Shown here: positions 1 through 62,224 of the stretch, one piece after another
How positions within the stretch are numbered: the first letter of the stretch is position 1
How the letters are laid out: each line of letters starts with the position of its first letter
NCBI GenBank assembly: GCA_024277025.1
Contig: JAJRWA010000229.1
Span: forward strand, 1-62,224
Origin: Candidatus Krumholzibacteriota bacterium
Lineage (GTDB): Bacteria; Krumholzibacteriota; Krumholzibacteriia; LZORAL124-64-63
DNA: 62,224 nt
Reading direction: 5' to 3'
Notes under the pieces: generated by a model
Told to the model about the DNA's origin: nothing
Databases searched by the model: none
The model's input: only the letters and a program-made list of their open reading frames with translations
Position numbers and translations under genes: made by a program

Positions 1-141
1 GAGATGGTCATGCCCGGCGACAACGTGAAGATGCAGGTTGAGCTGATCACGCCGATCGCGATGGAGGAGGGCCTGCGCTTCGCCATTCGCGAGGGCGGCC
101 GTACCGTCGGCGCCGGCGTGGTGGCCAAGATTCACGAGTAG
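1..141 (+). CDS. tuf: Elongation factor Tu, C-terminal fragment
   Basis: The window opens inside this gene. Frame 1 gives the last 46 residues of EF-Tu, the GTPase that delivers aminoacyl-tRNA to the ribosome. The visible piece is the end of beta-barrel domain 3, with the family signature [20 protein letters not shown] followed by [10 protein letters not shown] and a TAG stop. Its position directly before rpsJ is the classic str-S10 junction. The start and the GTPase domain lie outside the window. Confidence 0.97.
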
Positions 142-148
142 GATTTCC

Positions 149-173
149 GAGGGGAGCGCAGGTCGCTCCCCTC
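149..173 (+). other. Hairpin between tuf and rpsJ
   Basis: GAGGGGAGCG and CGCTCCCCTC form a perfect 10 bp stem around a 5-base loop, 8 bases after the tuf stop. No T-run follows, so it is not a standard intrinsic terminator. It could be an attenuator, an mRNA processing site or an RNA 3-prime stabiliser separating tuf from the S10 operon. The rest of this 138-base gap holds only the rpsJ ribosome binding site. Confidence 0.5.
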
Positions 174-279
174 ACCTTGATAAAGACCGTTGAACACCCG
201 CAAGGGTCAAGCGAATGGCGAGCAGGCACGGAATCCCGACGGGATCGTGACGCTGGAGTAGCCATCGCAAGGAGAGAAA

Positions 280-588
280 GTGGCACGACAGAAGATCAAG
301 ATCAGGTTGCGGGCGTACGAATCCGCAGTGCTCGACCGCTCGGCCGAGGTCATTGTGGCGACTGCGTTGCGGACCGGCGCTCTGGTGCGGGGGCCGATTC
401 CCCTGCCGACCAAGAAGTCGATCTACACCGTTCTGCGCTCGCCCCACGTGGACAAGAAGTCCCGCGAGCAGTTCGAAATCAGGATCCACAAGCGGTTGAT
501 CGAGATCGAGAACTCGACCCCGCAGACCACGGAGTTCCTCAAGAAGCTGACCCTGCCGGCCAGCGTGGACGTCGAGATCAAGGTCTGA
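280..588 (+). CDS. rpsJ: 30S ribosomal protein S10 (NusE)
   Basis: First gene of the S10 operon; 102 residues, the usual S10 length. S10 sits in the 30S head and also acts as NusE in transcription antitermination. The chain carries the S10 hallmark [20 protein letters not shown] and the C-terminal beta strand [11 protein letters not shown]. The start is a GTG preceded by AAGGAGA at a good distance. Confidence 0.98.
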
Positions 589-651
589 GAACCCGCTCGG
601 CGCCCATGAAAAGGCGCGGTTGACTGATTAAGTGCGGTTGTAAAGGGAGCA

Positions 652-1278
652 ATGAAGATGATCGGATTGATCGGAAAAAAACTCGGCATGACCCGGACGT
701 TCCAGGAGGACGGACGCAGCTTCCCCGTTACGGTTATCCAGGCGGGCCCCTGCGTCATCACCCAGGTCAAGAACGAGAGCAGCGACGGCTACAGCGCGGT
801 CCAGCTGGGCTTCGGCGCCAAGAAGCCCAAGAACACGCCCCTGCCCATGCAGGGCCATTTCCGCAAGGCCGGTACCGACCCGCTGCGGACCGTCATCGAG
901 TTCCGGCTGGATGAAGGTCACGAGTACAAGTTGGGCGATACGGTCAGTGTCAATGTTCTGGCCGAGGCGGCGAAGGTCGACGTGACCGGGACCACCAAGG
1001 GCCGGGGCTTCTCGGGCACCATCAAGCGTCATGGGCAGCACCGTGGTCCGGCGACTCACGGTTCCAAGAACGTGCGGATGATGGGCTCGATCGGTATGCA
1101 CACCTTCCCGGGCCGCGTGCTGCCGGGCAAGGCCATGCCGGGCCAGTACGGCAACAAGCAGGAGACCAAGAAGAACCTGACGGTCATCGCCGTTGACGAG
1201 GAGAAGAATCTGCTCCTGGTCAAGGGCAGTGTCCCGGGTCACAAGAACGGTATCGTTTTCATCCGGCCCAGCCGGTAA
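652..1278 (+). CDS. rplC: 50S ribosomal protein L3
   Basis: 208 residues, normal for L3, which nucleates 50S assembly and reaches towards the peptidyl transferase centre. The N-terminus IGLIGKKLGMTRTFQEDG and the central loop GFSGTIKRHGQHRGPATHGS are family signatures, followed by the PGRVLPGKAMPGQYGN segment. The ATG follows AAAGGGAG. Second gene of the S10 operon. Confidence 0.98.
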   Translation: MKMIGLIGKKLGMTRTFQEDGRSFPVTVIQAGPCVITQVKNESSDGYSAVQLGFGAKKPKNTPLPMQGHFRKAGTDPLRTVIEFRLDEGHEYKLGDTVSVNVLAEAAKVDVTGTTKGRGFSGTIKRHGQHRGPATHGSKNVRMMGSIGMHTFPGRVLPGKAMPGQYGNKQETKKNLTVIAVDEEKNLLLVKGSVPGHKNGIVFIRPSR

Positions 1279-1322
1279 GACCGATCGGGTCCGGCAGGAC
1301 CGGAAACGAACGAGGTAAGTAA

Positions 1323-1952
1323 ATGGCAACGGCAAAACTCTACAGCGGTGCTGGCGAAGCGAAGGGGACGGTGGATCTGCCCTCCTCCCTGTTCGAGCAG
1401 CCCGTGCACAAGCAGGCCCTGTACGAGGCCGTGCGGAACTACCTGGCCAACAAGCGCCAGGGTACGCACGACACCAAGACGCGGGCCGAGGTCAAGGCCT
1501 CGACGGCGAAGCTCTTTCGGCAGAAGGGCACCGGACGGGCCCGTGCCGGTTCGGCGGCCAGCCCGACACGGGTCGGCGGCGGCGTGGCTTTCGGGCCGCA
1601 CCCGCGGGACTACAGCTACACCCTGCCCCGGAAGATCAAGCGTCTCGCCCTCAAGAGCGCCCTGAGTGACCGGGCCGGCAACGACCGGGTCCGCGTGATC
1701 GAGGATTTTGAACTGGACACGCCCAGGACCGCGACGATGGTCGGTATCTTCAGCGGCATGGAGCTCGAAGGACGGCATACGCTGCTGGTGCTCGGCCCCG
1801 AGGGTGACAACCTCTACAAGTCCGCCCGCAACATCCACGGTGTGCGTGTTCTGCGCTCGAACGAGCTGAACGCCTACACCATTCTCTGGGCCGACAACCT
1901 GGTCTTCACCCAGGCAGCCCTCAGTGGTGCCGAGGAGGTGTTCGGGTCATGA
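1323..1952 (+). CDS. rplD: 50S ribosomal protein L4
   Basis: 209 residues. L4 lines the peptide exit tunnel and in some bacteria autoregulates the S10 operon. The tunnel loop is recognisable as [20 protein letters not shown], with the following [20 protein letters not shown]. Its TGA stop overlaps the rplW ATG by four bases (ATGA), indicating translational coupling. No L4-binding leader can be identified from sequence alone. Confidence 0.97.
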
Positions 1953-2239
1953 AGGACTTGAGCAAGGTCATCAAGCGTCCCCTGATCACCGAGCAGGGTG
2001 CCCTGATGCGGGAATTGCACAACCAGTACTACTTCGAGGTCGCTCCCGAGGCAAACAAACCGGAAATCCGGCAGGCCGTGGAGCACTTCTTCGGCGTCAA
2101 GGTCGTCCAGGTACGGACCATGAACTGCCGCGGCAAGATCAAGCGCATGGGTCGTTTTGCGGGCAAGCGGGCGGACTGGAAGAAAGCCGTCGTCACGCTG
2201 GCCAAGGACGATTCGATCGACATCTTCGAAGTCGTTTAA
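1949..2239 (+). CDS. rplW: 50S ribosomal protein L23
   Basis: 96 residues, the normal L23 size. L23 surrounds the tunnel exit and is the docking site for trigger factor and SRP. The N-terminal [14 protein letters not shown] block and the [20 protein letters not shown] segment are characteristic. Its start overlaps the end of rplD, and rplB follows 17 bases later. Confidence 0.97.
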
Positions 2240-2256
2240 GACGGGGAGCAGGAAGC

Positions 2257-3090
2257 ATGGCAATCAGAAAACTCAAGCCCGTGACGCCGACACAGCGGTT
2301 TCGCACCGTTGCGGACTTCGCCGAAATCACCCACACCGAGCCCGAGAAGTCCCTTCTCGAGCCGCTGCCGAAAAAGGGTGGGCGCAATAATCGCGGTCGG
2401 ATCACGGTCCGGCACCGGGGTGGCGGCCACAAGCGTCGCTATCGCGTGATCGACTTCAAGCGGAACAAGCACGACGTGCCCGCCAAGGTCTTCAGTGTGG
2501 AATACGACCCGAACCGCAGCGCGCGGATCTGTCTGCTGCACTACATCGACGGTGAGAAGCGCTACATCGTGTGGCCCAAGGGTGTCAAGGTGGGCGACCA
2601 GATCATCGCCGGTCCCACGGCCCCGTTCAACCCGGGCAACGCGCTGCCGCTGGAAAACATTCCCCTCGGTACGCTGGTGCACAATATCGAACTGAACATC
2701 GGCAAGGGCGGCCAGATGGCCCGCAGTGCCGGTTCCTTCGCCCAGGTCATGGCCAAGGAGGGCGACTACGTCACCCTGCGCCTGCCCAGCGGCGAGGTGC
2801 GCATGGTTCACCGCCGGTGTTACGCCACGATCGGTGAAGTGGGCAACTCCGAGCACGAGAACGTGGTCAGCGGCAAGGCTGGCCGGACGCGCTGGCTCGG
2901 TCGGCGCCCGACCGTGCGCGGTGTGGCCATGAACCCGGTCGATCACCCGCATGGTGGTGGCGAGGGCCGCACCAGTGGTGGCCGTCATCCGGTGTCTCCG
3001 TGGGGACAGCCGGCCAAGGGTTTCAAGACTCGTCGCAAGCAGCCTTCGGACGCCTTCATTGTCCGTCGTCGCAAGAACAAGAAGAAGTAG
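2257..3090 (+). CDS. rplB: 50S ribosomal protein L2
   Basis: 277 residues with the L2 signatures [20 protein letters not shown] near the N-terminus and [20 protein letters not shown] near the C-terminus, the latter carrying the conserved His near the peptidyl transferase centre. An open frame runs further upstream through rplW, but the ATG at 2257 has a GGGGAGCAGGAAG ribosome binding site and gives the family's normal N-terminus [14 protein letters not shown], so I start there. Confidence 0.97.
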
Positions 3091-3118
3091 CAAGTCGTAA
3101 CTGGAGGAAGTTGCAGAC

Positions 3119-3382
3119 ATGGCCAGATCAATCAAAAAGGGACCTTTTGTCGACGTGTCCCTGATGTCGAAGATCGAGGGTATGAACGACAAGAACGAGA
3201 AGCGGGTCCTCAAGACCTGGTCCCGTCGTTCGACGATCGTGCCCGAGTTCCTGGGCCACACCATTGCCGTGCACAACGGCAAGCAGTTCGTGCCCGTGTA
3301 CATCCAGGAAAACATGGTGGGACACAAGCTCGGTGAGTTCGCCCCGACGCGGACCTACCGTGGTCACACCTCGAAGAAGTAA
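3119..3382 (+). CDS. rpsS: 30S ribosomal protein S19
   Basis: 87 residues, usual for S19, which forms a complex with S13 in the 30S head. [12 protein letters not shown] at the N-terminus and [16 protein letters not shown] near the C-terminus are diagnostic. The ATG follows CTGGAGGAAG. It stands in the expected place between rplB and rplV. Confidence 0.98.
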
Positions 3383-3396
3383 GTGGAGGTTTGCTG

Positions 3397-3738
3397 ATGG
3401 AGGCGCTTGCCACATCGAAACACATTCGGATTTCGCCCCGCAAGGCCCGGTTGGTAGCCAACCTGATCCGGGGCAAGAGCGTGGACGAGGCGTTGGGGAT
3501 TTTGGCCCTGACCCCGAAGAAGGCTTCGCCCATCCTGAAGAAGATCATGTTGTCGGCTGCGGCCAACGTGAAATTCAAGAATGATGGTGCGGTGGCCATG
3601 GACAATGACACGATCATCGTCAAGGAAATCCGGATCGACGAAGGGGCCACGATGAAGCGGATTCGTCCGCGGGCCCAGGGACGTGCGTTCCGCATTCTGA
3701 AGCGGACCAGTCATATCAAGGTGGTGGTCGAAGCCTGA
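3397..3738 (+). CDS. rplV: 50S ribosomal protein L22
   Basis: 113 residues from the ATG at 3397. A TTG six bases upstream is in frame, but GTGGAGGT sits at the ideal distance for the ATG. L22 lines the peptide exit tunnel opposite L4. The [22 protein letters not shown] block and the beta-hairpin region [20 protein letters not shown] are family hallmarks. A 91-base spacer precedes rpsC. Confidence 0.96.
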
Positions 3739-3829
3739 CGGCTTCGGATCATCCGGATGCCGGGGCGACCCGGCTGGGCAGACGTTTGCTGCCGGCTCCC
3801 TGACCGGAGCGGCATAAGGAAGGAAGACC

Positions 3830-4504
3830 ATGGGTCAGAAGACACATCCGATCGGATTCCGGTTGGGAATCGTCAAGGACTGGAACTCGACCTGGTTCAC
3901 CGACAAGCATTTTGCTGACTGGCTGAACGAGGACCTGCTGCTGCGCAAGTATGTCATGGCCCGCGTCGGTAATGCCGGTGTCGAGTCGGTCAAGATCAAG
4001 CGCTTCCGCGAAAAGGTGAACATCATCGTGGCCACCAGTCGCCCCGGTGTCGTGATCGGCAAGAAGGGCACCAAGGCGGACCAGCTGCGCGCCGAGCTGC
4101 AGAAGATGATCGGCAAGAACGTCAAGCTGGACGTGGAAGAGGTCAAGAAGCCCGAACTGAGCGCGCCGTTGGTCGCCGACCACATTGCCGCCCAGCTCGA
4201 GGGCCGGGTCGCCTTCCGCCGCGCCATGAAGAAGGCCATCGCCACGGCGATGCGCATGGGTGCCAAGGGTATCAAGATTCGTTGCGCCGGCCGCCTCGGC
4301 GGTGCCGAAATGGCCCGCATCGAGTCCTATCACGACGGCAGTGTGCCTCTGCACACGCTGCGTGCGGATATCGACTACGGGACCAGTACCGCCCGCACCC
4401 AGTACGGCGCCATCGGCGTCAAGGTCTGGATCTGCAAGGGTGAGATCTTCCCGGCCGAGTTCAAGGAACAACTGCGCAAGCAGGTTGTCGAGCAGCGGGC
4501 CTAG
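3830..4504 (+). CDS. rpsC: 30S ribosomal protein S3
   Basis: 224 residues. S3 lies at the mRNA entry channel. It begins [18 protein letters not shown], then a KH-type RNA-binding domain with the GXXG-like [11 protein letters not shown] loop, and the C-terminal domain [20 protein letters not shown]. The ATG follows AAGGAAGGAAG. Confidence 0.98.
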
Positions 4505-4536
4505 CGGCAACGCTCTAAAGAAGAGGACGAGATAAC

Positions 4537-4950
4537 ATGTTGATGCCGAAGCGCACAAAATACAGGAAGATGTTCAAGGGCCGCAACCGGGGTATTGCCC
4601 GGCGCGGTGCAACCATCTCCTTCGGTGACTACGGTCTGCAGGCCCTGGACGCCGCCTGGCTTTCCAGCCGCCAGATCGAGGCCACTCGTATTGCCATCAC
4701 CCGGCGGATGAAGCGTGTGGGACAGGTGTGGATCCGGGTTTTTCCGGACAAGCCCATCACCATGAAGCCCGCCGAAACCCGGATGGGCAAGGGCAAGGGT
4801 GCCCCGGAGTACTGGGTCGCCGTCGTCAAGCCGGGCCGGATCCTGTTCGAGATCAACGGTGTTGATCATGATGTGGCCAAGCGGGCTCTGGGTCTTGGTG
4901 CGGCCAAGCTGCCGTTCAAGACGCGCATTGTCAGCCGGACGGGAGAGTAA
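4537..4950 (+). CDS. rplP: 50S ribosomal protein L16
   Basis: 137 residues. L16 contacts the A-site tRNA elbow and 5S r[22 protein letters not shown] at the start and the [20 protein letters not shown] block (the loop that in many bacteria carries a hydroxylated Arg) identify it. Only 2 bases separate its stop from rpmC, so the two are translationally coupled. Confidence 0.98.
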
Positions 4951-4952
4951 CC

Positions 4953-5150
4953 ATGAAGAAAGCCCACGAACTGCGTGATTTGCCCCTCGAGGAGCTGGAA
5001 AGCCTCCTCAAGGAGAAATCCGAAGAGCTGATGAACACCAGGATTCAGCTCAACATGCGTCAGCTGGATAACCCCCTGCAGGTGCGCTCCGCGCGCCGGG
5101 AGATCGCGGTTATCAACACTGTCATCACTGAGAAGAGAGCCGCCCAGTAG
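4953..5150 (+). CDS. rpmC: 50S ribosomal protein L29
   Basis: 65 residues, the normal size of this two-helix protein at the tunnel exit. MKKAHELRDLPLEELESLL and a C-terminal VRSARREIAVINTVITEK match the family. Tightly coupled to rplP. Confidence 0.97.
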   Translation: MKKAHELRDLPLEELESLLKEKSEELMNTRIQLNMRQLDNPLQVRSARREIAVINTVITEKRAAQ

Positions 5151-5202
5151 GGATCAGGTCATTGGCCCGGCCGCGGTGGCGGAACGGAGCCAGGGAGAAC
5201 GA

Positions 5203-5469
5203 ATGATGGGTAACACCGAACGTAACCTCAGGGCAGTCCGGATCGGCCAGGTTGTCTCGTCCAAGATGGACAAGACCGCAGTGATCAAGGTCAGCCGGCG
5301 GTTTCCGCACCCCCTGTACAAGCGGATCATCACGCGGACGGCCAAGCTGGTCGCGCACGATCCGGAGAACGAGTGCCGGGAAGGTGATGTCGTGAAAGTC
5401 ATGGCGATCCGACCCCTGTCCAAGACCAAGCGCTGGCGGGTCGCGGAAATTCTTGAGAAGGCCAAGTAG
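5203..5469 (+). CDS. rpsQ: 30S ribosomal protein S17
   Basis: 88 residues from the ATG at 5203 (a second ATG at 5206 would do as well). An in-frame GTG at 5176 would add nine residues, but the CAGGGAGA ribosome binding site lies between the two candidate starts and favours the ATGs. S17 is a primary 16S binder with an OB fold. GQVVSSKMDKTAVIKVSRRF and GDVVKVMAIRPLSKTKRWRV are diagnostic. Confidence 0.95.
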   Translation: MMGNTERNLRAVRIGQVVSSKMDKTAVIKVSRRFPHPLYKRIITRTAKLVAHDPENECREGDVVKVMAIRPLSKTKRWRVAEILEKAK

Positions 5470-5487
5470 ACCGTAAGGAACGGAACA

Positions 5488-5859
5488 ATGATTCAGGAAT
5501 CGACACGATTGACAGTTGCGGATAATTCGGGGGCCAAGGTCTGCGAGTGCATCCGCGTACTGGGTGGAACGCGACGTCGTTACGCCCGGGTGGGCGACAT
5601 CATCGTCGCCGCGGTGAAGTCGGCCATTCCCAACGGTAACGTGAAGAAGGGCCAGGTCGTCAAGTGCGTGGTTGTCCGGACGCGAAAGGAAATCGGCCGC
5701 AAGGACGGCTCCTACATTCGCTTCGGCGACAACGCGGCGGTCATCCTCAGTGAAGAAAGCCAGGAGCCCGTGGGCACCCGCATCTTTGGTCCGGTGGCCC
5801 GCGAACTGCGCGAGAAGCGGTTCATGAAGATCGTCTCGCTCGCGCCGGAGGTCCTGTAA
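5488..5859 (+). CDS. rplN: 50S ribosomal protein L14
   Basis: 123 residues, the invariant L14 length. [20 protein letters not shown] at the start and [20 protein letters not shown] near the end are signatures. L14 forms inter-subunit bridges and binds the ribosome silencing factor RsfS. Its last stop base is the first base of the rplX ATG. Confidence 0.98.
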
Positions 5860-6173
5860 TGAGAATCCGCAAGAACGATATGGTGCGGGTGATCTGCGGC
5901 AATGACAAGGGCAAGGAGGGCAAGATCCTCAAGGTCTTTCCGGACTCGAACCGGATCATTGTCGAGAAGGTCAACATGATCAAGCGTCATACGCGGGCCA
6001 GCAAGGATGTTCCCCAGGGCGGGATCATCGAGAAGGAAGGCCCGATCAACGCTTCGAACGTCATGCTTGTCTGCCCCAACACGAGTCAGCCGACCCGTAT
6101 TGGCAAGGACTTGCTGGCGGACGGCAGCCGCGCTCGCGTGAGCAAGAAGAGCGGCGAAATGCTGAACGACTAG
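5859..6173 (+). CDS. rplX: 50S ribosomal protein L24
   Basis: 104 residues with an N-terminal KOW motif (DMVRVICGNDKGKEGKILKV) typical of L24, an early 50S assembly protein near the tunnel exit. The start codon shares one base with the rplN stop (TAATG). A 93-base spacer follows before rplE. Confidence 0.97.
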   Translation: MRIRKNDMVRVICGNDKGKEGKILKVFPDSNRIIVEKVNMIKRHTRASKDVPQGGIIEKEGPINASNVMLVCPNTSQPTRIGKDLLADGSRARVSKKSGEMLND

Positions 6174-6266
6174 CGCGATAAGAGACTGGTGACGGGATCC
6201 GCGGGCCGCCGGCTCCGGATGGCCACGGAACGTGCAACGCTTTTCGCGCTGCTGGAGGAATGAACA

Positions 6267-6815
6267 ATGGCTGCTGCCAAACCCCGTTTGAGGGAAAAAT
6301 ACGAGCAGGAGGCGACCAAGGCCCTGCAGGAGAAATTCGCGTACGCGAGCTCCATGCAGATCCCGAAGCCGGTCAAGGTCGTTATCAACATGGGACTGGG
6401 CAAGGCCCAGCAGAATCCCAAGATTCTGGAAAGCGCCGTGGCGGAACTGGAGACCATTACCGGTCAGAAGGCCGTCAAGACGCGGGCCCGCAAGTCCATC
6501 TCGAACTTCAAGCTGCGCGAGGGCATGCACATCGGTGCCCGCGTCACCCTGCGTGACCGCCAGATGTGGGAGTTCCTGGACCGTTTCATCAACGTGGCCC
6601 TGCCGCGTATCAGGGATTTTCGCGGTGTGTCCACCCGCCTCAGCGGCGCCGGTGACTACACCCTGGGTCTGAAGGACCAGTTGATCTTCCCCGAGATCGA
6701 GTACGACAAGATTGACGAGCCGCGGGGAATGAACGTTACGATCGTTACCACCGCCACGAATGACGAGGAAGGCCGCGAACTGCTGAGCCTTCTGGGAATG
6801 CCGTTCCGGCGCTAA
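6267..6815 (+). CDS. rplE: 50S ribosomal protein L5
   Basis: 182 residues. L5 binds 5S rRNA and contacts P-site tRNA. The [20 protein letters not shown] block, [20 protein letters not shown] and the C-terminal [19 protein letters not shown] are family features. The ATG follows CTGGAGGAATGAAC. Confidence 0.98.
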
Positions 6816-6828
6816 GGAGGATTGAGTT

Positions 6829-7014
6829 TTGGCCAGGAAATCATTGATTGCCAAGGCTGGAAGGAAGCCCAAATTCAAGGTTCGGGCTTACAGCCGGTGT
6901 CGCCGTTGTGGTCGGCCCCGGGGTTACATCAGGAAGTTCGGCATCTGCCGTATCTGTTTCCGGCAACTCGCCCTGCAGGGTGACATCCCGGGTGTCACCA
7001 AGGCCAGTTGGTAA
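6829..7014 (+). CDS. rpsN: 30S ribosomal protein S14, zinc-binding type
   Basis: 61 residues, the short zinc-dependent (type Z) form of S14. The four zinc ligands are two CxxC pairs, CRRC and CRIC, separated by [12 protein letters not shown]. The start is a TTG after an AAGGAGG ribosome binding site. The zinc form fits the other Cys-rich ribosomal proteins here (S4, L36). A paralogous zinc-free S14 is not present in the window. Confidence 0.97.
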
Positions 7015-7035
7015 AGAGAACCAGGAGTTAATGCG

Positions 7036-7443
7036 ATGAGCATGACCGATCCCATTGCGGATATGTTGACTCGGATCCGGAACGCCACCCAGGCGGGACA
7101 CCGGCGGGTCGAGATCCCTGCCTCCAACCAGAAGCGGGCCATGGCCCAGTTGCTGAAGGACCAGGGCTATGTGGACAGATTCGAGATCGTGGAAGACAAC
7201 GCCCAGGGTACGCTGCGCCTTTTCCTGAAGTACTACCAAAGGGACGGCAGGCGGATCGGCGTAATCGAGGGCATTCGCCGGGTGAGTCGACCCGGACGCC
7301 GGATCTTCGCCGGCAAGGACAACATCCCGAAGGTCTGCGGCGGGTATGGTATTTCCATCCTGTCGACGAACCAGGGAATTCTGACCGGGCACCAGTGCCG
7401 GATGCGCAGCATCGGCGGCGAAGTGCTCTGCGAGGTCTGGTAA
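7036..7443 (+). CDS. rpsH: 30S ribosomal protein S8
   Basis: 135 residues. S8 is a core 16S binder. MSMTDPIADMLTRIRNATQA at the N-terminus and the C-terminal GYGISILSTNQGILTGHQCR are diagnostic. In E. coli S8 represses the spc operon at the L5 site. I see no clear copy of that target upstream of rplE here. Confidence 0.97.
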   Translation: MSMTDPIADMLTRIRNATQAGHRRVEIPASNQKRAMAQLLKDQGYVDRFEIVEDNAQGTLRLFLKYYQRDGRRIGVIEGIRRVSRPGRRIFAGKDNIPKVCGGYGISILSTNQGILTGHQCRMRSIGGEVLCEVW

Positions 7444-7493
7444 TCACCGCACGGCTACGGCCGTCGGATCATGAATTTGCGGAGGAATGAGCA

Positions 7494-8033
7494 ATGTCTC
7501 GCATTGGTAAAAACCCGATTCCCCTCCCCGCCGGGGTGACCGTCAAGATTGACGGCAACCGCTCGGTGGTCAAGGGACCCAAGGGTGAGCACACCCAGCA
7601 CATCCCCGAGGGCCTGTCCTACGACGTGGCCGACGGCATGCTGACAATCACCCGTCCGGACGAGTCCAAGACCTCGCGGTCCAACCACGGCCTCGTGCGC
7701 GCCCTGATTGCCAACCAGGTGACCGGCGTGACCACCGGCTTCCAGAAGAAGCTGGAGATCATCGGTGTCGGCTATCGCGCCGCGGTCAAGGGCAAGGTGC
7801 TGGACCTGCAACTGCAGTTCAGCCATCCGGTGGAGTATCCCATCCCCGCCGATATCGAGATCAACTGCCCCGACAACACGCACATCGAGGTGTCGGGCGT
7901 GGACAAGCAGCGGGTTGGCCAAGTCGCGGCCGAGATTCGTGCCTACCGCAAACCCGAGCCTTACAAGGGCAAGGGTATTCGGTACGTGGGCGAAGTGGTT
8001 CTGAGGAAGGCCGGTAAGGCCGCCGGTAAGTAA
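7494..8033 (+). CDS. rplF: 50S ribosomal protein L6
   Basis: 179 residues, two L6 repeats near the sarcin-ricin loop. MSRIGKNPIPLPAGVTVKID and the C-terminal AAEIRAYRKPEPYKGKGIRY are signatures. The ATG follows TTGCGGAGGAATGAGCA. Confidence 0.98.
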   Translation: MSRIGKNPIPLPAGVTVKIDGNRSVVKGPKGEHTQHIPEGLSYDVADGMLTITRPDESKTSRSNHGLVRALIANQVTGVTTGFQKKLEIIGVGYRAAVKGKVLDLQLQFSHPVEYPIPADIEINCPDNTHIEVSGVDKQRVGQVAAEIRAYRKPEPYKGKGIRYVGEVVLRKAGKAAGK

Positions 8034-8063
8034 CACCGGGTGACCGGTCGAGAGGTGAGAACA

Positions 8064-8438
8064 ATGAGTAGTGTCGCAAGCAAGCGGATTCAGATCAGGA
8101 AACGGCGGAAGATTTCGATCCGCAAGAAGGTTTCCGGGACCGCCGAACGGCCAAGGGTGACCGTCACCCGCAGCCACAAGAATATCTACGCCCAGGTCGT
8201 TGATGACAACGCCCGGGCCACCCTGTTGGCCAGCGACGGCCGCAAGGCCGCTGCCGTGGAGGCCCCCGAGGGCATCACCGGCAAGTGCGCGACGGCTTAC
8301 AGCGTGGGGCGGGCCGTGGCCGAACTGGCGAAGGAAAAAGGCATCACCAGCGTGGTCTTCGACCGCAACGGTTATCTCTACCATGGGCGTGTTGCTGCCC
8401 TGGCCCGCGGGCTCAGGGACGGCGGACTCGAAGTCTAG
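8064..8438 (+). CDS. rplR: 50S ribosomal protein L18
   Basis: 124 residues from the ATG at 8064, which has a GAGAGGTGAGA ribosome binding site. An in-frame GTG at 8040 is rejected because it overlaps that site. L18 binds 5S rRNA together with L5. The family segments are [20 protein letters not shown] and a C-terminal [19 protein letters not shown]. Confidence 0.96.
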
Positions 8439-8499
8439 GTCTTTCCGGTTGCCGGGGTCGCCGGGGGCGGCTGCGGTAATCAAGACAGGAGCAATTCAG

Positions 8500-9261
8500 A
8501 TGGCGGATTATTCGAATCAACGACCTGGTGGTGCCGGCGGCAGGCCCGGTGGACGTGGACCTGGTGGACCCGGCGGACGTGGACCTGGCGGCCCTGGCGG
8601 ACGTGGACCCGGCGGTCCCGGTGGTCGCGGTCGCGGTCCCGGTGGACGTCCCGGCGGTCCGCGTGGCCGTGACGGTCGCGATCAGGGCTCGGACATGCAC
8701 GAGAACGTGATCAACATCAACCGCGTGGCCAAGGTGGTCAAGGGTGGCCGGCGCTTCAGCTTCAGTGCCATCGTGACTGTCGGCGACGGCAAGGGCAAGG
8801 TCGGCGTCGCCATGGGCAAGGCCAACGAGATCGCCGATGCCATCCGCAAGGGTGGCGAAGGCGCCCGGGCCGTGCAGATCACCGTGCCGATGCTGAACGA
8901 CACGATCCCCTACCAGGTGATCGGCCGCTTCGGCGCCAGCCGCGTGCTGCTCAAGCCCGCCAGCCCCGGTACCGGGGTTATCGCCGCCGGTGGAGTGCGC
9001 GCGATCCTTGAGGCCGCCGGGGTGAAGAACATTCTGACCAAGCAGTTGGGCTCGCGGAATCCGAACAACGTGGTCAAGGCCACGATGGACGGCCTGAAGC
9101 AGCTGCGCACGGTCGACGATTTCGCCGCCAAGCGCGGACTGTCGGTGCCCGAGGTGCTGGGCCTGCCCAAGCCGCGGGCCAAGGCCGCAGTGACCGAGGC
9201 CCCGGCCGAGGCCGCGGTTGAGGCTGCCGTCGAGACCGACGTCGAGAACAAGGAGTCGTAA
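8500..9261 (+). CDS. rpsE: 30S ribosomal protein S5 with Gly/Arg-rich N-terminal extension
   Basis: 253 residues, against about 165 for E. coli S5. Residues from about 70 to 225 are the normal S5 core, with the double-stranded RNA-binding part [19 protein letters not shown] and the GAVRAILE-like [20 protein letters not shown]. The first 65 residues are a Gly/Arg/Pro low-complexity tail containing three copies of RGPGGPGG. The C-terminus is an Ala/Glu-rich acidic tail. The ATG follows AGACAGGAGC. The open frame continues upstream inside rplR but has no ribosome binding site there. S5 affects translational accuracy and unwinding of mRNA at the entry channel. What the tails do is unknown. Confidence 0.95.
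8554..8625 (+). repeat. Three 24 bp tandem repeats inside rpsE
   Basis: Three consecutive 24-base units (8554, 8578 and 8602), each starting CGTGGACC, encode RGPGGPGG three times. Differences between the units are mostly third-base changes. This suggests selection for the peptide rather than a very recent duplication. Confidence 0.85.
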
Positions 9262-9267
9262 GCCACC

Positions 9268-9441
9268 ATGAGTGTCAAACTGAAGATTACCCAGGTGCGC
9301 AGTCTGATCGGTCGTCCCGAGAAGCACCGCCGCGTCATCGAGTCCCTCGGTCTGAAGCGCAATCAGACCTCCGTGATTCACAACGATACTCCCGCGATTC
9401 GCGGCATGGTGTTCAAGGTTCGCCATCTGTTGAACGTGTAA
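9268..9441 (+). CDS. rpmD: 50S ribosomal protein L30
   Basis: 57 residues, easily missed because it is short. The reading frame gives MSVKLKITQVRSLIGRPEKH, then SLGLKRNQTSVIHND and a final MVFKVRHLLNV, which is clearly L30. It starts 6 bases after the rpsE stop, and rplO follows after 14 bases, exactly as in the canonical spc operon. Confidence 0.96.
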   Translation: MSVKLKITQVRSLIGRPEKHRRVIESLGLKRNQTSVIHNDTPAIRGMVFKVRHLLNV

Positions 9442-9455
9442 GAGGTGAAGTAGTC

Positions 9456-9905
9456 ATGCTCAAGTTGAACAATATCGGCGCCCCCAAGGGTGCCAACCGG
9501 GACAAGAAGCGGCGTGGTCGCGGTCCGGGCTCAGGCCAGGGCAAGACCGGTGGCCGGGGTCACAAGGGTCAGAAGGCTCGCTCCGGCGGCGGCATCCCGC
9601 CCTGGTTCGAGGGTGGTCAGATGCCTCTGAATCGGCGGCTGCCGAAGCGGGGCTTCACCAACATCTTCAAGAAGACCTTCCAGCTGGTGAACCTGGACGA
9701 CCTGGACGCGCGCGTCGAGGCCGGTACCAAGGTCGACGGTGCCGTGCTGGCTGCCGCCGGTCTGGTCAAGTACGCCGACCGCCCGGTGAAGCTGCTGGGT
9801 CGGGGCAAGGTCGAGAAGTCGTTCCAGATCGAGGTCGCCAAGGCGAGCAAGTCGGCCGTGGCCGCGGTGGAAGCCGCCGGCGGATCGGTCACCGTCACCG
9901 GTTGA
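9456..9905 (+). CDS. rplO: 50S ribosomal protein L15
   Basis: 149 residues. The Gly/Arg/Lys-rich N-terminal extension (RGRGPGSGQGKTGGRGHKGQ) and EGGQMPLNRRLPKRGFTNIF are L15 signatures. L15 is a late 50S assembly protein. The ATG follows AGAGGTGAAGTAGTC. Confidence 0.98.
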   Translation: MLKLNNIGAPKGANRDKKRRGRGPGSGQGKTGGRGHKGQKARSGGGIPPWFEGGQMPLNRRLPKRGFTNIFKKTFQLVNLDDLDARVEAGTKVDGAVLAAAGLVKYADRPVKLLGRGKVEKSFQIEVAKASKSAVAAVEAAGGSVTVTG

Positions 9906-9943
9906 GAGAACTCGGGTAACGTCCAGACAAAGGAAGCTTCGCT

Positions 9944-11248
9944 TTGAATATTACCGGCAGTTACCAAAGCATGTTCAGGATCCCCGAACTGAAACGGCGG
10001 CTCCTGTTCACCGGCATGATCCTGTTGATCTACCGCCTGGGTGGGCACATTCCCACGCCGGGCATCAATCGTGCCGCCCTCGCCTCGTTCTTCGACTCCC
10101 AGTCGGGTTCGCTGATGGGGCTGTACGACATGTTCTCGGGCGGCAACCTGAAGAACGCCACCGTCTTCGCCCTGGGCATCATGCCCTATATCAGTGCCTC
10201 GATCATCTTCCAGCTGCTGCAGGCAGTTGTGCCGTATTTCGAGAAACTGGCCAAGGAAGGTGAAGAGGGCCGCAAGAAGATCACCCAGTACACGCGCTTT
10301 GGTACCGTGGCGCTGGCTTTGATCCAGAGTTTCGGCATGGCTGCGGGGCTGGAGCAGATGAGCGGCGGCATCGTCACCACGCCGGGCATCGGGTTCAAGC
10401 TGTTGACGACGATCACCCTGACCGCCGGTACGGTCTTTGTCATGTGGCTGGGTGAGCAGATCACCGAGCAGGGCATCGGCAACGGCATCTCGCTGATCAT
10501 CTTCATCGGTATCGTGGCCCGCTATCCGACCGATATCCTGAATACGGCGCAACAGCTGGCCAGCGGCGACATGCATATCATCAAGGCGTTGCTGATTGCG
10601 GCTTTCATGTTGTTTGTCATCGGCGGGATCATAGCGATCACCCAGGGGGCCCGCAAGATTCCGGTCCAGTACGCCAAGAAGATCGTGGGCCGCCGGGTGT
10701 ACGGCGGGGCCAATACCCATATCCCGCTGAAGGTCAACACCGCCGGCGTGATCCCCATCATCTTCGCCCAGTCGATCATCATGTTCCCGGCCACGCTGAT
10801 GAACATTTTTCCGGACGTGGGGTTCTTCACCACTCTCGGCGGGCTGTTCCGGCCGCCCAATCCGGTCTACGTGATCGTCTATTCGACGTTGATCATCCTG
10901 TTCGCCTACTTCTACACCGCGGTTATTCTCAATCCGGTCGATCTGGCGGACAACATGAAGAAGAACAGCGGCTTTATTCCCGGCGTGCGTCCGGGCAAGA
11001 AGACCGCCGAGTATATCGACCGCGTCCTGACGCGGGTTACCCTGCCTGGTGCGGTCTTCCTGGCGATCATTGCGATTCTGCCGGACATGATGATCAGCTT
11101 CCTGCAGGTACAGTTCTACTTCGGCGGTACCGGCCTGCTGATTGTGGTCGGTGTGGCGCTTGATACGCTGCAGCAGATCGAGTCCCACCTCGTGATGCGT
11201 CATTACGACGGCTTCATGAGCAAGGGTCGTCTGCGGGCGCGGAGGTAG
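9944..11248 (+). CDS. secY: Preprotein translocase channel SecY
   Basis: 434 residues, the normal SecY length. SecY is the central pore of the Sec translocon in the cytoplasmic membrane. About ten hydrophobic segments are visible. The N-terminal part contains FTGMILLIYRLGGHIPTPGI, then a plug-like segment GLYDMFSGGNLKNATVFALG, and the cytosolic loops near NMKKNSGFIPGVRPGKKTAE contact SecA and the ribosome. The start is a TTG 7 bases after AAAGGAAG. SecE and SecG are not in the window. Confidence 0.98.
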   Translation: MNITGSYQSMFRIPELKRRLLFTGMILLIYRLGGHIPTPGINRAALASFFDSQSGSLMGLYDMFSGGNLKNATVFALGIMPYISASIIFQLLQAVVPYFEKLAKEGEEGRKKITQYTRFGTVALALIQSFGMAAGLEQMSGGIVTTPGIGFKLLTTITLTAGTVFVMWLGEQITEQGIGNGISLIIFIGIVARYPTDILNTAQQLASGDMHIIKALLIAAFMLFVIGGIIAITQGARKIPVQYAKKIVGRRVYGGANTHIPLKVNTAGVIPIIFAQSIIMFPATLMNIFPDVGFFTTLGGLFRPPNPVYVIVYSTLIILFAYFYTAVILNPVDLADNMKKNSGFIPGVRPGKKTAEYIDRVLTRVTLPGAVFLAIIAILPDMMISFLQVQFYFGGTGLLIVVGVALDTLQQIESHLVMRHYDGFMSKGRLRARR

Positions 11249-11253
11249 CAGTC

Positions 11254-11922
11254 GTGAGAATCGTCATCATGGGCCCTCCGGGCGTGGGCAAGGGCACGCA
11301 GTCCCACCAGATCGTGCGCGACAAGGGTGTTACCCACATCTCGACGGGTGACATCCTGCGCATCGCGATCCGGCGCGGCACCGAACTGGGCAAGAAAGTC
11401 CAGAAGGTGATGAATGCCGGCGACCTGGTCAGTGACGAGCTCATGATGGAGCTGATCAAACATCGGCTCAGCGAAGACGATGTGAAGACCGGTTGGTTGC
11501 TTGACGGCTTCCCCCGCACGGCGATGCAGGCGGCGGGTCTGGCCGAACTGCTGGACGATATCGACCAGAAAGTGGACATGGTGCTGGTGATCAGCGCCCC
11601 GGCGGAGGAGATCGTGCGGCGTCTGGCCGGACGTATCACCTGCCGCGTCTGCAACGAGGTCATGAACCTCGTGGGTCTGGGCAACGAAACGCCCAAGTTC
11701 TGTCCGTTCTGCGGCAACGCCGAGGATGAGAGCAGGCACAAGCCCGCCCTCTACCAGCGGGCTGACGATACGGAAGAGACGATTCGCCACCGCCTGGAGG
11801 TCTTCCGCAAGAAGACCCTGCCGGCCGCCTGGATCCTGGAGGAGCACTATCCTCTGGCGGAGATTGACGGCATGGGCACGGTGGAAGAAGTGGGCAAGCG
11901 GATCGCTGATGTCCTGGAGTAG
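11254..11922 (+). CDS. adk: Adenylate kinase, zinc-LID type
   Basis: 222 residues. Converts ATP + AMP to 2 ADP in the cytosol. The P-loop GPPGVGKGTQ starts at residue 7, and the AMP-binding STGDILR and LLDGFPRT motifs follow. The LID domain carries two Cys pairs (CRVC and CPFC), the tetracysteine zinc-stabilised form. The start is a GTG. It lies 5 bases after secY, and its last 14 bases overlap map. Confidence 0.97.
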   Translation: MRIVIMGPPGVGKGTQSHQIVRDKGVTHISTGDILRIAIRRGTELGKKVQKVMNAGDLVSDELMMELIKHRLSEDDVKTGWLLDGFPRTAMQAAGLAELLDDIDQKVDMVLVISAPAEEIVRRLAGRITCRVCNEVMNLVGLGNETPKFCPFCGNAEDESRHKPALYQRADDTEETIRHRLEVFRKKTLPAAWILEEHYPLAEIDGMGTVEEVGKRIADVLE

Positions 11923-12697
11923 GCAGCAGATCCGTTTGAAGTCAGCCGATCAGGTTGACAAAATGCAGGCCAGCGCCGAGATTTTGGCTTCTGTGTTTCT
12001 CGCTATCCGCGAAATGGTGGCCCCGGGGGTGACTACCGCGGATATCGACGAGGTCATCGAGACCAGGATCAGGGAAGCCGGCTGTGTCCCTTCATTCAAG
12101 GGATACCACGGGTTCCCTGCCTCTGCCTGCATCTCGGTCAACGAGGAAGTCGTCCACGGCATTCCCGGCGACCGCGAGCTGCTGAACGGCGACATCGTCG
12201 GCGTGGATATCGGCCTGATCAAGGATGATTGGCACGCGGACAGTGCCGAGACGATCCCGGTCGGCGAGATCGGCCCCGAGGCCGACAAGCTGTTGCGGGT
12301 GACCAAGGAATGCCTCGAGCGGGGCATCGCCGCCATCGAGGTGGGCCAGCGCGTCTCGGTAATCGGCATGGCGATCGAGCAGCACGCCCGCGCCAATGGT
12401 TTTTCAGTGGTGGAATCCCTGGTGGGGCACGGCATCGGCCGCGAACTGCACGAGGATCCCCAGGTGCCGAATTTCCGGTGCTTCACCATGCCCGACCCCG
12501 TCATGGAGGAGGGACTGGTGATCGCCATCGAGCCGATGATCAATGCCGGCACCAAACGGGTCATGACTGCTCGCGATGAGTGGACGATCCTGACGGCCGA
12601 CCGTGAGCTGTCGGCCCATTTCGAACATACGGTGGCTGTCACCGCCGACGGTCCGCAGATTCTGACCCGGCGTGGCACGGGCACCGCGGCATTCTGA
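11909..12697 (+). CDS. map: Methionine aminopeptidase, type I
   Basis: 262 residues from the ATG at 11909 inside the end of adk, giving the expected beginning IRLKSADQVDKMQ. The open frame extends further into adk but without family similarity. Removes the initiator Met from nascent proteins. The five metal ligands are visible in order: the Asp pair in GVDIGLIKDDWHADSAE, His in GHGIGRELHEDP, Glu in AIEPMI and Glu in SAHFEHTVAVT. The substrate-pocket His is in KGYHGFPASACISVNEE. The adk-map-infA order is classical. Confidence 0.96.
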   Translation: MSWSRQQIRLKSADQVDKMQASAEILASVFLAIREMVAPGVTTADIDEVIETRIREAGCVPSFKGYHGFPASACISVNEEVVHGIPGDRELLNGDIVGVDIGLIKDDWHADSAETIPVGEIGPEADKLLRVTKECLERGIAAIEVGQRVSVIGMAIEQHARANGFSVVESLVGHGIGRELHEDPQVPNFRCFTMPDPVMEEGLVIAIEPMINAGTKRVMTARDEWTILTADRELSAHFEHTVAVTADGPQILTRRGTGTAAF

Positions 12698-12709
12698 GAG
12701 GCGTAAGGT

Positions 12710-12928
12710 ATGGCGAAAGAAGAAGGAATCAGTGTCGAGGGGACGGTCGTCGAGGCCCTGCCCAACGCCATGTTCCAGGTGAAATTGGAAAACGAGCACG
12801 TGGTGCTCGCCCATGTCTCGGGCAAGATGCGTATGCACTTCATTCGCATCCTGCCGGGCGACAAGGTGACCGTCGAATTGAGTCCCTACGACTTGACGCG
12901 CGGCCGGATCACCTATCGCTACAAATAG
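12710..12928 (+). CDS. infA: Translation initiation factor IF-1
   Basis: 72 residues, the standard IF-1 length, a single S1/OB-fold domain. It blocks the A site during 30S initiation. [20 protein letters not shown] and [15 protein letters not shown] are family signatures. The ATG follows GAGGCGTAAGGT. It stands 12 bases after map. Confidence 0.98.
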
Positions 12929-12983
12929 AGTTCGGATTCTGCCACGGCCCTGCGGGGCTGAGGCCTGATCAGGAGGAAGAGCA

Positions 12984-13097
12984 ATGAAAGTTCGCAGTTC
13001 GGTCAAGAAGATCTGCCCGAAATGCAAGGTTATCCGGCGCAAGGGCGTCGTGCGTGTGATTTGCGTCACGCGTCGGCACAATCAGCGTCAGGGTTAG
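12984..13097 (+). CDS. rpmJ: 50S ribosomal protein L36, zinc-binding type
   Basis: 37 residues, too short for usual ORF cut-offs. The frame reads [20 protein letters not shown], then [17 protein letters not shown]. The zinc ligands C11, C14, C27 and H32 are all present (C-plus form). A strong AGGAGGAAGAG ribosome binding site precedes the ATG. Confidence 0.97.
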
Positions 13098-13168
13098 TAG
13101 GCGGGAGCTCCCCCGGACGACGGCGTAACGAGTCCGGAATCTGGAGCCGTAACAGGACGAAAGGAGCC

Positions 13169-13537
13169 ATGGTGGCGCGTATTGCCGGTGTGGATATTCC
13201 TAACAACAAGAGGATTTCGACGTCGCTGACGTACATCTTCGGTATCGGTGACCACCGAGCGATTGAGATCTGTACCAAAGCGAGCATCGACCCCGAGACC
13301 AAGACCCGGGATCTGACCGAAGAGCAGACCAGGGGCATCATCGGGATCCTCGACAAGGAATATCAGGTCGAAGGTACCTTGCGTACCGAAATTGCAATGA
13401 ACATCCAGCGTCTGATGGACATTGGCTGTTATCGGGGTCTGCGGCACAGGCGGAAGCTGCCTTGCCGTGGCCAGAACACGAAGAACAATGCCCGTACCCG
13501 CAAAGGTCCGAAGGGCCGGCCCGGTGGCAAGAAGTAA
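13169..13537 (+). CDS. rpsM: 30S ribosomal protein S13
   Basis: 122 residues from the ATG at 13169, which has AAAGGAGCC just before it. The longer open frame upstream runs over rpmJ and is not used. S13 contacts both tRNAs in the head. [20 protein letters not shown] and the C-terminal [18 protein letters not shown] are signatures. Confidence 0.97.
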
Positions 13538-13588
13538 CCGGACGGCATTTTAGGTAAGAAGGCGCGGTGACGTGCCAGGAGGTTGAAA

Positions 13589-13990
13589 GTGGCTACTGCC
13601 AAGGACAAGGGTAAGGCGAAGAAGTCCAAGAAGAAGAAGTTGGACAGCGTGGGCGTGGCCCACGTGAAATCCAGCTTCAACAACACCCTGATCACAATGA
13701 CCGATCTGCAGGGTAACGTCATCACCTGGTCGTCCGGTGGACACCAGGGTCGTTACAAGGGCAGTCGCAAGAGCACGGCTTTCGCCGCGCAGCTGGCCGC
13801 AAGGTTCTGCGCGCAGGAAGTCATGTCCGGCGGCATGCGCAAGGTCGAGGTTTGGGTGAAGGGCCCGGGCTCGGGGCGGGAAGCCGCCGTTCGCAGCCTG
13901 AAGGCCGAAGGTCTGGAAGTTACCCGGATCAAGGACTGCACCGCTATCCCGCACAATGGCTGCCGGCCCAAAAAGCGCCGTCGGCTGTAG
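13589..13990 (+). CDS. rpsK: 30S ribosomal protein S11
   Basis: 133 residues from a GTG at 13589. A TTG at 13583 is in frame but touches the AGGAGG ribosome binding site (13577-13582), which is ideally spaced for the GTG. The N-terminus is a short Lys-rich run ([10 protein letters not shown]). The core [20 protein letters not shown] and the C-terminal [16 protein letters not shown] are diagnostic. S11 lies on the 30S platform at the E site. Confidence 0.96.
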
Positions 13991-14003
13991 AATAGTTTTA
14001 ATG

Positions 14004-14034
14004 GAACGACGCCGGATGAGAACCGCAGTCGTTC
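14004..14034 (+). other. Inverted repeat in the rpsD leader
   Basis: GAACGAC (14004-14010) and GTCGTTC (14028-14034) form a 7 bp stem ending immediately before the rpsD Shine-Dalgarno AGGAGG (14035-14040). A short inner CGG/CCG pairing is possible. S4 is a translational autoregulator in several bacteria, so this could be its target. That is inference from position only. Confidence 0.4.
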
Positions 14035-14049
14035 AGGAGGTTCGTAAGA

Positions 14050-14679
14050 ATGGCCAGGTACACAGAGGCGAAGTGCAAGCTTTGCCGGCGTGAGGGGATG
14101 AAGCTCTTTCTCAAAGGCGAGCGCTGCTACAGCAGCTCTTGTGCCATTGAACGTCGGCCCTATGGGCCCGGCGAGCATGGCCGTCGCCGTGGGCGTAAAC
14201 CCTCGGACTACAAACTTCAGCTTCGTGAGAAGCAGAAGGTCCGTTCAATCTATGGTGTGCTGGAGCGCCAGTTCCGTCTGTACTTCGCGGAAGCGAACAG
14301 GCGGCAGGGCGCTACCGGCGAGAACCTTTTCACTCTCCTGGAACAGCGTCTGGACAGTGTTCTGTACCGCATGGGCTTTGCGCCCAGCCGGTCCAGTGCC
14401 CGCCAGCTGATCCGGCACAAGCACGTGCTGGTCGACGGCGGCGTGTGCGATATCCCCAGCCGCCAGGTCAGCGTGGGCCAGGCTGTGAGCATCCGCACCA
14501 AGAGCCACAACATCCCGCAGATCGTCGATTCGATCAAGGCCAACGCCAAGCGCGACCGGCTTCCCTTCGTTGAGGTGGATGAAAAGAAGCTGACTGGACA
14601 GTTGTTGTCCGAGCCCCAGCTGAGCGATTTGCCTATCCCGATCCAGGAAAACCCGATCGTGGAGCTCTACTCGAAGTAA
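14050..14679 (+). CDS. rpsD: 30S ribosomal protein S4, zinc-binding type
   Basis: 209 residues. S4 starts 30S assembly and can repress its own translation. The N-terminal domain carries four Cys (CKLC at residues 9-12, then C26 and C31 in ERCYSSSC), the zinc-containing C-plus form. The S4 RNA-binding domain follows (RLDSVLYRMGFAPSRSSARQ, then LIRHKHVLVDGG). Strong ribosome binding site AGGAGG. It lies between rpsK and rpoA as in the alpha operon. Confidence 0.98.
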   Translation: MARYTEAKCKLCRREGMKLFLKGERCYSSSCAIERRPYGPGEHGRRRGRKPSDYKLQLREKQKVRSIYGVLERQFRLYFAEANRRQGATGENLFTLLEQRLDSVLYRMGFAPSRSSARQLIRHKHVLVDGGVCDIPSRQVSVGQAVSIRTKSHNIPQIVDSIKANAKRDRLPFVEVDEKKLTGQLLSEPQLSDLPIPIQENPIVELYSK

Positions 14680-14700
14680 GAAGCTGCTCAGCAGGAAGGG

Positions 14701-15711
14701 ATGGAAGAGTCTATGAAGTGGGTCAACATGATGATGCCCGAACCGGTTCGGGTGAATACGGAAACGCAGTCCGGCACTTTTGCCGAGGTGGAGATCGCGC
14801 CGTTGGAGCGTGGTTTCGGCCACACGCTGGGCAATGCCCTGCGGCGGACGCTGCTTTCCTCGATGCATGGTCACGGGATCACCGCGGTTCAGATCGAAGG
14901 CGTCAAGCACGAGCTGAGCACGGTGCCCGGGGTTCTCGAGGATGTCACCGACATCGTCCTGAATCTCAAGCAGGTCGTTTTCAACCTGTCCGACGCGCCG
15001 TCCGGATGGGCGACCATCGAGGCTGACGGTCCCGGTCCTGTGACCGCCGGCCTGATCAACGGCAACCCCGAGCTCGAGGTGGCCAATCCCGATCACGTGA
15101 TCTGCACGCTGACGGAAAAAGAGAAGTTCAGTGCCCGGGTGTACATCGACACCGGCCGGGGCTATGTGGATCGCGAACAGCACCACATCCCCGACGAGAT
15201 GATCGGTGTGATCCGCCTGGATACGAACTACTCGCCCGTGCGCAAGGTCAGCTTCCGGGTCGAGGATACCCGGGTCGGCCAGCGGACGGATTACGACAAG
15301 CTCATCATCGGCATCACGACCAATGGTGCCGTGCGCCCCGAGGATGCCGTCGGCTTCTCGGCCAAGATCCTCAAGGACCAGCTGCAGACTTTCATCAACT
15401 TCGACGAGGCGCCGATCGACGCCCAGGAAGTTGAAGTGAACGAGGAGCAGGAGCGTCTGGTGGAGCTGCTTTCGCGCAACGTCGAGGAACTGGAACTCTC
15501 GGTCCGTTCGGCCAACTGTCTGAAGAGCGGTCACATCAAGACCCTCTTCGATCTGGTGACCAAGAACGAGCAGGAGATGCTCAAGTTCCGCAACTTCGGG
15601 CGCAAGAGCCTCAACGAAATCGGTGAAATTCTCGAGGGCATGGAACTGACGTTCGGTATGTCCTTTGATCCGGAAGTCAGCGACAGGGTTCGCGAGGCGA
15701 CCAGCAACTAG
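14701..15711 (+). CDS. rpoA: RNA polymerase alpha subunit
   Basis: 336 residues from the ATG at 14701. An ATG at 14713 ([11 protein letters not shown]), with GGAAGAG before it, is an equally good start. The N-terminal domain for dimerisation and core assembly includes [20 protein letters not shown]. The C-terminal domain that touches UP elements and activators includes [20 protein letters not shown] and [12 protein letters not shown]. Nothing unusual in length or motifs. Confidence 0.98.
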
Positions 15712-15716
15712 GACGG

Positions 15717-15734
15717 CGGCCGCTGCGGCGGCCG
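15717..15734 (+). other. Hairpin between rpoA and rplQ
   Basis: GGCCGC and GCGGCC flank a 4-base loop TGCG, with an additional C-G pair outside, just after the rpoA stop. No T-run follows. It may modulate rplQ expression or simply mark an mRNA processing site. Confidence 0.35.
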
Positions 15735-15770
15735 GACCGAACTTAAATAGTCAGAGGATGGAATAGAGTC

Positions 15771-16352
15771 ATGCGACACAATGTCTCCGGACGTAAACTG
15801 AACCGCACCCCGGCCCATCGCAAGATGCTGTACCGGAACCTGGTCACCGCGCTGTTCAAGCACGAGCGGATCCAGACCACGGTGCCCAAGGCCAAAGAGG
15901 CCCGCATTGTCGCCGAGAAGCTGATCTCCAAGGCCAAGAAGGGTGATCTGCATTCGCGGCGCCTGGCGGCCCGCAAGGTCAACGAGCCGGCGGTGCTGCA
16001 GAAGCTGTTTGCCGAGATCGGTCCGCGTTACGCTGACCGTCCGGGCGGCTACACCCGCATCATGCGGATGGGTCCCCGGCGCGGCGACAACGCCGAGATC
16101 GCGATTCTCGAGCTGGTCGACGGCCACCCGAAGCCGAAGGTGACCGATACGCTGAAGCGCAAGCGGGCGCGTAAGATCATGGTGGCCGAGGAGAAGGCCG
16201 AGGCCCAGGCGGCGATCGAGGAAGCGGCGGCCGAGAAGGTCGATGTGGCCGAGGCTGTCAGCGAGGCGGCGACCGATGACGCCGTCGAGGCCGAGACCGA
16301 GGTCAAGGACGAAGCCGAGACGACCGCGGACGAGGAAAAGAAGGAAGACTAG
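15771..16352 (+). CDS. rplQ: 50S ribosomal protein L17 with acidic C-terminal tail
   Basis: 193 residues. The first 120 or so are standard L17 ([20 protein letters not shown], then [20 protein letters not shown]). The last 60 residues are an Ala/Glu/Asp-rich extension, absent from short L17 proteins, resembling the acidic tail of S5 in this window. L17 sits near the tunnel exit. Last gene of the superoperon, followed by a strong terminator. Confidence 0.97.
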
Positions 16353-16442
16353 ATCTTCCCTTTGCCGGGTTCCGCCTCCGGGGACGACCGCCTGACCAGG
16401 TGGTTGCCCGGCCGAAACCGGATCTGGTGCTCGTCCCGATCT

Positions 16443-16480
16443 GATCCCCCCACGCCTGCGGGTGTGGGGGGATCTCTTTC
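16443..16480 (+). terminator. Intrinsic terminator of the ribosomal superoperon
   Basis: GATCCCCCCAC (16443-16453) pairs perfectly with GTGGGGGGATC (16464-16474) around a 10-base loop, followed by TCTTTC. It lies 90 bases after rplQ and before the oppositely oriented YHS gene. Confidence 0.9.
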
Positions 16481-16495
16481 ATCGGCCAGGGCCTG

Positions 16496-16657
16496 TTACA
16501 GGTGGCGACGCAGGTATTTCCCGGGGTCGGCGTCGAACCGGTTCTTGCAGGACAAGGCGCAGAAATAGTAGACCTTGCCCTCGTGTTCGCTGGTGGCGAC
16601 GGCCACTTCCTTGGCTATTTTCATCCCGCAGACCGGGTCTTTTACACGATCACACAT
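16496..16657 (-). CDS. Small YHS-domain metal-binding protein
   Basis: 53 residues from an ATG with AAAGGTGG before it. A longer open frame upstream lacks similarity. The whole chain is one YHS domain: KDPVCGM near the N-terminus, then GKVYYFCALSCKNRFDADPG. YHS domains bind soft or transition metals such as Cu and Ag and are common in metal resistance loci and P-type ATPases. It is co-oriented with the P-II-like gene upstream and divergent from the RND efflux genes, so a role in copper/silver handling is likely. Confidence 0.85.
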   Translation of the reverse strand: MCDRVKDPVCGMKIAKEVAVATSEHEGKVYYFCALSCKNRFDADPGKYLRRHL

Positions 16658-16701
16658 GAGATTCCACCTTTCATGACGTAGCGTTCGTCCGGTTTGGTTC
16701 G

Positions 16702-17058
16702 TCAGTGTTCGGCAGCGGGGGGGCCAAGGGCCTCGGGACCCCTCTTCCCCGTGCGTACACTCACGCAGTCGCAAACATCGGTCACGACGATGAGACCGTC
16801 GCCCCGGTTGCCCGTGTAGCAGGCAGCTCGGACAAGCGCGACCACCTCCTCGACTTCTTCGCCGGCACACACGTACTCCATTTTGATCATCTGGCTGTAC
16901 CTGCCGATGTGGGGATTCAGTCCGCTCCGGCTGTCCTTCGCCGGGGCCTCCAGGTCACAGACAGCGAAAACCGAGACGTGCCGGAAGTGCTCGTGGTGTA
17001 CGGCGCGAGCCAGGTTGTCAACCATGTCGGCGCGTACGTAAGCGATGATCTGTTTCAT
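16702..17058 (-). CDS. P-II-like signalling protein of the metal-efflux-linked group
   Basis: 118 residues. The start MKQIIAYVRADMVDNLARAV and the C-terminal GNRGDGLIVVTDVCDCVSVR have the P-II ferredoxin-like fold pattern (beta-alpha-beta twice, with a GxxGDG nucleotide-loop-like motif). The T-loop region is not that of GlnB (no clear uridylylated Tyr context). P-II paralogues next to Cus-type RND pumps are a recognised subgroup (PII-NG), and the neighbouring YHS gene and divergent cusCBA-like genes match that context. A role in sensing or tuning metal efflux is inferred, and the ligand is unknown. Confidence 0.8.
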   Translation of the reverse strand: MKQIIAYVRADMVDNLARAVHHEHFRHVSVFAVCDLEAPAKDSRSGLNPHIGRYSQMIKMEYVCAGEEVEEVVALVRAACYTGNRGDGLIVVTDVCDCVSVRTGKRGPEALGPPAAEH

Positions 17059-17342
17059 GTCAGGGCCCCTTCACGTTTCATGGTGATGACGACGTCGGTC
17101 CAACCGGGGTTGCCTCATGCCGGGTAAGCGGCTGTCGCACTGACGCGAGACTTAAATCAGCTCTGGTTAGGCCGGACTGTCGGCGGGGTCACATCGGACC
17201 CGATCAAACACTTCGCTGCAATATCCATACCGCGCCCCTGTAGCCAGTTCGGGCGCCGCTGTACTGTACCCCGTCCGGGCTGCCGACGTCCTGGCCACTT
17301 TGCGGCTGTTGCGAGACGAGCCCGCAGAGCGAGGGACGTTGA

Positions 17343-17372
17343 AGAATATTGTCAAGCTTTTAACAATATTCT
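17343..17372. promoter_or_regulatory. Perfect inverted repeat, candidate operator
   Basis: AGAATATTGT (17343-17352) and ACAATATTCT (17363-17372) are exact reverse complements separated by 10 bases. A/T-rich dyads of this size in a GC-rich divergent region usually bind a dimeric regulator, but a transcriptional hairpin cannot be excluded. No regulator gene is found nearby. Confidence 0.55.
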
Positions 17373-17465
17373 CCGGGTAGCCGGGTGGGGCCGGACCGAC
17401 TGCGCAGGTCACTGGCCTTGCCGTCTGGCGCGCCGTGGCCAATGCCGGCGGTGCGGTCTCAATAG

Positions 17466-17475
17466 AGAATATTGT
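17466..17475 (+). promoter_or_regulatory. Third copy of the AGAATATTGT element
   Basis: An exact direct copy of the 10-base half-site of the upstream inverted repeat. A related AGTATTGTAT lies about 25 bases further on. It overlaps the start of a weak -35-like sequence for the efflux operon, which would suit a repressor or activator half-site. Confidence 0.45.
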
Positions 17476-17672
17476 GTTGTCTCGCCTCGCACTGAAGCAG
17501 TATTGTATAACCCTTGTGGCGCAACACGTGCAACGACAACTGGTTACGAGTTGAGTGCCGTGCGGTATCGTTCTTGCGTCAGGGGATTGCCCTGTTCGAG
17601 AGGACACCTCGTTAACTACTCCCGACTTTCGGCACACATTCTTTCCGTTATCGACACATGGAGGAAGGGCCA

Positions 17673-19088
17673 ATGGCTGGCACTACAATGACACGGTTCG
17701 ACCCCAGCACAGTTAGATGCAAATACGAGGTGCAGACCGCCGGACGAAGCGTCGGCTGGTCCGTGTGTGTCGGTCCCGGGATACTGTTTTGGCCGCGTGT
17801 GGCCGGACTTTGGCTCAGCCTGGTTCTGGCTCTGCCGGCCAACGCGGGGAGCGACCCGGGGGCTGCGACCGGTGTTGCCGACAGCATCTCGGTGGTGCCG
17901 CTGGCTGAACTTGTCGCCGAAGCCACGGCCGGACATCCGGCGATTCGTTCGGCCCGGGCGTCGGCGGACGCGGCAGCAGAGCGACCGTCTCAGGTCGGAG
18001 CGTTGCCCGATCCCGTCATTGGTATCGAGGCTTCCAACTTCCGCCTCGACGACCCGACGCTGGGTTCCTCCCCGATGTCCGGGGTGGTCTTTAGAGTGCG
18101 GCAGGGCATCCCCTTCCCCGGCAAGTTGTCGCGGCGCAAGGGGCGGGCGGTCGCCGAAGCCAAGGTCTGGGCCGAAATCGCGGACGCCGTTGCCTCGGAC
18201 GTGACGGTTCAGGTCAAGTCGCGCTACTGGGCCCTGTCGGGGGCGGCGGCCGTGCAGCGGATCACCCGCGAGAATGTGGCGGTACTCGAGGAACTGATCG
18301 ATGTCGCCAATACAAGATTCGCCGTGGGCATGGGTGCCCAGCAGGATGTGCTGCAATTGCAGGCGACCCTGGCCGAGTTGAGCGCCCAACTCGTCCAGCG
18401 TGAGCAGGAAACCCGCACGGCCGAACGTGGGCTCAAGGTAGCGGTGGGCCGGGAGGCCGATGGCCCGGCGATCCGGGCTGCGCGGTTCAGGGATTTCTAC
18501 ACCGCGGATCTGGGCGGTGGCCTGGTCCAGGACGCCCAGCAGTTCAACCCCCGCTTGACGGTTCAGGTGGCGCGGGTCCTGGCGGCGGAACGGTCGCTGG
18601 ACGAGGCACAGCGCGATCGCCTGCCGGATTTCGGTCTCGGTGCCGGCTACCGGCTGCGGCAACCGATCGACGACGGCATTTCCGACGGGGGGGACATGTT
18701 CTTTGTGGCCCTCGAGATGAGTTTGCCTCTGTACGCCGGCGCCAAGCAGAATCGCCGCATAGCGGAGACCCGGTCGCGTTTGGCTGCGGCGCACTATTCC
18801 TAACAGGATCTGCGGCTGCAGATCGGCCTGGTGACGGCCAATCTGAGTGATGAAGTGCAGCGTATCCGACGCCAAATCGAGTTGTATCGTGACGAGGTCT
18901 TGCCCCAGGAACGGTTTGCCCTGGATGCCGCGGTCAGCGACTACTCGGTTGCCAACCTTGATTTTCAGGCTGTACTCGCCAATTGGCAGGCGCTGCTGCG
19001 CGATCAAATCATGCTTGAGAGACTCACTGCGGCGTTGGGTGCGCGGTTTGCAGAACTCGAATTCGTCGTGGGGAGGACACTGCAATGA
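17673..19088 (+). pseudogene. cusC: CusC/TolC-type outer membrane efflux protein, interrupted by a stop codon
   Basis: The reading frame stays open from 17673 to 19088 except for one TAA at 18801-18803 (codon 377 of 471). Both sides are good outer membrane efflux protein sequence. The first part has a signal-like segment (WPRVAGLWLSLVLALPANA) and a TolC repeat (PDPVIGIEASNFRLDDPTLG). The part after the stop continues with long helices (QDLRLQIGLV, IRRQIELYRDEVLPQER) and ends in the ATGA overlap with the cusB-like gene. The start is chosen because GGAGGAAGGG precedes this ATG. A single C-to-T change from CAA would explain the break, so it is either a recent nonsense mutation or a sequence error. 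The truncated product would lack most of the second repeat and should not form a working trimer. Confidence 0.85.
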
Positions 19089-20386
19089 CCAAGTTGAATA
19101 CACGGATAGCCGTCGTCCTGGCACTGGCCCTGGCAGCGGTACTGACACTGTGGTTGGTAGCCGGCTGCAGTACGGATCAAAAGCCGGTAGCGGCAAAACA
19201 GACGGGCGGCGACTCCGATATCCTGTACTGGAAGTCCCAGATGGATCCGTCGTTTGTTTCCCGGAATCCGGGCAAGGACGCCATGGGTATGGATCTGGTG
19301 CCGGTGCGCAAGGGTGATCCGGGTGCTGACCTCAGTACCCTGGAATTGTCGGGCATGGTGATCCAGCGCATAGGCGTGCGGACGGCACCCCTGGCTGAAC
19401 GCCGCCTGGAAAAAACGATCCGGGGGGTGGGCCGGGTCACCTACGATGAAACGAGATTGTCTCGCGTGAACCTGAAATACGACGGTTGGATCGAGGAGCT
19501 GTTCGTCGATGAGACCGGGGTTCTGGTCAAGGAGGGAGAGCCCCTGTTTACGGTCTACTCACCCGAATTGGCGGCCAGTGCCGCCGAGTTCCTGCAGGTC
19601 ATGGACCGGGCAAAAGCCGGGCCGCACATGGCCCACCTGGCGCGATCGGCCCTGGCCCGCCTGCGCCAGTTCGATTTCACCGAGGAACAGATCGACGCCA
19701 TCGCCGCCGCCGGCGAGGTGCCGCAGTTTCTGACGGTATACGCGCCCCGGACGGGCTATGTGATCCACAAGTCGGTCGAGTCGGGGTCCTTCGTCAAGCG
19801 GGGGGTGGACCTGTTCCAGATCGCCGACCTGAGCCGGATCTGGGTCACGGTGGATATCTATGAGTTCGAGGTCCCGTGGGTGAATGAGGGACAGGAGATG
19901 ACGATCCGCCTGAGCTATCTACCGGGCGAGGAGTTCAGCGGGACCGTGGATTTCATCTATCCGTTCCTGGACACGGCAACCCGTACGGTCCGGGTGCGGG
20001 CGGTCTTTGACAATCCGGGGATCCGACTCAAACCGGGCATGTTTGCCACCGGGTTCCTGGTGGGCAGGGCGGCGGAACCGACCCTGGTGATCCCGTCGGA
20101 GGCGGTACTCCATCAGGGCGACCGGAGCGTTGCGTTCGTTGCCCTGGGCGAGGGCCGGTTTGAGAGCAGGGAACTGACTCTGGGCCGGGAAGGTGATGGC
20201 GGGGATTACACATTGTTGGCCGGTATCGAAAAGGGTGAGCGTGTTGTATTGAGCGGTCAGTTCCTGATCGATTCCGAGTCGCGCCTGAAGGAAGCAGCGG
20301 CCCGCATGCTGGGGCCCGATGCCCTGTCGGCGAGCGAGGACCAAAAACCTGTGGGGGATACGATGGAATCCCCGCAACCAAGATAG
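19085..20386 (+). CDS. cusB: CusB-like periplasmic adaptor of a heavy-metal RND pump
   Basis: 433 residues, a membrane fusion protein linking the inner-membrane RND pump to the outer-membrane channel. The N-terminus is a hydrophobic segment ending in a lipobox-like LVAGC, so it is probably a lipoprotein. Residues 48-75 form the heavy-metal-binding domain typical of CusB adaptors (SQMDPSFVSRNPGKDAMGMD, then LVPV), though its first Cys/His are changed. A lipoyl/barrel-sandwich section follows (VYAPRTGYVIHKSVESGSFV) and a C-terminal membrane-proximal domain. The ATG overlaps the end of the cusC-like gene, and cusA follows after 9 bases. Confidence 0.92.
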   Translation: MTKLNTRIAVVLALALAAVLTLWLVAGCSTDQKPVAAKQTGGDSDILYWKSQMDPSFVSRNPGKDAMGMDLVPVRKGDPGADLSTLELSGMVIQRIGVRTAPLAERRLEKTIRGVGRVTYDETRLSRVNLKYDGWIEELFVDETGVLVKEGEPLFTVYSPELAASAAEFLQVMDRAKAGPHMAHLARSALARLRQFDFTEEQIDAIAAAGEVPQFLTVYAPRTGYVIHKSVESGSFVKRGVDLFQIADLSRIWVTVDIYEFEVPWVNEGQEMTIRLSYLPGEEFSGTVDFIYPFLDTATRTVRVRAVFDNPGIRLKPGMFATGFLVGRAAEPTLVIPSEAVLHQGDRSVAFVALGEGRFESRELTLGREGDGGDYTLLAGIEKGERVVLSGQFLIDSESRLKEAAARMLGPDALSASEDQKPVGDTMESPQPR

Positions 20387-20395
20387 GAGGGCGTC

Positions 20396-23300
20396 ATGTT
20401 TACCTGGTTGATTGCAACCTGCATCAAGAACCGCGTCTTCGTCCTCATTATCTTCGGCCTGCTGGTCGTGGCGGGTATCGGTGCTGCCTTGACCATGCCG
20501 CTGGATGCGATACCGGATCTGTCCGACGTCCAGGTCATCGTGTTCACCGAGTACCCGGGACAGGATCCCCAGGTCGTCGAGGACCAGGTCACCTATCCCC
20601 TGACGACGGCCCTGCTGTCCGTGCCCGATGCGAAGGTCGTACGCGGCTACAGCTTCTTCGGCTACTCGTTTGTGTACGTGATCTTCAAGGACGGCACTGA
20701 TCTCTACTGGGCCCGCAGCAGGGTGCTGGAAAATCTCAACTACGTCAGCGGGCGGCTGCCGACGGGCGTGACTCCGACCCTGGGGCCCGATGCCACCGGC
20801 GTGGGCTGGGCTCTGGAATATGTGCTCACCAGCGATAATCACGATCTGGCGGAGCTGAGAAGTATCCAGGACTGGTTCCTGCGCTACGAACTGCAGACCG
20901 TGCCGGGTGTCTCGGAAGTCGCCAGTATCGGTGGTTTCGTCAAGCAGTACCAGATCACCGTGGACCCGGACAAGATGCTGGCCTACAACATCGGGCTCGA
21001 CGCCGTGACGAGAGCTCTGAAGCGCAGCAACCAGGATGTCGGCGGCCGGATCGTCGAGCTGGCCGAGACCGAATTCATTGTGCGCGGCAAGGGGTATCTG
21101 ACCTCGATTGAGGATATGGAGAACATCCCGGTTGGCGTAACAGAGGGACATGTCCCGATCCGGATGCGCGATATCGCCGAAATCGGTATCGGTCCCGAGC
21201 TCAGACGCGGACTGGCGGAATGGAACGGGGAAGGTGAAACCGTCGGCGGAATCGTGATCCTGCGCTTCGGGGAGAACGCCTACAAGGTGATCGAAGACGT
21301 CAAGGAACGGCTGGACGAGTTGCAGAAGTCGTTGCCGGACGGAGTGAACATCGTGGTCGCCTATGACCGTTCGAGCCTGATCGAGCGGGCGGTGGAGACC
21401 CTCAAGGAAAAGCTGATCGAGGAATCCATTGTCGTCGCGCTCGTCTGTCTCCTGTTCCTGATGCACGCCCGCAGTGCCCTGGTGGCTATCCTGACGCTGC
21501 CGATCGGGATCCTGCTGGCCTTCATCGTGATGCGGATACAGGGTGTCAGTGCCAATATCATGAGCCTCGGAGGCATCGCCATCGCAATTGGGGCCATGGT
21601 CGATGCGGCCATTGTCATGATCGAGAACATGCACAAGAAGCTGGAACATGACGGTGGGGTAACCCCGCACTGGGAACTGGTTCTACGGGCCTCGGTCGAG
21701 GTGGGGCCCTCATTGTTCTTCTCGCTGCTGATCATCGCGCTTTCCTTTCTGCCGGTATTCGGCCTGCAGGATCAGGAGGGGCGTTTGTTCCACCCCCTGG
21801 CCTTCACCAAGACCTACGCGATGGCGGGTGCTGCGATCATGTCGGTAACTCTGGTGCCGATCCTAATGGGCTACTTCATTAGGGGACGGATTCGGCCCGA
21901 GGCCGAAAACCCGGTCAACCGGTTCCTGATTTCGACCTATCGGCCCGTGCTGGCTTTTGCCATCCGGTGGCGAAACGCACTGTTGATCGGGGCGGTGGCG
22001 ATGATCGTGGTAACGATCATACCGCTGCAGCGCCTTGGCTCGGAGTTCATGCCTCCCTTGAACGAAGGAGACCTGCTCTATATGCCGAGTCTGCTGCCGG
22101 GGGTGTCGATCACGACGGCCCGCTCGTTCCTGCAGGAAAGTGACCGGATCCTGAAGTCCTTCCCGGAGGTGTCGTATGTGTTCGGTAAGGCGGGCCGCGC
22201 CGAGACGGCAACTGATCCGGCGGCTCTGAGCATGATGGAAACGATCATCGGGCTCAAGCCGGAGGACGAGTGGCGATCCGGCATGACCGTCGAGAAACTG
22301 GTCAAGCAGATGGATTCGGCGCTGCAGTTTCCCGGCGTGACCAATGCTTGGACCATGCCGATCAAGACCCGCATCGACATGCTTTCCACGGGCATCAAGA
22401 CGCCGATCGGTATCAAGCTGATCGGACCGGACCTGGAGGTTATCGGCCAACTGGGTGAAAAGATCGAAGGGATTCTGCTCGGTGTCGAGGGCACCGCTTC
22501 GGCCTATGCCGAGCGGGTGACCGGGGGCAATTTCCTGGACATCGACATCGATCGCCTCGAGGCGGCCCGCTATGGACTGACTGTCGGTGATGTGCAGGAC
22601 GTTATCGCCTCGGCGATCGGCGGCATGAACGTGACCGAAACGGTCGAGGGTCTGGAACGCTACCCGGTGAACGTGCGTTACGGCCGCGACCTGCGGGAGA
22701 ATCTAGGCAAGCTCGAGCGAGTGGAGATTCCGACCCCGATGGGACACCAGGTGCCGTTGCGCCAGGTGGCGAAGCTGGGATTCAAGAAGGGGCCGCCGGT
22801 CGTCAAGAGCGAGAACGCACGTCCGACGGGCTGGATCTATGTCGATGTCAAGGGGTCTGACCTCGGTGGCTACGTCAAGCGGGCCCAGGCGGCCGTCGAA
22901 AGCCAGGTCGAACTGCCTGCCGGCTACCGGATCATCTGGAGTGGACAATACGAATACATGATGCGAGCCAAACAAAGGATGGCCGTCATTCTGCCGATCA
23001 CCCTGGTTATCGTGTTCCTGTTGCTGTACATGAATTTCCAGAGTATTTCCTACAGTTTGACGGTCATGATGACCTTGCCCTTCGCTCTGGTGGGCGGCAT
23101 CTGGTTCATCTATGGGCTGGGCTACAATACGAGCGTGGCGGTCGGCGTCGGCTTCATCGCGCTGGCTGGTGTCGCTTCGGAGATCGGCGTGGTGCTGCTG
23201 ATGTATTTGAAGCACGCACTGGACGAGGTGCGGGAAGAGAATGGAGGCGCCCTGACGCCTGCCCTGCTCCATGATGCCATCGTGCGCGGTACCGTTGATC

Positions 23301-23524
23301 GTGTGCGTCCGATCATGATGACCGTCACGGCGATCATGGCCGGCCTGGTCCCCATCCTATGGGGACATGGCGCCGGTGCCAGTGTCATGAAGAGGATTGC
23401 GGCACCGATGATCGGGGGTATGGTCTCGGTGGCAATTTTGGCCCTAGTGATCGTGCCATTGGTTTTCCAGATGCTTCACTCGCGGGAGGCCAAGCGCGGT
23501 GCGGAGTCCCTGACCGAGGACTAG
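20396..23524 (+). CDS. cusA: CusA-like heavy-metal RND efflux pump, Cu/Ag type
   Basis: 1042 residues, the full CusA/CzcA length, with twelve expected membrane segments in two halves. The proton-relay motif in TM4 reads AIAIGAMVDAAIVMIEN, the form found in the Cu(I)/Ag(I) HME group rather than the Zn/Co/Ni group. Met-rich periplasmic segments that align with the CusA methionine relay are seen (FMPPLNEGDLLYMPSLLPGV, then NAWTMPIKTRIDMLSTGIKT). It uses the proton gradient to export metal through the adaptor and outer-membrane channel. The partner cusC is interrupted, which may leave the pump without its own channel. Confidence 0.94.
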   Translation: MFTWLIATCIKNRVFVLIIFGLLVVAGIGAALTMPLDAIPDLSDVQVIVFTEYPGQDPQVVEDQVTYPLTTALLSVPDAKVVRGYSFFGYSFVYVIFKDGTDLYWARSRVLENLNYVSGRLPTGVTPTLGPDATGVGWALEYVLTSDNHDLAELRSIQDWFLRYELQTVPGVSEVASIGGFVKQYQITVDPDKMLAYNIGLDAVTRALKRSNQDVGGRIVELAETEFIVRGKGYLTSIEDMENIPVGVTEGHVPIRMRDIAEIGIGPELRRGLAEWNGEGETVGGIVILRFGENAYKVIEDVKERLDELQKSLPDGVNIVVAYDRSSLIERAVETLKEKLIEESIVVALVCLLFLMHARSALVAILTLPIGILLAFIVMRIQGVSANIMSLGGIAIAIGAMVDAAIVMIENMHKKLEHDGGVTPHWELVLRASVEVGPSLFFSLLIIALSFLPVFGLQDQEGRLFHPLAFTKTYAMAGAAIMSVTLVPILMGYFIRGRIRPEAENPVNRFLISTYRPVLAFAIRWRNALLIGAVAMIVVTIIPLQRLGSEFMPPLNEGDLLYMPSLLPGVSITTARSFLQESDRILKSFPEVSYVFGKAGRAETATDPAALSMMETIIGLKPEDEWRSGMTVEKLVKQMDSALQFPGVTNAWTMPIKTRIDMLSTGIKTPIGIKLIGPDLEVIGQLGEKIEGILLGVEGTASAYAERVTGGNFLDIDIDRLEAARYGLTVGDVQDVIASAIGGMNVTETVEGLERYPVNVRYGRDLRENLGKLERVEIPTPMGHQVPLRQVAKLGFKKGPPVVKSENARPTGWIYVDVKGSDLGGYVKRAQAAVESQVELPAGYRIIWSGQYEYMMRAKQRMAVILPITLVIVFLLLYMNFQSISYSLTVMMTLPFALVGGIWFIYGLGYNTSVAVGVGFIALAGVASEIGVVLLMYLKHALDEVREENGGALTPALLHDAIVRGTVDRVRPIMMTVTAIMAGLVPILWGHGAGASVMKRIAAPMIGGMVSVAILALVIVPLVFQMLHSREAKRGAESLTED

Positions 23525-23544
23525 GATTGCCGTGGGTAGTGGTC

Positions 23545-23579
23545 GGGCAGGTGTCACTCCGGGGTGACTCCTGCCCGTT
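23545..23579 (+). terminator. Terminator after cusA
   Basis: GGGCAGG-T-GTCAC pairs with GTGAC-T-CCTGCCC (one T-T mismatch) around a 6-base loop, followed by GTTT. It separates the efflux operon from the peptide gene downstream. The T-run is short, so its strength is uncertain. Confidence 0.7.
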
Positions 23580-23713
23580 TGTCGGTTGCCGCACAGCGAC
23601 AGCGTCGGACGTGAATTGACCGCAAACCCCACCACGGGGCCGTTCCCTCCTGGTCTGTCTCTTGCCTACGTCGCTTGCCACGCCACATTTCAACCAGCAG
23701 CAAGGAGGCAATC

Positions 23714-23911
23714 ATGGCTGAAGACAGGACCCGTCAGGAACATGATCTCAACCTTTCGAAACTCGGCATCCGGGAGATCCACGAGCGAATCGAGGTGAGC
23801 CCCATCCTGACCGATCCGGGCACGACCCTGACCGGCACGGATCCGGCGCCGACGCCCAAGTCGTACGTCTGCAACATCGAAATGGCGGCCCTGCCGCTGA
23901 TCAAACCGTAG
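23714..23911 (+). CDS. Small hypothetical peptide, possible precursor
   Basis: 65 residues with a strong AAGGAGG ribosome binding site. No family recognised. The first two thirds are charged and leader-like (LSKLGIREIHERIEVSPIL, starting at residue 15). A Thr/Pro-rich linker follows (TTLTGTDPAPTPKS), then a short C-terminal part with a single Cys (YVCNIEMAALPLIKP). That layout resembles ribosomally made peptide precursors. It is followed 60 bases later by an LpxL-like acyltransferase in the same direction, with no terminator between, which suggests the two work together. Function is inferred only from layout and context. Confidence 0.6.
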   Translation: MAEDRTRQEHDLNLSKLGIREIHERIEVSPILTDPGTTLTGTDPAPTPKSYVCNIEMAALPLIKP

Positions 23912-23971
23912 CAGTCCCGGGTTGGCGGTCGGGGCGGCTGGGCTGTCCCGACCAAGCAAGGGGGAGTCCCG

Positions 23972-25039
23972 GTGAGCGACATCCAACGGCAGTGGGATCT
24001 GTGGAATCTGAAGGCGCTCTTTCCGGACTGGGGGGAGCAGGAGCGGGAAGGCCTGCTACGGGTCGGAGCGGCCCAGGATGCTCGGCAGCAGGAGCTTTTT
24101 GGCGATCCGGCCGAGGCCCGTCAGCGGTTTGAACCCGGGGCCAGGCGTGTAATGCGTGAGCATCCGGACCTGAAGACGGGCCTGACGGTCTCGTTGCACC
24201 TTGGACCGTATTCCCTGGCACCGGTGCCCTGGCTGGTGGCCGGCCTGGATATCCACGTCTTGGTCAACAGCACCAGTCTGGCTGAGATCAAGCCGATCTA
24301 TGACGGATTGCAGGCCGGACTGCGACTGCCGGGCCGGGTCGTCTGGGTGCCCATCGAGGGGGAGGGATTCGCCCTGCGTTTGTGGCGGGCCCTGCGGCGC
24401 AACCAGCCGGTCTTTGCCTTCCTGGACGGCAATGACGGTCTGGATGGTTGCGAGGGTACTTTGCGGCAGGGCATCCGGCACGGCCTGCCGGGACGAGACA
24501 TCAGGGTGCGGACCGGCCTGGCCCGCCTCGCGTTGCGTTTGCGGTGTCCGGTCCACTCGCTGGTCACGGTGTGGGACGACCAAGGGGGGTTCAACTGGCA
24601 ACGCGGTCCCACCTGGCGCTGGCCGTGCGGCACGGCCGCCGAGGCGGCGACCGGTGAGTTGTTTGATTGGGGTTTTGGTGTGATTCGGCGCCATCCGGCC
24701 CAGTGGCGGGCCTGGAACATGCTTACCGGTGTCTATGATTCGTATCGGCCAGCGACGCCTGATCCGGCCGCCGCCGACCCCTGGTGGATTCTGGCGACAG
24801 CGTTTCGTGACACCAGATTGGTTTGGCGGCGCGCGGCCGAGGTCTGGCCCGGAGATATGCTGGAAGACGTGGCAGGCAATTGCTTCTACGCCGCCGAGGG
24901 GCTCCAGGCTGGAGAAATCGGCCACCTGAGGGGGCTGGGTTCGTTTTCACCCTCAGAGTTGACTGAATGGCGCGGCAAGGAATGGGGCGTCCGGCACCTG
25001 CCCCGCCTGGTGGCGCTGGGATTTATCGCCCCGCAGTAA
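23972..25039 (+). CDS. LpxL/HtrB-like acyltransferase paired with a small peptide
   Basis: 355 residues from a GTG after AAGGGGGAG. The pattern of the lysophospholipid/LpxL acyltransferase fold is visible. The catalytic His is in SLHLGPYSLAP (position about 72), a Gly/Arg/Asp stretch reads FAFLDGNDGLDG, and GLPGRDIRVRTGLARLAL aligns with the substrate-side helix. The acidic residue that normally follows the His (H-x4-E/D) is Ser here. There is no N-terminal membrane anchor. The last 45 residues (ending in RHLPRLVALGFI) look like a small winged-helix, possibly peptide-binding. Genuine lipid A enzymes keep the anchor and the acidic residue, so I suspect a different acceptor, perhaps the upstream peptide. 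Confidence 0.6.
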   Translation: MSDIQRQWDLWNLKALFPDWGEQEREGLLRVGAAQDARQQELFGDPAEARQRFEPGARRVMREHPDLKTGLTVSLHLGPYSLAPVPWLVAGLDIHVLVNSTSLAEIKPIYDGLQAGLRLPGRVVWVPIEGEGFALRLWRALRRNQPVFAFLDGNDGLDGCEGTLRQGIRHGLPGRDIRVRTGLARLALRLRCPVHSLVTVWDDQGGFNWQRGPTWRWPCGTAAEAATGELFDWGFGVIRRHPAQWRAWNMLTGVYDSYRPATPDPAAADPWWILATAFRDTRLVWRRAAEVWPGDMLEDVAGNCFYAAEGLQAGEIGHLRGLGSFSPSELTEWRGKEWGVRHLPRLVALGFIAPQ

Positions 25040-25133
25040 ACGCCACGATCCGGGCCCGGAACTTCGGATCGGAATCCTTGTTGATCCCCCCCTGCAAATG
25101 GCCTAATTTGACGGCAGAGATTTTGTTCTGACC

Positions 25134-25179
25134 GACCCCGTGCGGTGGCTGCGCCAGCGGCATTGCGGGGGTCGTTTTT
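25134..25179 (+). terminator. Possible terminator upstream of fabH
   Basis: GACCCCG (25134-25140) can pair with CGGGGGTC (25166-25173, one bulge) around a long loop with internal pairing, followed by GTTTTT. It would end the peptide/acyltransferase transcript. Only 60 bases remain before fabH, so it could alternatively lie in the fabH leader. Confidence 0.5.
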
Positions 25180-25238
25180 GGCCAGCGGACCCGTTCGCCG
25201 GGCCGTTGTCCCTCCTGTCCAACCGTGGAGCCCGAATC

Positions 25239-26246
25239 ATGGCTGAGAGAACACTGTACACTGCCGGTATCACCGGTGTGGGCATGAGCTTTCCCGAGAA
25301 ACGACTGACCAACGCCGATCTGGAAAAAACCGTCGAGACTGACGACCAGTGGATCGTCGAGCGGACCGGTATCAAGGAGCGCCGCCTAGCCGAGCCGGGC
25401 ACCGGCGCGTCGGTGCACGGCGCCAAAGCAGCCGAACAGGCTATGGTACACGCCGGCATCAAGGCCGAGGATGTTGACCTGATCATCGTACCGACGGTGA
25501 CGCCGGACATGGTCTTCCCGGCCACGGCCTGCCTGATTCAGGAAATGATCGGCGCCACCAGGGCCTGGGGTTTCGACCTGGAAGGCGCCTGCAGTGGTTT
25601 TCTGTTCGCGCTGCAGAACGCCCGGGCCCAGATCGAGGCCGGCCACGCCGAGAAGGTGCTGGTCATCGGCACTGAGGTCATGTCGTCCATCGTCGACTAC
25701 GAGGACCGCAACACCTGTATCCTGTTCGGTGACGGTGCCGGCGCCGTGGTGGTCGAGCGCATTGACCCGGAACTGGGCGGCATCCTGGATGCCATTAATC
25801 ATGTCGACGGCGCGGGGGCGAAGTTCCTGCACCAGAAGGCCGGCGGCAGCCGGATGCCGGCCAGCGCCCAGACGGTGAACGACCGCCTGCACTATGTCTA
25901 CCAGGAGGGCCGTGACGTCTACAAGTTCGCGGTCAAGGGCATGGCCGGTGTGACGGCGGAGATCGTCGAACGCAACGGCTACAGTGGTGCGGACGTGAAC
26001 CTGTTCGTACCGCATCAGGCCAACATCCGGATCATCGAGGCCGCCCAGCGGCGGGTCGGCCTGGTCGACTCCCAGGTCGCGATCACCATTGACCGCTTTG
26101 GCAACACGACGGCGGCCAGTATTCCCTCGGCCCTGCGCGTGGCCTACGACGATGGGCGCCTGCAGCCGGGTGACCTCGTGGTGCTGTGCGCCTTCGGAGC
26201 CGGATTCACCTGGGGCTCGGCGCTGCTGCGCTGGACGGCCCGGTAA
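25239..26246 (+). CDS. fabH: Beta-ketoacyl-ACP synthase III
   Basis: 335 residues. Condenses acetyl-CoA (or another acyl-CoA primer) with malonyl-ACP to start fatty acid synthesis. The catalytic triad is intact: Cys118 in EGACSGF, His259 in FVPHQANIRI and Asn289 in DRFGNTTAAS. An open frame extends 33 codons upstream, but the ATG at 25239 has GTGGAG in place and gives a normal N-terminus. No other fab gene is adjacent, so it stands apart from the main fab cluster. A role in making special fatty acids for the ABC or sphingolipid loci cannot be judged. Confidence 0.95.
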   Translation: MAERTLYTAGITGVGMSFPEKRLTNADLEKTVETDDQWIVERTGIKERRLAEPGTGASVHGAKAAEQAMVHAGIKAEDVDLIIVPTVTPDMVFPATACLIQEMIGATRAWGFDLEGACSGFLFALQNARAQIEAGHAEKVLVIGTEVMSSIVDYEDRNTCILFGDGAGAVVVERIDPELGGILDAINHVDGAGAKFLHQKAGGSRMPASAQTVNDRLHYVYQEGRDVYKFAVKGMAGVTAEIVERNGYSGADVNLFVPHQANIRIIEAAQRRVGLVDSQVAITIDRFGNTTAASIPSALRVAYDDGRLQPGDLVVLCAFGAGFTWGSALLRWTAR

Positions 26247-26270
26247 ACGCGCGACAGGATCTTATTGCCG

Positions 26271-27257
26271 ATGATCAAAGTCACCGGATTATCGCGCCGC
26301 TATGGCGCCACGCTCGCCCTGCATGACCTGAGTTTCACGGTCGCGCGGGGCGAAGTCGTCGGATTCCTCGGTCCCAACGGGGCGGGCAAATCCACCACGA
26401 TGAAGATCCTGACCTGCTCCCTGGCGCCCAGCAGCGGCTCGGCCCGGGTGGCTGGCCACGACGTGGTCAGCGAGGCTATCGCGGTGCGGCGCCACATCGG
26501 TTTCATGCCCGAACAGGTGGCGCTGTACACGGACCAGGCCGTGGGTGCGTTTCTCGAATTCGTGGCCGATATCAAGGGGGTGCCCCTGGACCGGAAGCGG
26601 GCCCATCTGGACCAGTTGATCGGCCAGACCGGCCTTGGCGACGTGCGCAGCAAGCTGGTCGGCAACCTTTCCCACGGCTATCGCAAGCGGGTCGGCCTGG
26701 CCCAGGCCCTGATCGGGGATCCCTCGGTGTTGATTCTGGACGAACCCACCAGCGGACTGGATCCCCATCAGATCGTTGAGATTCGTGAGTTGATTCGGGG
26801 GTTCCGGGGCGAGCGCACCGTCCTGCTCAGCAGCCACATTCTGACCGAGGTGAGCGCAGTCTGCGAACGCGTGCTGATTCTGGACCGGGGGCGGCTGGTG
26901 GGCGAAGAGTCGGCAGCCGGACTGGTGGCGGCCGATCCCTTGGCGGCCGGCATTGCCACCCACACGGTGGTTCTGAACTGGGATGGCGACCGGGACAAGG
27001 TCGCGGCAGCCCTGGCGCAGGTCGCGGGCGTCGAGGACCTGACCATAACGGCCGACGGCGCCGAGGTGATCATCGGCGGCAACCCGGTCGAGGTGCGGCC
27101 CAAGCTGGTCGAGTCCGTGCTGGCGGCCGGCGGCCTGCTGCAGAACATCCAGGACAAGGGGCCGAGCCTGGAGGACCTTTTCCTCAAACTGACCGGTGCG
27201 GATCCTGAGCCGAAGCCGGCCGCGGACGATGATTTGGACGGAGGTCCCGACGCATGA
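26271..27257 (+). CDS. ABC transporter ATP-binding protein, GldA-like
   Basis: 328 residues from the ATG (a TTG two codons upstream is possible). Walker A GPNGAGKST, the ABC signature region LSHGYRKRVGLAQALIG, Walker B VLILDEPTSGLDP and the H-loop LLSSHILTEV are all present. The C-terminal 100 residues are the extra domain usual in exporter ATPases of the ABC-2/Gld type. It overlaps the next gene by four bases (ATGA). The set ATPase + ABC-2/GldG fusion + DUF4340 protein occurs in many bacteria. The substrate is unknown. Confidence 0.92.
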   Translation: MIKVTGLSRRYGATLALHDLSFTVARGEVVGFLGPNGAGKSTTMKILTCSLAPSSGSARVAGHDVVSEAIAVRRHIGFMPEQVALYTDQAVGAFLEFVADIKGVPLDRKRAHLDQLIGQTGLGDVRSKLVGNLSHGYRKRVGLAQALIGDPSVLILDEPTSGLDPHQIVEIRELIRGFRGERTVLLSSHILTEVSAVCERVLILDRGRLVGEESAAGLVAADPLAAGIATHTVVLNWDGDRDKVAAALAQVAGVEDLTITADGAEVIIGGNPVEVRPKLVESVLAAGGLLQNIQDKGPSLEDLFLKLTGADPEPKPAADDDLDGGPDA

Positions 27258-29416
27258 GGCAACTGCGTGCCATCGTCAGCCGCGAGGTCGGTGCCTTTTT
27301 CCACTCGGCCATGGCGCCGGTGGTGCTGGCCGGCTTCCTGGTCGCCGTCGGGCTGTTCTTCACCATTTTCATCTTCGGCTACAGCGACATGTCCCTGGCG
27401 GCGCTGCAAAGTCCGCGGGCGGGCAACTATATCAATCTGGCCGAGGGTATCTTCCGGCCGCTGGTTTCCAATACGGTCTTCTTCCTGATGTTCCTGGTGC
27501 CCGCCCTGACCATGCGGCTGTTTGCGCCCGAGTTCAGCAGCGGCCGCTATGATCTGCTGGCCAGTTGGCCGGTCTCCGACGAAGCCTGGGTCGTCGGCAA
27601 GTGGTTGTCCGGTCTGGTGGCCGTGCTGGTGATGATCCTGTGTGCGGCGGCCTACATCGGTGTGGTCTGGGTGTTGGGTACGCCGGAGGTGGGCCCGGCG
27701 TTCAGCGCGGTGCTGGGCGAACTGCTGTTCGGCGGGATGCTGCTGGCCTGGGGTCTGCTCGCCTCCAGCCTCTTCAGCCATCAGATGGTGGCCTACTTCC
27801 TGGCCTTTATCTGGTCCCTGCTGCTGTTCATCGTCGGTTCGCTCGAAAGGTTTTTGCCCGGTGCGCTGGGCGTGGCGGTTCGTGAACTCAGCTCGCTGAC
27901 CCACTACGAGCGGTTCAGTCGCGGCGTTATCGACTCCCGTGACCTGATCTATTTCGCCCTGATGACCATCGTGCCCCTGGTGGCGGCCACCGCGGTCCTG
28001 GGCGGCCGCCGTTTGCCAGCCGGGCGCAAGGCCGCGCGCTGGACCACGCCCGCCCTGGTGCTGGTCATCGCGGTCGTCGTGTACGCCCTGGGCCTGATGT
28101 GGCCGGTGACCTGGGACCTGACCGGGAACAAGCGTTACAGCCTGGCGCCCCAGACCAACCAGATCCTGGACAATCTGGGCGACAGCCTGGACCAGAGTGG
28201 CGTGGCGGACAAGATCATGGTCTACGCTTTCTACCAGCGGCTGGATCCGGCGCGCGACATCACCGAGGCCCTGCTCAAGTCCTGCGCCCAGCGCTCCCGT
28301 CATTTCCGTTTCCGGGTCATTGATCCGGAGGTCGACCTGGAACTGGTCCGCAAGTTCGATATCACGTCGACCCGCACCATGGTCGTCGAGGCGGGCGAGC
28401 GCTACACGTCGGTGCTGCAGCCGGAGGAAAGCGCCTTGATCAGCGCCGTCTACCGGCTGGCCACGGGCAAGCTGGCCCGGATCTGCAATCTGGTCGGCCA
28501 CGGCGAACACAGAATCGAGGCCGACGACCGGAGCGGTTATTCCAATTACGCCCAGATCCTGTACGACCAGGGCTACGACGTACGGCCCCTGGCCCTGGCC
28601 AACCTGGCGGATGTGCCGGACTTCTGCGACGTGCTGGTGATCGCCGGTCCGCGCCTGCAGCCGGAGCCGTCCGAGCTCGTGGCTATCGAAAGGCATCTGG
28701 TCCGTGGGGGTGCCGTTCTGGCCCTGTTCGACGCGCCGACGCCCAGCGGCTGGGTCGACTGGATGGCCAAGTGGCGAGTCGGGTTGACCGGTGATGTGCT
28801 GGTTGACGTGGAACAGGTGGGGCGCCGCCAGGGGGTCGGGGCCCGGACGATGATCGTCAGCGAAGAGTACGGTGACCACGAGATCGTGCGCAGCCTCAAG
28901 GGCATGGCGACGGTTTTCCCGTTGGTGCAGACCCTGACGATGGTCGGCGAGCCGGACAGCGCGGTCACCGGGGCGATTCTTCTGCAGAGCAGCCCCAAGA
29001 CCTGGGCCGAGACCGATCCCGACACGCGTTTCAGCGGCACCCCCCACTTCGATCGTGAGAGTGACCAGGTGGGTCCGCTGCCCTTCGGCATGGTCCTGGA
29101 ACTGGCCATCGGGCCGAACCCGGAACGCCCCGGCCGCCTGGTCGTGATCGGCAACTCCGAGTTCCTCAACAACGCGACGGTCAAGCTGGTGGGCAACCGG
29201 GATCTGCTGCTCAACGCGGTGGGCTGGCTGGCGCGGGAGGAAGGCCTGATCAATCTGCGCGGCCGCGACCCGCTGAGTCAACCGGTGGTCTTGAGCCAGA
29301 CCACCAAGGAAGTGCTCGGCTGGGGCGCGGTGCTGGGTTGGCCGCTGCTGATCGGCAGTCTGGCTTTCGGCCTTCGTCTGCGCCACCGGCGCGGCAACGG
29401 AAAGACGCGCCCATGA
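27254..29416 (+). CDS. Fused ABC-2 permease and GldG-like auxiliary domain
   Basis: 720 residues. Residues 1-250 form an ABC-2 permease with about six membrane segments (VLAGFLVAVGLFFTIFIFGY near the start). Another membrane segment near residue 280 leads into an extracytoplasmic GldG/ABC-auxiliary domain (residues about 290-670, e.g. TRTMVVEAGERYTSVLQPEE, RICNLVGHGEHRIEADD). A last membrane helix lies near the end (AVLGWPLLIGSLAFGLRL). In Bacteroidota the two halves are separate GldF and GldG proteins needed for gliding/secretion. Here they are one chain. Coupled to both neighbours by ATGA overlaps. Confidence 0.9.
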   Translation: MRQLRAIVSREVGAFFHSAMAPVVLAGFLVAVGLFFTIFIFGYSDMSLAALQSPRAGNYINLAEGIFRPLVSNTVFFLMFLVPALTMRLFAPEFSSGRYDLLASWPVSDEAWVVGKWLSGLVAVLVMILCAAAYIGVVWVLGTPEVGPAFSAVLGELLFGGMLLAWGLLASSLFSHQMVAYFLAFIWSLLLFIVGSLERFLPGALGVAVRELSSLTHYERFSRGVIDSRDLIYFALMTIVPLVAATAVLGGRRLPAGRKAARWTTPALVLVIAVVVYALGLMWPVTWDLTGNKRYSLAPQTNQILDNLGDSLDQSGVADKIMVYAFYQRLDPARDITEALLKSCAQRSRHFRFRVIDPEVDLELVRKFDITSTRTMVVEAGERYTSVLQPEESALISAVYRLATGKLARICNLVGHGEHRIEADDRSGYSNYAQILYDQGYDVRPLALANLADVPDFCDVLVIAGPRLQPEPSELVAIERHLVRGGAVLALFDAPTPSGWVDWMAKWRVGLTGDVLVDVEQVGRRQGVGARTMIVSEEYGDHEIVRSLKGMATVFPLVQTLTMVGEPDSAVTGAILLQSSPKTWAETDPDTRFSGTPHFDRESDQVGPLPFGMVLELAIGPNPERPGRLVVIGNSEFLNNATVKLVGNRDLLLNAVGWLAREEGLINLRGRDPLSQPVVLSQTTKEVLGWGAVLGWPLLIGSLAFGLRLRHRRGNGKTRP

Positions 29417-31002
29417 CCCACCGTTTCAATCGCGCCGGCAGCGCGCCGAAGTCCCTGTTGATTCTGTTGGTGCTGGCTGTCCTGGCCATCGGTGGACTTT
29501 GGCTCGCGCGCCAGAGCCGGCAGGAGGACCTGACGCTGGGCGGACCGCTGTTTCCCGTGGAGCCTGACCAGATAGAGGGGCTGCTGCTGACCCGGAATGG
29601 CCTGCAGTTCCGTTTCGACCGGCAGGATGACGGCAACTGGAGCCTGTCCGGCGCCGCGAACGACTATTTGGACCGGCAGGCGATGACAGCCTTGCTGAAC
29701 GTGTTGCCGACTGCCGTGGGCGGAGCGATCCTGCCCGGGACCGTGAGCGACGACCGGCGCTATGACTTCAACGGCCCGGATGCCATGCGGCTGCGCGTCT
29801 TTCTGCGCGGTGGGCAGGACATCACCCTTTCCCTCGGTGCGCTCAATCCGGTTACCGGCAACTATTTTGCGTCGGGGGCCGGTCGTCAGGGGTGTTTCCC
29901 CGTGGCTGCTCCCTTCCGGGACAAGCTCTTCATGCTGCCGATCACGGTGCAGGCCAAGACTCTGCTGCCGCCTCTGGATCGTACAAAGGTGCAGCGCCTG
30001 GACCTGACCCGCAGTGGCACCGGACACCATTTCGAGCGGTTTGGCGGCCAGTGGTGGTTGCGGCTGCCAACGACGGATCTGAGTGTGGCGTTCAAGGTCT
30101 TTCCCCCGCTTATCCAGCAGTACCAGGCCCGGTATGATGATCGCCGCCGGCAGGATGAGCAGGGGCTGTGGATCATGGCCTCGCGACAGGCCGTCACGAG
30201 TTTGATTTATCAGGTGAGCGAGACGGTGGTGCGGGATATCAAGAGCCCGCGCGAAGCCGCCGGGCGCCTGGAGCAGTGGGATCTGGATCCGCCCTGGCGT
30301 CAGGTTGTCATTGGGGGCCCGGGCTTGAATGCGGATCCGCAGGCACCGGTCGCCGACCAATTCACTATCGGCTTTGGACCGCCGGTAGGTCAGGATCAAG
30401 TGCCGGCCGTGCGCCGCGGCAATGTGCTGCTGACGGATTTCCAGGCGGTGAACCTGTTGGATCAGCCCTTGGCGGCGCTGGTTGAACAGTTCGCCCTGAA
30501 TGAAGTGGCGCGTTTTGCCGATCGGTTGGAAATGACTCGCGAGGGTACGGTGCTGTTGCAGGCCGTGCGGTCGGGCGTGGCCGAGACCGGCGATGGACGC
30601 AGCGCCTGGGAAACCGTGCTGCCGGAAAAGGGCACCAGGAACCTGGACGAGACGGCCCGCCAAGGGCTGAGCCAGGATCTGGTGGTGAATCTCAACCGGA
30701 TCGAGATTCTGGCGGTTCTGCCGCCCGCCAAGGATCCCACGGTGCTTCAGAACCGTGAGCGGGTGCAACTGAAACTGGAGTGGGACCGGAGTGGGCCGAC
30801 CCGGGCACTGAATCTGGAAGTGGGCTATCTCAATGAAGATAACCTCCCGTCAGCAAGTGGGATCGTAGCCGACGCGACCGCTGGCGGCGGTCCGGTCGGT
30901 TTGTGGTATCCGGCGACGGGGAAACTGCTCCAGATTCGCGGCTCTTTACTGGTAACCGCCCGCAATATGGCGGTCTATGTGCGGCCGGATTCGGTCCACT
31001 AG
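29413..31002 (+). CDS. DUF4340 domain protein
   Basis: 529 residues from the ATG that overlaps the permease stop. One N-terminal membrane anchor (LLILLVLAVLAIGGLWLA), the rest probably periplasmic. The repeated pattern QIEGLLLTRNGLQFRFDRQD and RTKVQRLDLTRSGTGHHFER is the DUF4340 signature. Proteins of this family regularly follow GldF/GldG-like ABC genes, so it is likely an accessory of this exporter. No enzymatic residues are evident. Confidence 0.85.
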   Translation: MTHRFNRAGSAPKSLLILLVLAVLAIGGLWLARQSRQEDLTLGGPLFPVEPDQIEGLLLTRNGLQFRFDRQDDGNWSLSGAANDYLDRQAMTALLNVLPTAVGGAILPGTVSDDRRYDFNGPDAMRLRVFLRGGQDITLSLGALNPVTGNYFASGAGRQGCFPVAAPFRDKLFMLPITVQAKTLLPPLDRTKVQRLDLTRSGTGHHFERFGGQWWLRLPTTDLSVAFKVFPPLIQQYQARYDDRRRQDEQGLWIMASRQAVTSLIYQVSETVVRDIKSPREAAGRLEQWDLDPPWRQVVIGGPGLNADPQAPVADQFTIGFGPPVGQDQVPAVRRGNVLLTDFQAVNLLDQPLAALVEQFALNEVARFADRLEMTREGTVLLQAVRSGVAETGDGRSAWETVLPEKGTRNLDETARQGLSQDLVVNLNRIEILAVLPPAKDPTVLQNRERVQLKLEWDRSGPTRALNLEVGYLNEDNLPSASGIVADATAGGGPVGLWYPATGKLLQIRGSLLVTARNMAVYVRPDSVH

Positions 31003-31019
31003 TGGCTCACCGACGAATC

Positions 31020-31028
31020 TGCTATGAT
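31020..31028 (+). promoter_or_regulatory. Candidate extended -10 promoter
   Basis: TGCTATGAT is an extended -10 element, 50 bases before the ATG of the small secreted protein gene. No convincing -35 box is seen 17 bases upstream, which is common for extended -10 promoters. Confidence 0.4.
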
Positions 31029-31077
31029 TCTTCCGGGGTGGGGAAGGGACGACTTTCACACCAACCAGGGGGAATTC

Positions 31078-31497
31078 ATGAAACCATTGTGCAAGCTGCT
31101 TACTGTCATTGTTCTGCTGTTGTGGGCCGGCGGGGCTTGGGCTCACGAGTTCTCGATGCCCATAGCCGTGTCTGCCGACGGCAGCGGCCACTTCGAGTTT
31201 GACGTGGTCGTGACCATATCCAGCCCGACCCTGTTCGGATCGAGTGAAATCGACGGTACCGACAACACCGACGTGGTGCACACCTGGGCCGACGGGTTCT
31301 GTCTGGGGACCTGGGCGGCCGGCACCTATGTCGAGACGGTGGCGGGCAACCTGCTGGATCCGGCAGTCGGCGGATCCGTCATGTACCGGCACGACATGTG
31401 TGACGGCTGGGTGGGAACCGGCACGACGATGATCCTGCCGCCGACGGTGGGTACCGAACCGGTGGCCTGGAGCCTGATCAAGGCTTTGTATCGTTGA
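31078..31497 (+). CDS. Small secreted protein with C-terminal WxxIKxLYR motif
   Basis: 139 residues with a clear signal peptide (KLLTVIVLLLWAGGAWA, cleavage before HEFS). The mature part is a small beta-rich domain with two Cys that could pair. No known family. It ends in EPVAWSLIKALYR. The other small secreted protein of this window (42862-43440) ends in SSSWGTVKSLFR, so a short shared C-terminal signal is likely. The start has AGGGGGAATTC before it; the frame extends further upstream without a binding site. Confidence 0.75.
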   Translation: MKPLCKLLTVIVLLLWAGGAWAHEFSMPIAVSADGSGHFEFDVVVTISSPTLFGSSEIDGTDNTDVVHTWADGFCLGTWAAGTYVETVAGNLLDPAVGGSVMYRHDMCDGWVGTGTTMILPPTVGTEPVAWSLIKALYR

Positions 31498-31510
31498 GTT
31501 GGCCGGCGGC

Positions 31511-33031
31511 CTATTCGGCTGTCACGACCAGCATGGGCACCACGGTCTGGGTGTAGCCTGCGCGATCCCAGGCTGGCGGGTCCAGCAACTGGACCGGTGC
31601 CACAGCCACCGTTGTGTCCAGGGGCAGGTTGGCCAGCGTCTCGGCGTAGCGCTCGGCCAGGACCGCGAAGCGCGGTTGCAGGTCTTGGGCCACCGGAGCG
31701 GCCGCCGGTAGTTTCAGCTGGCGCGGATTGACGAACCGGCCCCGGCGTTTGACCCGGTAGTCCAGATGCGGCCCGGTGGCATAGCCGGTCGCCCCCACAT
31801 ATCCGATCACCTGACCCTGATTGACCTTCGTACCCTTGCGGATCCCCTTGGCAAAGCGGGACAGATGCAGGTAATAGGTCTCATAGTCGCTGTTGGTGTG
31901 GCGGATCTGGATGTAGCGGCCGTTGCCCTTCTTGCGCGTGGCCGTCACCACCACGCCATCACCGCCGGCGCGCACGGGCGTGCCCAGGGGGGCGGCATAA
32001 TCAACGCCCAGATGCGGCATCCATCTCTTGAGGACCGGGTGGAAGCGGCGCTGGGTGAAGCCGTCACTGATGCGCGAGTAATTCAAGGGCGCGCGCAGCA
32101 GTTGCTTCTGCATGCTTTGGCCCTCGGCGTCGTAGTAGTGCGGGTGATCCCCCTCGGTGAAGAGGAAAGCCTCGTGCTGTCGGCCCTTGTTCACCAGTTC
32201 AAGGGCTTCAATGGCACCGGTGCGGACCAGTTTGCCATCCTTCCAGACCTCTTCATACAGAATGCGGAAGGTGTCGCCCCGGCGCAGGTCGCGTTTGAAA
32301 TCGATGTCCCAGCCCATGATGTCGTTCATCTTGGCGGCCAGGGACAATGGCGCGTGGATCTCCTGCAGGCTGGCGTAGAGGCTGTTGTTGATCGTGCCGC
32401 TGACACCTTTGAGCACGTGTTCGACCGGATAGGTGCCGTCCTGGCGCACGTAGGAGTCTCCTTCGCGGACCCAGGTCACGTGGCTCTCTTCGTCCAGATC
32501 GTAGGCCAGGGATTTCAGGCCGCCGTCCGAGGTGATATGCACCCGGAAGACCTCACCGGATTTCACCCGGCGCAAATCCCGGAAGGATTTTGAATCCCCA
32601 ACGATGGTCATGATGTCTTCGTGGGCCACACCACGGGCGGCCAGCGCTTCGTAGAAAGTCTGTCCCCGGCCGATTCTCATCTCCACCGGGCCGACATCGG
32701 GCCGAAAGACGGGACCCAGTTCGGTGACGGAGAGGTAGGCGTCGGTCGGGCGCACCAGGCCGCCGCGGGGCGGCCTGCCCCGCGACAGACTCAGTTGTCC
32801 GACCTGATCCAGACCTGACAGGAGCGAAGTTTCGGCGGGACCCCCGCGACCGTTTTCCCAATTGACCGGGGCCGGGGACGGAGTCAGCACCGAGACGCCC
32901 CACACCAGCAGGGTCAGGCCCAGCACGCCGACTGCGGGCAGGGTCCAGCGAGCGAGCAGAGCCGCGGGACGGTTCTTGCTGTCTGGCTTGAGTTCAGGCG
33001 TGTTCAGGGGGTCGCCCTTTCTTTCCGGCAT
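31511..33031 (-). CDS. Membrane-anchored M23 family metallopeptidase
   Basis: 506 residues, likely a murein endopeptidase. One N-terminal membrane segment (LPAVGVLGLTLLVWGVSVL), then an OapA/LysM-like section and linker. The M23 (LytM) domain is at about 330-450, with MPHLGVDYAAPLGTPVRAGG (His and Asp zinc ligands) and GYATGPHLDYRVKRRGRFVN. The usual HxH is HLD, so the last zinc ligand is Asp instead of His. I believe this variant occurs in related long M23 proteins and may still bind zinc. Convergent with the preceding small secreted gene. Confidence 0.88.
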   Translation of the reverse strand: MPERKGDPLNTPELKPDSKNRPAALLARWTLPAVGVLGLTLLVWGVSVLTPSPAPVNWENGRGGPAETSLLSGLDQVGQLSLSRGRPPRGGLVRPTDAYLSVTELGPVFRPDVGPVEMRIGRGQTFYEALAARGVAHEDIMTIVGDSKSFRDLRRVKSGEVFRVHITSDGGLKSLAYDLDEESHVTWVREGDSYVRQDGTYPVEHVLKGVSGTINNSLYASLQEIHAPLSLAAKMNDIMGWDIDFKRDLRRGDTFRILYEEVWKDGKLVRTGAIEALELVNKGRQHEAFLFTEGDHPHYYDAEGQSMQKQLLRAPLNYSRISDGFTQRRFHPVLKRWMPHLGVDYAAPLGTPVRAGGDGVVVTATRKKGNGRYIQIRHTNSDYETYYLHLSRFAKGIRKGTKVNQGQVIGYVGATGYATGPHLDYRVKRRGRFVNPRQLKLPAAAPVAQDLQPRFAVLAERYAETLANLPLDTTVAVAPVQLLDPPAWDRAGYTQTVVPMLVVTAE

Positions 33032-33264
33032 TTTCGCGGCGGGGGAGTTGTCTTCCTACGCGCCCAAAAATGCTACAGATAGAGGCCCGGAGGCAAGAGC
33101 TTTCTGGTACGCAATGGCCAGATGTGCTGTTGCCGGACCCCGGGTCCGTGGTATCATGGCCGAGACCAAGACACGGACCATTGCGAAATGCCCGGTGATG
33201 CGACTATTTTTTGATAGTTCGTATCCCGAAAGCTGGCATTCCGAAACTTTTCGGAGGTATTTCT

Positions 33265-35334
33265 TTGTTTACGCTCAACTGTTGCAACTGGCGTGCCGGG
33301 ATCTTCCCGGTTGTCCTGCCAATGGTCCTGCTGGTCCTCGTCGCGCCGGCCCTGGGTTTCTGGTACGACCCTGCCGGCGTGGCTGATGATTTCTTCGGCA
33401 ACTCCATGACCGAACTGCGGGACATCAACGGCGATGGCTACGATGAGTTCCTGGTCGGGATCGCCGGCAGTGATACGACCGGCCTGGACTCGGGCGAGGT
33501 CTTTCTCTGGCTCGGCGGCCCGGCCGTCAACCTGGCGCCGGACCGAATCTGGACCGGCACCTCACCCGAACTTTTCGGCTGGAGCCTGGCCAACATCGGC
33601 GATGTGAACAACGACAATATCGAGGACTTCGCCGTGGGCGCCCCCCTGTCCAACGCGGGCGGTGCGGCACGTGGTCGGGTCTGCATTTTCTACGGCAAAG
33701 CCGACCCGATGGCGATTTCAGACACGCCGGATGTGATCATCAGCGGGGCTACCGGTGGCGATCAGTTCGGCTACGCCATCAGTGCCGCCGGTGATTTCGA
33801 CGGTGATGGCAAGGACGACTTCATCGTCGGCGCGCCCTACAACGATATGCGGGCCCAGGACGCCGGTGCGGCGTATGTCATCTACGGCGGCAACGGTGGG
33901 CCCAGCACGAACCTGGCCAACGCCACGGCATTCGCCGGGGAGATTGCCGGCGATCTCTTTGGCTGGTCGGTCTCCGATGCGGGCAATTTCCTGAGCGGCA
34001 ATGAGGACTGTGTGGCCGTCGGCGCGCCCCTGTCCAACATTCATGGCGGTCTGGCCGCCGGAGCGGTCTATGTCTTCCAGGGCAAGCTCGGTGGGGCTTC
34101 CCCTGACACGACCATTGATTTCGTGGCGGGCATCAGCGCCAACGCGGCGCCGGGCAGCCAGTTCGGCTTCGCGGTGCGCGGCGTGGGCCGGCTCGACACC
34201 GACTCGAACGATGATCTGGCGGTTGGTGGCCCGTACTGCAACGAGGGGGGCAACGAGGCGGGGCGGGTCGAGATCTTCTACGGCGGCCTGAATCCGGCGG
34301 TGGTGGCCGACCATGCCATCGACGGACAGTTGCCCAACGGCAATTTCGGCTGGTCCCTGGATCGGATTGGCGATGTGTCCGGCACATCCCGCGACGATGT
34401 GCTGATCAGCGCTCCCTTCTACGACGGTGCCGCCACCAATGGCGGCCGGGCCTACATCTATGAGGGCAGTTCCAGTGCGACCAATGCCGGGAATCTGGTC
34501 ATCCTGGCCAACGATCCGGCTGTGCCCGGCACTGCGGCGAACGATCGCTTTGGTTTCGCGGTGGCCCTGGCCGGGGACTTCGACAATGACGGTATGCCGG
34601 ACTACGCGGTCAGCGCGCCGCAGGCCAACAACCCGAACAGCAACACGACGGCCGGCACGGTGCTGCTGACGCTCAGCTCCATTGGTCCGGTGCCGGCGCT
34701 GTTGCGCGACTGGAAGGCGCACTGGAGCGGCTCCGATGTGGTGGAACTCGACTTTGCCCTGTCACTGCCGGCCGAGAGTCTGGCGGAAATCCGGCTCAAC
34801 CGGCGGCAGCACGACCAGGATGGCATTGTGCGCGCCGAAACGACGATCTGGTCAGGACCGGCCCGGTTGCAGGATGAAGGGGCGACCGATGTCCTGGCCC
34901 GTCAGGGTGATGGCTTTGTCTACCGGGATGATGTGTCGGCGGCAGCGGCGGTGGCTGCGAGTTACAGCTACAGCCTGACCGCAGTTGGCGTTGATGGACA
35001 GGACGTGCTGTTGAGCAACCTGTCCGGACCGGGCGCGCCACCGGCGGTGGCGCCGGTGACCGTGGCTTTGGCCGCGGCCTGGCCCAATCCGGCCAACCCG
35101 CTGGTGAATATTCGCTTCCGGGCTGCCGTCGGCACTGTGGCCACCGTGCGGATCATGGATGTGCGGGGCCGCGTCGTGCGGGAGTTGCACCAGGGGTTGG
35201 GCGCCGGTGACTGGCAGACCGTGGTCTGGGACGGCCTGAGTGACAGCGGCCGCGCCGCCGCTTCGGGCGTGTACCTGATCCGGCTCGAGTCAGGCGGACT
35301 GCTGCGCACCGAGCGTGTCACGCTGGCCCGATGA
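33265..35334 (+). CDS. Secreted seven-bladed FG-GAP protein with FlgD-like C-terminus
   Basis: 689 residues from a TTG at 33265, 6 bases after GGAGGT; an earlier TTG at 33211 lacks a binding site. An N-terminal signal segment (VVLPMVLLVLVAPALGF) is followed by seven integrin-type FG-GAP repeats, several with calcium loops (DINGDGYDE, DFDGDGKDD, DFDNDGMPD). Next comes an Ig-like region and a C-terminal FlgD/T9SS-like domain (WPNPANPLVNIRF, then GLSDSGRAAASGVYLIRLES). It is probably an extracellular or surface adhesin/propeller protein. This architecture is typical of FCB-group bacteria. Its stop overlaps the add start by four bases. Confidence 0.88.
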   Translation: MFTLNCCNWRAGIFPVVLPMVLLVLVAPALGFWYDPAGVADDFFGNSMTELRDINGDGYDEFLVGIAGSDTTGLDSGEVFLWLGGPAVNLAPDRIWTGTSPELFGWSLANIGDVNNDNIEDFAVGAPLSNAGGAARGRVCIFYGKADPMAISDTPDVIISGATGGDQFGYAISAAGDFDGDGKDDFIVGAPYNDMRAQDAGAAYVIYGGNGGPSTNLANATAFAGEIAGDLFGWSVSDAGNFLSGNEDCVAVGAPLSNIHGGLAAGAVYVFQGKLGGASPDTTIDFVAGISANAAPGSQFGFAVRGVGRLDTDSNDDLAVGGPYCNEGGNEAGRVEIFYGGLNPAVVADHAIDGQLPNGNFGWSLDRIGDVSGTSRDDVLISAPFYDGAATNGGRAYIYEGSSSATNAGNLVILANDPAVPGTAANDRFGFAVALAGDFDNDGMPDYAVSAPQANNPNSNTTAGTVLLTLSSIGPVPALLRDWKAHWSGSDVVELDFALSLPAESLAEIRLNRRQHDQDGIVRAETTIWSGPARLQDEGATDVLARQGDGFVYRDDVSAAAAVAASYSYSLTAVGVDGQDVLLSNLSGPGAPPAVAPVTVALAAAWPNPANPLVNIRFRAAVGTVATVRIMDVRGRVVRELHQGLGAGDWQTVVWDGLSDSGRAAASGVYLIRLESGGLLRTERVTLAR

Positions 35335-36305
35335 ACCGCGACCGCGTCGAACTGCACACCCACCTGGAAGGATCAGTCACCCCCGGGCGGCTGATCCTTC
35401 TGGCGGAGAAGTACGGGCAGCCGGGTGTGGCCCGGGCCTGTCTGACCCCCGATGGCGGACACTTCGCGTTCACGGGGTTTCACGGTTTTCTGGATCTCTA
35501 CAAGGCCGCGACCAGCGTCATGCGTGAGCCGTCGGATTTTCACGCCATGGCGGTGGATCTGGGTGGGCAACTGGCCGCAGACGGCGTGGGCTACGCTGAA
35601 GTCGCGGTCTCCTACGGCGTGCTGCTGGTGCGCGGAATCGACCCTTTGCCGGTGCAGCGGGCCTTGCACGAAGCGGCGGCCGAAGTGGCCGAAACCCAGG
35701 GCGTACGGCTGCGCTGGCTGCCGGACGCCGTGCGTCAGCTCGACGAGAAATGGGCCTGGCGCGCCTGGGAGAAGGCGGCTACGGCCGGTCGTGAACTGGG
35801 GGTGGTGGGCTTCGGCCTGGGCGGTGACGAGGCTGCCGGACCGGCGCGGCGGTTTGCCAGACTCTTTGCCGAGGTCAAGGGCGAGGGTTTCGGGATCTCC
35901 ATCCATGCGGGCGAGTTGCCTGGTCTGGGCGCAGGCGCGGTGGCTTCGGTGCGTGAGGCGATCGAGGAGTGCGGTGCCGATCGCATCGGGCACGGGTTGG
36001 CCGCGGCCGGAGACCCCCTGCTGCTGGCGACCCTGGCGGCTCGCGGCATATTCGTCGAGTTGTGTCCGGGTTCGAATGTCTTGACGGGCGGTGTGGCTTC
36101 ATTCGCCGAGTTTCCGTTCGCTGCGTTTCTTGAGGCCGGCGTGCCGTGTGCCTTGAACACCGACGATCGAACAATGTTCGACCTGAATCTCGAACAGGCA
36201 TACAAGCAGGCAACCGAGCTGCTGCAACTGACCGACGACGCGGCGGCGGCGATGCAGACCGCGGCTGCAGCGGCCGCATTTGACAAGGTCCGAGAGGGCT
36301 CTTGA
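35331..36305 (+). CDS. add: Adenosine deaminase family protein
   Basis: 324 residues. Hydrolyses adenosine (or a related 6-aminopurine) to inosine and ammonia. The zinc ligands are HTHLEGS at residues 9-15 and the His of HAGEL. The catalytic Glu is in the same HAGEL segment. ADRIGHGL and NTDDRTMF supply the remaining His and Asp. A short enzyme compared with E. coli Add (333), and it could equally be an adenine deaminase. The start overlaps the FG-GAP gene. Confidence 0.88.
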   Translation: MNRDRVELHTHLEGSVTPGRLILLAEKYGQPGVARACLTPDGGHFAFTGFHGFLDLYKAATSVMREPSDFHAMAVDLGGQLAADGVGYAEVAVSYGVLLVRGIDPLPVQRALHEAAAEVAETQGVRLRWLPDAVRQLDEKWAWRAWEKAATAGRELGVVGFGLGGDEAAGPARRFARLFAEVKGEGFGISIHAGELPGLGAGAVASVREAIEECGADRIGHGLAAAGDPLLLATLAARGIFVELCPGSNVLTGGVASFAEFPFAAFLEAGVPCALNTDDRTMFDLNLEQAYKQATELLQLTDDAAAAMQTAAAAAAFDKVREGS

Positions 36306-36316
36306 AGGAGGACTCG

Positions 36317-37048
36317 ATGCACGATAGCCGAAGAGTTCGAAGCTGCCGGCTGTCCCTGTTGCTGGGGCTGGCCCTGATGCTGGCGGCCGCCCCCGCCCTG
36401 GCCGGCGGCATGTGGTTCAAGGCCGCCGGCGGTGTCAGCGGCCTCGCCATGGACGACATCAACAACGGCACCTATCGTTTCTATGACACCTCAATCCGCG
36501 GCTTCAATTTTCCGGATCTCAAGTCCGGCTTCAGCCTCAGTCTTCATCTGGGCAATGACATATCCGAAACGGTAGCCTTCGGTTTTTCATGGGACATGCA
36601 GCATGCCCACCTGGCCGGAACCGACGTGGATGTGTCGGCGGTCATGAAGCTCGATGCTGACTTCTTCATGGGCCACTTCTATTGGACACCCGTGCGGGGA
36701 CGCCGCTTCAGTCTGGGGGCGGCCGGGGGGCTGGGGTTTGTGGCGGCCGATGGCACGGTCAAGGTGGAGCAGGGCGCCGTGTCCTTCGGTGAAGGCAAGA
36801 CCAGCGGCACTTCCCTGACCGTCGAAGCGCTGGCGACCCTGGAGTACGCCTTGGCGTCGAACCAGGCGCTGCAGTTGACGGCCGGTTGGCGCCTGGCCGA
36901 AGTGGATGAAGTCAAGTTCGAGGGCTCGACAGCGCTGAAGGAAGACGGAACCAATCTGGCCCTGGACTATACGGGGTACACGCTGAAGCTGGGTGTGCTG
37001 TGGCGGTTTGGTTCGGGTCCCGGCGGGGCGGGGCCGGATCTTCAGTAG
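36317..37048 (+). CDS. Outer membrane beta-barrel-like protein
   Basis: 243 residues with a signal peptide (LLLGLALMLAAAPALAGGMW) and a strong GAAGGAGGA ribosome binding site. The mature part alternates hydrophobic and polar residues in strands (KSGFSLSLHLGNDISETVAF, then FSLGAAGGLGFVAAD) and ends in an aromatic-containing strand (KLGVLWRF), as in small OmpW/OmpA-like eight- to ten-strand barrels. The exact family is not recognised. Confidence 0.7.
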   Translation: MHDSRRVRSCRLSLLLGLALMLAAAPALAGGMWFKAAGGVSGLAMDDINNGTYRFYDTSIRGFNFPDLKSGFSLSLHLGNDISETVAFGFSWDMQHAHLAGTDVDVSAVMKLDADFFMGHFYWTPVRGRRFSLGAAGGLGFVAADGTVKVEQGAVSFGEGKTSGTSLTVEALATLEYALASNQALQLTAGWRLAEVDEVKFEGSTALKEDGTNLALDYTGYTLKLGVLWRFGSGPGGAGPDLQ

Positions 37049-37077
37049 CCCGGCCAGGCCGGTGCCGGGGGAGCATC

Positions 37078-37674
37078 ATGATCCAGTTCATAGACCTGTT
37101 CGGCGTCGGTGTGTTCGCCGTCTCGGGCGCCCTGGTTGCCGGCCGCAAGCAGATGGACCTGTTCGGCGTGGTCGTGCTGGCGGTGATCACCGGCGTTGGC
37201 GGCGGCACGCTGCGGGACCTGCTGCTGGGTGTGCCGGTCTTCTGGATCCACGAACCCGTTTATGTGATTGTCGGCACGGGGGGCGCCCTGGCGGCAGTCG
37301 TGCTGGCTCGATTCCGGACCGTGGGTCGGTTGCCGTTGCTGGTGGCCGACGCGGTGGGCCTGGCCTTCTTCTGCGTGCTGGGTGCGGACAAGGCGCAGCA
37401 GGCCGGGGCGGCGCCCGTGATCATCACCCTGATGGGCGTGATGACCGGCGTGGTCGGCGGAGTTGTGCGCGATATCCTGGCTGGTGAAATCCCCCTTGTG
37501 CTGCGCCACGATCTCTACGCCACCTGCGCGGTGCTGGGGGCCGGCTCGTTCGAGGTCCTGCTGGCGGTGGGCGCACCTTACGAGCTGGCGATCTGGGCAG
37601 GACTGCTGTCGTCGCTGAGTTTGCGTCTGGCGGCGATTCGCTGGCACCTGGGCCTGCCGTCGGTTTCTCTCTAG
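37078..37674 (+). CDS. TRIC/UPF0126-family membrane protein
   Basis: 198 residues, two copies of the UPF0126 (YadS/TRIC) unit with about seven membrane helices. Each copy has the Gly-rich kink plus RD motif: GVGGGTLRDLLLGVPVFWI and GVVGGVVRDILAGEIPLVL. The family includes prokaryotic trimeric cation channels and a transporter linked to small amino acids. Substrate unknown. ATG preceded by GGGGGAG. It converges with metG, sharing the CTAG at the stop codons. Confidence 0.88.
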   Translation: MIQFIDLFGVGVFAVSGALVAGRKQMDLFGVVVLAVITGVGGGTLRDLLLGVPVFWIHEPVYVIVGTGGALAAVVLARFRTVGRLPLLVADAVGLAFFCVLGADKAQQAGAAPVIITLMGVMTGVVGGVVRDILAGEIPLVLRHDLYATCAVLGAGSFEVLLAVGAPYELAIWAGLLSSLSLRLAAIRWHLGLPSVSL

Positions 37675-39386
37675 TCGTCCGCCACCAACCCCCGCAACCG
37701 GTCGATTTCCGGCTGGATCAGCTCGTCGTCCAGGCGCGGGTAGAGGATTTCGGGCTTGCCCAGGGTTCGGCCGGCCGGGATATTCCGCAGCCCTTCGTCC
37801 CAACCGCCCTGCCAGAGATCGGTTTCCATGCCCAGCCACCGCCACAGTTTTTCCATGCCGAACGGCACGACTGGCGCGAGCATCAGGCAGAGCTGGCGCA
37901 GGATCTGGATAATCACACCCAGGCTTTGGCCGCAGCGTTCCAGGTCGGTCTTGCGGCTCTTGAAGGGCGCTGATTCGTCGAAGTAGCGGTTGCCCACCTG
38001 GCCGGCGTGGAAGGCCGTTTCCAGGGCGGCCTTGACCTCGAACTTCGCCATCTGGGCGGTCCACTTCTCGCGGTCGGCCGCAACCTCGTCCAGGGCGGCG
38101 CGGTCCAGGTCCGTCAGGTCCGCTTCGCTCCATTGGGGCACGTGTCCGTCGAAGTACTTGTGGATGAAGGTGAACACCCGGTTGATCAGGTTGCCGAAGT
38201 TGTTGCCAAGTTCGTTGTTGTTGCGGGCCTGGAAACCTTCCCAGGTGAAATTCATGTCACGCGTCTCGGGCGCGTTGCGGGCCAGGGTGTAGCGCAGGGG
38301 GTCGGCGCTGAACTTCGCGAGGTATTCCGGCAGCCAGACGGCGAAACCCTTGCTGGTCGACAGCTTCTGCCCCTCGAGATTCAGGAATTCATTGGCTGGC
38401 ACGTTGTCCGGCAGAATGTAGTTTTCACTGTGGGCCATCAGCACGGCGGGGAACATCATGGCGTGGAAGAAGATATTGTCTTTGCCGATGAAATGGACCA
38501 GACGGGTTTCGTCGTCCAGCCACCAGGTGCGCCAGGCCTCGGCGTCGCCCTTCTCAGCGGCCCATTCGCGTGTTGCGCTGATATAACCGATCGGTGCGTC
38601 GAACCAAACGTAGAAGACCTTGCCCTCGTGGTCGGGCAGCGGCACGGGCACACCCCAGCTGAGGTCGCGCGTGACCGCGCGGTCCTGCAAGCCGCTGTCG
38701 AAATACCCGCGGCAGTACTGCTTCACGTTGTCTTTCCACTCGGGGTGGCTGTCGATGTAGGCGCTCAGTTTTTCCTGCCAGTCGCCCAGGGGCAGGAACC
38801 AGTGGATGGTTGGCCGCAACTCCAGGGGACTGTTGTCCAGCACACTGCGCGGATCGATCAACTCGCTCGGATTGTAGGTGGCCGTGCATTTCTCACACTC
38901 GTCGCCGCGCGCGTTCTCGTCGCCGCAGACCGGGCAGGTGCCTTCTATATAGCGGTCGGCCAGGAACCGGTTCTGACCGGGGCTGTAGAACTGGTCAGTG
39001 GTCTTCTGCCTGAACAGGCCCTGAGCGTGCAGGTCCTTGAAGAACGCCTGGCTGGTCTCGGTGTGGATCTCGCGGCTGGTCTGGCTGAAGTTGTCGAAGC
39101 TCATGCCGAAACCGGCGAAGCTGCGCTTGATGGACTCGTGGTTGCGGTCCACCAGTTCCTTGGGCGAGATACCCTGCTTTTCGGCGGTCAGCGTGATCGG
39201 TACGCCGTATTCATCGGAGCCGCAGATGTAGAGCACGTCCTCGCCGCGCAGGCGCAGGTACCGCACGTAGATATCCGCCGGCAGGTACGCCCCGGCCAGA
39301 TGGCCCAGATGGATTTCGCCGTTGGCGTAGGGCAGGGCGCTGGTCACGAGGGTTCGCTTGAAGTTCTTGCCCACAGCCGGCCTCAC
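37671..39386 (-). CDS. metG: Methionyl-tRNA synthetase
   Basis: 571 residues. Charges tRNA-Met. The class I HIGH motif is HLGHLAGAYLPAD near residue 22, and KMSKS is KLSTSKGF. A zinc knuckle (CPVCGDENARGDECEKC) lies in the connective peptide. It lacks the C-terminal Trbp111-like dimerisation domain found in the 677-residue E. coli enzyme, like many bacterial MetRS. The start is a GTG at 39386, where the N-terminus GKNFKRTLVTSALPYANGEI fits; no strong ribosome binding site is visible. Confidence 0.95.
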   Translation of the reverse strand: MRPAVGKNFKRTLVTSALPYANGEIHLGHLAGAYLPADIYVRYLRLRGEDVLYICGSDEYGVPITLTAEKQGISPKELVDRNHESIKRSFAGFGMSFDNFSQTSREIHTETSQAFFKDLHAQGLFRQKTTDQFYSPGQNRFLADRYIEGTCPVCGDENARGDECEKCTATYNPSELIDPRSVLDNSPLELRPTIHWFLPLGDWQEKLSAYIDSHPEWKDNVKQYCRGYFDSGLQDRAVTRDLSWGVPVPLPDHEGKVFYVWFDAPIGYISATREWAAEKGDAEAWRTWWLDDETRLVHFIGKDNIFFHAMMFPAVLMAHSENYILPDNVPANEFLNLEGQKLSTSKGFAVWLPEYLAKFSADPLRYTLARNAPETRDMNFTWEGFQARNNNELGNNFGNLINRVFTFIHKYFDGHVPQWSEADLTDLDRAALDEVAADREKWTAQMAKFEVKAALETAFHAGQVGNRYFDESAPFKSRKTDLERCGQSLGVIIQILRQLCLMLAPVVPFGMEKLWRWLGMETDLWQGGWDEGLRNIPAGRTLGKPEILYPRLDDELIQPEIDRLRGLVADD

Positions 39387-39471
39387 TATTCTTGTCGCGG
39401 GTTACTGATGCCAACCGAGACACCCCGCCGGGGGGCTGGTCAGTCCGTCGTGCAAATGGTCAACAGGGAAT

Positions 39472-41136
39472 CTAAATCAACTGCTCCGACGGGGGCAAGG
39501 CGGTTTTGCCGTAGACGTGGGTTTCGAACCAGGCGTGGCAGTTGACCCCGGTCACCTCGAGGATGGTTTCCTCGAGCAGTTCCCGGGTCAGATCGCCACG
39601 GTCTCGCCCGAAGTACAGCGCGCGCAGAACTTCGTCCAGGGGACGCAAGGTACCCGTGGCCCGGGCCAGCAGGTCGTCCAGGGCCATGCAGGCGTTGACC
39701 CCGCCGGCGTAGCCGAATCGGACCTGGTCGGCATCGGCCATGACCTCGGCCGCGGCGTCGGCGACGGACATTTGGCCGAACAGGGGATTGCCGGCGTAAT
39801 CACGCTCCAGACGCGCGCCCAGAATGCCCCGGGCGTGATCCGGCTCCCAGATGCCGGCGCTGACCAGCATGCGGGCCGCGTACCAGGTCGTCACCCCTTC
39901 GGTGAACCAGAGCATGGTGGGATCGGTCTGGGGGATGGCCTCGCCGACCCAGCTGTGGAACATCTCGTGGGCGATCACGCTGGAGGCCTGCTCTTCCAGC
40001 ATGCCCCAGGTGGTTTCGGGGTTGAGCATGACCAGCACTGAACTGCCGGTGTGCACACCGTACACGTCAAAGCCCTTCTCGGCGGTGACCTCGTTGGCCG
40101 ACAGCAGGACGGTGATCTGATCGGTGGGCGGCTCGCCGAAGAAACCCATCTCCGTGCGGGCGATGCGCTGGATCAGTTCCATGGCCGCCTCGTCGGCGAA
40201 CAGCCAGCTGCGGTCCGTGGCGAACTGGATCACGGTGTCGCGGGCGCGGGTCTCAAGCGTGCGGATGTTGCCGCAGATGATCAGGCTGTTGTTCAGATCG
40301 GCCAGATCCCGGGGATGGAACAGCAGGTTCGAAGGGACGGAGGCGGCGCCGCCCAGGGGGTTCGGCTGCGGGGGGGGCGGAGTCAGGCCCGCCGCCGGGC
40401 GGTAACCCTGGCCCAGTCCCAGGCTCGCGTCCGTGGTGGCGCGGTTCTGTTGGCGCCGGCGTTCGGCGGCCAGATCCGTGCCCTTGACCAGGGCGGGCCA
40501 GGGCACCAGCACCGGCATCTGGTCGGGATTGTGCATCGAAACGGTTATTTCCTGCACCGCCATGCCCGTGGGCTCCAGGAAGATCTCAAAGCCGGCTGCT
40601 CGCAGGCCGCCGGCGACCGGCGTCGAGATATGGCGCCGGATGTCTTCTTCGCTGCCCTGCACCCGGTCCAGGTCGATGCGGTAAATGAAGCCCGCCCGGG
40701 TCACGCTCTGGGTGGCCAGGCGCCAGCCATCGGTGATCTCTGCGACTGCCAGCGGCCGGCCGACCGTGCCGTCGGGGGCGAGGACCCGTCCCGAGGGCTC
40801 GTTGGCGCTGACCCCGTTGCGCTCGTCCCGGAAGACGCCGGGGGCGAACTCCAGGTCCAGATGCTCCGGCAGATTGCCCTCGGCGATGAGAGTGATGGTC
40901 AGGGAGCCGCGGGCGGCGTTGGTCAGGTCGATGGCGTAGGTCAGGTTGACCGGTTCCAGGGGGCGCGGTTGCAGCGCGAAATACGCAATCGCCAGGCCCA
41001 CGGCCAGGGTACTGAGCCGAATCCAGCGCCAGTGCGGGAAGTACCACAGCTTCCCGAACCAGGACAGCTCGCGGCCGACGAGTCCCAGCCGTCGGCTCTT
41101 GTACCTCGCCAATGCGGATTGCGATTTCTCGAACAT
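39472..41136 (-). CDS. Membrane-anchored M1-like (gluzincin) peptidase
   Basis: 554 residues with one N-terminal membrane helix (LSTLAVGLAIAYFALQ), so the bulk is likely extracytoplasmic. The zinc site is complete: HEMFH, then 18 residues to Glu in WFTEGVTTWYAARM, which is the M1-type HEXXH-x18-E. The middle region is a beta-rich domain. A Pro/Gly-rich linker near residue 240 is low complexity. The substrate is unknown; it could process peptides or other envelope proteins. ATG with AGAGGAAGA before it. Confidence 0.85.
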   Translation of the reverse strand: MFEKSQSALARYKSRRLGLVGRELSWFGKLWYFPHWRWIRLSTLAVGLAIAYFALQPRPLEPVNLTYAIDLTNAARGSLTITLIAEGNLPEHLDLEFAPGVFRDERNGVSANEPSGRVLAPDGTVGRPLAVAEITDGWRLATQSVTRAGFIYRIDLDRVQGSEEDIRRHISTPVAGGLRAAGFEIFLEPTGMAVQEITVSMHNPDQMPVLVPWPALVKGTDLAAERRRQQNRATTDASLGLGQGYRPAAGLTPPPPQPNPLGGAASVPSNLLFHPRDLADLNNSLIICGNIRTLETRARDTVIQFATDRSWLFADEAAMELIQRIARTEMGFFGEPPTDQITVLLSANEVTAEKGFDVYGVHTGSSVLVMLNPETTWGMLEEQASSVIAHEMFHSWVGEAIPQTDPTMLWFTEGVTTWYAARMLVSAGIWEPDHARGILGARLERDYAGNPLFGQMSVADAAAEVMADADQVRFGYAGGVNACMALDDLLARATGTLRPLDEVLRALYFGRDRGDLTRELLEETILEVTGVNCHAWFETHVYGKTALPPSEQLI

Positions 41137-41366
41137 TCAGGATCTTCCTCTGCACGGTTGTTCTGCTGTCAGGGTTCCTTGTCGTTCCCCAGGATTCCCT
41201 GACCTTCCTTCTGATGGATCCTGCTCCGGAACGATGCAACTGGCGTGCCGCTGCCGGAACGGATGCCCGAGTCGCAATATTCGGCTTTCGGGCCGGCGCC
41301 AACCGTGCGATTCTGGCCACCGGTTACAACGACGGCAATCCGGTGGGCCAACGAAAGGCGAGAGCG

Positions 41367-42167
41367 ATGGATCTGGGGATCAAAGGCAAGTCGGCGCTGA
41401 TAACGGCGGCATCACGGGGTTTTGGGCTGGCTACGGCCAGACAACTGGCCCGGGAGGGCGTCCGCGTTTCCCTCTGCGCGCGGGGGCAGACCGACCTGGA
41501 GCAGGCTGCGACCGAGGTGCAGGCCGCCGGCCGCGAGGTTTGGGGCGAGGCGGCCGCCCCGGTCACGACGGCGGCCGTGGATGTGACCGACGCCCAGGCG
41601 GTGGCTGATTTCGTGGCGCAAACCGGCCCGGTTGACCTGCTGCTGGTCAACGCCGGCGGCCCGCCGGCGGGCGGTTTCACGGAATTGGCGGAACAGCAAT
41701 GGCGGGACGCCTACACCCTGACCATCGAGAGCGCCGTGCGTCTGTGCCGGCTGGTCGTGCCCGGCATGGCCGAGCGGGGCTGGGGGCGGGTGGTGATGAT
41801 CACCTCGGTCAGTGTCAAGCAACCCGTCGATAACTTGCTGTTGTCCAGCGTGTTGCGGCCAGCGGTGCAGGGGCTGGTGCGCAGCCTGGCGGTCCAGTAC
41901 GCGGCCTCCGGCGTGACCGTCAATGCCGTGGCGCCGGGTTTTCACACCACCAGCGCGGTCGAGCGCCTGATCGCCAAGAAAATCGAGCAGACCGGCTGCA
42001 CTGTCCAGGATGTGCTGGACGGCTGGACGGCGGAGATCCCCATGGGCCGTCTGGGGCGACCCGAGGAACTGGCGGCCGTGGTCACATTCCTCATGTCCGA
42101 GGGTGCGGGGTACCTGACGGGCCAGGGCATCGTATCGGACGGGGGGTGGGTCAAGGGCACATTCTAG
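41367..42167 (+). CDS. Atypical short-chain dehydrogenase/reductase lacking the catalytic Tyr
   Basis: 266 residues from the ATG at 41367. The open frame runs 85 codons further upstream, but that part has no SDR similarity. The Rossmann motif is ITAASRGFGLATARQLAREG, and NAGGPPAGGF matches the NNAG position. The Ser of the active site is in MITSVSVKQPVDNLLLSSVL, where the usual YxxxK is replaced by Leu/Ser and Arg (LLLSSVLRPAV). This variant recurs in an SDR subgroup of unknown substrate. It may bind NAD(P) but reduce poorly or use another acid. It stands alone. Confidence 0.8.
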   Translation: MDLGIKGKSALITAASRGFGLATARQLAREGVRVSLCARGQTDLEQAATEVQAAGREVWGEAAAPVTTAAVDVTDAQAVADFVAQTGPVDLLLVNAGGPPAGGFTELAEQQWRDAYTLTIESAVRLCRLVVPGMAERGWGRVVMITSVSVKQPVDNLLLSSVLRPAVQGLVRSLAVQYAASGVTVNAVAPGFHTTSAVERLIAKKIEQTGCTVQDVLDGWTAEIPMGRLGRPEELAAVVTFLMSEGAGYLTGQGIVSDGGWVKGTF

Positions 42168-42284
42168 CGGCTGGCCTTGACGGTGCGTATCGGCCGATTA
42201 TCTTGGACCCCTGGCGGAGTCAAGAGGTTGCGCATATATCTATACCCAACCTGAACCCGGCTCTGTGCCAAAGGAATGGTCAAA

Positions 42285-42440
42285 ATGGAAAAGTTCATCA
42301 TCTTCATTGTCATCTACTTTCTGGTGGTGAACTTCGTCTTTCCGCGCCTGGGTCTGAAGCCCGGCTGAGGCCCCACCGACTGCTCGATCGGTGATCGAGG
42401 CGACAGTTTGAAGTCTGACAAGAAGAAGGCCGGCCAGTAG
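42285..42440 (+). CDS. Candidate selenoprotein: tiny membrane protein with in-frame TGA
   Basis: AAAGGA precedes an ATG that encodes a 27-residue hydrophobic peptide (MEKFIIFIVIYFLVVNF, then VFPRLGLKPG) and meets TGA at 42366. The same frame continues for 23 codons (GPTDCSIGDRGDSLKSDKKK, then AGQ) to TAG at 42440. That is 20 bases before the fmdB ATG, leaving just room for its ribosome binding site. Read as selenocysteine, the protein has 51 residues: one membrane helix, then Sec28 followed four residues later by Cys33 and a Lys-rich tail. A SECIS-like hairpin begins 11 bases after the TGA. If the TGA is a plain stop, a 27-residue membrane peptide remains. No selenium genes lie in the window. 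Confidence 0.55.
42366..42407 (+). promoter_or_regulatory. Bacterial SECIS-like hairpin following an in-frame TGA
   Basis: CTCGATC (42383-42389) pairs perfectly with GATCGAG (42393-42399) around the loop GGT. ACTG (42379-42382) pairs with CAGT (42404-42407) below a 4-base bulge GCGA. The loop starts 22 bases after the TGA and begins with G. As I recall the bacterial SECIS rule, a hairpin lies roughly 16-37 bases downstream, with a G in the first two loop positions and an upper stem of 4 or more pairs; this fits. SelB would bind it to decode UGA as Sec. Confidence 0.6.
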
Positions 42441-42459
42441 GCCGCAAGGAGTCGTCGTC

Positions 42460-42672
42460 ATGCCCCTGTATGAATTCCAGTGCCGCAAATGTGGCCATCA
42501 GTTTGAGGAATTGCTGACCTCGGCCGAAGTCGAAGCGGGCAAGGTCAAGTGCCCCGCCTGCAAGTCCAAGCGCGTCGAACGCGAGTTTTCGGCCTTTGCC
42601 ACGGGTTCCGGCGGTTTTGGCGGTGGTTTGGCCGGCGGTGGCGGCGGTTGCGGCAGCGGCGGCTTCACCTGA
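42460..42672 (+). CDS. FmdB-family zinc-ribbon protein
   Basis: 70 residues. Starts MPLYEFQCRKCGHQFE; four Cys at 8, 11, 31 and 34 (CRKC and CPAC) form the zinc ribbon, typical of the FmdB regulatory-protein family. A Gly-rich tail with one more Cys (GGGGGCGSGGFT) follows. The function of these small proteins is poorly known. AAGGAG precedes the ATG. It directly follows the candidate selenoprotein, so they may be cotranscribed. Confidence 0.88.
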   Translation: MPLYEFQCRKCGHQFEELLTSAEVEAGKVKCPACKSKRVEREFSAFATGSGGFGGGLAGGGGGCGSGGFT

Positions 42673-42713
42673 GGCTAACGCCATGCGCGGCGGTCGCCGT
42701 TCAGACATGAAAT

Positions 42714-42742
42714 TTGATGTATAGGAATTAAAGGGATAGTAT
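42714..42742 (+). promoter_or_regulatory. Sigma-70-like promoter for the secreted protein gene
   Basis: TTGATG (42714-42719) and TAGTAT (42737-42742) are separated by exactly 17 bases in an A/T-rich patch of otherwise GC-rich DNA, about 110 bases upstream of the next start codon. One of the clearest promoters in the window. Confidence 0.6.
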
Positions 42743-42861
42743 TTTTATACTGGATGTGCTATTATTGCCTCAATCAATATATCGCGGGGGCCACGAGGCG
42801 CCCGCCTTCTCTTAGAGCAGAGAATGTGGCCACCCGGCCGAACCAGGAGAGAATGGACACC

Positions 42862-43440
42862 ATGCGTATGCTGAAACTGATAATTTTGGGGAGTCTGCTG
42901 GCGATGGCGGCCACCGGGGCCATGGCCCAGACGGTCTTGCCGAGCCCCAACGCGCTGGGCCTGTACTTCGACAGCGAGGCCACGGCCAATGATCTGACTC
43001 TCGGGTCGCCGACGGCCGTGGATGTCTACCTCATCCTCACCAATCCGACCGTCGCCTTCATCAGCGCCTGGGAAGCCAAGGTGACGATCGCCACGGGCGG
43101 CGCCATCACCAACCTCGTCCTGCCCATCGGCAGCACCGCCGTGGCGACCGGTCCGGACGACTTCGCCGCGGCCATGTCCGAGCCCATGCCCGGCAACGCC
43201 CTGACCAAGCTGGCGGTCTTCACCGTGGCCGCCACCGCCGAGCAGAACACCTTCCTGTATCTGGCCGCCGTGGACAATCCGTCGGTCGCCAGCGATCTGC
43301 CGGCCCTGCAGTTGACCGACGGCTCCTGGCATGCCGTGCCGGTCTCGTCCGGCGACGTGGGCACGCCGGTGGCGACCATCAATTCCTCGACGCCGAACGA
43401 GAGTTCGAGCTGGGGGACGGTCAAGAGCCTGTTCCGCTAG
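42862..43440 (+). CDS. Secreted protein with C-terminal WGTVKSLFR motif
   Basis: 192 residues with a signal peptide (LKLIILGSLLAMAATGAMA, then QTVLP). An ATG at 42853 is also in frame; AGGAGA lies closer to that one, so the start is uncertain by three residues. The mature part is Ala/Thr/Val-rich and beta-like, perhaps a cohesin- or Ig-like fold (YLILTNPTVAFISAWEAKVT). No family recognised. It ends in ESSSWGTVKSLFR, matching the ending of the 31078-31497 product. It has its own promoter and terminator. Confidence 0.75.
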   Translation: MRMLKLIILGSLLAMAATGAMAQTVLPSPNALGLYFDSEATANDLTLGSPTAVDVYLILTNPTVAFISAWEAKVTIATGGAITNLVLPIGSTAVATGPDDFAAAMSEPMPGNALTKLAVFTVAATAEQNTFLYLAAVDNPSVASDLPALQLTDGSWHAVPVSSGDVGTPVATINSSTPNESSSWGTVKSLFR

Positions 43441-43470
43441 ACCAGGAAACGTCAGCGATCGAGTTGTTGA

Positions 43471-43497
43471 GGGCCCGGGGTAACCCGGGTCCTTTTC
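43471..43497 (+). terminator. Intrinsic terminator after the secreted protein gene
   Basis: GGGCCCGGG pairs with CCCGGGTCC (one G-T pair) around a GTAA loop, followed directly by TTTT. A strong rho-independent terminator 30 bases after the stop codon. Confidence 0.9.
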
Positions 43498-43595
43498 GCG
43501 TGTGGCCCGATCGCAGGGAACCTTGTCCGGAGGCCGTGTTTCAGTCACAGTCCCGCCTGATACTGAAGCCCGCAAGACCGACCGGGAGTGCCACC

Positions 43596-44792
43596 ATGCC
43601 TCGACCTTTGATTGTCTGCTGCCTGTCAGCGATTGCCGTGGTGTCTGCCGCGGCGCCAGCCCCCATCACGCCCTGGACCGAGTGGCCCGTCCTTTCGGTG
43701 CCGGCTGACTCTCCGGCCGACGTCACTCTCCGTCCGGCCGTGGTCTGGCGCCTGGATTGCGGGGCTGAGGCCGAGACCGTCGTGGGCCGGATCGTAGCGG
43801 CGGCCCCGGGGTTGGCCGGCCGCACCCTGCTGGTCGACAACCAACTGACCAATGTTCTGGTCATCGGTCCGAAGGGTGAGATCGAACGTACGGTCGGCCA
43901 GCCCGGTGAAGGGCCGGGGGATCTGCCGGGTGCCTGGCGGGCCTTTCAGCTGGACGATGGTCGTATCGGGGTTGCGGAGGGGGCGCCGGCCTTTGGCATA
44001 CTCTACGGCGGTGCCGGCAAAATCATCCTGCTGGACGAGGCGGGAGATCCGGCCGGCCGCTGGTGGGCGGCCGGCGATACGGGCACGCGCCCCATCAGCG
44101 CCGTGCGCGAGTTGCGCTGCGCAGGAAATGTGGTTCTGACCGCCACTATGCGTGGTGAAATGGCTCCGGGCAGTTTCACCAGTGTTCTGGAAATGTCCTT
44201 GCTTCACCAGCCCGATGGGGCCCGCGAATTGATCGCTCGCTTGCTGAATGAGGACAAGATGTCGAGCCGGAAGATCAATGAGGGTGACTACTACGAACCA
44301 TTTGCCGGCGGTCGTTGTGACCTCTCGGCCAAAGGGCAGGTGGCCTTCGCTCCGGACCGGGACCGGTGGTTCGTGGTTGTGCGCGAGCCGGACGGAACGG
44401 GACGGGCTCTGTCTCGCGAGTGGCCGGCGATACCACGGACGCCGGCGGCACGGGCAGAGATCATCACGGTGCTTGGTGGCGGCGACGGTTGTGAAGCCCT
44501 GCCCGATCATCCCGCCCTCGGCCGCATCCGCTGGCGCCCGAACGGCAACCTGTGGGTCGAGCCCATGGGCGTTGAGCCTGCGCCCGGCGCCTTTGCCTGC
44601 TTTGACGAATTCACCCCTGCCGGCGAACTGCTCCACCGCGTGCAGTTGGTGCTGCCCGGCGACCCGGCTCAGGATATGTTGGCTATTATGGAGGATGGCC
44701 GCTTCGTTCTGCTGCGGGGCTTCCGCCCCACGGCCGACGAGGACGAAACCACCGCACCCCAAACCGAAGTCATCCTGCTGGCCGCCGGTTAG
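43596..44792 (+). CDS. Secreted six-bladed beta-propeller-like protein
   Basis: 398 residues from the ATG at 43596; the open frame extends upstream without a signal or binding site. An N-terminal signal segment (PLIVCCLSAIAVVSAAAPA) is followed by propeller-type repeats. The stretch GRTLLVDNQLTNVLVIGPKG and GQPGEGPGDLPGAWRAFQLD is characteristic of the 6-bladed beta-propeller (NHL-like) family common in Bacteroidota-like genomes. No enzymatic role can be assigned. Confidence 0.75.
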   Translation: MPRPLIVCCLSAIAVVSAAAPAPITPWTEWPVLSVPADSPADVTLRPAVVWRLDCGAEAETVVGRIVAAAPGLAGRTLLVDNQLTNVLVIGPKGEIERTVGQPGEGPGDLPGAWRAFQLDDGRIGVAEGAPAFGILYGGAGKIILLDEAGDPAGRWWAAGDTGTRPISAVRELRCAGNVVLTATMRGEMAPGSFTSVLEMSLLHQPDGARELIARLLNEDKMSSRKINEGDYYEPFAGGRCDLSAKGQVAFAPDRDRWFVVVREPDGTGRALSREWPAIPRTPAARAEIITVLGGGDGCEALPDHPALGRIRWRPNGNLWVEPMGVEPAPGAFACFDEFTPAGELLHRVQLVLPGDPAQDMLAIMEDGRFVLLRGFRPTADEDETTAPQTEVILLAAG

Positions 44793-45716
44793 CTAGCGCG
44801 GGCAGCGGTACAGCCGGTCCCGGGCCGAGTCGCCCAGCCGCGTGCCGGCGAACATCACCAGCCAGCCGAGGGCCAGACCGGCCGCCACATCGACCACATA
44901 GTGATAGCGGTTGTAGACCGTGGCCATGCACAGCAGCACGAAAATCAGGGTCATCCACCAACGGTGCCGGGGGAAGTTCCGCCAGGTGTGCCACCAGGGA
45001 ATCATCGAGGCGGCCACGTGACTGGACGGGAACGCCGCGCCAAGCAAAGCGCCGTGGGTATGTATGTAGTGCATGATGTCGGTGAAGATCCAGCCGTCCA
45101 CGGCCACGAATCCGGCCCGGAAATACTTGGGCCCCCAGGCGGGAAACAGCGTGTACATGGTGTAGCAGATGAGCATGGTCACGCTCAGGTCGCGAATGAA
45201 ATCGCGTACGAGATCCCACTGCTGGTCGGACTGCAGTGTCCTGGCCTTGAATACCAATACCAAATAGCCGGCCGCCAGGAAGTAGTACGTGAAGTAGGCG
45301 AACTCCATCAGCTCATGGAACCAGGGCCAGGGCCAGGCGCGCGACCACTCCAGGCTGGGCTGGAAACCAAAGATGAGCTCCTCGAGCCGGATCAGCGAAG
45401 GGTCGATGCTGTTCTCGAAGTCGAAGTAGATCAGGCCCAGATGCTCCATCTCCGAGTAGAACAGCGGAAAGATCAACGGCAGGTAGATGTCGCCCAGCAG
45501 GCGAGGCGCAAAGTGTCGGCTGCAGCGCAGCAGCGGCGGCACGAACCAGACGGCTGCCGCCAGGATCCCGTGCTGCAGGGCGTTCAGCCAGGGGTGGGGG
45601 AACACCGACGGCTTGAGCACCGGATAGAAGGCGCTGACAATCAGGTACACCACGACCAGGCGGTCGAAGTTCATCCGGCGCAGGGACAGTTCGATCAGGC
45701 GTCGGCGCAAGGTCAC
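44793..45716 (-). CDS. Aur1-like PAP2 membrane protein, candidate sphingolipid head-group synthase
   Basis: 307 residues with about six membrane helices. The PAP2 active-site blocks are AAFPSSHVAASMIP (PSSH with catalytic His) and NRYHYVVDVAAGLALGW (His and Asp). The upstream pattern RLEELIFGFQPSLEWSRA and CYTMYTLFPAWGPKYFR matches the PAP2_3/Aur1 family, which includes inositol-phosphoceramide synthases. Its GTG start overlaps the stop of the CerR-like gene (GTGA), so it is translationally coupled to the ceramide genes. The likely job is to put a phospho-head group on ceramide or to remove one. Last gene of the operon. Confidence 0.75.
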   Translation of the reverse strand: MTLRRRLIELSLRRMNFDRLVVVYLIVSAFYPVLKPSVFPHPWLNALQHGILAAAVWFVPPLLRCSRHFAPRLLGDIYLPLIFPLFYSEMEHLGLIYFDFENSIDPSLIRLEELIFGFQPSLEWSRAWPWPWFHELMEFAYFTYYFLAAGYLVLVFKARTLQSDQQWDLVRDFIRDLSVTMLICYTMYTLFPAWGPKYFRAGFVAVDGWIFTDIMHYIHTHGALLGAAFPSSHVAASMIPWWHTWRNFPRHRWWMTLIFVLLCMATVYNRYHYVVDVAAGLALGWLVMFAGTRLGDSARDRLYRCPR

Positions 45717-46687
45717 AGCCAGCCCTGCTTTCGGTAGAAGGCCAGGGTTTCAGCGAAGCCGGTGGCGGCATCGTAGCGGGCGGAGAAGCCGGTGTCACGA
45801 GTCAACCGGCTGCCGTCGCACACCCAGCCGACGGTGTCCAGATCCCGCACACGGTCGCGGCTCAGCAGCAGCGAGGCCTGGCCGCCGAGCAGGCCGGCCA
45901 GGCCGGCGACAGCCCGTACGGCCCCGAGCGGAATCGTCACCCGGCGCACGTTGCGGCCGGCGGCGGCGGTCAGGGCGGCGCGCAGTTGTTCCCAGTCGTA
46001 GCCCACCTGGCGGTCGCTGATGAAGTAGGCGCCGCTGGCGGCCGGCGCCTGGAGCAAGGCCAGGACGGCGGCGGCGGCGTCACGGCCGTCAACCAGGCTC
46101 AGGCCGGTCAGGCGCCGGCCCAGGCGTACGGTCCAGCCCTGGGTCGCGGCCCTCAGCAGCGGCAGAAATTCCCGGTCGCGGGGGCCGTACAGCGACGGTG
46201 GCCGCAGGATCACCCGGCGGAAGGAGCCCGCGGCAGCCATGAGCGCGTTCTCGGCGTCCCGTTTGCTGCGGCCGTAGGCGGTCAGGGGGCGGCAGGGGTC
46301 GTCTTCGACGGCCGGCCGGGCCAGGGAACCCGGCCCGTGGGCGGCCAGGCTGGACACCAGCAGGAAGGTCGCCCCGGGGTCGGGCCATACCTGGGCGGCG
46401 GCCGCCGCCAACGCCTCTGTGGGCTGCACATTGCCTCGCTGGTAGTGGACTTCGTCCGGACCCGCGACCACGCCCGCACAGTGGATCAGGCTTGTGGTAC
46501 CGGACAGGAATTCGGCGCAGGCGGCCTGATCGGCCAGATCCACGATCACGGTCTGCAGAGGCTTGTCCGCCAGCCAGCGCAGGTTGCTGGTCGGGCGCAC
46601 CGCCACGCGCACCCGGTGGCCGGCACCCAGTAGGGCGTCCGCCACATGGCTGCCCAGAAAGCCGGTGCCTCCGGTCAGGGCGATCAC
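45713..46687 (-). CDS. CerR-like NAD-dependent epimerase/reductase
   Basis: 324 residues, extended SDR. The nucleotide-binding motif is IALTGGTGFLGSHVADALLG at the N-terminus, and the active-site YxxxK is in LTAYGRSKRDAEN. In Caulobacter a protein of this class (CerR), encoded near spt and the ceramide synthase, reduces the 3-keto group of the ceramide precursor. Here it sits between the ceramide-synthase-like gene (3 bases upstream) and the PAP2 gene. The same fold also covers sugar epimerases, so the assignment rests on context. GTG start. Confidence 0.75.
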   Translation of the reverse strand: MIALTGGTGFLGSHVADALLGAGHRVRVAVRPTSNLRWLADKPLQTVIVDLADQAACAEFLSGTTSLIHCAGVVAGPDEVHYQRGNVQPTEALAAAAAQVWPDPGATFLLVSSLAAHGPGSLARPAVEDDPCRPLTAYGRSKRDAENALMAAAGSFRRVILRPPSLYGPRDREFLPLLRAATQGWTVRLGRRLTGLSLVDGRDAAAAVLALLQAPAASGAYFISDRQVGYDWEQLRAALTAAAGRNVRRVTIPLGAVRAVAGLAGLLGGQASLLLSRDRVRDLDTVGWVCDGSRLTRDTGFSARYDAATGFAETLAFYRKQGWL

Positions 46688-46690
46688 GGT

Positions 46691-47815
46691 CTACCCCACG
46701 GCCTTTTCGTAGATACGGTAGGTCTTGTAGCAGTCGGCGCCGTAGCCTTCGAGAATCCGGTTCATGGGCGCGTTGTCCGCCAGGATCCACGAGCACTCGC
46801 CGGCGGTGATGCCCTTGGCGAAGGCGGCCTGCATCGTGCGGTAGACCATGACCATGTCCACGCCCAGCTTGCGGTGCTCGGGCACGACGCCCATCAGGAT
46901 CGTCCGCGCGAAGTCGATCCGGCGCTTGTTCAGCAGGAATTTCAGCCAGCCGAAGGGCAGCAACCTGCCCCGGAGGGACTGGGTGGCCTGGTTGAAATCC
47001 GGGATGGTCAGGCTGAAGCCGATGGGCTCGCCGTCCATCTCGGCCACCAGCAGGAAATCGGCGTCGACCATGGATTTCATGTCCTTGGCCATGTAGGCGA
47101 AGTCCTCGTCGTCCAGGGGGATGAAGCCCCAGTTCTCACTCCAGCACTTGTTGTACAGATCGCGCACCAGTGAGGCTTCCGCAAAGAACCTCTTCATGTC
47201 GAATGGCCGGATGGTCAGCCCCGGCCGGCTGGCGATGCGTTCAATCAGGCGTTGCATTTTCTCGGGAAACTCGCCGCCGGTTTCCAGGTGCCAGGCGAAC
47301 AGGTCCTTGGCGCCGGCCAGGCCGAAGTCGGTCAGCTGCTGTTCGTAGTAGCGGGGGTTGTAGGGCATGCCGACCACCGGGCGGTTGAACTTGCCGTCGA
47401 CCTGCAGGCCGTACCAGTCGTGGTTCGAAGTGAAACAACCGGGACCGCGCATGAGCTCCATGCCCTCGGCGGCGATCCAGTCGGCCGCGGTCTGCAGCAG
47501 CGCTGCGGCCGCTTCCGGGTCGTCATCCACCTCGTAGAAACCGAAGAAACCGACTTTCTCCTGCCAGTGTTCGTTGTTGTACCGGTCGACGCAGGCGCCG
47601 ATGCGTCCAACGACCTGGCCGTCTCGCCGCGCCAGCCACAACTCGGCGGTGGCGTGGCGGTAGAAGGGGTTCTTCTGTTTGTCGTGGAAGTGCTTCATCT
47701 CATCGAGCAACGGGAACACGCAGTTGGGGTCGTCCCGGTAGATACGGTAGGGAACCTGCAGGAAGGCCTTGAGAGCGGTCTTGTCGGTCCCGACGGCTGC
47801 GATGCTGAGTGCCAT
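46691..47815 (-). CDS. GNAT-like acyltransferase, candidate bacterial ceramide synthase
   Basis: 374 residues. The N-terminal half (FLQVPYRIYRDDPNCVFPLL) and central WLARRDGQVVGRIGACVDRY belong to a large GNAT-fold protein family. The C-terminal GVVPEHRKLGVDMVMVYRT has the acyl-CoA-binding loop pattern. In Caulobacter the ceramide synthase (bCerS), which N-acylates 3-ketosphinganine, is a GNAT-like protein of about this size, unrelated to the eukaryotic enzyme. The neighbours spt and cerR support that role. ATG with CTGGAGGAACA before it. Confidence 0.75.
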   Translation of the reverse strand: MALSIAAVGTDKTALKAFLQVPYRIYRDDPNCVFPLLDEMKHFHDKQKNPFYRHATAELWLARRDGQVVGRIGACVDRYNNEHWQEKVGFFGFYEVDDDPEAAAALLQTAADWIAAEGMELMRGPGCFTSNHDWYGLQVDGKFNRPVVGMPYNPRYYEQQLTDFGLAGAKDLFAWHLETGGEFPEKMQRLIERIASRPGLTIRPFDMKRFFAEASLVRDLYNKCWSENWGFIPLDDEDFAYMAKDMKSMVDADFLLVAEMDGEPIGFSLTIPDFNQATQSLRGRLLPFGWLKFLLNKRRIDFARTILMGVVPEHRKLGVDMVMVYRTMQAAFAKGITAGECSWILADNAPMNRILEGYGADCYKTYRIYEKAVG

Positions 47816-47828
47816 TGTTCCTCCAGGT

Positions 47829-47860
47829 AAAAAAGAGCCGGGCTGCCAGTGACAGCCCGG
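47829..47860 (-). terminator. Intrinsic terminator between spt and the ceramide synthase gene
   Basis: On the minus strand CCGGGCTG pairs with CAGCCCGG (47838-47860), followed by CTC and six T (47834-47829). It lies after the spt stop and only 14 bases before the next start codon. It should end or attenuate spt transcripts, so the downstream genes may need read-through or their own promoter. Confidence 0.85.
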
Positions 47861-47902
47861 TTTCTGGTACAGACAGCCGGTGTGGCCGCAGTCCGGGCCC
47901 CG

Positions 47903-49087
47903 TCAGGCGGGGATGATCTCCAACTCGCGAGCGACCCGGGTCATGATGTCCATGGCCTGGTGGATTTCGTCCTCGGTGTGGGTGGCCATCAGGCTGAGCC
48001 GGATCAGGGCATTGCCCTCGTCGACCGCCGGGCTGACCACCGGGTTGACGAAGACGCCCTCGTCAGCCAGGCGGCGGCACATCCTGAAGGCGGCCATGTC
48101 CTCGCCCACCACCGCCGGGATGATCGGGGTTTCGGATGGGCCGGTGTCGAACCCCGCGTCGTCCAGGCGCTCCCGCATGATGTCGTTGTTGCGCCAGAGG
48201 GCGTCGTGCCTCCAGGTCTCCTCGAGCATCACGTCGACCGCGGCGGAAACCGAGGCCACCGAGGCGGGCGGCATGCTGGCCGAGAACATCAGGGCGCGGG
48301 ACATGTGCTGGATGAAGTGGATCGTATCGGCGTCGCCGGCGACAAAGCCGCCCACCGAGGCGAGCGATTTGCTGAAGGTGCCCATGATCAGGCCCGCTTC
48401 ATCAGTCAGACCGAAGTGGCTGCAGGTGCCGCGGCCGTGGTCACCGAGCACACCCACGCCGTGGGCGTCATCGACCATCAGGAAGGCTTCGTATTTCTGG
48501 CACAGGGCGACGATCTCCGGCAGCTTGGCGATATCGCCTTCCATGGAAAAGACGCCGTCGACGATGACCAGCTTGTTGCGTTCCCGGTCGCTGCTCAGAA
48601 CCAGTTCGAGATTCTCCATGTCGTTGTGCCGGAACTTCCGCACGTCCGCGAAACTGAGCCGGGCGCCGTCGATGATCGAGGCGTGATCCGTGCGGTCGAC
48701 CACGATGCTTTCGTTGCGACCGACCAGGGAGGTCAGTACGCCCTGGTTGACCATGAAGCCGGTGCTGAAGATCAGGGCCTTTTCCTTGCCCACCAGGGCG
48801 GCCAGTTTTGCTTCCAACTCCACGTGAATATCGAGGGTGCCGTTCAGAAAGCGCGAGCCGGCCGTGCCGGTGCCATACTTGGCGATGGCTTGCTGGGCCG
48901 CTTCCTTGACCTTGGGGTGGTTCGTCAGCCCGAGGTAGTTGTTGCTGCCGAGCATGATGATCTCGCGGCCCTGATACCTGACGGTGTTTTCCTGGGCCGA
49001 CTCGATGACCCGGAAATAGTTGTACAGGTCCGCCGCCATCAACTGCCTGGCGGTTTGGAATTTTGCGACTTTGTCCAGCAGGCCCAT
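47903..49087 (-). CDS. spt: Serine palmitoyltransferase-like enzyme
   Basis: 394 residues from the ATG at 49087 (an ATG three codons upstream is also possible). PLP-dependent alpha-oxoamine synthase. The Schiff-base lysine is K240 in GTFSKSLASVGGF, the PLP-binding Asp/His are in VDDAHGVGVLG, and the N-terminus has LGSNNYLGLTNHP. The family includes AONS, KBL and SPT. I choose SPT because a ceramide-synthase-like and a CerR-like gene follow on the same strand and no biotin or threonine-degradation genes are near. It would condense serine with an acyl thioester to 3-ketosphinganine. Confidence 0.82.
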   Translation of the reverse strand: MGLLDKVAKFQTARQLMAADLYNYFRVIESAQENTVRYQGREIIMLGSNNYLGLTNHPKVKEAAQQAIAKYGTGTAGSRFLNGTLDIHVELEAKLAALVGKEKALIFSTGFMVNQGVLTSLVGRNESIVVDRTDHASIIDGARLSFADVRKFRHNDMENLELVLSSDRERNKLVIVDGVFSMEGDIAKLPEIVALCQKYEAFLMVDDAHGVGVLGDHGRGTCSHFGLTDEAGLIMGTFSKSLASVGGFVAGDADTIHFIQHMSRALMFSASMPPASVASVSAAVDVMLEETWRHDALWRNNDIMRERLDDAGFDTGPSETPIIPAVVGEDMAAFRMCRRLADEGVFVNPVVSPAVDEGNALIRLSLMATHTEDEIHQAMDIMTRVARELEIIPA

Positions 49088-49216
49088 GGTCACCATCTCT
49101 TTCGGCGATACCGAAGTGAAGATCAGCGCGTGAGATACGAATTCGCAAGCAAGGGCACGAAGATACCCCGCCAAGGTTTGATCCTAGAAAATAGTCCGTT
49201 TACGGGATTCTAACAA

Positions 49217-49798
49217 CTAGAAAACCTCGGCCTCGAATACCTGGAAGCGGGCGCCTTCCTGCCAGTCGCCGGGGCCCAGGCCAGCCTTCAGGGCCAGATG
49301 GCCCAGGGTGGTGGTCAGATCCCAGCCCTGTTCGGGGGCCACCTGGGGCAGAAAGACAGCCTTGCGCCCCTGTTTCGTCAGCAGAACGCCGTGCCGCCCG
49401 ATGACGATCTCCTCGGGCCGGGCAATGGTCCGCAGTGGGGTCAGGGCCGAGATCTCGAGGTCCAGGGAGGCCAGTTCATCAGGGCTGACCGGCTGGAAAC
49501 GCGGGTCTTCGCAGGCGGCGGCCCGGCCGTTGCGGGCCACGGCGTCAATCAGCGGCACGACACCTTCGATGTAACCGATGCAGCCGCGCAACTGTCCGCG
49601 CTGGTGGAGGGTGACGAAGGCCCCCCGTTTGGTCGTCAGCCGGGCCGTCAGCTCCACGTCCCGCAGGCGGGCCATCTCGCGGGGATCCGGCGGGTCCTGC
49701 TGCCTGGCCGCTGCGGCCACCGCGACTTGGGCCACCTCGCGCAGAAATGTCTTTTCCTGTCCGGTCAGTTGGTCGAGTCGGGGGGCGGGTTCCAGCAT
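49217..49798 (-). CDS. AmmeMemoRadiSam system protein A (AMMECR1 domain)
   Basis: 193 residues. The AMMECR1 signature LRGCIGYIEG is present, preceded by TTKRGAFVTLHQRG. In many prokaryotes this gene occurs with a MEMO-type gene and a radical SAM gene as a set of unknown function. Here the MEMO gene is 7 bases upstream, but no radical SAM gene is nearby. Confidence 0.88.
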   Translation of the reverse strand: MLEPAPRLDQLTGQEKTFLREVAQVAVAAAARQQDPPDPREMARLRDVELTARLTTKRGAFVTLHQRGQLRGCIGYIEGVVPLIDAVARNGRAAACEDPRFQPVSPDELASLDLEISALTPLRTIARPEEIVIGRHGVLLTKQGRKAVFLPQVAPEQGWDLTTTLGHLALKAGLGPGDWQEGARFQVFEAEVF

Positions 49799-49805
49799 CG
49801 TCTTC

Positions 49806-50678
49806 TCACTGGTTGGGGATGGAGCCGTCAGTCAAGAGGACCGCAGCGTAGCTCACAGACAGATCATAGTTGCCGTCACGGTCACCACTGCGGGCGTAGT
49901 GCAGCAGGGCGCCTTCGTAACCGGAGGGCAAACCGCAGTCCAGGGCGACGGCGGTGGCGGCCAGACCGCACATGGTGATTCCGGACTGCCGGCCATAGGC
50001 GCGCAGACCGGATCCATCACCGGCCAGGATCCTGAGGACAGCGCCGCTGTCCAGCCTTTCCAGGGAGGCGGGAACGTCCTGGACAAATGGCACATAGCCA
50101 TACGCCTGTCCGTAGTGGGTGAAATCGGTGGATACCAGCAGCAGCGAGTCCTCGTCCAACTGCGAGACCAGTGCCTGGGCCGCCGCCCGGCCGGCTTCAT
50201 CGTCCAGGGGCGGCACCAGCAGGGGAATGATCGTCGGTACCGCGTCCGGCCATAGCCGTTGCAGGAACGGCAACTGGATCTCGATCGCGTGCTCCTGGGC
50301 GTGAGCCGCGTCGTCCACGGCAAAGAGGGGATGGTCGTCCAGGTCGGTGGTTGCGGCGGCGTCGACCGGTACCTTGCCCAACGGGGTGGCAAAGGCTTCG
50401 GCCCCGCTCAGGGCTATCTGGGTCAGGTGGGCGCGATGAGAGGGCGAGAGGATGAATACCCGCCGGGGCCGGTCCGTGGCCAGGGCGCCGTACAGGTGTC
50501 CGGCCGTCGGCCCGCTGTACTGGTAGCCGGCATGGGGGGCCACGGCCACCAGCGCGCGACCGGCCGGCCTGGGCCCGGGGTCGGCGGCGGCCAGATAGCC
50601 GTCGACCTCGCTGGCCAACCTTTGGGAATCGCCGGGATACCAACTGCCGGCGAGGACTGGGGCGCGAGTCGGTGACAT
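49806..50678 (-). CDS. AmmeMemoRadiSam system protein B (MEMO1 family)
   Basis: 290 residues. APHAGYQYSGPTAGHLYGAL near residue 50 is the MEMO signature, and AHAQEHAIEIQLPFLQRLWP supplies a second conserved His/Glu block. The fold is like extradiol dioxygenases. The product acts with the AMMECR1 partner on an unknown substrate. Cotranscribed with the downstream protein A gene. Confidence 0.88.
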   Translation of the reverse strand: MSPTRAPVLAGSWYPGDSQRLASEVDGYLAAADPGPRPAGRALVAVAPHAGYQYSGPTAGHLYGALATDRPRRVFILSPSHRAHLTQIALSGAEAFATPLGKVPVDAAATTDLDDHPLFAVDDAAHAQEHAIEIQLPFLQRLWPDAVPTIIPLLVPPLDDEAGRAAAQALVSQLDEDSLLLVSTDFTHYGQAYGYVPFVQDVPASLERLDSGAVLRILAGDGSGLRAYGRQSGITMCGLAATAVALDCGLPSGYEGALLHYARSGDRDGNYDLSVSYAAVLLTDGSIPNQ

Positions 50679-50805
50679 GGCAAGATCCTTGGATTCAACC
50701 GGCCATCAATAATCCGGGTTGGAAACCACACCGAAGGACTTTATCATATATGGGCACGCAGACAATATCCGTTTCCGGCGGATGAGCCTACCACGGGAGG
50801 GTGAT

Positions 50806-51150
50806 TTGAATATCAAGCAGAACAGCAAGGGCGATGTCATGGTCCTGAGCCTGTCGGGCAAGATCATGGGTGGTCCTGATCACGAAAAATTCATGACCGA
50901 GATCAAGACCCTGATTGCCGGCGGCCAGGTGGATGTGCTGCTGGACATGAGCAAGGTCAGCTGGGTCAACTCGACCGGGCTGGGCATTCTGGTCTCCGGC
51001 TACCATACGTTGAAGAAGAACGGCGGCCGCCTGAAGATCTGCCAGGTGAGCGACCGTATCGACAACATCCTGAACGTGACCCAACTGAAGCTTGTCTTCG
51101 AGACCTTCGACAATTGCGACGAAGCGCTGGCCTCGTTCGGCCAGGAGTAG
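50806..51150 (+). CDS. STAS-domain anti-sigma factor antagonist
   Basis: 114 residues from a TTG 5 bases after GGGAGG; a more distant ATG at 50782 is possible. A single STAS domain of the SpoIIAA/RsbV type. The phosphorylatable Ser is in DMSKVSWVNSTGLGILVSGY. It would bind and release an anti-sigma kinase. No kinase or sigma gene lies nearby. The Nudix gene starts 2 bases after its stop. Confidence 0.88.
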   Translation: MNIKQNSKGDVMVLSLSGKIMGGPDHEKFMTEIKTLIAGGQVDVLLDMSKVSWVNSTGLGILVSGYHTLKKNGGRLKICQVSDRIDNILNVTQLKLVFETFDNCDEALASFGQE

Positions 51151-51152
51151 AG

Positions 51153-51614
51153 TTGTCGGCGGACGGGGCTGCTGAAGGTGGGGAAACCTACCGCAAGCCG
51201 GCCCTGACGGTTGACGGTGTCGTGCTGGTGCGGGAAACGGAGTCGGATGGCTTCCGGGTCCTGCTGATCGAGCGTGGCCGCGAGCCCTTTCGGGGCTCGT
51301 TCGCCCTGCCCGGCGGGTTCGTCGACTACGGCGAGGATGTCGACCACGCCATCGGGCGCGAAGTGGCCGAGGAAACCGGTCTGAGCGGAGTCGCCTTCAG
51401 TCAGTTCCACACCTACGGCAAACCCGGTCGTGACCCTCGGGGCCATACGGTCTCGGTCGTGTATGTGGCCCAGCTGACCGGGGACGCACCCGCGGTCACA
51501 GGCGGCGACGACGCGGCCCGGGCGGCCTGGCTTCCGGTGGACGACCTGCCGCCGCTGGCTTTTGATCATGCCCACATTCTGGCCCAGGTTCTGGCGAGCC
51601 TGGATTCCCGATAG
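51153..51614 (+). CDS. Nudix hydrolase
   Basis: 153 residues from a TTG, with the ribosome binding site AGGAG lying within the end of the STAS gene. The Nudix box is GGFVDYGEDVDHAIGREVAEE followed by TG, the full GX5EX7REUXEEXGU pattern. Similar to ADP-ribose or 8-oxo-dGTP type pyrophosphatases. The substrate cannot be told from sequence. Translational coupling to the STAS gene may be accidental. Confidence 0.9.
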   Translation: MSADGAAEGGETYRKPALTVDGVVLVRETESDGFRVLLIERGREPFRGSFALPGGFVDYGEDVDHAIGREVAEETGLSGVAFSQFHTYGKPGRDPRGHTVSVVYVAQLTGDAPAVTGGDDAARAAWLPVDDLPPLAFDHAHILAQVLASLDSR

Positions 51615-51633
51615 ATGACCAAGGAGAACCAAA

Positions 51634-52722
<1,089 letters not shown>

Positions 52723-52741
52723 CGGGTCAGTGACCACAAGT

Positions 52742-52771
52742 AGCGGCGGGTGCACGACGGTGCCCGCCGCT
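52742..52771. terminator. Hairpin between convergent Mrp and rho genes
   Basis: AGCGGCGG pairs with CCGCCGCT, continued by GCAC with GTGC after a 2-base bulge. It lies between the two stop codons and can serve both directions. The T-run is weak (TCCTATTTC), so it may work partly by Rho. Confidence 0.65.
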
Positions 52772-52773
52772 TC

Positions 52774-53889
52774 CTATTTCGGTCCGGCCAGTTCCTTGAG
52801 CAGGTCGGTATTGGTCTCCCATTTTTCCATCAGCCTCAGCATGCCTTCCATCGCCGGCCGCGGCGCTTCGGCGACGACCCGGCGGCGCAGCAGGGTCACC
52901 GCTTCGAATTCCTTTTCGCTGTAAAGCAGTTCGTCCCGGCGGGTGCCGCTCGCCCGCAGATCCATCGCCGGATAGATACGGTTCTCGGCCAGGTTGCGGT
53001 CCAGCACGACCTCGCTGTTGCCGGTGCCCTTGAACTCCTCGAAGATCATGTCGTCCATGCGGCTGCCGGTCTCGATCAGGGCCGTGGCGATGATCGTCAG
53101 CGAGCCGCCACCCTCGATGTTGCGGGCCATGCCGAAGAACTTGCGCGGGATCTCCAGGGCGCGCGAATCCAGGCCGCCGCTCATGGTGCGGCCCGAGCCC
53201 TTGCCGCTCTGGTTGAAGGCCCGGCCCATGCGCGTGATGCTGTCCACGAGCACCACCACATCGTGGTGACACTCCACTTCGCGCACGGCCTGGCTCATGG
53301 CCATCTGGGACAGGCGCACGTGGTCGGCCACGCTCTGGTCACTGCTGCTGGCCAGGACTTCGGCCGGCGTCACCCGGCGGAAGTGGGTCACTTCCTCGGG
53401 GCGCTCGTCGATCAGCAGGACCACGATGCGGGTCTCGGACGCGTCCAGATGAATGGCTGCGGCGAGGTTCTCCAGCAGGGTGGTCTTGCCGGTCTTGGGC
53501 GGGGCGACGATCAGGCCGCGGGTGCCGCGGGCGATGGGCGCCATCAGGTCGATGATGCGCATGGCGGGGATACCGCTCTTGCTCAGGTCGAAGCGGTGCT
53601 CCGGGTTCAGGGCCGTCATTTCCTTCAGGGGGATGCGCTCGGCGAACTCTGCCGGGGCGATGCCGCAAACCTGGTCCACGCCGGCCAGGACCAGGCCTTT
53701 GGGGCCCTTGCGGGCCGGGCCGGTGACCTGGGCGCCGGTGGAGAGTTTCAACTGCTGGATCAACTTCTGGGGCACGAAGATGTCATTGCGGCTGGGGGCG
53801 AACGAGGCGCCGGCGTCGCGCAGAAAGCCGCCGCCCTTTTGCATGACTTCGAGGACCCCGCTGACGGGGTTGGCGGCCGATCCGGACAT
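52774..53889 (-). CDS. rho: Transcription termination factor Rho
   Basis: 371 residues from the ATG at 53889, which has AAGGAATGG at a good distance; a longer open frame upstream has no Rho similarity. Hexameric RNA helicase. The N-terminal RNA-binding cold-shock part contains KGGGFLRDAGASFAPSRNDI. The ATPase has Walker A APPKTGKTTLL, Walker B VVVLVDSITRMGRAFN and the Q/R-loop part GGLDSRALEIPRKFFGMARN. Shorter than E. coli Rho (419) at the N-terminus, but the core is complete. Confidence 0.96.
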   Translation of the reverse strand: MSGSAANPVSGVLEVMQKGGGFLRDAGASFAPSRNDIFVPQKLIQQLKLSTGAQVTGPARKGPKGLVLAGVDQVCGIAPAEFAERIPLKEMTALNPEHRFDLSKSGIPAMRIIDLMAPIARGTRGLIVAPPKTGKTTLLENLAAAIHLDASETRIVVLLIDERPEEVTHFRRVTPAEVLASSSDQSVADHVRLSQMAMSQAVREVECHHDVVVLVDSITRMGRAFNQSGKGSGRTMSGGLDSRALEIPRKFFGMARNIEGGGSLTIIATALIETGSRMDDMIFEEFKGTGNSEVVLDRNLAENRIYPAMDLRASGTRRDELLYSEKEFEAVTLLRRRVVAEAPRPAMEGMLRLMEKWETNTDLLKELAGPK

Positions 53890-54061
53890 GAATACCATTC
53901 CTTGGCAGGTGGTGTCGCTGGTCGTTGAGATTTCTTCTGGCAGGCGGCCAAACCGGCGCGAACGCCGGCGGCGATTCGCCGCACTGCACAATAGATCGGG
54001 GAAGTAGACATACAATAGCATTGCCGGTGGATAACCGTCAAGTTGCGCTGTCGGGCATCCG

Positions 54062-55186
54062 CTAGACGAAGCGATCGGCCAGGCGGTGAATCAGGTAGCC
54101 GCTTTCGGCGCGGGCCTGGGCCGCGAAGTCGCCGAAGAAGGCACCGATGGCCTCGAATTCCCGGACGAAACCCGCCTTGTCGTCCTTGCGCACCAACTCG
54201 GCCAACTGCTGGTGATGAGTCAGGAACCGTTCCAACAGTCGCCGGCGTTCCGTGCTGGCGAAAACGATGTCCGCATACAATTCGGCGTTTTGGGCGAAGA
54301 TGCGGCCGGTCATCATCAATTCGGCCCGATAGATGGGACTGCTGAGGGCCAGGATATCGGCCGGGGCCAGGTTCGTCTCCCGCAGGAAAGAGCCGTGCAG
54401 CAGGGCCACGAAGTGGCGCAGGCCCTGGACCTGATCCATGATCCGGTCGTGCTCCGCAGGCACCAGTTCGACCACGCGCAGGCCCCACAGCCGGAACTGG
54501 TCCCGCAACCAGGCGCTGGCGGCGGGCCGGCGGGCCGGGCAGGCCGTGATCAACTGCTTGGAGAGGTTGGCGACATCCGGACCGTGCATGGGGTGCAGGC
54601 ACAGAACCGGCCCGGCGTGGGCCGCGAGCATGGCCGCAGTCGGCCCGGCTTTCAGGCTCGTGAAATCAGCCAGCACCGTGTCGGGGGTCAGATGAGGCCC
54701 GAGCCGGGCGATGACCTGCTCGGTCACCCGGATGGGCACCGTGACGATGACGGCGTCGGCATCGGCGGCCAGTTGGTCGACCTGCTCCCAGTCGCCGGTC
54801 TCCAACGTACGTACGGTGTGGCCGCTGGCGGTGAAGGCGCGACCATAGCACCGGCCGAGCTGTCCGGCGCCGCCGACCAGCAGGATCGTGCGGGACCCGC
54901 CCGGGCACTGGGGAAAGTCCGCGTGTGACTGGCGATCTCGGGAACTGCTCATGATCATCCGCAGGAAGTCCTCGGCCCACCCGGCATCCAGGCCCAGCTC
55001 ACCGGCCGCCCGGCGAAACGCCGCGACCTTGGCCTGCTCGCGCTCGGGCACAAAAACAGGCAGGCCGGCGTCGATCTTGGTCGTCAGGACCTCGGCGGCC
55101 AGGGCGTTGCGTTCCTGCAGCAACTGCAACAGTTTCGCGTCGATGGCGTCGATGCGCCGCCGATGAGCGTCAAGGGGGTTGGGCAC
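54062..55186 (-). CDS. tyrA: Chorismate mutase / prephenate dehydrogenase
   Basis: 374 residues. Residues 1-90 are an AroQ-type chorismate mutase (IDAIDAKLLQLLQERNALAA). From residue 95 a Rossmann domain begins (LLVGGAGQLGRCYGRAFTAS) with the prephenate dehydrogenase helical domain after it (LHPMHGPDVANLSKQLIT; conserved His in the active site). This is the T-protein type of E. coli, making 4-hydroxyphenylpyruvate for tyrosine. It begins 12 bases after the CBM48 gene. The domain order is intact. Confidence 0.93.
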   Translation of the reverse strand: MPNPLDAHRRRIDAIDAKLLQLLQERNALAAEVLTTKIDAGLPVFVPEREQAKVAAFRRAAGELGLDAGWAEDFLRMIMSSSRDRQSHADFPQCPGGSRTILLVGGAGQLGRCYGRAFTASGHTVRTLETGDWEQVDQLAADADAVIVTVPIRVTEQVIARLGPHLTPDTVLADFTSLKAGPTAAMLAAHAGPVLCLHPMHGPDVANLSKQLITACPARRPAASAWLRDQFRLWGLRVVELVPAEHDRIMDQVQGLRHFVALLHGSFLRETNLAPADILALSSPIYRAELMMTGRIFAQNAELYADIVFASTERRRLLERFLTHHQQLAELVRKDDKAGFVREFEAIGAFFGDFAAQARAESGYLIHRLADRFV

Positions 55187-55198
55187 GCGGCGATCCTT

Positions 55199-55507
55199 TC
55201 AAACACAGACCAGGGAGTTCTCCTCGCTGCCCAGACCACTGGGTGCGTAGCCGTCGGCTGCCCAGTCGTTCTCCCACACCTGGCCGTTGATCAGGTAGCG
55301 GAAGGCGTAGTCCTGACCCACGGGCAGGTCCAGGGTCACCTTGTAATCGCCGGATTTCAGCCGGGTCATGGGCGTGGCGGCAGCGTCCCAATCGTTGAAG
55401 TCGCCGACCAGATGGACTGTCGCGTTGCCGGGCGCGGCCGCTGCCGGCAAGCGGAACGTGACTTTGCTCAGGGGGCGGGTCTTGAGATATCTCTTCTGCA
55501 GGCTCAT
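55199..55507 (-). CDS. Standalone CBM48 / glycogen-binding-like domain protein
   Basis: 102 residues from the ATG with AAAGGATG before it. One isoamylase N-terminal/CBM48-type beta domain: VHLVGDFNDWDAAATPM, then KVTLDLPVGQDYAFRYLING and QVWENDW are the family signature, seen in AMPK beta and branching enzymes. Lone domains of this size are common in bacteria, and their partners are unknown. It precedes tyrA on the same strand. Confidence 0.9.
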   Translation of the reverse strand: MSLQKRYLKTRPLSKVTFRLPAAAAPGNATVHLVGDFNDWDAAATPMTRLKSGDYKVTLDLPVGQDYAFRYLINGQVWENDWAADGYAPSGLGSEENSLVCV

Positions 55508-55613
55508 GGCGCATCCTTTCACCGGGCGGTTGCGGCGGGGCGTGACTGGTGCCTAATAATTAAGCCCATCGTCGATGTCCCGCCACAGGTTAGCAGAATC
55601 TTCACCCGCGCTG

Positions 55614-56672
55614 CTAGCAGATACGTGGCAGCTGTTCTCCGACAGGCATGTCAACGACCCGCTCAACGCCCAACGCGGTCCGCAGTGAAACCAGCGCCGG
55701 ATGTTGAGTCACGATCTCGCCGATTCGCACGGCGTCCTTGCCGGCGGGGTGGTCCCGCAGTGCGGCCAGGGCCTGGTCGGCGTGTTCGGCGGGCACCACG
55801 GCCACGAGTTTACCCTCATTGGCCACGTACAGCGGGTCGATCCCCAGAACTTCGCACGCACCCCGGACTGCTGGCCGCACCGGGATCGCCTCGTCGTCCA
55901 GCTTGATCCCCACCTGGGCGGCGCTCGCGAATTCGTTCAGGGTGGTGGCCACGCCGCCACGGGTGGGATCGCGCAGGGCCCGCGTCGCGGGACAGGCCGC
56001 CAGCAACTGGGCGATCAACCCATTCAACGCGGCCGTATCGCTGCGGATCTCGCTGGCAAAACCCAGCTTCTCACGGGTCGTGAGAACCGCCATGCCGTGA
56101 TCAGCCAGCGTACCGGAGACCAGCACGGCGTCGCCGGGCCGGATGTGCCGTGGCGACAGGCTCACGCCGGCCGGGATCACGCCCAGGCCCGAGGTGTTGA
56201 TGAAGATCCGGTCACAACTGCCCTGGTCCACAACCTTGGTGTCGCCCGTGACGATGCGCACGCCGGCGGCCCGGGCGGCAGTTTCCATGGAACACAGGAT
56301 GCGGTGCAGATCGGCCAGGGGCAGACCTTCCTCCAGCACTAGGCCCACACTGAGGGCTTCGACCCGGGCGCCGCTCATGGCCACGTCGTTGACCGTGCCA
56401 TTGACCGCCAGATCGCCGATATCGCCGCCGGGAAAAAAGATCGGGCTGACGACAAAAGTATCGGTCGAAAAGGCGATCCGGCCCGGTGGCAGGTCCAGGA
56501 CGGCCTGGTCTTCGAGCGCAGCCAGCTCCGGGCTGTGAAACCGCGGCAGGATGAGCTTTTCCATCAGGTCCGCGGACAGGCGGCCGCCGGCCCCGTGGGC
56601 CAGTTGTACCGTCTCGTGATCCAGCACGGGCAGCGGACAGCTCAGTCGGGTCGGATCCGGTAACTGGTTCAC
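55614..56672 (-). CDS. hypE: Hydrogenase maturation protein HypE
   Basis: 352 residues from a GTG that overlaps the hypD stop (GTGA). HypE dehydrates the carbamoyl group passed from HypF into cyanide on its C-terminal Cys. The ending PRIC is exactly the modified tail. The AIR-synthase-like body shows [20 protein letters not shown] and [20 protein letters not shown]. Last of the hyp genes in the operon. Confidence 0.95.
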
Positions 56673-57763
56673 GACAAACCCTTTCTGGCGTAACGGTAAT
56701 AGGCGGCGCAAGCCCCTTCACCCGAGACCATGGTGGCGCCGAAGGGGGATGTCGGCGTGCAGTCGGTGCCGAAGACCGGGCATTCATCCGGCTTCTTGAG
56801 TCCCTGCAGGATCTGGCCGCTGAGGCAGACGGCCGGTTCGCAGGGTGAGATGTCCGTCACGGCGAATTTTCGTTCGGCGTCGAACTTGGCCAACTGGTCG
56901 CGGATCAGCAGACCGCTGTCCGGAATGACGCCGATGCCACGCCACTTGCGGTCGCCCACCCGGTAGACTTCAGTCATGACCGCGCGGGCGGCGGGGTTGC
57001 CCTGGCGGCGCACGGCCCGCAGGTAGCGGTTGGCCACACCCGGCTTTCCGCTCTCCAGCAGTTGCACGGTCTTCAGGATGCCGTCCAGAATGTCCACGGG
57101 CTCGAAGCCGGTCGGCACGATGGGAACGCCGAAGTCGGCGGCCAGCGGCTCGTACTCTTCCCAGCCCATCACGGCGCACACATGGCCGGCAGCCAGGAAA
57201 CCCTGCACGCGGTTGGTCGGCGCCGAGAGGATTGCGCGCATGGCCGGTGGGACGAGGACGTGACTGGCGAGCTGGCTGTAGTTGGTCACGCCTTCGTGGG
57301 CCGCCTGCCGGAGGGCCAGGGCATTGCCCGGCGCGGTGGTCTCGAAGCCTACGGCCAGAAAAACCACTTCGCGGTCCGGGTTCTGTCGGGCGAGCTCCAG
57401 CGCGTCGAGCGGCGAGTACACCATACGCACATCGCCGCCGCGGCTCTTGACACCGAACAGGTCTTCGCTGCTGCCGGGCACCCGCAGCATATCCCCGAAC
57501 GAGGTGAAAATGACCTCGGGCCTCGCGGCGATGGCCAGGGCCCGGTCGATCGTCTCCAGCGGTGTGACGCAGACCGGGCAGCCGGGTCCGTGGACCAGGG
57601 TGATCTCCGGCGGCAGCAGCTGGTCCAGCCCGTGCCGCATGATGGCGTGGGTCTGCCCCCCGCAGATCTCCATGATGACCCAGGGGCGGGTGACGGCGGC
57701 GTGGATTTCGTCCAGCAGTCGGCGGGCCAGTTCGGGATCACGGAATTCGGCCAGATGCTTCAC
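56669..57763 (-). CDS. hypD: Hydrogenase maturation protein HypD
   Basis: 364 residues. HypD binds a 4Fe-4S cluster and, with HypC, builds the Fe(CN)2CO unit. The motifs are [36 protein letters not shown] and the C-terminal Cys group [18 protein letters not shown] plus [16 protein letters not shown]. Its start overlaps the end of hypF by four bases, and its stop overlaps hypE. Confidence 0.95.
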
Positions 57764-60114
57764 GCTCGCTCCTTGGGTTGTGTGGCCTGCCGTGCGGCCG
57801 CAACCGCGGCCTGGCCCAGACTCACGCCGCCATCGCCCGGCGGCACCTGCTCCGGCACCAGGGGCTGCAGGCCGGCGGCACTCAGGCGCTCGACCAGCCC
57901 GCCGAGCAGGACCATGTTCTGGAACACGCCGCCGCTGAGCACGACGTCCGTCAGACCGTTGGCCGCCGCCGCCCAGATCGCCGCCCGGGCCAGAATCTCG
58001 ATCAGCGTGCGGTGGAACATGGCGCTGATCTCGGCCGCCGTCACGCCGGCCAGCCGGGCCGCCCGGACGGCGCGGATCACGGCGGCGACCGGCAGCTGCA
58101 GCGGCGCCTGCCCCGGTGTGTCGCCCAGCCGTTCCGTGAGCTCGCTGACCACGGCCGTAAAGGGCCGGGCATCCTGCACCGCACTGTCCGTGGTGAGGGC
58201 CGAGAACTCGACGGCTGCCTGGGCCTCGTAGGTGGCTTCGGTCCAGGGGCCGACGATTGCGGCCACAGCGTCAAACAGCCGACCACAGCTGCTGGTCAGT
58301 GGCGAGTTGAGGCGCCGGTCGAGCATGGTCAGAACCGCCTCGAGCGGACGGTCGTCCTGGAAGCGGAACTCGCCGGGGTTGTCCCTGAAAAAATCCGGCC
58401 CAAAAGTGTGGTGCAGGTAGCTGACGGCCTGACGCCAGGGCGCCTTGATCGCGGCGTCCCCGCCGGGCAGGGGCACGGGTTCGAAATGACCGACCCGCTG
58501 GAAGTCCCTCCGGCCGCCCACCAGGATCTCGCCGCCCCAGATCGTCCCGTCCAGGCCGTAACCGGTGCCGTCCATGATCAAGCCGACTGCGGGTCACGTC
58601 AGTCGGTGCTCGGCCAGGACAGCCGCCAGATGGGCGTGGTGGTGCTGGACCGGTACCAACTGCAGCTCCGGGTGCAGGCGCTGCTGCTGACGGGCCCACA
58701 CCGTGGCGGTGTAGGCGGGATGCAGGTCGTGGGCCAGGATCCCGGGCCGGCATTCCAGCACGTTCTGCAACGTGGCGGTGGTCTCCCGGAAAAAATCATC
58801 GGCTGACAAATGGCCCAGATCGCCGATGTGGGGACTCAGGAAAGCCCGACCGTCCTTCAGCAGGCAGACGGTGTTCTTCAGCTGAGTGCCCACCGCGAGG
58901 ATCGGGGGGGTGTCGGCCGTGTCCGGCAGAAAGACCGGCACCGGCGCCAGGCCGCGCGCGCGGCGCAGGATGACCGTCCGCCCACCCGCTACCTGCAGCA
59001 CCGAGTCGTCAGCCCGGCGGCGGATCTCGCGGTTGTGCAGCACGTAGGCATCGGCGATAGCGGCCAGCCTGGTTTGGGCTTCGGCGTTGCCCATGCAGAT
59101 GGGCTCCTCGCTGGCGTTGCCGCTGGTCATGACCAGGGCGGTGATCCCGTGCTCGGCCAGGGCGTCCAGCAGCAGGTGGTGCAGCGGCGTGGCCGGCAGC
59201 ATCAGACCCAGTTGGCGGTGCCCGGGAGCGACCTCCGGCGCGATGGCAACTGCGTCCCGGCGTTCGACCAGCACGATCGGCGCGACCGGTGACTGCAGCA
59301 GTTCCTCGGCTCTGGGCGAAAGCACCGCAAGGCGCCGGGCGGCCGCCAGATCAGGCACCATTACGGCCAGTGGTTTGCCGGCCCGGTGTTTGCGCCGGCG
59401 CAGGGTGCGCACGGCCTCCGGCTCATCGGCCCGGACCGCCAGATGAAACCCGCCCAGGCCCCGGATGGCCAGGATGGCGTGACGGGCCAGCGCCTCGGCC
59501 GCCTGGGCCAGCGGGTTGCCCTGGTCAGCAGTGGCGCCCAGGGGACCTTTCAGCCACAGCCGGGGACCACACTCGGCGCAGGCATTGGGTTGGGCGTGAA
59601 AGCGCCGATCGTGCACGTCGTCGTACTCAGCCTGGCAGGCGGGGCACATGGTGAACGGCGCCAGCGAAGTGTGGGGGCGGTCATAGGGAATGCGGTCGAT
59701 GATCGTCCAGCGCGGACCGCAGTTGGTGCAGTTGGTGAAGGCGTAGCCGTGACGGCGGTTCTGCGGGTCGCGGATTTCGCGCAGACAGTCGGTGCAGGTG
59801 GCCACATCCGGTGGGATGAGGGTCCCGGTGCCCGGCGTGTTCTGCGAAGGCCGGATACCAAAGCCCGCCGTACCGGCCGGGAGGATTTCCTCAATGTCCA
59901 CCGCGACGACCTGGGCCAGGGGCGGGGCCTGCTGGTGCAGGCGGCGGGCGAACTCGGTCAAGCCGGCAGCCGGGCCCTCGATCTCGATGACCACGCCCCC
60001 GCTGGTGTTGCACACGTGTCCGGCCAGGCCCAGTTCGTCCGCCGTCTGGACGACAAAGGGGCGGAAACCCACCCCCTGGACGATGCCGTTGACCAGCAGG
60101 CGTTGCCGTCTCAT
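57760..60114 (-). pseudogene. hypF: Carbamoyltransferase HypF interrupted by an in-frame TGA
   Basis: The frame is open for 784 codons except for TGA at 58594-58596 (codon 507). Domains in order: acylphosphatase (LVNGIVQGVGFRPFVVQ), two zinc fingers (CTDC with CTNCG, CPAC with CAECG), YrdC-like (ARHAILAIRGLGGFHLAVRA), then a Kae1-like domain. The break falls just after the metal-binding VQHHHAHLAAVLAEHRLT, before DGTGYGLDGTIWGGEI. A TTG or ATG at 58581/58575 could restart the C-terminal part, so a split two-piece HypF is conceivable. A single base change (CGA or GGA to TGA) or a sequence error is simpler. HypF supplies the CN ligands, so without it [NiFe]-hydrogenases would be inactive. Confidence 0.85.
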
Positions 60115-60893
60115 TGCCGACCGTCCCCAGTCGCGGCCCGCTGTTCGCGCAGCCAGTCGTACCAGTCGGTCAGGCCCTCGCCGGTGGTCGCCGAAACGCG
60201 CCTGAATTCCAGTCGGGGGTTGGCTCGGCGGGCGGCGTCTTCACAGGCGTCCACGTCAAAGTCCACGTAGGGCAGCAGGTCGGTCTTGTTGATCAGGCAG
60301 AGCTTCGCCGCGGCGAACATGGTGGGGTACTTCAGGGGCTTGTCGTCGCCTTCGGTGACGCTGATGATCACGATCTTGGCCGCCTCGCCCAGATCAAACA
60401 GGGCCGGACAGACCAGGTTGCCCACGTTTTCAATCATCAGCACCGAACCCGCTGGCGGGGCCAACTGCTCGCAGGCCCGCCGGATCATTCCGGCATCCAG
60501 ATGGCAGCCCTTGCCGGTGTTGACCTGCAGCACCGGCGCGCCCGTGGCGGCGATCCGGTCGGCGTCGCGCAGGGTCTGCTGGTCGCCCTCGATCACCGTC
60601 AGGGACAGCTCGGTCTTCAGGTCGGTGATCGTCCGTTCCAGCAGCGTGGTCTTGCCCGAGCCCGGCGACGAGACGAGGTTCAGGGCCAGAATCCCGCGGC
60701 CCTCGAACCAGCCCCGATTGCGGGCGGCCAGCAGGTCGTTCTGCTGCAGCACATCCTGCTCGACCTGCAGTTCACGCGAGTGCTGATGCTCATGATCGTG
60801 GTCGTGGTGATGGTGGTGCTCGTGCCCGGCCCCGCCGGGTCGGCGAAAGGTCACGGCTTCGGCGGGTTGGCTGCAGCCACAGGTGTCACACAT
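60111..60893 (-). CDS. hypB: Hydrogenase nickel incorporation GTPase HypB
   Basis: 260 residues from the ATG that gives [17 protein letters not shown] precedes it. GTP-dependent nickel insertion into the hydrogenase large subunit. An N-terminal high-affinity nickel site (C-x2-C-G-C) is followed by a His/Asp run ([15 protein letters not shown]) for nickel storage. The P-loop is [15 protein letters not shown], and [11 protein letters not shown] is the guanine-specificity motif. Overlaps the hypF start by four bases. Confidence 0.95.
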
Positions 60894-60904
60894 CGGTCTT
60901 CCTC

Positions 60905-61246
60905 TCAGTCCACGTTCAGGCTGCGCACCCGCAGCTCGCGGCCTTGTTTGATTTCCAGCACGCCGTCGTCGCACCGGCGGCAAACCGCCACCAGGGTCTC
61001 GGCGGGGCTGATCCGGCCACAGGCAGGGCACTGGCCCTGACCAGGAATTTCAGCTATGCGCAACTCGGCGTTCGCCGCCAGCGTGTTCCTGCGGGCGGCG
61101 GTGAAACAGAACTGCAGGGCCTCGATCTCGACCCCGGCCAGGGCGCCGACTTCGACGGTGATCGAGTTGATCGCGCGGGCGGCCGCCTCGCGGGCCTGCG
61201 TCTCGGCAATATCCAGGATGCTGATCACCAGCGACATCTCGTGCAT
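60905..61246 (-). CDS. hypA: Hydrogenase nickel incorporation protein HypA
   Basis: 113 residues. [20 protein letters not shown] is the HypA start, with His2 as nickel ligand. The zinc site is [20 protein letters not shown]. It delivers nickel to the hydrogenase together with HypB. The ATG inside the longer open frame is clear from the family start. Confidence 0.95.
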
Positions 61247-61247
61247 C

Positions 61248-61895
61248 TCACAACCCCAGGAACTGGATGGCCAGGCCGCTGCCCAGGATGGCCAGGCCGG
61301 CCAGGGTGTGGGCGTGGCGTTCCAGCCTGGCCATGGGCAGCAGTCGGACACCGCGCGCCAGCAACAGGACCGTGATCATCATCGTGCCGATCGTGACCAC
61401 CGAGAAAACGCCCGCCACCAGGGCCAGGCCGCCCAGACTGGTCCGGGCCGCCGGGTACATCAGCAGGGGAATCAAGGGCTCGCAGGGCCCGAGCACGAAA
61501 ATGATGAACAAGGCCCACGGCGTGACGCTTGTGCCGCCCGGCGGCGCGTGGGGGTGGGCGTGCGTATGGCCGCGGACGCTGCGGCGCCAGCCCCACACCG
61601 TGTAGACCAGGCCGAAGCTGATCAGCAGCCAGGCCGCCAGGTCGCCGCGCACCCCTTCGACGAATTCCAGGCTGCCCACGGCCCAGCCCAGGCCGATGCC
61701 CAGGGCCCCGAGCACGACCGAACCCAGCACGTGTCCCAACCCGCAGACGGCGGTCACCAGCAGGGTTCGCGGCTCGGACCAGTTGCGGGCGCGGCTGAGC
61801 ACGACAAAGGGCAGGTAATGGTCCGGCCCGGTGATGGTGTGTACGAAGCCGATGGTAGCCGCGGCCAAAACCAGGATACTGATCTCAGAACTCAT
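61248..61895 (-). CDS. Nickel-transporter-like membrane protein (UreH/NicO type)
   Basis: 215 residues with about six membrane helices. Helix one contains GFVHTITGPDHYLPFVVL, resembling the HX5DH motif of UreH/RcnA-type nickel/cobalt transporters. A His-rich cytosolic loop (HTHAHPHAPP) fits metal handling. It stands between hypC and hypA, so nickel supply for the hydrogenase is the most likely role. GGGAGGCGAT precedes the ATG. Confidence 0.78.
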   Translation of the reverse strand: MSSEISILVLAAATIGFVHTITGPDHYLPFVVLSRARNWSEPRTLLVTAVCGLGHVLGSVVLGALGIGLGWAVGSLEFVEGVRGDLAAWLLISFGLVYTVWGWRRSVRGHTHAHPHAPPGGTSVTPWALFIIFVLGPCEPLIPLLMYPAARTSLGGLALVAGVFSVVTIGTMMITVLLLARGVRLLPMARLERHAHTLAGLAILGSGLAIQFLGL

Positions 61896-61918
61896 ATCGC
61901 CTCCCAGGCATACGGTTC

Positions 61919-62167
61919 TCAGGTTTGGTCATTGTCCAATTGGGCGAGTTCGTCCAGTTGGCGCAGGGCCGCCAGCTTCTCGGCCGCGAGCTGCTCATCC
62001 AGGACAGCCAGGGCAAAACCGGCGTGGACCAGAACATAGTCGCCCACCTCGGCTTCCGGGACGTACGCCAGGCAGACCTTGAACTCGGAACCGGAGAAAT
62101 CCACCGTGCCCATGGGCAACTGCTCCATTCTTATCGCCAGGATCCGACCGGGAACGCCGAGGCACAT
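61919..62167 (-). CDS. hypC: Hydrogenase maturation chaperone HypC
   Basis: 82 residues. MCLGVPGRILAIR is the HypC start, with Cys2 the iron/CN-holding residue. VGDYVLVHAGFALAVLDEQLA is the conserved OB-fold core. It carries the Fe(CN)2CO unit from HypD to the large subunit. First hyp gene seen in the operon; AGGCGG lies ahead of the ATG. Confidence 0.95.
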   Translation of the reverse strand: MCLGVPGRILAIRMEQLPMGTVDFSGSEFKVCLAYVPEAEVGDYVLVHAGFALAVLDEQLAAEKLAALRQLDELAQLDNDQT

Positions 62168-62224
62168 CGCAAACCGCCTGGTTCAATTGCCGCCAACTCT
62201 TGTCTAACCAATTTCCCGGTCGGC

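Follow-up and report, generated by a model that had tools for sequence, protein, structure and literature searches.

A predicted family of very small, single-pass membrane selenoproteins in at least four bacterial phyla

A 51-codon gene in a 62,224-nucleotide stretch of DNA from a Candidatus Krumholzibacteriota bacterium (the whole analysed stretch, here called the window) is predicted to encode a membrane selenoprotein in which an in-frame TGA specifies selenocysteine (Sec). Judged from sequence comparison, the gene belongs to a new selenoprotein family of unusual form, tiny, single-pass and with no cysteine form found, that occurs in at least four bacterial phyla. We consider it close to certain that the family is real; this rests on sequence evidence, and no experiment shows Sec incorporation. 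The selenoprotein interpretation made in the initial annotation of this DNA was supported overall by the checks described below, with Sec coding supported by comparison and the role of the protein inferred.

The gene, its hairpin and the Sec machinery of the genome

The gene lies between a short-chain dehydrogenase-like (SDR) gene and an fmdB-type gene, and the relevant features of the window are as follows.

41370-42167, forward strand: short-chain dehydrogenase-like gene, upstream, start approximate (tblastn; named from sequence alone)
42270-42275, forward strand: Shine-Dalgarno-like AAAGGA, 9 nt 5' of the ATG (read from sequence)
42285-42440, forward strand: gene for the predicted 51-residue membrane selenoprotein, ATG to TAG (translation; same TGA in homologues)
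42288-42335, forward strand: predicted transmembrane helix, codons 2-17 (AlphaFold2 helix; family hydropathy)
42366-42368, forward strand: TGA read as Sec, codon 28 (97 of 97 extracted copies; invariant in alignments A1, A2 and A3)
42379-42407, forward strand: putative bacterial SECIS hairpin (folding; covariation in relatives at the corresponding stem)
42381-42383, forward strand: Cys33 codon, forming U-x4-C (invariant in A1 and A2)
42460-42672, forward strand: fmdB-type zinc ribbon gene, downstream (TIGR02605, 61 bits)

With TGA translated as Sec, the gene reads MEKFIIFIVIYFLVVNFVFPRLGLKPG-U-GPTDCSIGDRGDSLKSDKKKAGQ-stop, the terminal stop being TAG at 42438-42440. Translation confirmed the in-frame TGA at codon 28, and the ribosome binding site proposed earlier is present 9 nt ahead of the ATG. 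Elsewhere in this genome TGA is an ordinary stop, as at the end of the downstream fmdB gene. AlphaFold2, applied to the lone sequence, predicted a helix at residues 2-17 (pLDDT 80-89 over the first two ten-residue blocks) and an unstructured tail, with an overall pLDDT of 67.

Refolding of the region reproduced the hairpin geometry first described: the apical stem pairs CTCGATC (42383-42389) with GATCGAG (42393-42399) around the loop GGT at 42390-42392, which occupies nucleotides 22-24 after the TGA, and the lower stem pairs ACTG (42379-42382) with CAGT (42404-42407). As a single-sequence fold in GC-rich DNA this hairpin is not significant (z = -0.34, with 65 of 200 shuffles folding equally well), and a scan of the window with Rfam at gathering thresholds gave no match, so that the case for a SECIS element must rest on comparison. 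The initial judgement that the arrangement is hard to explain by chance was sustained by the conservation of TGA and hairpin in homologues but not by the hairpin alone. In a rival explanation, translation simply ends at the TGA, giving a membrane peptide of 27 residues, and the hairpin serves as an operon terminator or attenuator; a single-helix peptide of that length is possible and the fold is unexceptional.

The genome (3.8 Mb in 276 contigs) encodes the machinery that Sec insertion would need. The suggested search for sel genes recovered all components: tRNA-Sec (70.6 bits, against a gathering score of 47), selA (436 bits), selB (a match over its cut-off) and selD (364 bits), the last with an in-frame TGA of its own. 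A weak selD match within the window (55785-56531) was rejected, as it lies inside a hypE-like gene beside a hypD-like one; these hydrogenase maturation genes, named from sequence, occupy 55614-57763 on the reverse strand.

Distribution and conservation of the family

Searching 58 relatives with the protein returned homologues with one in-frame TGA in the same place. Profile searches extended the family to 63 of the 80 genomes of the window's phylum and, with the A2 profile run over 387 genomes, to 33 of approximately 307 genomes outside the phylum but in the same domain (28 families, counted by hand from the table). When three other phyla were searched, a homologue, again with TGA, was found in 4/4, 6/8 and 19/20 genomes. 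The gene follows the capacity to make Sec: tRNA-Sec exceeds its cut-off in 72 of the 80 genomes of the window's phylum, and outside it the small gene is present in 32 of 136 tRNA-Sec-positive genomes vs 1 of 171 negative ones (Fisher p = 1e-11; counts read by hand from result tables). G342, the lone negative carrier, has a completeness of 86%, and tRNA-Sec is present in its sister genome, G206. This co-occurrence argues against the TGA being a stop.

Some genomes carry several copies (two at L153, three matches in G041), and two copies share one contig, approximately 2.7 kb apart, with a gene of 594 residues between them. A tblastn search of plasmids for the small protein gave chance matches only. 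The sole return of a contig scan with A1, an Amycolatopsis frame (L098), was spurious; that scan used Cys codons only.

The proteins are mostly only 45-60 residues long and share a Pro/Gly turn, conserved as P[RK]xG, that closes the N-terminal helix. Two main forms can be distinguished, namely 'KPGUGPxxCSIGDR' in the window's family and 'GVPTUMSxxCxxxDR', with a shorter 'GVPTUAVP...' in other phyla. Across the 59 rows of A2, P20, Sec28 and Cys33 are invariant; the homologues thus do not end at residue 27, an outcome that would have counted against the annotation, but run on to the Cys. In the 97 extracted copies the Sec site is always TGA, never TAA or TAG, while the terminal stops are mixed (TGA 49, TAG 28, TAA 20), a pattern that counts against an ordinary stop. 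The proposed tblastn comparison for U or C at position 28 had a divided outcome: Sec28 and the following Cys are conserved, but there is no Sec/Cys pairing, as no homologue in the phylum, wider or three-phylum genome searches has Cys at the Sec position. Cys homologues are common for selenoprotein genes but not obligatory, and serve as screening support rather than as a defining property. The sole non-TGA copy (L163:3090-3197) has Arg at the Sec site and stops soon after; it is probably a decayed gene, though its genome has tRNA-Sec.

The evidence that protein is made past the TGA is uneven. A Cys lies exactly at +5 from Sec in 69 of 97 copies, which counts against termination at the TGA, and between +4 and +20 in nearly all others; four copies have none within 30 residues. 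The U-x4-C spacing pointed out in the initial annotation is the commonest one but not universal. No copy has fewer than 14 open codons after the TGA, which is weak evidence by itself given that 67% of shuffles also reach 14. The codons of the conserved 'SIGDR' stretch form the SECIS stem itself, and the conservation of this stretch is partly at the RNA level rather than that of protein alone. In most copies the tail beyond 'GDR' is not conserved, a variability that would also suit a peptide ending at the TGA. Evidence for protein beyond this codon consequently rests on the Cys at +5, the open frame and a set of gene fusions. In five genera of one phylum (L150/L172, L156/L171, L173, L174, L175), the frame continues across the TGA into a full thioredoxin domain (Pfam PF00085 and TIGR01068), an arrangement unexpected of a stop codon, although an internal start could in some fusions yield thioredoxin without the TGA being read. 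An apparent fusion at L131, where a long frame overlaps fmdB, is probably not genuine.

Comparison also supplied what the single fold lacked. A simple rule was used, which looked 13-30 nt after the TGA for a stem scoring at least 5 pairs and a loop with G in its first two positions. By this rule a hairpin, its G-containing loop 17-30 nt after the TGA, is found in 88% of the 59 in-phylum copies and in 92% of the 37 distinct copies from elsewhere; dinucleotide shuffles give 8-10%, and a control region lying further downstream gives 15-16%. Among the copies recovered later (L169-L195, in part the same as those of the first set), 22 of 27 have it; L185 and L188-L190 show no clear hairpin by this rule. 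In alignment A5, comprising 29 sequences in one register, all seven of the seven stem pairs are changed on both sides somewhere in the set, with 60 double-changed cells and 93.6% of cells paired, and the signal collapses when the register is slid by one column. The covariation value of 0.726 compares with 0.229 in shuffles and was reached by 0 of 500 shuffles. The A5 sequences were selected for pairing in that register, so the percentage paired is favoured by the selection but the double changes are not. A loop containing G at SECIS distance, with covariation, is hard to reconcile with a terminator or attenuator, and we regard the reading of the TGA as a stop as scarcely credible.

Neighbouring genes and the inferred role

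The neighbours of the small gene differ among phyla. Within the window's phylum, 58 of 59 loci have fmdB on the downstream side; the FmdB of the window has Cys only, with no in-frame TGA. An SDR gene is upstream in 26 of the 59 (the window's own family), and an ArsR-type regulator is near the gene in 18 of the 59, in other families, and in 7 of 38 loci elsewhere. No direct thioredoxin tie was found in this phylum, the neighbours there being fmdB and either SDR or ArsR. Elsewhere the gene orders include ArsR - FmdB - U - TrxC (L127, U denoting the small gene), CMD - Trx - U (L130) and an ArsR - Trx - TlpA-like - U operon (L144, L146), and in the phylum of the last type a WCxPC thioredoxin motif is near 19 of 19 copies. 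Throughout one phylum (L177-L195), two WCxPC motifs stand at conserved distances of approximately 0.48 and 1.0 kb upstream, a pair that agrees with the operon of L144 and L146. A YgaP-like transmembrane gene adjoins the small gene in five loci, preceding it in L134, L157 and L161 of other phyla. In one genome of the window's phylum (L082, 1908-2109 and downstream), the small selenoprotein gene is followed by one for an AhpD/CMD-like protein whose CRYU (CxxU) motif contains an in-frame TGA, likely a second selenoprotein.

In most copies the Sec lies approximately 7 residues beyond the helix. In 60 of 97 copies positive charge is stronger behind the helix than ahead of it (the reverse in 23), and the thioredoxins found in the fusions belong to the cytoplasmic TrxA/TrxC type. 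Together these two observations place the C-terminal tail in the cytoplasm, a topology that is only a weak inference. The mechanism we propose is that the single N-terminal helix would anchor the protein in the membrane, that SelB would insert Sec at the TGA, guided by the hairpin immediately downstream, and that Sec and Cys would form a selenenylsulfide pair at the cytoplasmic membrane surface. The Sec may exchange electrons with a cytoplasmic thioredoxin, so that the U-x4-C selenol/thiol pair, once reduced, would act on a disulfide, persulfide or metalloid substrate close to the membrane, reactive sulfur being favoured. The FmdB zinc ribbon may be a partner, and the operons are inferred to be controlled by ArsR-type regulators and to respond to thiol, reactive-sulfur or metal(loid) stress. 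Like the thiol/selenol site at the membrane that had been suggested at the outset, this role is inferred.

Two other roles for a genuine selenoprotein deserve consideration. The Sec, with the Cys, might bind a metal or metalloid at the membrane for ArsR-controlled trafficking or efflux, with no redox function. The ArsR-type regulators near the gene, the YgaP-like genes and a zinc ribbon protein as the main partner would all suit such a role, but thioredoxin fusions and genes in several phyla point instead to redox exchange, and no recurrent metal transporter was found among the neighbours examined. The closest PDB entries to a representative ArsR protein are NolR, HlyU and BigR, then SmtB, SqrR-type and YgaV. 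Among these, HlyU, BigR, SqrR and YgaV are sensors of redox state or reactive sulfur, and the regulator resembles HlyU, BigR and SqrR at least as well as it does metal sensors. We consider metal binding unlikely on this balance. An equally doubtful proposal is that the protein belongs to a larger membrane enzyme as a small subunit, regulatory or structural, and that thioredoxin serves only as its reductant; the tiny size, the invariant Pro/Gly after the helix and the upstream SDR in the window's own family are compatible with it, but no one enzyme is constant as a neighbour across phyla.

A thioredoxin-linked redox role at the membrane, as inferred from these data, is the function that we favour by a modest degree. 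We are confident that the selenoprotein family together with this inferred role is the best explanation of the observations as a whole. A broader proposal, that the family is an obligate-Sec micro-selenoprotein of many phyla forming the membrane end of a thioredoxin relay in reactive-sulfur or thiol stress, a counterpart in form of the eukaryotic SELENOK and SELENOS, remains speculative, with the odds somewhat against it.

Relation to known selenoproteins and implications

No model in Pfam or NCBIfam 20.0 (June 2026, including the named selenoprotein families) matches the helix-Sec module, and in the fusions the thioredoxin parts alone match convincingly. The family is also not recognisable in the 119-family prokaryotic selenoprotein table of a 2026 review (PMC13188914); the families of Haft and Tolstoy 2025 were covered only through that table and NCBIfam 20.0. 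The statement in the initial annotation that no named family has this form agrees with both results, on which we base the designation as a new selenoprotein family. TrxA and TrxC (TIGR01068, NF008229) are fused or adjacent partners in other phyla, but the helix-Sec module itself is not a thioredoxin domain.

SELENOK and SELENOS of eukaryotes are small proteins that cross the membrane once and carry their Sec in a charged tail on the cytosolic side. The resemblance is of form only, with no sequence similarity claimed, and the present family differs in its in-frame bacterial SECIS and in a Sec that adjoins the helix. The FmdB family (TIGR02605, UxxU; GOS metagenome study) is listed with Sec forms (PMC2398784, PMC13188914), and FmdB adjoins the small gene here; the Sec, however, lies in the upstream small membrane protein while FmdB itself is Cys-only, and no similarity between the two was found in Pfam or NCBIfam. 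Hypothetical protein DG (NF049953, GUxG) and other deep-Sep families are likewise predicted selenoproteins without known domains (PMC12013277, PMC13188914). NF049953 matched no family member tested, and the deep-Sep families have Cys homologues whereas none was found for the small membrane family. The deep-Sep method may miss selenoproteins without Cys homologues (PMC12013277), a stated blind spot that this family fits.

Screens for selenoproteins depend mainly on Sec/Cys pairs and easily overlook very small genes; a family that is always Sec in the genomes searched and mostly 45-60 residues long would have evaded them. That such a widespread family could be overlooked suggests that bacterial selenoproteomes are under-counted. 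The family would bring a selenol to the surface of the membrane, where thioredoxin is its likely partner, and would provide a small, directly testable system for why Sec rather than Cys is needed.
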